From positions 1 to 20,547 of IMG/VR virus record IMGVR_UViG_3300050024_000236: DNA of 20,547 nt, one strand, 5' to 3'. The notes under the pieces are model-generated. The model saw only the letters and a list, made by a program, of their open reading frames with translations, was not told the DNA's origin and did not search any database. The DNA comes from a virus. Both the position numbers and the translations under genes were made by a program. This document shows positions 1 through 20,547 of the stretch, one piece after another; within the stretch, counting starts at the first letter, position 1, and each line of letters begins with the position of its first letter.

Positions 1-150
1 CTTCTCGCTCGTCTACTTCGAGTCCCGGACCCCGGCTGGAAGCAGAGTGAGGTCACTCGTTCGAAAGACTGCAACACATGAGATGTAGGGGCCTGCGAAT
101 GCGCCATATCCTACTTCGTCGAGGCCGCCGACCTTCCGTTGGTCATCCAT
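1..150 (-). pseudogene. rnhB: Ribonuclease HII, N-terminal part with in-frame amber codon; runs off left edge
   Basis: RNase HII cleaves RNA in RNA-DNA hybrids. Reading leftwards from ATG at 150, the protein holds the family signature GLDEVGYGAFAGP (Asp11 and Glu12 are the expected metal-binding pair) and then GVRDSK, matching the conserved DSK that follows the first strands. The next codon (13-15) is TAG, and the frame continues after it as TSEK. Family members commonly read DSK, then Lys or Gln, then a residue and SEK, so the stop falls exactly on one family position and the frame resumes correctly. Tyr in place of Arg in the GRG motif is, as I recall, common in phage-type enzymes. A GGAGA lies about 15 bases upstream of this start. 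The upstream in-frame ATG at 243 would overlap the neighbouring gene and adds no family sequence. A nonsense mutation, a read-through amber or a sequencing error would all explain it; only the N-terminus is in the window. Confidence 0.72.
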
Positions 151-176
151 GGCTAGTCTGAAGTCTCCATGGCGTC

Positions 177-494
177 TTATCCCATAGGATTGGTGTCTCT
201 TGCTGGGCCGAATCTTCGCTTCACAATCACCTCGAAGCGCCATCCGTCCTCAGACATGATGTCCTTGCCCTGCAGAGGACAGTCGTTCTTCACAGCCCAT
301 CGCTGCAGTAGGTTCCAGACGGACAGCTTCAACTCTCCAGGGGTGGTGGATGGGCATCCACCAAGATAGACTAGGTACACGAGTGGATTTACACTCACAA
401 CTACACTCAAGGTGAGTTCATCACCCAGGGCTCTGGACACGGAAGCGCGGAAGGACTCAAGCCAGGCGAGTGGCGGCGGCAGTAGTTCGGACAT
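177..494 (-). CDS. Unknown small protein, 105 aa
   Basis: I do not recognise this protein. It has an amphipathic N-terminal segment (about residues 8-25), a hydrophobic strand-rich stretch (about 28-45) and a basic C-terminus, with no signal peptide or clear membrane helix. The ATG at 494 has a GAGG about 5-8 bases upstream on its strand. It ends 26 bases before the RNase HII start and lies on the same strand, so the two are probably cotranscribed leftwards, away from the terminase gene. The overlapping plus-strand frame at 169-369 looks like a shadow. A role in nucleic-acid metabolism would be a guess from the neighbour only. Confidence 0.6.
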   Translation of the reverse strand: MSELLPPPLAWLESFRASVSRALGDELTLSVVVSVNPLVYLVYLGGCPSTTPGELKLSVWNLLQRWAVKNDCPLQGKDIMSEDGWRFEVIVKRRFGPARDTNPMG

Positions 495-558
495 CGAACC
501 TCGAAGTATCTGTTGGTGCTAGCTATCTCGACTATCATAAGCGCACTAGGAAGACACC
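495..558. promoter_or_regulatory. Divergent intergenic region upstream of terL
   Basis: This 64-base gap separates leftward genes (RNase HII side) from the rightward terminase gene, so promoters for one or both directions are expected here. The only promoter-like element I see for the plus strand is TATCAT at 533-538, and I find no convincing -35 partner 16-18 bases upstream. AGGAAG at 548-553 is the ribosome binding site of the terminase. Confidence 0.3.
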
Positions 559-2373
559 ATGACGATAAGGGCCGTAACTCAGGAAGAGTTCGAGAGACGC
601 TACGCTCCTAGAGTTGTTACATCTGAGAGCGGAGAACCAGAGTTGCCAACCGAATGGGACTACGAGCCTGATGTCCCGGACGAGTACTTGAGTGATGAGG
701 AGCTGGCAGAGAAGCACAGGACTCTCATCGGCGTGACTCCCGCTGAGTTCACCGAGTTCGCGGTGACCGTCTACGACAAGGAGAAGAAGACTCGAGCTCC
801 CTTCTCTTTCGACAAACGCAAGTACCTCCTGCTGCCCTACAACACCTCCAACAAGCGCTTGCTCCTGAAGTGCGGCCGTCAGGTCGAGAAGAGCACCTTG
901 CTTGGCAACAAGTGCTTGGCCTACTGCTGCATCCACGCATCCTTCAATGTCATCTACGTCTCCCCGACGAACCTCCAGACCAAGACGTTCTCCCAAGACA
1001 GGTTGAGGGAGCCTGTGGAGACCTCGGACAGACTCAAGGCGTGGACAACCACCAAGCTCAGCGACAACGTCTTCCTCAAGAAGTTCGTGAACCGCAGCCA
1101 GATCACTCTGCGCTACGCCTACCACAACGCTGACCGAGTCCGTGGCGTTCCAGCGGACATGATCCTCATCGACGAGATCCAGGACGTCATCACCGACCAC
1201 ATCCCGGTCATCGAGGAGTGCGCTTCCCACTCCCCCTTCAAGATCTTCACCTACTCTGGGACGCCGAAGAGTCTCGACAACCCTCTCGAGAAGTACTGGA
1301 CCGAGCAGTCCACCCAGAACGAGTGGGCGGTTCCGTGTGAGCACCACGGAGTGCCTGGCGACCCAAGCACTTGGTTTTGGAACATCCTCGATGAGTCCAA
1401 CATCGGCCCCGACGGCCTGGTCTGTTCGAAGTGCCGAAACCTCATCAACCCCATCCATCCGCATGCTCAGTGGGTGGCCATGAACCCCGGGGTGGCCAAC
1501 AAGCTCAAGGAACCGTTCGAGGGCTACCGTATTCCACAGCTCATGGTGCCCTGGCTGAAATGGGATGAGATTCTAGACAAGCAGAAGCGCCAGAGTCGGG
1601 CTGTCTTCCACAACGAGGTGCTTGGACTCTCCTTCGACTCAGGCACCCGCCCCCTCACGCGACAGGATGTCATCGACAACTGCCATCCAGGTCTGCTGAT
1701 GACGAAGGAGCAGCTCTCAGCCATCAAGGCCAAGTTGGGTGGGGGGACCTCGGTCTTTGCTGGGGTGGACTGGGGGTCGGGGGAGAACACGTACACGATT
1801 CTCTGCTTGGGGACCTACGTCGGCGAACACTTCACCATCTTCTACATCCATCGGTTCGAGGGCCCGGAGTCTGAACCTGAAGTGCAAATCGATCTCATCG
1901 AGTCCTTCATCCGCAACTGGAATGTGAAGGCGGTGGGGGTCGACTACGGCGGTGGCTTCTGGCCCAACGATGCCCTGCAGCGCAAGTTCGGGCGGGAGAG
2001 GATCTGGAAGTACCAGTACTCAACCCCTGGAGTGAAGGTGAGGTGGGAAGCTACCTTGAACCGCTTCCTTGTCCATCGAACTGAGGTGATGAGCGACATC
2101 TTCAACGCCATCAAGCGGAGGGATGTCTTCCGCTTCCCAGACTGGGCTCAGTTCAATGATCCCTATGGCCAGGATATGCTGAACATCTTCAGCGAGTACA
2201 ACGAGCAGGCTAGGCAGATCCAGTACAAGAAGAGCCCAGACTGTACGGATGACTCCTTCCACGCCATCCTCTACTGCTTCCTCGCCTCAATGCTGAAGAT
2301 CCCCCGCTTCGACGTTCTCAACCCCCAGGCCAAGACCCACAGCTCCGAGGCCCTCCCCATATTCGATGGCTAA
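559..2373 (+). CDS. terL: Terminase large subunit (packaging ATPase and nuclease)
   Basis: This motor subunit pumps DNA into the prohead through the portal and cuts the concatemer. The 604-residue length is normal for the family. The N-terminal ATPase carries a Walker A variant KCGRQVEKST (about 104-113, Lys111) and Walker B MILIDEIQD (201-209, Asp205, Glu206). The RNase H-fold nuclease shows its acidic residues in order: FAGVDWG (Asp404), VGVDYGGG (Asp462) and CTDDSFHAI (Asp564 or Asp565). Between the two domains lies a probable zinc ribbon (Cys260, His262 or His263, Cys289, Cys292), reminiscent of the insert in some GpA-type terminases. The start at 559 is supported by AGGAAG just upstream. 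No small-subunit gene lies directly before it; the HTH protein at 2918-3601 is the only nearby candidate. The gene ends in TAA followed by hairpins. The long minus-strand frame inside it (535-1464) is a shadow. Confidence 0.95.
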   Translation: MTIRAVTQEEFERRYAPRVVTSESGEPELPTEWDYEPDVPDEYLSDEELAEKHRTLIGVTPAEFTEFAVTVYDKEKKTRAPFSFDKRKYLLLPYNTSNKRLLLKCGRQVEKSTLLGNKCLAYCCIHASFNVIYVSPTNLQTKTFSQDRLREPVETSDRLKAWTTTKLSDNVFLKKFVNRSQITLRYAYHNADRVRGVPADMILIDEIQDVITDHIPVIEECASHSPFKIFTYSGTPKSLDNPLEKYWTEQSTQNEWAVPCEHHGVPGDPSTWFWNILDESNIGPDGLVCSKCRNLINPIHPHAQWVAMNPGVANKLKEPFEGYRIPQLMVPWLKWDEILDKQKRQSRAVFHNEVLGLSFDSGTRPLTRQDVIDNCHPGLLMTKEQLSAIKAKLGGGTSVFAGVDWGSGENTYTILCLGTYVGEHFTIFYIHRFEGPESEPEVQIDLIESFIRNWNVKAVGVDYGGGFWPNDALQRKFGRERIWKYQYSTPGVKVRWEATLNRFLVHRTEVMSDIFNAIKRRDVFRFPDWAQFNDPYGQDMLNIFSEYNEQARQIQYKKSPDCTDDSFHAILYCFLASMLKIPRFDVLNPQAKTHSSEALPIFDG

Positions 2374-2379
2374 GAAGAA

Positions 2380-2395
2380 GGGGCTCGAGAGCCCC
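2380..2395 (+). terminator. Hairpin after terL
   Basis: GGGGCTCGAGAGCCCC forms a six-base-pair GC-rich stem with a four-base loop, six bases after the terL stop codon. The sequence that follows (TCCTGTACATCTT) is only mildly T-rich, so termination may be weak or shared with the next hairpin. Confidence 0.55.
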
Positions 2396-2420
2396 TCCTG
2401 TACATCTTCCCGACTGCGCG

Positions 2421-2443
2421 GCGACCCATTCGTTATGGGTCGC
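2421..2443. terminator. Second hairpin between convergent genes
   Basis: GCGACCCAT and ATGGGTCGC form a perfect nine-base-pair stem around a five-base loop, followed on the plus strand by CTTTGCC. It lies between the convergent terL and the minus-strand gene that ends at 2459. It is therefore placed to separate the two transcripts, although neither side has a long T tract. Confidence 0.5.
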
Positions 2444-2458
2444 CTTTGCCTTCGGGTA

Positions 2459-2815
2459 CTACGCCTTCTTGGCGGGCAGCAGCGCCAGCGCGGGCTTCCG
2501 CTCGAACAGGTGTCCGAAGGGAGCCGGGCAGCCGGGGACCCACCTGTGGGTGATCTGCAGCCCGGTGCAGACCACGAGCGTCCCGCCCACGGCATAGGCG
2601 AGGTGCTTCACTTTCAACTCGGTGTCGCCGATGGCCGCGATGCGGCCGATTACGCTTAGTTTCTCGGCCTTCATGACCGCGGGGGCGGGGGCCTGCACTG
2701 CGGCCGGGGCGGCGCCGTTGCTGGGGAGGGTCTGCTGCGTGCCAGCGGTCTCCTCCGCCGTACTGACCACCACATGAACGCTGTCCTTCTCGACCGTCTG
2801 ATTCTTGGTTGTCAT
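2459..2815 (-). CDS. Unknown Ala/Pro-rich protein, 118 aa, possible membrane segment
   Basis: I do not recognise this protein. The first 30 residues are polar, residues 31-48 form an Ala/Pro-rich linker, and residues 72-88 (LAYAVGGTLVVCTGLQI) are hydrophobic enough for one membrane-spanning helix or a buried strand. The C-terminus is proline- and lysine-containing. The ATG at 2815 has a GGAG at about 2823-2826 on its strand. A hairpin (2828-2844) lies directly upstream of that site and could affect its translation. It is convergent with terL and downstream of the HTH gene on the same strand, separated by about 100 bases. Confidence 0.6.
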   Translation of the reverse strand: MTTKNQTVEKDSVHVVVSTAEETAGTQQTLPSNGAAPAAVQAPAPAVMKAEKLSVIGRIAAIGDTELKVKHLAYAVGGTLVVCTGLQITHRWVPGCPAPFGHLFERKPALALLPAKKA

Positions 2816-2917
2816 GACACTATCTCCGTCCCCAATGGGGGGACATTCGGGTTGGCCAACCAGGATCGAGTTTCCCCGGTCCTATTGGCTTATCCCTAGG
2901 TAGAGAGAGAAATTGCT
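2816..2917. promoter_or_regulatory. Intergenic segment with palindromes upstream of the 118-aa gene
   Basis: This gap precedes the minus-strand gene starting at 2815. It contains a perfect 12-base palindrome GGTTGGCCAACC (2850-2861) and a GTCCCC/GGGGAC hairpin (2828-2844). A third inverted repeat, GTAGAG/CTCTAC (2900-2921), overlaps the stop codon of the HTH gene. The palindrome is operator-sized, and the neighbouring gene encodes an HTH protein, so a binding site is conceivable. I see no clear -35/-10 pair. Confidence 0.3.
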
Positions 2918-3601
2918 CTACTTGGCCCCCAGGTGACGGGCGACTGTCTCCTTGGGGTCTTCCATGGTGGCCAAGAAGGCCTCAGGGACAGTCCCCTGCC
3001 CACTGGAGACCCACATCAGGACTGTTCCCCTGAGCTTCTTGCGCCCCTCATCGAGTTTCATGAACAGGGCCTGGAGGGGGATGGTGGGTTTCTGGGCCAG
3101 ACCTTCTTCAACCTGCCGGCGCATGGCAAGACAGAGCTTGAAGAAGGGTTGCCAGGCCTGCTGATTCTGGTTGGCCATGGCCAGGTCCTGTAGGAACACG
3201 TCATCCATCTTCTCGAAGTAGCCTGCCCAGAGCTCGAGGGCCTCTGGGGTCCAGGGGTTCTTCGTCAGGTACTCGATGGAGAGTTGGTAGAGCTGCTTGC
3301 ACTCCAGGGGGGAGATCCGAAGTGGCTCGCTCCTGATCTCGAGGATGTGCTTGATGGTGAACAGCTCATGCTCGGCCTTTTCCATCCTGGCGTTGAGCCT
3401 GAACCAGTTCTCCCGGTTCATCGCGGGTGCGTCCCTACCCTGATCTATGGCAAGCTGGTCGACGTCCTCCTTCAACACCAGCGTGACCCTGTTGCTGCGC
3501 TGGATGGAGAGGAAGCCCTTCTTGATGTAGTTGCGGACGGACTTCTGACAGCATCCGAGACGGTTAGCTGTCTCGGGGATGGTATAGAACTCACTTCCCA
3601 A
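2918..3601 (-). CDS. Helix-turn-helix protein (excisionase/MerR-like), regulator or small-terminase candidate
   Basis: Residues 5-50 look like an excisionase-type winged HTH: FYTIPETANRLG, then CQKSVRNYIKKGFL and a wing leading to LKEDVDQLA. The remaining 175 residues are mainly helical and unfamiliar. The start is TTG at 3601, supported by a strong AGGAGG five bases upstream; no ATG fits as well. It faces away from the structural operon at 3664, so it may regulate the divergent promoter between them. Small terminase subunits such as lambda gpNu1 use a related winged-HTH fold. Because it sits beside terL and no other small subunit is visible, that role is also possible. The sequence alone does not decide between them. 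Confidence 0.8.
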   Translation of the reverse strand: MGSEFYTIPETANRLGCCQKSVRNYIKKGFLSIQRSNRVTLVLKEDVDQLAIDQGRDAPAMNRENWFRLNARMEKAEHELFTIKHILEIRSEPLRISPLECKQLYQLSIEYLTKNPWTPEALELWAGYFEKMDDVFLQDLAMANQNQQAWQPFFKLCLAMRRQVEEGLAQKPTIPLQALFMKLDEGRKKLRGTVLMWVSSGQGTVPEAFLATMEDPKETVARHLGAK

Positions 3602-3663
3602 GTCGTCCTCCTAGCGTCTAATCTCAGGTCTGCACCAACCCCGGTGATCGGAGAGTATCCCTC
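3602..3663. promoter_or_regulatory. Divergent intergenic region heading the structural operon
   Basis: These 62 bases separate the leftward HTH gene from the long rightward structural block, so at least one promoter is expected. I find no consensus sigma-70 hexamer pair. The segment contains the AGGAGG of the HTH gene on the minus strand and GGAGAG (about 3650-3655) before the plus-strand ATG at 3664. Confidence 0.3.
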
Positions 3664-4596
3664 ATGGAAAACGACCTCTCCAGCTTCCTGGCCGGCGGCC
3701 ACCACCACGCCTCCATCTCCCCGGAGATGCTCGAGGTGCTCGGCAAGCAGGCTGCCAATCTCTACCTGGACGAGCACGTCGCGCTGAACGAGGCCGTGGT
3801 GAAGGTCGCTTCGGCCTACGATGACATCTCCGCGGAGCAGGTCAAGAGGGTGGTGGAGTTCGCCAACACGGCCACCTACCTCGCCCTGCACGAGAAGAAC
3901 AAGACCGCGGGCGTGAAGACGAGCTACCCCCAGTTCGCCCTCGCCGACCCAGGCCAGGTCCTCCAGAACATGGATGCGAGCTCCCGGCCAACGGTGGTCA
4001 CCCAGGTCGACAAGGCCTATGGGCAGCAGCCAGAGCGGGAGAAGGTCTCTGCCGCGGAAGACCCCAGGGAAGCAGCCCTGGCCGAGATGTTCGGGGTGAA
4101 GGAGAAGACGGCAGAGATCGACTTCTCCAAGGACACTGCCCTCCATGAGGTCACCTCGGCCAAGGACATGCTCGTCGGCATGCGAGACAGCCTGAGGGGT
4201 TCGGTCGAGACGCTCGACCTGATGCACAAGGAAGCTTCGGCCGAGCTCTACGAGAAGGCCAAGAGGCACGTCCTCGACGGTGGCTCGATGGCCGACATCT
4301 ACAGGGCCGTCGCTGCAGGCTCCGACGACCTGGAGAAGGTCTCCGAGGTCCTTCGTCCCATCGTCGTAGGCTTCCTGCGCGAGAACGTCATGAGCGCCGA
4401 GGCCATGAAGAGGGACATGGGTGGGATCGACAAGGTCGCCCACCGATTGATCAACCCCGAGAACTCGATGGTGAAGACCGCCCAGGCAGTGATGGGCTGC
4501 AGCGAGGAGATCAAGGTGGTGGCCAACGGCCTGGAAGAGGTCGAGCCAGAGCTCAAGAAGGTCGACGACTTCCTCCGCAGCCATCTCCTCGGGTAG
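3664..4596 (+). CDS. Unknown helical virion-type protein, 310 aa
   Basis: First gene of the long rightward block. It is predicted mostly alpha-helical, charged and without membrane segments. The N-terminal part (about 20-80) has a regular helical pattern: AANLYLDEHVALNEAVVKVA, then ISAEQVKRVVEFANTATYLA. It contains recurrent short motifs shared with neighbours (NKTAG, KEKTAEID, MVKTAQA). The pattern resembles hypothetical proteins that sit near head genes in uncultivated phages, but I cannot give a function. GGAGAG lies about nine bases before the ATG. It ends 10 bases before the GTG of the next gene, whose ribosome site overlaps this stop codon, suggesting coupled translation. Confidence 0.85.
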   Translation: MENDLSSFLAGGHHHASISPEMLEVLGKQAANLYLDEHVALNEAVVKVASAYDDISAEQVKRVVEFANTATYLALHEKNKTAGVKTSYPQFALADPGQVLQNMDASSRPTVVTQVDKAYGQQPEREKVSAAEDPREAALAEMFGVKEKTAEIDFSKDTALHEVTSAKDMLVGMRDSLRGSVETLDLMHKEASAELYEKAKRHVLDGGSMADIYRAVAAGSDDLEKVSEVLRPIVVGFLRENVMSAEAMKRDMGGIDKVAHRLINPENSMVKTAQAVMGCSEEIKVVANGLEEVEPELKKVDDFLRSHLLG

Positions 4597-4606
4597 GAGG
4601 GGGAAA

Positions 4607-4945
4607 GTGCTCGCTCAGCTCTCCAAGTACTCTGCAGCTTCTGCCCACCTGCGCTCGCTCGCCCTTGAGAAGCGGGCAGGCCTTCTAGGTTCAGCGGCGA
4701 AGGGCTTGTGGGGAGCAGCCAAGTCCACTGCAGCTCCGGTAGGTCAGGCCATCAAGAACTGGACTGGGAAGCAGACCGGAGCCCTTGGACTGCTGGCCCG
4801 CAACCCAGGGAAGACTGCTATCGGGGCACTGACAACGGCTACGGCCATCCCCGCTGCAGCCGGCAAGACCCACCAGTACAAGGCTGGCTTCAATCCCCAA
4901 GTTCAACAGGCCGTGATGGGCCAACCTCCAGTTCCTCCAGGGTGA
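4607..4945 (+). CDS. Unknown small Ala/Gly-rich protein, 112 aa, GTG start
   Basis: The GTG at 4607 is preceded by AGGAGGGGG, which overlaps the stop of the gene before. The N-terminus is an amphipathic helix ending in LALEKRAGLLG. Other small proteins of this window have the same arrangement, a helix ending in Lys, one residue, Ala, near the N-terminus. Residues 60-85 (KTAIGALTTATAIPAAAGKT) are weakly hydrophobic and could contact a membrane or another protein. No family is recognised. The next gene starts four bases after this stop. Confidence 0.75.
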   Translation: MLAQLSKYSAASAHLRSLALEKRAGLLGSAAKGLWGAAKSTAAPVGQAIKNWTGKQTGALGLLARNPGKTAIGALTTATAIPAAAGKTHQYKAGFNPQVQQAVMGQPPVPPG

Positions 4946-4949
4946 GAAC

Positions 4950-5732
4950 ATGAACAGCGCGATCCTCAAGGCCGTTGGCGAAGCTCAGCCAGAGCTGCTC
5001 GAGAAGGTGGCCAAGGCCGTCTTCGTGCTCGAGCACATCCACCCTGAGTTCGCGGCCGAGCTGACGGCGGAGATCTCTGCCATCACCGACTACACCCAGG
5101 AGAAGATCGCTGGCCCCATGGACAAGGCCGTTGGGAAGGTCGGCGCTGGTGTCAGGCCGTGGATGGAAGCTGTTGGTGGCATGGTGGCAGCGGGCCTGGT
5201 TGGGGCCGTGGCTACCGACCTCTATGACGCGGCCAAGCGTGGCCTCACCAAGGGCATGAACTTCAAGCGCATCATGGAGGCCAACCCTGACCTCAAGAAG
5301 AACTACGATCAGAAGGACATCAAGACGTACTTCAACACCTTCCATCGCTACGCCCCCGACTTCACCGCAGACCCGAACCTGGGTGGCCAGATCCTCCGGG
5401 TCATGGCTGAGATCCCTACCGACCAACACCAGATCGTGAAGGACCTCCTCGCCAACAGCAAGAACTTGCGAGACATCAGGAAGGGCCAGTTCTCCATGGG
5501 GAGTAATGCGGCCTTCATCTCGCGACGTTCACAGGATGATGTGGACAACCACGCCTACCTGCTCAATCAGAAGAGGCAGGAGCAGGAGAACATGCGGGGT
5601 CAGCTCTCCAACGACCATGAGAAGGCTCATGAGGACGACCAGGCTCTTCAGCGGGCCTACGAATCCACCATCGCCTCTGAGTCCGCTGCTCATGCTGTGC
5701 GCTCGGTCCCCAATCGCTTCACCAAGAAGTAG
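4950..5732 (+). CDS. Putative virion structural protein, 260 aa
   Basis: The N-terminal third is helical (LLEKVAKAVFVLEHIHPEF) and includes QEKIAGP. Residues 73-90 (EAVGGMVAAGLVGAVATD) form a glycine-rich hydrophobic helix. Residues 104-155 contain the segments FKRIMEANPDLKK, TYFNTFHRYAPDFTADP and GGQILRVMAE. I associate this pattern with conserved hypothetical structural proteins next to head genes in uncultivated phages. The C-terminus (about 205-245) is highly charged and likely coiled. The start has GGTGAG just upstream and lies four bases after the previous stop, and the next gene begins two bases after this one, so the group is cotranslated. The exact role is unknown; the length is too short for a portal. 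Confidence 0.85.
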   Translation: MNSAILKAVGEAQPELLEKVAKAVFVLEHIHPEFAAELTAEISAITDYTQEKIAGPMDKAVGKVGAGVRPWMEAVGGMVAAGLVGAVATDLYDAAKRGLTKGMNFKRIMEANPDLKKNYDQKDIKTYFNTFHRYAPDFTADPNLGGQILRVMAEIPTDQHQIVKDLLANSKNLRDIRKGQFSMGSNAAFISRRSQDDVDNHAYLLNQKRQEQENMRGQLSNDHEKAHEDDQALQRAYESTIASESAAHAVRSVPNRFTKK

Positions 5733-5734
5733 GG

Positions 5735-8581
5735 ATGATCAAGCAACTCTTCTTCGTCGGCCAGTCCGACCAGGGCGTGTTTGCCCAAGCGCTCTTCGGA
5801 AGCGCAGGCTGCTTCGAGAAGACAGGTGGAGCTCCACCCTTCGCAGACTGGGAGACTGGCGAGGCTCTACGAGACAACGTCGAAAGCATCACCAAGCAAG
5901 AGCGGGAGAAGAACTGCTACATCCTGGTGAATGCTCTTGGCGCAGGGGAGTTCTACGGCAGCAACATCAACGCCGACTGGTTCCCTTGGGAATCTCTTGC
6001 CCATGTCGGTGACGACTACGGCTACAAGACCTTCCTCTCCGCTCATGCTTTCCTCCACCACAAGAACAAGCCCCATCTCGGGCACACGATCTTTGGGGAT
6101 GTGCCTCTCAGCCTCCTCAACACCTCTATGCGGCGGGTTGAGCTCATCGTCCGCCTCGACCGTGAGATCTGTCGTGCAAAGGGTGGCGGCCAGGTCATCG
6201 ACCGCATCGATGCTGGGGAGTTCCCAGACGTCAGCATGGGCTGCCTCAGTAAGTATGCGAAGATACTGAGGAAAGATGGGAGCATCGACCGAATTGAGAA
6301 CGTTCGGGAAGGCGACTACGTCATCACACACCGTGGTAGGCCGCAGAAGGTCATCAGCACGATGGTTCGCCCTCACAAGGGCACCGTCTTCCACGTCAAA
6401 CCCTACGGACATCGGGATCCACTGGTTCTGACCGAAGAGCACCCACTCTGGCTCATTCGTGCCGAGCAGATGGAGTGCAGACCGTCCTCGAAGGAAGTCA
6501 ACCGAGGACGTAAGCAGCACGTCTGCGCCCCAACCAGCGTGGGCCTGAAGAAGGGCTGCTCCGGGTGCTCTACGAAGCCGGTCTATAGCTTCGACTGGGT
6601 TCGTACTGACGAGGCCAGAGAAGGGGACTACCTCGCCCTCCCCCTTCCAACGTTCGAGACGACTACCAAGTTCACGGCCGATGAAGCTAGACTCCTTGGG
6701 TACTACCTGGCCGAAGGCCATACCTGCTTCGACCGCAAGAACCTTCCGCGAGCCTTGGTGCTGAGCACCGGGTTGCATGAGGTTGAGATCCACGAAGAGA
6801 TCAGGGGCCTGGCCCAGCGCCTAGGAGTTGAGGACTCTCTTTCGGAGTTCGATGCGGAAGATCGCAACGGGAAGTACATCACCATCAACGACAGAAGACT
6901 CGCAGGACTCTGCACCGAGCACTGCGGCAACGGAGCGAAGACCAAGAAGCTCTCGGTCTCGGTGATGGGCGCGGACGAGGAGACGCTTCAACTCCTCCTC
7001 GGCGCCTACGCCAACGGAGATGGTGGTTGCTACAAGGGCTCCATCTACCTCTCGACTGCCTCCGAGCAGCTATCCGACCAGCTTCGCATCGTCCTCGCCC
7101 GTCTGCGTTGCATCTCCAGCGTGAACGAGATCGTCCACAAGCCCTCGAAGCTGGTCCAGAAAGAGACCGTCGAGTACCAAGTATGGGTTGGTACGGACTC
7201 GGCCTGGAGGCTCACCGGCTCTCGTCACTCTCCCGGCAAGTCGGAGAAGATCAACAACAAGAGGTTCTTCTACGACTACGAGGGCACGACCTACTTGATG
7301 ACTCCTATCGAGAGCATCGAGGAGGTCGAGTACGACGACAACGTCTTCAACTTTGGCGTTGAGGGGGACGACAGCTACCTGGTCGACGGTCTGGCGGTCC
7401 ACAACTGCAAGGTGCCTTGGGACGAGTGCTCCCTCTGCCTGAACCATTCCGAGACCAAGGACGACTACTGCAAGTGCATGAGGCCACCCGAGGAGCTTCG
7501 CCACCTCCTTGGCCCGAACCGCATCCTGCCCGATGGCCGGCGCATATTCGTCAGGAACATCTACCCCCGCTTCTTCGACATTAGCTTCGTCTTCATCGGG
7601 GCCGACAAGACGGCCAAGGTAATGGCCAAGCTGGCCTTCGACCAGAGCAAGGGCCTGTGGCTGCCGGAAGAGTTCCTCGAGCTGTCTGCAGATGCAGGAC
7701 ATCGTTTCTACATCGACCTGGGGCACACCAAGACGGCATCAGCTCTTCCGCCCTGCCCGGATCGTTCCTGCCTCGAGTGCGACCACAACTGCGGTGGCAT
7801 GGCCAAGATGGCCTCAGCCTTCGGCAAGACCAAGGCGGCAGAGCGCAGGAAGGTTGCTGAGATCATCAAGGACATTCCGGCCGGAACCTTCGCCGTGAAG
7901 AAGCTGCCTGCGCTCGAGCAGACAGAGCCCAACATCTCAGGTGACCACCTGGATGAACTGGCGAAGCTCCCACTCCCCAAGGTGCTCGGCGCCAGTGCAG
8001 TCCTAGGGATGATCCTCAAGCCACAGGAGTTCCAGCATCTGGTTCTTCGGCAGATGGGTGAGGATGACCTACTCGAACAGCTCGAGCAGAAGTCCCAGGT
8101 CTTCTCTCCGTCCCAGGGCTTCATGGATGTGGACATCACCCTCAAGCCAGGCGATGAGCCAGAGCCACAGGGCTGGTCTGAGGCAGTGAAGACCCTGGCG
8201 AAGTACGTTGCGGAGAGAGGTTCCTTCGGAAGACCCTTCTCGATCCGTGTACATCTACTCCGGGACACTACGAAAGTTCCTCTTCCCACGCAGACTACGA
8301 TCGGACATTCTTTGCTGGACAAGTTGAGCGCGGCATACAATGGGTATCGCCGCAACGTCTTGACGAAGCTGTCGCAGGCAACAGAGGTGTTGCAACGCGA
8401 CCCAAGGTTGAGGGAAGAAGTTCTTGGGGAAGGACTCGGAAGCATGATGTCGAAGACCTCGAGCTCATCTCCACTTCTCACCCTCGACTCGGTGGTGTAC
8501 ATGATGGGCGCGTACCTTGAAGACCGTCGGCTGCTTCACACCACCGCTGTTGAGTCGGTGGATCACTCCTGGCTCTCATAA
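5735..8581 (+). CDS. Prohead-protease-like protein interrupted by an intein (precursor 948 aa)
   Basis: The exteins (residues 1-169 and 558-948) join to a 560-residue protein. Around 95-140 it reads YKTFLSAHAFLHHKNK followed by SMRRVELIVRLD, and the junction region reads FPDVSMG then CKVPWDECSLC. His104 (or His108/109) and Ser167 would be the catalytic pair of a herpesvirus/HK97-type prohead protease. This rests on recognised pattern, position before scaffold and capsid genes, and order, not on an alignment. Cys558, 565, 568, 579 and 581 make a likely zinc site just after the serine motif; Cys674, 679, 682 and 686 form another. Residues after about 640 are unusual for a simple protease and may be a scaffold-like domain. 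The intein (170-557) sits two residues after the presumed catalytic serine, so activity probably requires splicing. The ATG lies two bases after the previous stop. Confidence 0.82.
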   Translation: MIKQLFFVGQSDQGVFAQALFGSAGCFEKTGGAPPFADWETGEALRDNVESITKQEREKNCYILVNALGAGEFYGSNINADWFPWESLAHVGDDYGYKTFLSAHAFLHHKNKPHLGHTIFGDVPLSLLNTSMRRVELIVRLDREICRAKGGGQVIDRIDAGEFPDVSMGCLSKYAKILRKDGSIDRIENVREGDYVITHRGRPQKVISTMVRPHKGTVFHVKPYGHRDPLVLTEEHPLWLIRAEQMECRPSSKEVNRGRKQHVCAPTSVGLKKGCSGCSTKPVYSFDWVRTDEAREGDYLALPLPTFETTTKFTADEARLLGYYLAEGHTCFDRKNLPRALVLSTGLHEVEIHEEIRGLAQRLGVEDSLSEFDAEDRNGKYITINDRRLAGLCTEHCGNGAKTKKLSVSVMGADEETLQLLLGAYANGDGGCYKGSIYLSTASEQLSDQLRIVLARLRCISSVNEIVHKPSKLVQKETVEYQVWVGTDSAWRLTGSRHSPGKSEKINNKRFFYDYEGTTYLMTPIESIEEVEYDDNVFNFGVEGDDSYLVDGLAVHNCKVPWDECSLCLNHSETKDDYCKCMRPPEELRHLLGPNRILPDGRRIFVRNIYPRFFDISFVFIGADKTAKVMAKLAFDQSKGLWLPEEFLELSADAGHRFYIDLGHTKTASALPPCPDRSCLECDHNCGGMAKMASAFGKTKAAERRKVAEIIKDIPAGTFAVKKLPALEQTEPNISGDHLDELAKLPLPKVLGASAVLGMILKPQEFQHLVLRQMGEDDLLEQLEQKSQVFSPSQGFMDVDITLKPGDEPEPQGWSEAVKTLAKYVAERGSFGRPFSIRVHLLRDTTKVPLPTQTTIGHSLLDKLSAAYNGYRRNVLTKLSQATEVLQRDPRLREEVLGEGLGSMMSKTSSSSPLLTLDSVVYMMGAYLEDRRLLHTTAVESVDHSWLS
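6242..7405 (+). mobile_element. Full-size intein with LAGLIDADG homing endonuclease (388 aa)
   Basis: All expected blocks are visible. Block A starts at Cys170 (CLSKYAKILRKDG, then VREGDYVIT). Block B is VLTEEHPLWL with Thr233 and His236. Two dodecapeptide motifs follow: RLLGYYLAEG (319-328, acidic Glu327) and LLLGAYANGDG (420-430, acidic Asp429). Block F is DNVFNFGVEGDDSYLVDG, and block G ends in VHN (His556, Asn557) with Cys558 as the +1 nucleophile. All residues needed for standard class 1 splicing and both endonuclease acids are present, so splicing and cutting are both likely intact. A Cys cluster (264, 275, 278) lies between block B and the endonuclease. Its first codons are less GC-rich than the flanking exteins, in keeping with horizontal arrival. 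Confidence 0.95.
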
Positions 8582-8649
8582 TGGGAGCTTCGGCCTAGGG
8601 GTTTAGACCTCGAAGATGGCCATCACCTCAACCCTCGAAGGAGAATACG

Positions 8650-9441
8650 ATGGACCCGAAGCTCGCTGAGATCTACGGCACCAACCAGACCACCGACGCC
8701 GACATCGAGAAGCTCGCTGCGGCAGAGCTCGCCACCCAGTTGGCGGGCGACGAGCAGATCGCCGACACCGAGGGCATGACCGAGGAGGACCTCGAGGCCA
8801 TCGCGCAGGAAGTGCTCGCCCCCGAGACCGAGACCCAGGTCGAGGAGCCCCAGGAGCAGACCGAGCAGGAGAAGACGAGCGCTGAGAAGCAGGCCCAGGA
8901 GAAGGTGGCCGAGGCCGACTACCTCGGACGCACCATGGCCCACGCCTACGTCCAGGAGCTCAACAAGATCGCCGCCGCGCAGGAGAAGACCGCCGGCTGG
9001 GGCGATGCCCCGCAGAAGATGCTCGGCGCCGCCACGAAGTCGACCCGGGCCAAGGCCGCGGTGGGCAAGGTCATCGGCAAGGCCGGGGAGATCGCCAAGA
9101 ACCACGGCAAGGCCATCGCGGGCACCGCCGCCGCCACCGGCACCGCCGGGGTCCTCGCCGGCCGCGCCAGCAAGGGCAAGGACAAGAAGAGCGCCGCCGA
9201 GGGCGAGCAGCAGCAGCTCAGCGCCGTCGACACCCTCGTCCTGGCCCGCGCCAACGAGATCCTCGAGGCCAGCGGCATCGACCCGAAGAGCCTCTCCAAG
9301 GTCGAGGAGCCGGTCGAGCAGGAGAAGACCAGCGCCGACGAGACCACCGACCCCCGCCGCGAGGCGCTGGCCACCGCCGTCGAGCAGCGCGCCTGGGAGC
9401 TCCTGGGCCAGTACGGCGTGACCCCCGCCGAGGAAAAGTAG
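8650..9441 (+). CDS. Unknown charged Ala-rich protein, 263 aa; scaffold or internal head protein candidate
   Basis: The protein is rich in Ala, Glu and Lys. It has an acidic N-terminal half (about 40-75), a helix YLGRTMAHAYVQELNKIAAA (91-110) and an Ala/Gly/Lys-rich middle (125-180). The C-terminal helical domain is about 187-256. The short motif appears at EKTS (74-77), EKVA (84-87), NKIA (105-108), EKTA (112-115) and EKTS (225-228). AAGGAG lies six bases before the ATG. Position between protease and capsid genes, low complexity and repeated possible processing sites suggest a scaffold or an internal protein cut during maturation. No family can be named. Confidence 0.85.
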   Translation: MDPKLAEIYGTNQTTDADIEKLAAAELATQLAGDEQIADTEGMTEEDLEAIAQEVLAPETETQVEEPQEQTEQEKTSAEKQAQEKVAEADYLGRTMAHAYVQELNKIAAAQEKTAGWGDAPQKMLGAATKSTRAKAAVGKVIGKAGEIAKNHGKAIAGTAAATGTAGVLAGRASKGKDKKSAAEGEQQQLSAVDTLVLARANEILEASGIDPKSLSKVEEPVEQEKTSADETTDPRREALATAVEQRAWELLGQYGVTPAEEK

Positions 9442-9456
9442 CAGTCCAAGCTTGAT

Positions 9457-9483
9457 GGCCTGCCGGGAATGGCCTGGCAGGCC
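9457..9483 (+). terminator. Hairpin after the 263-aa gene
   Basis: GGCCTGCC (9457-9464) and GGCAGGCC (9476-9483) form a perfect eight-base-pair stem with an 11-base loop, 15 bases after the stop codon at 9441. No T tract follows, so it may be a partial terminator or an mRNA-stabilising structure instead. Confidence 0.4.
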
Positions 9484-9491
9484 CCCATAAC

Positions 9492-9529
9492 TCCCCCGGG
9501 CGCGGACGTACTGTGCCAAACCCGGGGGA
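9492..9529 (+). promoter_or_regulatory. Perfect inverted repeat in the leader of the 68-aa gene
   Basis: TCCCCCGGG (9492-9500) is the exact inverse of CCCGGGGGA (9521-9529), separated by 20 bases. It lies just upstream of the start at 9557, and with the hairpin before it makes most of this 115-base gap structured. CGCGGAC also occurs twice (9501 and 9540). This could be a leader structure or a protein-binding site; there is no T tract. Confidence 0.35.
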
Positions 9530-9556
9530 CTTGTCCTGAACGCGGACCTCTTCCAC

Positions 9557-9763
9557 ATGCCCAAGACCTCAGAGTTCAGCTTGGTCATGTGGAACGGGTT
9601 CTCGGATGAGCTCCAGAAGATCGCTGCAGTGGGACTCGTCAAGCCGAAGATGACTTCGAAGCCGGTGGTGAAGGAGCCGGATCCTCCGTCTTCCACACTG
9701 GACCATCTGAGCAGCAGCCGAACAATGACACCGCCGCCAGTCACCATGCCTGGTGCACACTGA
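9557..9763 (+). CDS. Unknown small protein, 68 aa
   Basis: A short protein with an N-terminal amphipathic stretch ending in GFSDELQKIAAVG (residues 14-26) and a proline/serine-rich, probably unfolded tail. The N-terminal pattern (aromatic, acidic, then Glu-Leu-x-Lys-Ile-Ala) recurs in the proteins at 16126 and 19287. This supports it as a real gene despite its size and a weak ribosome site. The TGA at 9761-9763 overlaps the AAGGAG of the next gene, so the two are translationally linked. Function unknown; a small packaged head protein is possible. Confidence 0.6.
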   Translation: MPKTSEFSLVMWNGFSDELQKIAAVGLVKPKMTSKPVVKEPDPPSSTLDHLSSSRTMTPPPVTMPGAH

Positions 9764-9776
9764 AGGAGAGAAGCCC

Positions 9777-11153
9777 ATGCTTTCGACGCTCGCTGGCCAC
9801 CTCCCGCTGCAGGACATGATCCAGCAGACCATCGACTCCGCGCGTGAGAAGATCGCGGCGGCGGAAGACAAGGACAAGAAGGCCAACCCCTTCGCCAAGC
9901 ACGAGAAGGGGGAGTCCAAGGCCGAGGAGAAGAAGGAAGAGGCGGCCAAGGAGAAGAAGTCGTCCGCCATCCTCGACATCTCCGACCCCGAGGAGATGGA
10001 CAAGCTGGCATCCGCGCTCGACGAGATGGGCGACGACTTCATCAAGGAAGCCGACTCCATCGAGAACGGCGGCGAGAGCCACCAGGGTGGCCAGCAGCTC
10101 GCCACCATGTCGCCCGTCGGCGGCAAGCAGAGCTACAAGAAGGACTCGGCCCATCACCAGGTGCCGACTTCGACCGGCCTCGAGACCAAGAAGGAGACCG
10201 GCTCGGCCAAGACCGCGGTGCCCGACACCCAGCACAAGCCGCCCGTTCCCCTCAACGCCGCCTACCCGGCCAAGGGCGTGCTGAAGACCGCCGAGTTCCC
10301 GCCCAAGAAGGACGACGAGGAGAAGGACAAGGGCGAGAAGAAGCCCTTCCCCTTCGCCAAGAAGGAAGAGAAGGGCGAGAAGAAGGAAGAGCCCAAGAAG
10401 GAAGAGGACAAGGAGAAGAAGTCCTCGGCCGTCGTGGCCCTGCAGAACGCCCTCGAGAAGGTCTCCGCCGAGTACGGCAAGGCCGAGAAGGAAGAGCACA
10501 AGCGCATCGCCCGCGGCGCCGGCCATGTCGGTGGCGCCCTTGGGGCGCTGAAGCTCGGTCTGAAGGGGGCCACCAGTGGCAATTCCACCGTCGCTGGCCG
10601 GGTCGCCAAGGGCCTTGGCGGAGCAGCGCTCGGTGGGCTTGCCGGGGAAGGCGTCGGCTACGGTCTCGCCCGTGCTAGCAACCGAGTCGACCGGGCCATC
10701 GGCGGCGAGGGCAAGAAGGAGAAGAAGTCGGCCGTCGACTTCATCATGGACAAGGTCGCCGAGTTCCATGGCGGGGGCGAGACCCTGGACAGCAAGTCCG
10801 GCTCCGGCCCCAAGCCGCCGTCGCAGCCCGGCCGTCAGCTCATCGCCAACAACAAGGCCCCCGTCTCGGCCACCAAGCGTGAGGCCAAGGCCCCGCGCAA
10901 GGCCGAGCTGGCCCAGGTCCTGACCGAGCCGGCCATGACCAAGAGCACGGATTCCAAGGTGCAGGACAATCTGCGGAACGCCTCCAAGGGTGGCGTGAAG
11001 ATCGCAGAGGCAGCGAAGGAAGCCCTCCAGAAGATCGCCGCGGACCCGAACGACCCCCGCCACGAGGCCCTGAAGCAGGCCATCGCCAAGCGGAAGGCCG
11101 AGAAGGACGGCGGCGAGAAGAAGGAAGGCGAGAAGGAAGAGAAGAAGAGCTAG
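9777..11153 (+). CDS. Unknown Lys/Glu-rich protein with KEKKSA repeats, 458 aa; internal head or scaffold candidate
   Basis: I place the start at ATG 9777 because AAGGAGAG lies 6-13 bases upstream; an upstream in-frame GTG at 9753 would put that site inside the gene. The protein alternates highly charged KE-rich stretches (30-62, 176-217, 310-319, 437-458) with helices. KEKKSSA occurs at 58-64 and 212-218, KEKKSA at 314-319, and the end reads EKEEKKS. Residues 244-300 are glycine-rich (ALGGLAGEGVGYG), like a glycine zipper. Further short motifs are REKIAAAED, MDKLASA, LEKVSAEYG and LQKIAADP. Low complexity, position before the capsid gene and repeated possible cleavage sites suggest a scaffold or internal protein. 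No family recognised. Confidence 0.85.
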   Translation: MLSTLAGHLPLQDMIQQTIDSAREKIAAAEDKDKKANPFAKHEKGESKAEEKKEEAAKEKKSSAILDISDPEEMDKLASALDEMGDDFIKEADSIENGGESHQGGQQLATMSPVGGKQSYKKDSAHHQVPTSTGLETKKETGSAKTAVPDTQHKPPVPLNAAYPAKGVLKTAEFPPKKDDEEKDKGEKKPFPFAKKEEKGEKKEEPKKEEDKEKKSSAVVALQNALEKVSAEYGKAEKEEHKRIARGAGHVGGALGALKLGLKGATSGNSTVAGRVAKGLGGAALGGLAGEGVGYGLARASNRVDRAIGGEGKKEKKSAVDFIMDKVAEFHGGGETLDSKSGSGPKPPSQPGRQLIANNKAPVSATKREAKAPRKAELAQVLTEPAMTKSTDSKVQDNLRNASKGGVKIAEAAKEALQKIAADPNDPRHEALKQAIAKRKAEKDGGEKKEGEKEEKKS

Positions 11154-11197
11154 GCCGAAAGGTCATCCGACCAAGAGCGCCGACACAGGAGAACGTC

Positions 11198-11593
11198 ATG
11201 AACAAGTACAGCGGTGCCCAGGCGGGCCAGATGATGAAGCTGGCCGCTGAGAACGTCCGGAGCCTTTCGACCGAGAACCAGGGCCTTCGGACCGAGAACA
11301 CGGAGCTGAAGGACAAGGTCGCCCACTTCGAGAAGCTCGAGCGCGTGGAGAAGATCGCGTCCGTGATGGAGGAGAAGGGCCTCGAACCCGAGACCGACAT
11401 CGCGACCAAGATCGAGAACCTCATGTCGCGCGAGGACATCGCGGTGGTCGAGAAGGCGGTGGAGATGACCGCGCCGCAGACGAAGCTGGCTTCGGTCGCC
11501 GATGGCGATCGGGTGCCGGTGGAAGGCGGCAGCAGCGACACGGAAGGCGACACCGCGGCGACGCAGTTCGCGTCGAACCTGGCCTCGACGTAG
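11198..11593 (+). CDS. Unknown coiled-coil protein, 131 aa; possible scaffold component
   Basis: Residues 12-60 form a predicted helix with heptad-like spacing (MMKLAAENVRSL, then ENQGLRTENTELKDKVAHFE and LERVEKIASVM), consistent with a coiled coil. The C-terminus (from about 100) is Gly/Ser/Asp/Thr-rich and likely flexible. AGGAGAAC lies just before the ATG. Small coiled-coil proteins directly before capsid genes are often scaffolds, but this is inference. The motifs EKIAS and TKLAS match the recurring signal of this region. Confidence 0.82.
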   Translation: MNKYSGAQAGQMMKLAAENVRSLSTENQGLRTENTELKDKVAHFEKLERVEKIASVMEEKGLEPETDIATKIENLMSREDIAVVEKAVEMTAPQTKLASVADGDRVPVEGGSSDTEGDTAATQFASNLAST

Positions 11594-11610
11594 AAGTTCT
11601 CTCTTCCCAC

Positions 11611-11632
11611 ATTGCACCAGTGGTGGTGCAAT
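11611..11632 (+). terminator. Nine-base-pair hairpin before the capsid-gene pair
   Basis: ATTGCACCA (11611-11619) and TGGTGCAAT (11624-11632) form a perfect nine-base-pair stem with a four-base loop, in the 83-base gap before 11677. Only a pyrimidine-rich tail (TGCCTCACTTCACCC) follows. It may act as a weak terminator or as an RNA barrier that sets apart the highly needed capsid messages. Confidence 0.45.
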
Positions 11633-11676
11633 TGCCTCACTTCACCCTCTCACACACCTCTTGAAGGAGAACGCAG

Positions 11677-12165
11677 ATGGGCGCACCCAACTTCGAGCTC
11701 GTCACCGAGCTGCAGACCCTCACCCGCCGGGACTTCCCCGCGGACGACCCGACGATCCTCAAGCCCCTCGACGACAGCGCGCTGGTCGACGGCGAGTGGC
11801 TCGAGTTCAGCGACACCTACACCCTGAAGCGGGGCTCCGGCGGCGGCAGGCTGTGCGTCTACCCCGTGCACACCGAGCGCGGCCGGTACGACGCCCAGGC
11901 GCTGGGCAAGATCAACGTCCTCTTCCTCGGCCAGTTCGAGGCGGAGACGGCGGTGGTGGACCCCACCGGCTACAAGAGCCTGGTCATCGGCTCCAAGCTG
12001 ATGGTCTGCACCATCTCCGGCGGCACCTTCGACGCCAAGCGCGGCCTGACCATCTCCGACGGCAAGGCCAACTCGGTCGAGGTCGGCTACGTCACCAAGC
12101 TGCCGTCCTCGGGCAAGGTGCGCTTCGTGCGGACCAGCCCGATCCTGCTCGCGGCGCTCACCTAG
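11677..12165 (+). CDS. Putative capsid decoration-like protein, 162 aa
   Basis: The protein is predicted strand-rich and compact, with many short beta segments (EWLEFSDTYTLKRG, KINVLFLGQFEAETAVVD, YKSLVIGSKLMVC, SVEVGYVTKLPSSGKVRFV) and few helices. It lies directly before the major capsid gene, which is a usual place for a head decoration or stabilising protein, as with lambda gpD. The strand pattern and position support that role; I do not recognise a named family. GAAGGAGAACGCAG precedes the ATG. It lacks the Lys-x-Ala motifs of its neighbours, as expected for a surface beta protein and not an internal one. Confidence 0.85.
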   Translation: MGAPNFELVTELQTLTRRDFPADDPTILKPLDDSALVDGEWLEFSDTYTLKRGSGGGRLCVYPVHTERGRYDAQALGKINVLFLGQFEAETAVVDPTGYKSLVIGSKLMVCTISGGTFDAKRGLTISDGKANSVEVGYVTKLPSSGKVRFVRTSPILLAALT

Positions 12166-12189
12166 GCCAACCTCAACCCCAACCCTTCC

Positions 12190-12209
12190 GGTTCAGTAGA
12201 ACCTGAACC
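12190..12209 (+). promoter_or_regulatory. Small hairpin in the capsid-gene leader
   Basis: GGTTCAG (12190-12196) and CTGAACC (12203-12209) pair perfectly around a six-base loop, about 20 bases before the capsid start. It sits just upstream of the ACGGAG ribosome site and could stabilise the 5' end of a processed capsid message. Confidence 0.3.
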
Positions 12210-12229
12210 CACAAGAAACGGAGATCAAG

Positions 12230-13351
12230 ATGAGCGCAGTTCCCGCCAAGGTCCTCAACGACCTGTTCTTCGAGAAGGTGTCCACCGGCGAAGGCAAGGA
12301 CAAGATCGCCGAGTTCGGCGGCACCTACATCCGCGACCGTCTGCGTGAAGTCAGCTTCGCGCGGAAGATCGTCCCCCCGGTCAACGTCCAGCGCAGCGAG
12401 CTGCAGCGCTCGGTCAACCACGACACGCTCGTGAAGGTCGTGGACATCGAGCCGAACTCGCGGGCGATGAGCCTGACCTTCCGCGGCCAGCCCACGGCGC
12501 GGATGATCCGCGGCTCCCGCTACGAGATCCCGTTCTTCACCATCTCGAGCGAGAAGTTCGAGAAGACGGAGCAGGAGCTCCTCGCCTACGAGATGCCCAT
12601 CACCAAGATCATCGAGGAGAACTCGGTGAAGGACATCCAGGCCATCGAGGACAGGCAGTTCCTCCTGTTCGTCGAGGCGTGCGTCCAGGCGTACCAGTAC
12701 GAGGGCAACTCCTCGACCTGGAAGAAGCTGAACGCCGTCACCGTCGCCTCCGCCGCCACCAAGCAGGTCTCGGTGGTCAAGGGCTCGGGCTGCATCGCCG
12801 CCGCGGACATCACCTTCGCGGTGTACCCGGTGCTGAAGCCGGACTTCATCAAGCTGAAGCAGCTCCTGCACCGCCGCCACCTGCGGGCGGAGCGGATCGT
12901 CATCACCGAGCCGGACTACGACAACCTGTCGGCCTGGACCATCCAGGACGTCTGGAACATCGCGGCCGAGACGGCGACCGAGGGCTGGAAGGCCAACACG
13001 GTGACCGGCCTGAAGATCATCCGCACCATCAAGACCGAGATCCTGCGCGAGGGCAACGTGTACTGCTTCACCGCGCCGGAGTTCTTCGGCCGCTTCTACA
13101 TCCTCAACAACACCAAGTTCTACATCGACAAGATCGCCAACCTCATCACCTGGCAGTCGTGGGAGGACATCGGGATGGGGTTCGGCAACGTCGCGTCGGT
13201 GGTCAAGCTCGAGCTGTTCGGCGGCTCGGTGACCCCCACCCAGCTCGACACCGGCTCCGCGGACGGCCTGCCGCTGGACGAGGACGAGCTGTCCCCGGTC
13301 AACAACCTGGTGGACGAGGGGTTCGTGTACCCCTATGTGGACAGTTTTTAG
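12230..13351 (+). CDS. Major capsid protein, HK97 fold
   Basis: This protein builds the icosahedral shell. The call rests on length (373 aa), position after protease, scaffold and decoration genes, and a central segment I recognise from capsid proteins of uncultivated tailed phages. That segment is LTFRGQPTARMIRGSRYEIP (82-101) followed by FFTISSEKFEKTEQELLAYE and MPITKIIEENSVKDIQAIED (122-141). An N-terminal extended arm, a charged spine-helix region around 105-145 and a C-terminal strand-rich domain fit the HK97 layout. No long N-terminal delta domain is obvious, so scaffolding is presumably supplied in trans by the KE-rich or coiled-coil proteins upstream. ACGGAG precedes the ATG. Codon use is strongly GC-biased, as expected of an abundant native protein. 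A strong terminator follows. Confidence 0.9.
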   Translation: MSAVPAKVLNDLFFEKVSTGEGKDKIAEFGGTYIRDRLREVSFARKIVPPVNVQRSELQRSVNHDTLVKVVDIEPNSRAMSLTFRGQPTARMIRGSRYEIPFFTISSEKFEKTEQELLAYEMPITKIIEENSVKDIQAIEDRQFLLFVEACVQAYQYEGNSSTWKKLNAVTVASAATKQVSVVKGSGCIAAADITFAVYPVLKPDFIKLKQLLHRRHLRAERIVITEPDYDNLSAWTIQDVWNIAAETATEGWKANTVTGLKIIRTIKTEILREGNVYCFTAPEFFGRFYILNNTKFYIDKIANLITWQSWEDIGMGFGNVASVVKLELFGGSVTPTQLDTGSADGLPLDEDELSPVNNLVDEGFVYPYVDSF

Positions 13352-13382
13352 GACCCTGACCTAGGGTTCTACCGCAGACTCT

Positions 13383-13414
13383 GAGGCCCCTGGGATTCCG
13401 CTCTCAGGGGCCTC
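13383..13414 (+). terminator. Rho-independent terminator after the capsid gene
   Basis: GAGGCCCCTG (13383-13392) and CAGGGGCCTC (13405-13414) form a perfect ten-base-pair GC-rich stem with a 12-base loop, followed by TTCTCTTGCT. It begins 32 bases after the capsid stop codon and is the best terminator in the window. A minor ACCCT/AGGGT repeat (13353-13367) precedes it. Confidence 0.8.
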
Positions 13415-13490
13415 TTCTCTTGCTGAAAGAACTCCCTCGAGGAGTCCCTGAGCGGTACAGTGGTGCTTCCCTCCTGAAAGGATCGTCTTC

Positions 13491-13994
13491 ATGCACTACG
13501 AGATCATCGCGTCCATCCACAGCATCCCGAACCAGCTCAACGTCACCCAGCGCACGTCCCCGTTCTTCACGGACTGCCCGGTGATCGGGGCCCACTCGCT
13601 CAGGGATCGGAACCCCCTCAAGCTGGACGAGAAGGGGTGGCAGCGGCACCAGAAGGACCTTCGGCGCCTCTTCGAGGCCCACGCCATCGAGATCTTCGAG
13701 GTCGACGACAGCACCAAGCCGCCCAAGAAGATCAACATCCGGAAGATGCTGGCCGAGTCCAAGAGGGACCGGATGCCGGAGCCAACTCCGGAAGAGCCCA
13801 AGACCGAGGTCTCGGCCCCCGAGGAGACGAAGAACGTCCCAACCGAGATCCCTGCCACCGTCATCTCGGCCCCGACGGAGCCAGAGACCGAGGTGCAGCC
13901 CGAGCCCACTCCTGCTACCGTGGAGCCCGCGGCCCCTGTCGCAGAGCCCGTCGCCGAATCCCACAAGAAGGGCAAGAAGGGTCGCAAGGAGTAG
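13491..13994 (+). CDS. Unknown protein with Pro/Glu-rich tail, 167 aa
   Basis: The first 95 residues look folded (HYEIIASIHSIP, then a mixed helix-strand region ending in PPKKINIRKMLAES). Residues 96-158 are a low-complexity Pro/Glu/Thr/Ala stretch with repeated EPTP, SAPE and TEPE units, and the end is Lys-rich (SHKKGKKGRKE). GAAAGGA lies about ten bases before the ATG. It opens the block after the capsid terminator, so a promoter may lie in 13415-13480, but none is clear. Position suggests a head-completion or connector-associated protein; no family is recognised. The last codons carry the AAGGAG used by the next gene. Confidence 0.8.
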   Translation: MHYEIIASIHSIPNQLNVTQRTSPFFTDCPVIGAHSLRDRNPLKLDEKGWQRHQKDLRRLFEAHAIEIFEVDDSTKPPKKINIRKMLAESKRDRMPEPTPEEPKTEVSAPEETKNVPTEIPATVISAPTEPETEVQPEPTPATVEPAAPVAEPVAESHKKGKKGRKE

Positions 13995-13997
13995 CAC

Positions 13998-14408
13998 TTG
14001 AACGTCTACAACCTCACCGACAAGGACCTCCTCTTCCACAAGAAGAGCATCCCGCCCAATGGCGGCTCACAGAACTATCCGGAGCTGGACCCGCCCAAGG
14101 GCTTCATCCCGGACCGTGACCGGGAGCTCGAGAAGAAGAAGGTCGTCGCCTTCGGCACCCTGCCCTACTGGTGGAAGCTGCAGCAGAGCGTCAAGAAGGG
14201 ACCCCTCACTCGAGCCCAAGTCGAGGCCAGGGACGACATCAGGATCGAGAAGCTCGAGAAGCAGATCAAGGAGGGCGGCAACCCCCACATCGCCATCGTG
14301 TCTGTCATGGCGGGCAAGATCGCGGACGAGCTCAAGGTCGAGAGTCAGGCCAGGGCCATGATGCCGGCCGTGCCCGTTCCGGAGAAGGACAAGGGCAAGC
14401 GCAAGTAG
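13998..14408 (+). CDS. Unknown small protein, 136 aa, TTG start
   Basis: The TTG at 13998 is supported by AAGGAG (13986-13991) six bases upstream, and the gene begins three bases after the previous stop. The N-terminus is strand-like (NVYNLTDKDLLFHKKSIPPN), followed by FIPDRDRELEKKKVVAFGTL and a Trp-Trp pair. The C-terminal half is helical and charged. Small proteins with this type of N-terminus occur near capsid genes in uncultivated phages, but I know no function. The next gene has its ribosome site over this stop codon. Confidence 0.78.
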   Translation: MNVYNLTDKDLLFHKKSIPPNGGSQNYPELDPPKGFIPDRDRELEKKKVVAFGTLPYWWKLQQSVKKGPLTRAQVEARDDIRIEKLEKQIKEGGNPHIAIVSVMAGKIADELKVESQARAMMPAVPVPEKDKGKRK

Positions 14409-14426
14409 GAGGGGAAGGGAGCTGTC

Positions 14427-14948
14427 GTGGGTCACGATCATGATCATGGTCATCACGAGGAGCACCACGACCACAGTGATCTCCCGAATGCCCACCAGGA
14501 GCTGAACAGCTTCGTCAACCAGGTGCGGGGCTTCCTCCGGGACTACCCAGAGCTCAACCGCCTGGTCGCTGGCTACGAGAGCTCGAACCGCCAGATCGTC
14601 TGGGCCATCCTCGACACCCTGGACGACTACAACACCACTCCTCCCTTCACCCACTATGGCATCTCGAACTTCCCGTCCCTCAGCCTCCTGGTGCGAGGGA
14701 CGGTGAGTTCATTGCTCGAGTCCATCGGCCTGCTGCAGACCCGCAACCACCTCTCCTTCACGGACGGTGGCATCCAGGTCGGCATCAACGACAAGACCCC
14801 CTACATCCAGTCCTGGCTGCAGATGTTCCGCAACGCCTATGAGGCCAAGAAGGAACGCCAGAAGGTCGCCATCAACGTTGAGTCTGCGTGGGAAGGCGGC
14901 ATCTTTTCGGAGCTGCGCTTCATTAACAACTTTTACGGGGAATGGTGA
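14427..14948 (+). CDS. Unknown virion-type protein with His-rich N-terminus, 173 aa, GTG start
   Basis: The GTG at 14427 follows AGGAGGGGAAGGGAG. The first 18 residues contain eight His, mixed with Asp and Glu, and could bind divalent metal or simply be a flexible tail. The rest is helical (NSFVNQVRGFLRDYPELNRL, IVWAILDTLDDYNTTPP), with a conserved-looking core LLVRGTVSSLLESIGLLQTR and FTDGGIQVGINDKTP. The position after the capsid gene would fit a head-tail connector, but this is inference. The last 20 codons switch codon use: TTT for Phe appears twice although every earlier Phe in the gene is TTC. This may mark sequence altered by the adjacent homing gene. Confidence 0.82.
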   Translation: MGHDHDHGHHEEHHDHSDLPNAHQELNSFVNQVRGFLRDYPELNRLVAGYESSNRQIVWAILDTLDDYNTTPPFTHYGISNFPSLSLLVRGTVSSLLESIGLLQTRNHLSFTDGGIQVGINDKTPYIQSWLQMFRNAYEAKKERQKVAINVESAWEGGIFSELRFINNFYGEW

Positions 14949-14967
14949 GTCTTTCTCCAGTAAGTGG

Positions 14968-14996
14968 TTGACACGGCCCATTGTTCGTGCTTTCTA
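14968..14996 (+). promoter_or_regulatory. Possible promoter of the HNH endonuclease gene
   Basis: A perfect TTGACA lies at 14968-14973 in the 82-base gap before the HNH gene. At 17 bases spacing the -10 region is TTTCTA (14991-14996), a poor match to TATAAT; TAGGTA or TACAAG slightly further on are alternatives. Free-standing homing genes often bring their own promoter, which makes this worth noting despite the weak -10. Confidence 0.3.
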
Positions 14997-15030
14997 GGTA
15001 CAAGAGAGAGGCACTAACAGGAGGCCCCAA

Positions 15031-16059
15031 ATGCCGACCAGAAAAATCGACATTCCACTTGCTGTGAGGATGTACTTTGAGGAGGGGAAATCCGAAGAAC
15101 AAATCGCCCCAGTTTTTGGAGTGTACCCGGCAAGTATTGGGCAGGCTTTGAAGGCCGCAGGCTACACTCTTAGAGGTCAGGGAGAGGCTCGGACTGGGGT
15201 ATCAGCCGAGTGGAATCTCATCAGAACTCCAGACCTCGAAAATCAAGTAAGGCATCTGTACCTAGACGAGCAGAGATCTCCCAAGTACATCGCAGAAGCT
15301 ATGGGGCACTCGGCCACCTGGGTAAACGCCACCCTTGACCGTCTGGGGATCCCTCGAAGAACCCGGTTGGAGGCCTTTGCTCTTCGCTCTCACCGTGCCC
15401 TAGGTGGTGAGTTTACGAAGGAGCAGATTGAGCTGGCTATGGCAGAAGTCGAAGGCAATGCCACTGAGTGTGCGAAGAACCTCAACATCAAGTACACAAG
15501 TCTCATCGGCATCTGTGACAGATTCGGAATCTCAAGACGCGCTTCTCCTGGAAGGATGTCTGACCCTCTCCCTTCCTGGATCAATGAGGCAATAGAACTC
15601 TCCAAGCAGCACGTTCTTCACTCTGACATTGCCGCCAAGTACGGGGTTACCTACGAGAAGCTCTCCTACCTGTTTCGGAAGGTAGGACACAAGGGCATCA
15701 CCGGTCGTCCTGGGGTACGAGACCCTTTTCCCAGAACCATAATGGGCCAGAAGTTGCGGCTCAAAAGGGAGTTTGTCAAAGAAGGTGGCTGGACTTGCGA
15801 AGTTTGTGGGGAGCCTCTTCACCTCATCATGGCCCACATCTGGGAGAGGCGTGACCGTGGGCCTATGGAGAAGGACAACATCCTCATCCTCTGTGGAAAA
15901 CACCACGATCGGTTCGACAAGCCCCAGTACGGAGCTTTGACTCCTCAAGAGTTCGAGAAGATCAAGGCCCGAGTTCGCTTTGCCGAACAGAAGTACAAGG
16001 GAAGGCCCTGCACAGACGGGAGCCCCTGGCCCGGCCGACTTTTCTATGCCGGCTGGTAG
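15031..16059 (+). CDS. Free-standing HNH homing endonuclease with four HTH-like units, 342 aa
   Basis: The C-terminal HNH nuclease is clear: CEVCGEPLHLIMAHI (Cys256, Cys259, His269), then DNILILCGKHHDRFD (Asn283, Cys288, His291, His292). These give the catalytic His-Asn-His and a zinc site. The N-terminal 225 residues hold four helix-turn-helix-like repeats, at about 8-47 (KSEEQIAPVFGVYPASIGQA), 69-111 (YIAEAMGHSATWVNATLDRL), 129-170 (ECAKNLNIKYTSLIGICDRF) and 184-222 (DIAAKYGVTYEKLSYLFRKV). They presumably read a long target site. AGGAGG lies nine bases before the ATG. Base composition is visibly less GC-rich than the neighbours, and rarer codons are used, consistent with recent transfer. 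It stands between two structural genes and is followed by a hairpin. It is not inside a recognisable intron. Confidence 0.92.
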   Translation: MPTRKIDIPLAVRMYFEEGKSEEQIAPVFGVYPASIGQALKAAGYTLRGQGEARTGVSAEWNLIRTPDLENQVRHLYLDEQRSPKYIAEAMGHSATWVNATLDRLGIPRRTRLEAFALRSHRALGGEFTKEQIELAMAEVEGNATECAKNLNIKYTSLIGICDRFGISRRASPGRMSDPLPSWINEAIELSKQHVLHSDIAAKYGVTYEKLSYLFRKVGHKGITGRPGVRDPFPRTIMGQKLRLKREFVKEGGWTCEVCGEPLHLIMAHIWERRDRGPMEKDNILILCGKHHDRFDKPQYGALTPQEFEKIKARVRFAEQKYKGRPCTDGSPWPGRLFYAGW

Positions 16060-16078
16060 GTGTCGATGTAATCTGTCT

Positions 16079-16101
16079 GAAGAAGGGCTCCACCCTTCTT
16101 C
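16079..16101 (+). terminator. Hairpin after the HNH gene
   Basis: GAAGAAGGG (16079-16087) and CCCTTCTTC (16093-16101) form a perfect nine-base-pair stem with loop CTCCA, followed by TTAGCC. It begins 20 bases after the HNH stop codon and would insulate the homing gene from the next structural gene. Confidence 0.55.
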
Positions 16102-16125
16102 TTAGCCATCAGAGGCGCGCAGCCT

Positions 16126-16560
16126 ATGAACATCTGCTCCTTCCTCGCCTCCGAAGACGAGATGCACAAGATCGCTGGAGCCCTGAACAGGGCCATCAAG
16201 TCCCCCGCGGCCATCGGGGCAGCCATTGGTGGTGTCTCCAGCGCCATCCACAACGCTCGGGGAGAGCTGAAGAAGCGCAACCTCGAGGACTACCTCGTGG
16301 ACAAGAGCCTGGTGCAGGAGAACCGCAAGAAGCGCCTGAAGAGGCTGGTGGCTGACACTGCCCTCTCTGCTGGAGGCGGAGCCCTCATCGGCCACGTAGG
16401 AGCCAAGGGGATCAAGGCCCTGCAGGGCAAGGCCACGGACACTGCCAAAGCCATGGGCAAGACCATGGGTGATGCTCAGGGCGAGGGCATCAAGAACCAC
16501 ATCGAGGACGTGAACATCCGCAAGGTCCTCAACCCCTTCAAGCGCAAGCCCAAGACCTAG
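16126..16560 (+). CDS. Unknown small basic protein, 144 aa, with N-terminal KIA motif
   Basis: The N-terminus reads FLASEDEMHKIAGAL, matching the aromatic/acidic then Lys-Ile-Ala pattern of the proteins at 9557 and 19287. Two glycine-rich hydrophobic segments follow (PAAIGAAIGGVSSAI, 27-41; ALSAGGGALIGHVGAKG, 79-95), separated by a strongly basic helix (about 48-73). Such proteins could associate with DNA or membrane, or be packaged in the head. No family is recognised. The ribosome site is weak (AGAGG about ten bases upstream). The stop codon is followed directly by the AGGAG of the next small gene. Confidence 0.78.
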   Translation: MNICSFLASEDEMHKIAGALNRAIKSPAAIGAAIGGVSSAIHNARGELKKRNLEDYLVDKSLVQENRKKRLKRLVADTALSAGGGALIGHVGAKGIKALQGKATDTAKAMGKTMGDAQGEGIKNHIEDVNIRKVLNPFKRKPKT

Positions 16561-16569
16561 GAGTCTTCC

Positions 16570-16707
16570 ATGCGAAGCCAGTACTTCATGACCTCGAACG
16601 ACCTCACCGCGTTCGTGAACAAGCAGGCCCCGGCCGTCACTGTGGTCGCCATCACCTTCGACGCCGCCAGCGGCCAGTTCGTCCTCTTCTACACTCCTGG
16701 CGTGTAG
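16570..16707 (+). CDS. Unknown mini-protein, 45 aa
   Basis: ATG at 16570 has AGGAG eight bases upstream, overlapping the end of the previous gene, and the frame ends with TAG at 16705-16707. The protein reads as a short helix (TSNDLTAFVNKQA) followed by two strands (AVTVVAITFDAAS and GQFVLFYTPGV), so a small alpha-beta unit is plausible. It fills what would otherwise be an unexplained 190-base gap in a tightly packed operon, and its codon use matches the native genes. Function unknown. Confidence 0.6.
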   Translation: MRSQYFMTSNDLTAFVNKQAPAVTVVAITFDAASGQFVLFYTPGV

Positions 16708-16753
16708 TCGCTGCTTCCTGCACCAGGGCTGTTGGAATAGGCTCGGAGACGCC

Positions 16754-17203
16754 ATGAACGAGCTCACCTTCCTTCGAGCGCTGTCGAACGGCGGCTTCCG
16801 CAAGGAAGCTGGAGTGGGCAACTTCGCCAGGGCTGCTCTGGGCGAGGTGGCGAAGGCTGTTCGCGATCATGCCCCAGAGATTGGTGCGGCCCTGGTTGGG
16901 GCTGTGGCTCTCGGTGGTGGCCAGTACCTCATGTCCCGGCCTCGGGACGGAGGCAAGGCACCCTCTCTCGACCAGCTTGCCAATCGAGCCATCGATCGCT
17001 CTTCCAAGGACTTGGAGGCAAAGGCGAAGCTGGAACACCGACCTCTGTCTTTCCGAGAGGGAACTCAAGCAGCTATCGCATCTGCTGCGTCCCGAGTGGC
17101 CGACGTTGGGGCCAGGCATCCAGGCACGACCGCCCTCATGGCTGCCCCAGTCGGAGCAACCGCAGCCCTGGCTCTTCTCAGATTCATTCGACCGCCTCAG
17201 TAG
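16754..17203 (+). CDS. Unknown Ala-rich protein with two hydrophobic segments, 149 aa
   Basis: The N-terminus (LTFLRALSNGGFRKEAGVGNFARAAL) again carries a helix ending in Lys, one residue, Ala, Gly. Residues 43-59 (IGAALVGAVALGGGQYL) and 125-145 (TTALMAAPVGATAALALLRF) are long enough to cross a membrane or to pack as buried hairpin helices. The loop between them is charged. CGGAGACG precedes the ATG. The next gene starts nine bases after this stop, whose codon overlaps its ribosome site. A membrane-active or internal virion protein are both possible; no family recognised. Confidence 0.78.
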   Translation: MNELTFLRALSNGGFRKEAGVGNFARAALGEVAKAVRDHAPEIGAALVGAVALGGGQYLMSRPRDGGKAPSLDQLANRAIDRSSKDLEAKAKLEHRPLSFREGTQAAIASAASRVADVGARHPGTTALMAAPVGATAALALLRFIRPPQ

Positions 17204-17212
17204 GGAGATCTC

Positions 17213-18433
17213 ATGGACCCGATGACCAAGATGGCCAGTGCTCTCAGCGATGGAGCTGAGGAGCTCGAGGAGACTCTCGAGTCCATGACCGTCGACCAGC
17301 TCGACGAGTTCATCAAGAACGGAGGGGAGGGCTCCTTCATCGGCCAGCTTGCTCTCGCTCAGACCCAGGAGTGGGAAGAGAAGACTGCGATGGCCGTGAA
17401 GATGGGCATGGAGATGGCCAAGGAGGCCTTCTCTGTGACGGAGAAGGGGCACAAGTTCGACGTCTCCGAGGCCAAGATGAAGGAGCGTCAGGGGGCCGAG
17501 GAATTCGCCCATGCTGAGAAGCACAAGGGCTTCGGCAAGGACTCCAAGTTCCTTGATCGCATGAGGTTCGGTCTCAGCAACACCGCCCTGGAGAATGAGC
17601 CGCGGCACCAGGCCTACGTCGCCCGGAAGCACAGCGAGGGCAAGAACGCCTACAACCCCTTCGGCGGGGCCCTCACCCCCTCCAAGTACGAGAAGGGTGC
17701 GGATCCAAAGCATCGAGGCCAGTACGGCTCTTTCCTCAAGGGAAAGGGGAAGGAGAAGACCAGTGCTGTCTTCCCCATGACCAGCCACTATGAAGTGACC
17801 CTGGATGAGAATGGCAAGGCCACTGGCCTCTCCGATGTCGTCCAGCAGCTCGCCCACCTCCCCACCGGCCTGAAGACGGTGCGGGTCTCGGCTGATGAAG
17901 AGCTCGAGAAGACCTCTGCGGTCAAGGAGAAGACGGCCATCGGAATGCCTGCGATGGGCAACATCGCCGCCAAGGTGGCCCCCATCGCCGGCAAGGCCCT
18001 CCACGGCCTCGTGGGCTCAAGGGCAGGGGCTGTCGGTGGTGGCGCTGCACTCGGCGCAGGTCTGGGTGCCGCTCGAGGGCTGATCAAGAACCCCGGTACC
18101 GACCCGGCCACGGGACAGCAGCGCAGCCGCCTCTGGGCGGGGGCCAAAGGTGCAGTTGTCGGTGGCGGCCTTGGCGCTGGTGCTGGCTACGGGGCTTCGC
18201 AGCTCGCCAGGACTGCGGCCACCAGCTCTGGGGCCATCGGCAAGGCCACCCGGGGAGCAATGGGTAGCGTTGCCGGTGACGTTGCTGGGGGTGCTCAGCG
18301 GATGAAGACCCTCAACTTCGCCACCAGGGCCAGGGCTGCGGCTGCTCCAGCCGCTGCTGCAGCTCCGAAGGTGGTTCAGGCCTCCATCGACTTCAGCAAG
18401 CTCGCCGCCGACTTCAGGAAGAGGACCTGGTAG
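17213..18433 (+). CDS. Unknown multi-motif structural protein with glycine-zipper region, 406 aa
   Basis: The N-terminal 75 residues are acidic and helical (MTKMASALSDGAEELEETLE). A basic middle part holds AEKHKGFGKDSKFLDRMRFG and PFGGALTPSKYEKGADPKHR. The C-terminal part (about 245-360) is a long Gly/Ala-rich zipper (GGGAALGAGLGAARG, GGGLGAGAGYGASQL), and the end is FSKLAADFRKRTW. The short motif occurs at EKTA (56-59), EKTS (181-184), EKTS (232-235) and EKTA (239-242). Glycine-zipper regions of this type occur in membrane-penetrating and head-internal proteins, so an ejected internal protein is an option. AGGGAG lies six bases before the ATG. Function is not assigned. Confidence 0.82.
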   Translation: MDPMTKMASALSDGAEELEETLESMTVDQLDEFIKNGGEGSFIGQLALAQTQEWEEKTAMAVKMGMEMAKEAFSVTEKGHKFDVSEAKMKERQGAEEFAHAEKHKGFGKDSKFLDRMRFGLSNTALENEPRHQAYVARKHSEGKNAYNPFGGALTPSKYEKGADPKHRGQYGSFLKGKGKEKTSAVFPMTSHYEVTLDENGKATGLSDVVQQLAHLPTGLKTVRVSADEELEKTSAVKEKTAIGMPAMGNIAAKVAPIAGKALHGLVGSRAGAVGGGAALGAGLGAARGLIKNPGTDPATGQQRSRLWAGAKGAVVGGGLGAGAGYGASQLARTAATSSGAIGKATRGAMGSVAGDVAGGAQRMKTLNFATRARAAAAPAAAAAPKVVQASIDFSKLAADFRKRTW

Positions 18434-18436
18434 CCA

Positions 18437-19348
18437 ATGTTGACTGTGACCAGCCTCCGAGCGGTCAGTATGGATCTGGATCACATCGACGTGTTCTGGG
18501 AGATAGGCCCTGTGCCTGGGCCCAAGGCAGACGAAGACCGGCACGAGATCTTCGACTACCAGTTCTTCCTCTCCCGGTCCGAAGCGATGATGGGGCCCTA
18601 CCAGCCAGTGGCTGGGCCTCTTCGTGACCAGTATTGGGTGAGAGACATCCAGGTCTCTCTTCTTCACAACTGGCGCGACTTCTTCTACAAGCTCCTGGTT
18701 CTTCATGTCCCCACTGGGGAAACTCTACAGGTTGGACCAACCTCGTTCAGCCAGCCGGCTCCGGACCTCATTGCCTCCGAGATCATGCACCAGGAGGATG
18801 TGCTCTTCCGGGAGTTCATCGGAAGACGCTGCTGGCTCTTCCCAGCTCGCACCTTCGGGCCTCGGTGTTCCTGCTTCGACGTCTACTCAGGGCGCAGGAC
18901 TCGGTCAGGCCACAAGATGTGCTTCGACACGGGCTTCCTCGGGGGCTTCTTGTCCCCTGTTGAGGTCTTCGTGCAGATCGATCCACCCGGCAAGAGCGCC
19001 CAGGCAACGGCCCTGACGGAGCTGCAGCCGGGTGACACTTCCGCTCGGATGATCTGCTTCCCACCAGTCAACCCCAAGGACATACTGGTGGAGTCCGAGA
19101 ACGTCCGCTGGAGGGTCGTCAGGGTCTCCACCACGCAACGTCTCCGGACGACGGTGCATCAAGAACTGACTATCCACCAGATCCCCAAGGGAGACGTTGA
19201 ATACGACCTACCGGTCAACGTGGATCTCAAGAACCTCTCCCCCTCTGCAGCCCGAAACTTCACCAACCCGAGCAACGTGAAAAACGATGCGGACTACTCC
19301 GACATCTTCGACTTTTGGAGCGGAAAGACTGGCGGGACTCTTCGATGA
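18437..19348 (+). CDS. Putative virion structural protein with Cys/His motif, 303 aa
   Basis: The N-terminal 100 residues are strand-rich and look like a fibronectin-type or similar beta domain (HIDVFWEIGP, then FDYQFFLSRSE and FYKLLVLHVPTG). Residues 141-170 contain a Cys/His cluster (Cys144, Cys146, His159, Cys162) followed by DTGFLGGFLSPVEVFVQID, which resembles a zinc site in head- or neck-associated proteins of uncultivated phages. The C-terminal part is again beta-rich. The start lies three bases after the previous stop, with AGGAC about 11 bases upstream. The last 62 bases overlap the next gene if that one starts at 19287. A connector or neck role is plausible but unproven. Confidence 0.85.
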   Translation: MLTVTSLRAVSMDLDHIDVFWEIGPVPGPKADEDRHEIFDYQFFLSRSEAMMGPYQPVAGPLRDQYWVRDIQVSLLHNWRDFFYKLLVLHVPTGETLQVGPTSFSQPAPDLIASEIMHQEDVLFREFIGRRCWLFPARTFGPRCSCFDVYSGRRTRSGHKMCFDTGFLGGFLSPVEVFVQIDPPGKSAQATALTELQPGDTSARMICFPPVNPKDILVESENVRWRVVRVSTTQRLRTTVHQELTIHQIPKGDVEYDLPVNVDLKNLSPSAARNFTNPSNVKNDADYSDIFDFWSGKTGGTLR

Positions 19349-19631
19349 GCTTTCGAAGATAGCCGAGGCCACAGCTCCAGAAGCGAAGAAGCCCACCTTG
19401 AAGAAGTGGTTGACGAACTCCGCCCTCATCGCAGGTGGGGCTGGAGTTGGGACGGCTGTGGCCATGGTGGGGGACAAGCTGCTCGGGGCCAAGCTCGGTC
19501 CAATCTGGCAGCGCCTGGATCCCAAGGCCAAGAAGTACATCATCGGCCCTCTGCTTGGGGCGGCGATGGTCTGCTCTGGCCTGGCTGCGCAGAAGTTGAT
19601 GATGGAGAGGAGCAAGAAGGACCGTGAGTGA
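19287..19631 (+). CDS. Unknown small protein with KIA motif and two hydrophobic segments, up to 114 aa
   Basis: The conserved-looking part begins RLAGLFDELSKIAEA (14-28), the same N-terminal pattern as in the proteins at 9557 and 16126. Two hydrophobic stretches follow: ALIAGGAGVGTAVAMVG (46-62) and YIIGPLLGAAMVCSGLAA (84-101). The ATG at 19287 lies inside the previous gene and has no good ribosome site. There is no ATG, GTG or TTG between it and the motif; only CTG at 19329 has a GGAG eight bases upstream, and would place the motif at the N-terminus. The true start is therefore uncertain. The stop codon overlaps the GTG of the GIY-YIG gene. Possibly membrane-associated or packaged; function unknown. 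Confidence 0.72.
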   Translation: MRTTPTSSTFGAERLAGLFDELSKIAEATAPEAKKPTLKKWLTNSALIAGGAGVGTAVAMVGDKLLGAKLGPIWQRLDPKAKKYIIGPLLGAAMVCSGLAAQKLMMERSKKDRE

Positions 19632-20340
19632 GAGTGTTCCATCAGGCGGAGACTTCATAGTCTATGGGCTATGCGAGCCTGATACTGGGCTCTTGCGATA
19701 CATCGGCAAGACTGCCAATGGAATGAGAAGGATTAGGCTCCACTTTTCACCGTCAAAGTTGAAGAGGGACGGCCGTACCCGGAAGGCGAACTGGATACGC
19801 TCCCTCTTGGCTAAGGGATTGAAGCCAAAAGTCGTCATCTTAGAAGAGTTTGAGAGTGAGTCTCCTCTCAATGAGCAGGAGATTTTCTACATCTCCTACT
19901 TCAGATTCCTAGGATGCGACCTCACAAACTTGACTGTGGGTGGAGACGGGGCAAAGGGCTACTGCCCTCCTCCAGAACTCAGAGCCTACCTGTCAGAGTG
20001 TGCGAAAAGGCAGCATGTGGAAAATCCAGATCTCAAATTCAGACTTGGCAAACTTGCCAAGAAGCGTTGGGAAGACCTGGCCTATCGCCACCGCATGACT
20101 GAGATATCAAAGAGTCAGAAACACTCCGAGGAAACAAAGAGACGAATAGGTGATGCTGGGCGTGGACGAATTATCTCTCTCGAGCAGCGCAAGAGGATCT
20201 CGGAGGCTAGAAAAGGCCGGAACCTGAGCCCAGAACATAGGGCTAAGATCTCGGCTTCCCGGAAGGGTCAAAAGCTGTCAGAAGAGCACAAGAAGAAGAT
20301 CTCCAGTTCTCTGCTGGCCTCCTCACGGAAGACTGCATGA
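19624..20340 (+). CDS. Free-standing GIY-YIG homing endonuclease with NUMOD3-like repeats, 238 aa
   Basis: The nuclease domain shows IVYGLCEPDTGLLRYIGKT (12-30, the GIY-YIG pair in degenerate form), an Arg-rich stretch, the acidic LNEQEIFYI (catalytic Glu84 or Glu86) and LTNLTVGGDG. The C-terminal region contains four 17-residue NUMOD3-like units, beginning HSEETKRRI (167), ISLEQRKRI (184), LSPEHRAKI (201) and LSEEHKKKI (218), which bind DNA. Its first eight residues, MSESVPSG, are not part of the domain. They match residues 4-8 (SVPSG) of the following gene and are probably that gene's original start. The GTG start is preceded by AAGGA and overlaps the previous stop. Base composition is less GC-rich than its neighbours. 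It ends ATGA, overlapping the start of the next gene. Confidence 0.93.
   Translation: MSESVPSGGDFIVYGLCEPDTGLLRYIGKTANGMRRIRLHFSPSKLKRDGRTRKANWIRSLLAKGLKPKVVILEEFESESPLNEQEIFYISYFRFLGCDLTNLTVGGDGAKGYCPPPELRAYLSECAKRQHVENPDLKFRLGKLAKKRWEDLAYRHRMTEISKSQKHSEETKRRIGDAGRGRIISLEQRKRISEARKGRNLSPEHRAKISASRKGQKLSEEHKKKISSSLLASSRKTA
19633..19648 (+). repeat. 16-bp direct repeat, left copy
   Basis: AGTGTTCCATCAGGCG lies in codons 4-8 of the GIY-YIG gene. The identical sequence occurs at 20346-20361, 713 bases away, in codons 4-8 of the following gene and in the same reading phase. Confidence 0.9.
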
Positions 20341-20547
20341 CGGTTAGTGTTCCATCAGGCGTCCCGCAACCCCAAGGTGCAGGGGAGGACCCTCTCTACT
20401 TCTACGTCCGGCTCTTCTTGCGCTTCCTCCAGGGCCTCTTCGCGACCTTCGAGAAGGGTGCATACCACTGGGAGCTGGATGAGAAGCTCTCGGACATCTC
20501 CATCTCCGACCAGGGGACAGTGACCAGGGAAGTGGTTGAGAAGAGAC
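20337..20547 (+). CDS. Unknown phage protein, N-terminal 70 aa, cut by right edge
   Basis: The ATG at 20337 overlaps the stop of the GIY-YIG gene (ATGA), with GGAAG about five bases upstream. The protein begins MTVSVPSGVPQ, then EDPLYFYVRLFLRFLQGLFA and a charged strand-rich part, ending at the window edge. Segments such as DPLYFYVRLFL and GLFATFEKGAYHWE look like a conserved hypothetical protein of phage structural blocks, but I know no function. Before the homing gene arrived, the start was probably the GTG at 19624, giving MSESVPSGVPQ. Codon use is GC-biased like the native genes. Confidence 0.78.
   Translation, partial: MTVSVPSGVPQPQGAGEDPLYFYVRLFLRFLQGLFATFEKGAYHWELDEKLSDISISDQGTVTREVVEKR
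20346..20361 (+). repeat. 16-bp direct repeat, right copy
   Basis: Second copy of AGTGTTCCATCAGGCG, in the 5' end of the partial gene at the right edge. Together with the left copy it brackets the homing gene. Confidence 0.9.

Follow-up and report, generated by a model that had tools for sequence, protein, structure and literature searches.

We describe, from an uncultured tailed phage, a GIY-YIG homing gene that very probably entered the start of another gene, took over the GTG codon, ribosome site and codons 1-8 of this target, and rebuilt the target's start at its own 3' end. The window analysed is the whole record, a single viral contig of 20,547 bases, and the search for relatives therefore extended beyond it. 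The evidence consists of an exact repeat at the two starts, the arrangement of the reading frames, empty sites in related loci, the lack of any other homing start before codon 24, and a step in base composition.

Results

The homing gene lies on the plus strand at positions 19624-20340 and encodes 238 amino acids. Its product carries a GIY-YIG domain at about residues 12-92 (PF01541; E 4.3e-6, 27.4 bits, cut-off 22.6) and, at about residues 198-217, NUMOD3, a DNA-binding module of homing enzymes (PF07460; E 1.1e-9, 38.5 bits, cut-off 20.4). It also matches the homing endonuclease family phrog_314 (E 6e-22). These matches bear out the identity assigned to the gene in a sequence-only reading of this DNA; a sequence search of solved structures with the protein returned no relative. 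The body of the insert (19649-20345, plus strand) has a G+C content of 51.2%, against about 60% in both flanks.

Two exact copies of AGTGTTCCATCAGGCG are present in the window, both on the plus strand: one at 19633-19648 within the homing gene and one at 20346-20361 within the target gene that follows. Each copy comprises codons 4-8 plus one base and begins nine bases past the first base of the start codon. Thus, the homing gene opens at 19624 with GTG AGT GAG AGT GTT CCA TCA GGC GGA, and the target at 20337 with ATG ACG GTT AGT GTT CCA TCA GGC GTC. The TGA of the homing gene and the ATG of the target overlap as ATGA (20337-20340). Copies and frames are as the sequence-only reading had described them, in the same codon phase at codons 4-8 of both genes. 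Scanning the window with up to three mismatches yielded no match beyond these two copies. Three exact 16-nt direct repeats exist in the whole window, the other two being AAG/GAG-rich coding sequence. Among 819 other adjacent same-strand gene pairs in the fetched loci, the longest in-phase match near the paired starts was 11 nt, and in 2000 mismatched pairings of 5' with 3' ends of homing genes, shared words reached at most 14 nt. The repeat is not attributable to chance, since it exceeds the gene-pair, mismatched-end and whole-window controls.

Sites lacking the homing gene were found in relatives of the target. The closest one, in locus L003, shares 69% protein identity with the window's gene. 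Further loci were identified with two-sequence alignments of a 303-aa upstream gene and of the downstream gene, for a total of 14 loci carrying the target (L091 and L092 are nearly identical). None of the 14 has a homing gene at this site. In the four closest loci, the target starts exactly eight codons before the VP/LP/IP position, reading MASRVPVG-VPQPQG in L003, MSIKVPSG-LPQPQG in L099, MSVKVQTG-LPQPQG in L098 and MSEVVNKS-IPLAQG in L086. Joining the left copy of the repeat in the window to the right flank gives MSESVPSG-VPQPQG (MSESVPSGVPQPQG), in agreement with these empty sites. The latter read across the entry point, in keeping with the prediction made in the sequence-only reading, and place the nuclease gene inside the target coding region. 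Relatives of this kind had been expected to carry SVPSG at an unchanged start. The homing gene is indeed missing and the eight-codon start is there, but exact SVPSG occurs in none of the four: L099 has KVPSG, and the others have VPVG, VQTG and VNKS. Ancestral codons 1-8 are not directly visible because no empty site is closer than 69% protein identity. A search for a near-identical empty site with the exact 16-mer across IMG/VR returned only 15 other contigs, which contain it once each, show no homology to the homing or target genes and represent background. No relatives of the upstream and downstream genes were found in cultured phages.

The context in which the homing gene starts is that of a target start. 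The gene upstream (19287-19631, plus strand; 114 aa) is 49% identical to its L003 counterpart with no C-terminal gap, and the two genes end at homologous codons. The TGA of the window's upstream gene overlaps the GTG of the homing gene by 8 nt (GTGAGTGA); an overlap of equal length is formed by the target's own start and the upstream stop in L003 and L086. The homing start reads GTGAGTGAG, against ATGAGTGAG for the target start in L086; homing codons 1-3 (GTG AGT GAG, 19624-19632, plus strand), which we take as ancestral codons 1-3 of the target from this likeness and overlap, equal the L086 target start at eight of nine bases. The GTG is preceded by a ribosome-site-like AAGGA (19617-19621, plus strand) in an inherited position, L003 also having AAGGA there. 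Predicted ribosome-site pairing amounts to -8.3 kcal/mol before the homing GTG, as compared to -3.5 before the present target ATG. After the GTG, the next ATG, GTG or TTG in the homing frame comes only at codon 24, between the GIY and YIG motifs, and the homing gene depends on the captured start because codon 24 falls inside the nuclease domain. By contrast, several homing relatives (e.g. L005, L012 and L015) start a few residues ahead of the domain. Altogether, the 8-nt overlap, the L003-type ribosome site and the lack of another early start identify the start of the homing gene, by position and context, as that of the target. Because no start other than that of the target can serve for its translation, expression of the homing gene is linked to that of the target operon.

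The nine bases that begin each gene give a less uniform picture. Their identity to the four empty sites, MSE start versus MTV start, is split (8 versus 5, 7 versus 6, 4 versus 5 and 3 versus 4), and in L098 and L099 the target natively forms a 4-nt ATGA overlap with the upstream gene. The earlier claim that GTG and ribosome site were taken from the target thus finds support in position, AAGGA and 8-nt overlap, but not in these two observations. Similarly, the proposed change from MSESVPSGVP to MTVSVPSGVP fits the empty sites once the flanks are joined, whereas the order of the two starts is a matter of likelihood: MSE is likely the old target start and MTV (ATG ACG GTT at 20337-20345, plus strand, overlapping the homing stop) the new one.

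The target gene (20337-20547, plus strand), of which 70 codons are present before the record ends, is probably a tail terminator. Modelled at a mean pLDDT of 69, its L003 homologue has fold matches among neck and tail-terminator proteins from P1, 812, E217, T5 and lambda (gpU), and a weaker one to T4 gp15. With modest TM-scores of about 0.2-0.6, this identification is probable but not firm. It fits with the next gene in L003 being a probable tail sheath, judged from weak Pfam matches below the cut-off. Residues 1-16 of the modelled homologue have pLDDT values below 50 and the N-terminus varies among relatives; this end of the protein is therefore probably flexible and may accommodate MTV in place of MSE. 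In the window, the target frame retains a full eight-codon start and is not split into two polypeptides. Its openness over the 70 codons of the record, together with a likely essential role, suggests that the rebuilt target is still functional.

In the history that we propose, a free-standing GIY-YIG homing gene with no usable start of its own would have entered the probable tail-terminator gene among codons 1-8. The left-hand portion of the target, namely the ribosome site, the GTG overlapping the upstream stop and codons 1-8, would have turned into the beginning of the homing gene. The 3' end of the element would have supplied another ATG together with a repeat of codons 4-8. The target would remain encoded with a restored start, probably translated by re-initiation at the ATGA overlap. 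The enzyme would be expected to cut the empty site, and the duplication could have arisen during repair of a break near codons 4-8. Entry had originally been placed just after codon 8. Entry among the start codons is upheld, but the repeat makes all placements within 19632-19648 equivalent, so that the position is confined only to the interval from codon 3 to codon 8.

The claim that the element's 3' end brought a new ATG and duplicated codons holds for codons 4-8 but leaves the origin of the first nine bases unexplained. Between the two starts, five of these nine bases differ (four are identical), while the following 16 nt are the same. Had just 16 nt been duplicated, a restored length of eight codons would not be expected. 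A 25-nt duplication does not account for the confinement of all five differences to the first nine bases (126/53130 = 0.0024 if randomly distributed), unless selection for the ATGA overlap reshaped them. Both the restored length and the five differences would follow if the element had brought with it a donor phage's version of this start; no such donor phage was found. Cleavage by I-TevI-type GIY-YIG homing enzymes leaves 2-nt overhangs, so the 16 bp are not a simple fill-in of a staggered cut. The repeat may stem from two genome copies that broke at different positions and whose ends were then joined.

Other histories could give a similar arrangement. The homing gene might have been placed between genes, in front of an original MTVSVPSG start, and have later gained target codons 4-8 at its 5' end through gene conversion or a small duplication; the target start would then be original and nothing would have been rebuilt. 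The native ATGA overlaps with the upstream stop in L098 and L099 speak for this, as does the T at position 2 in L087 (MTAERS), and over the nine bases L099 and L003 are slightly closer to ATGACGGTT. However, such a course requires that the homing gene lost a start of its own and separately gained the overlap, the ribosome site and codons 4-8 in phase, and we regard it as unlikely. The ancestral empty site would distinguish the two: entry into the target start implies GTGAGTGAGAGTGTTCCATCAGGCGTCCCGCAA at the upstream stop, insertion in front implies ATGACGGTTAGTGTTCC, and an empty site with GTGAGTGAGAGTGTTCC at that stop would be the opposite of what insertion in front entails.

The outer pieces join in frame, and the insert might conceivably be removed by splicing, as an intron from the RNA or as an intein from the protein, with the target read as MSESVPSGVPQPQG. 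The homing ORF fills nearly the whole insert, however, leaving no room for an intron core, and no Rfam intron family was detected over 18437-20547 at E values up to 5. The homing protein has no intein domain and ends at its own stop codon, with the target in a different frame. Both forms of splicing were rejected on these grounds as extremely improbable. Hardly more credible is an assembly artefact joining unrelated pieces at a short repeat. The window is a single metagenomic record for which no second assembly was found, but both junctions retain open frames and the expected overlaps. Assemblers usually work with words longer than 16 nt, and a repeat of this length is thus disfavoured as the cause of a false join. 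We therefore retain entry into the target start, with capture and rebuilding, as the preferred reading.

To look for similar cases, we scanned 144-149 homing ORFs (L005-L084 and L112-L191; an earlier scan was smaller) for a target end present at both ends of the homing gene. Two clear cases emerged besides the window. In L061 (2869-3792; same contig as L100 and L112), the C-terminus of a NUMOD3 homing gene repeats the last 21 codons of the gene upstream: the latter ends RLDSTVIGMSEDEIRFETSAA and the homing gene RLDSTVIGMSEDDIKFATSAA, with 9 of 22 codons differing synonymously. No homing gene follows the L061-type target in ten other loci, although L107 ends about 450 bases past the stop. The second case, L145 (1559-2307), pairs a portal/Mu-F target whose end reads QCRCTILPVIKR with a GIY-YIG/NUMOD3 homing gene terminating in QPRCTILPVIER; synonymous differences affect 7 of the 13 codons. 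L061 is a C-terminal mirror image of the window, and L145 is probably a second one. Like the window, these IMG/VR loci have two copies of the target end, one on either side of a homing gene with NUMOD3. They differ in being of the C-terminal form and in that their copies share amino acids while the codons mostly differ.

Several other candidates were set aside. At both ends of a homing gene, L040 (2935-3624) shows a 24-nt near-repeat (22 identical) that includes a ribosome site and ATGAG(C/T)TGT, but the second copy begins no long gene. L066 and L027 probably have merely alike ribosome sites, and L166 fits the pattern mainly through a cysteine motif that HNH enzymes have in common. In MW202613, an endonuclease adjoins a minor capsid gene by plain overlap, with no duplicated end.

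The window contains two other probable homing-type elements. A probable LAGLIDADG intein of about 388 aa lies at 6242-7405, inside the gene at 5735-8581; it is bounded by CLSKYAKIL and, ahead of a C, by the VVHN-type end LVDGLAVHN. Another probable homing gene (HNH, PF13391) is found at 15031-16059, with a third-position G+C of 0.61, compared to 0.75-0.99 in most neighbours. Together with the gene at 19624-20340, the 20-kb record thus bears three homing-type elements.

Discussion

Phage homing genes have been found near or inside essential genes (PMC10448857). Known cases inside coding regions are mobE in nrdA of Aeromonas phage Aeh1 and mobA in the T4 topoisomerase gene (PMC2988022). These resemble the window in that a phage homing gene sits inside the coding region of an important gene that is still expressed; however, mobE and mobA split their targets into two polypeptides, whereas the target in the window keeps a full-length start. 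The Seg genes of T4 also encode GIY-YIG nucleases and are inserted in operons, but they are tabulated as lying between genes, and takeover of a downstream gene's start codons is not described there (PMC2988022). Overlap with the preceding ORF is seen in five of the free-standing homing ORFs of T4, for which coupled translation has been proposed (PMC2988022). A further report (PMC2248197), considered as a phage precedent, proved not to be one.

The closest precedent found is that of fungal mitochondrial mobile ORFs that duplicate target C-termini (PMC3630166). Endonuclease ORFs carrying a replacement C-terminus of their target occur in atp6 of Allomyces macrogynus and in atp6, atp9, cox2 and nad3 of Glomus (PMC3630166). 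As in the window, the homing gene lies inside the target coding region and a target end occurs on either side of it; one of the two copies continues the target, and the other is displaced. In the fungal type, however, it is the C-terminus that is duplicated and the copies are divergent, whereas the duplicated end in the window is N-terminal, very short and identical over 16 nt, with four of the nine preceding bases shared. This end also gives the nuclease gene its start codon. No description of a homing gene taking over and rebuilding the start of its target was found in a limited search of the open-access literature.

We tentatively suggest that phage homing genes can live inside essential coding regions, with neither intron nor intein, by taking one end of the target and carrying a replacement. 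Such a general route, of which the window would be the N-terminal form and L061 and L145 the C-terminal form, may perhaps have been little recognised so far. Homing genes crowd round essential phage genes, and entry into a coding region without a splicing element or death of the gene is known mainly from split genes. The window shows both ends of such an event, and related phages show the uninterrupted state. A target end repeated at both ends of a homing gene is a signature that can be counted across viruses, and the arrangement parallels, in nature, those laboratory gene drives in which a rescue piece of the cut gene is included.
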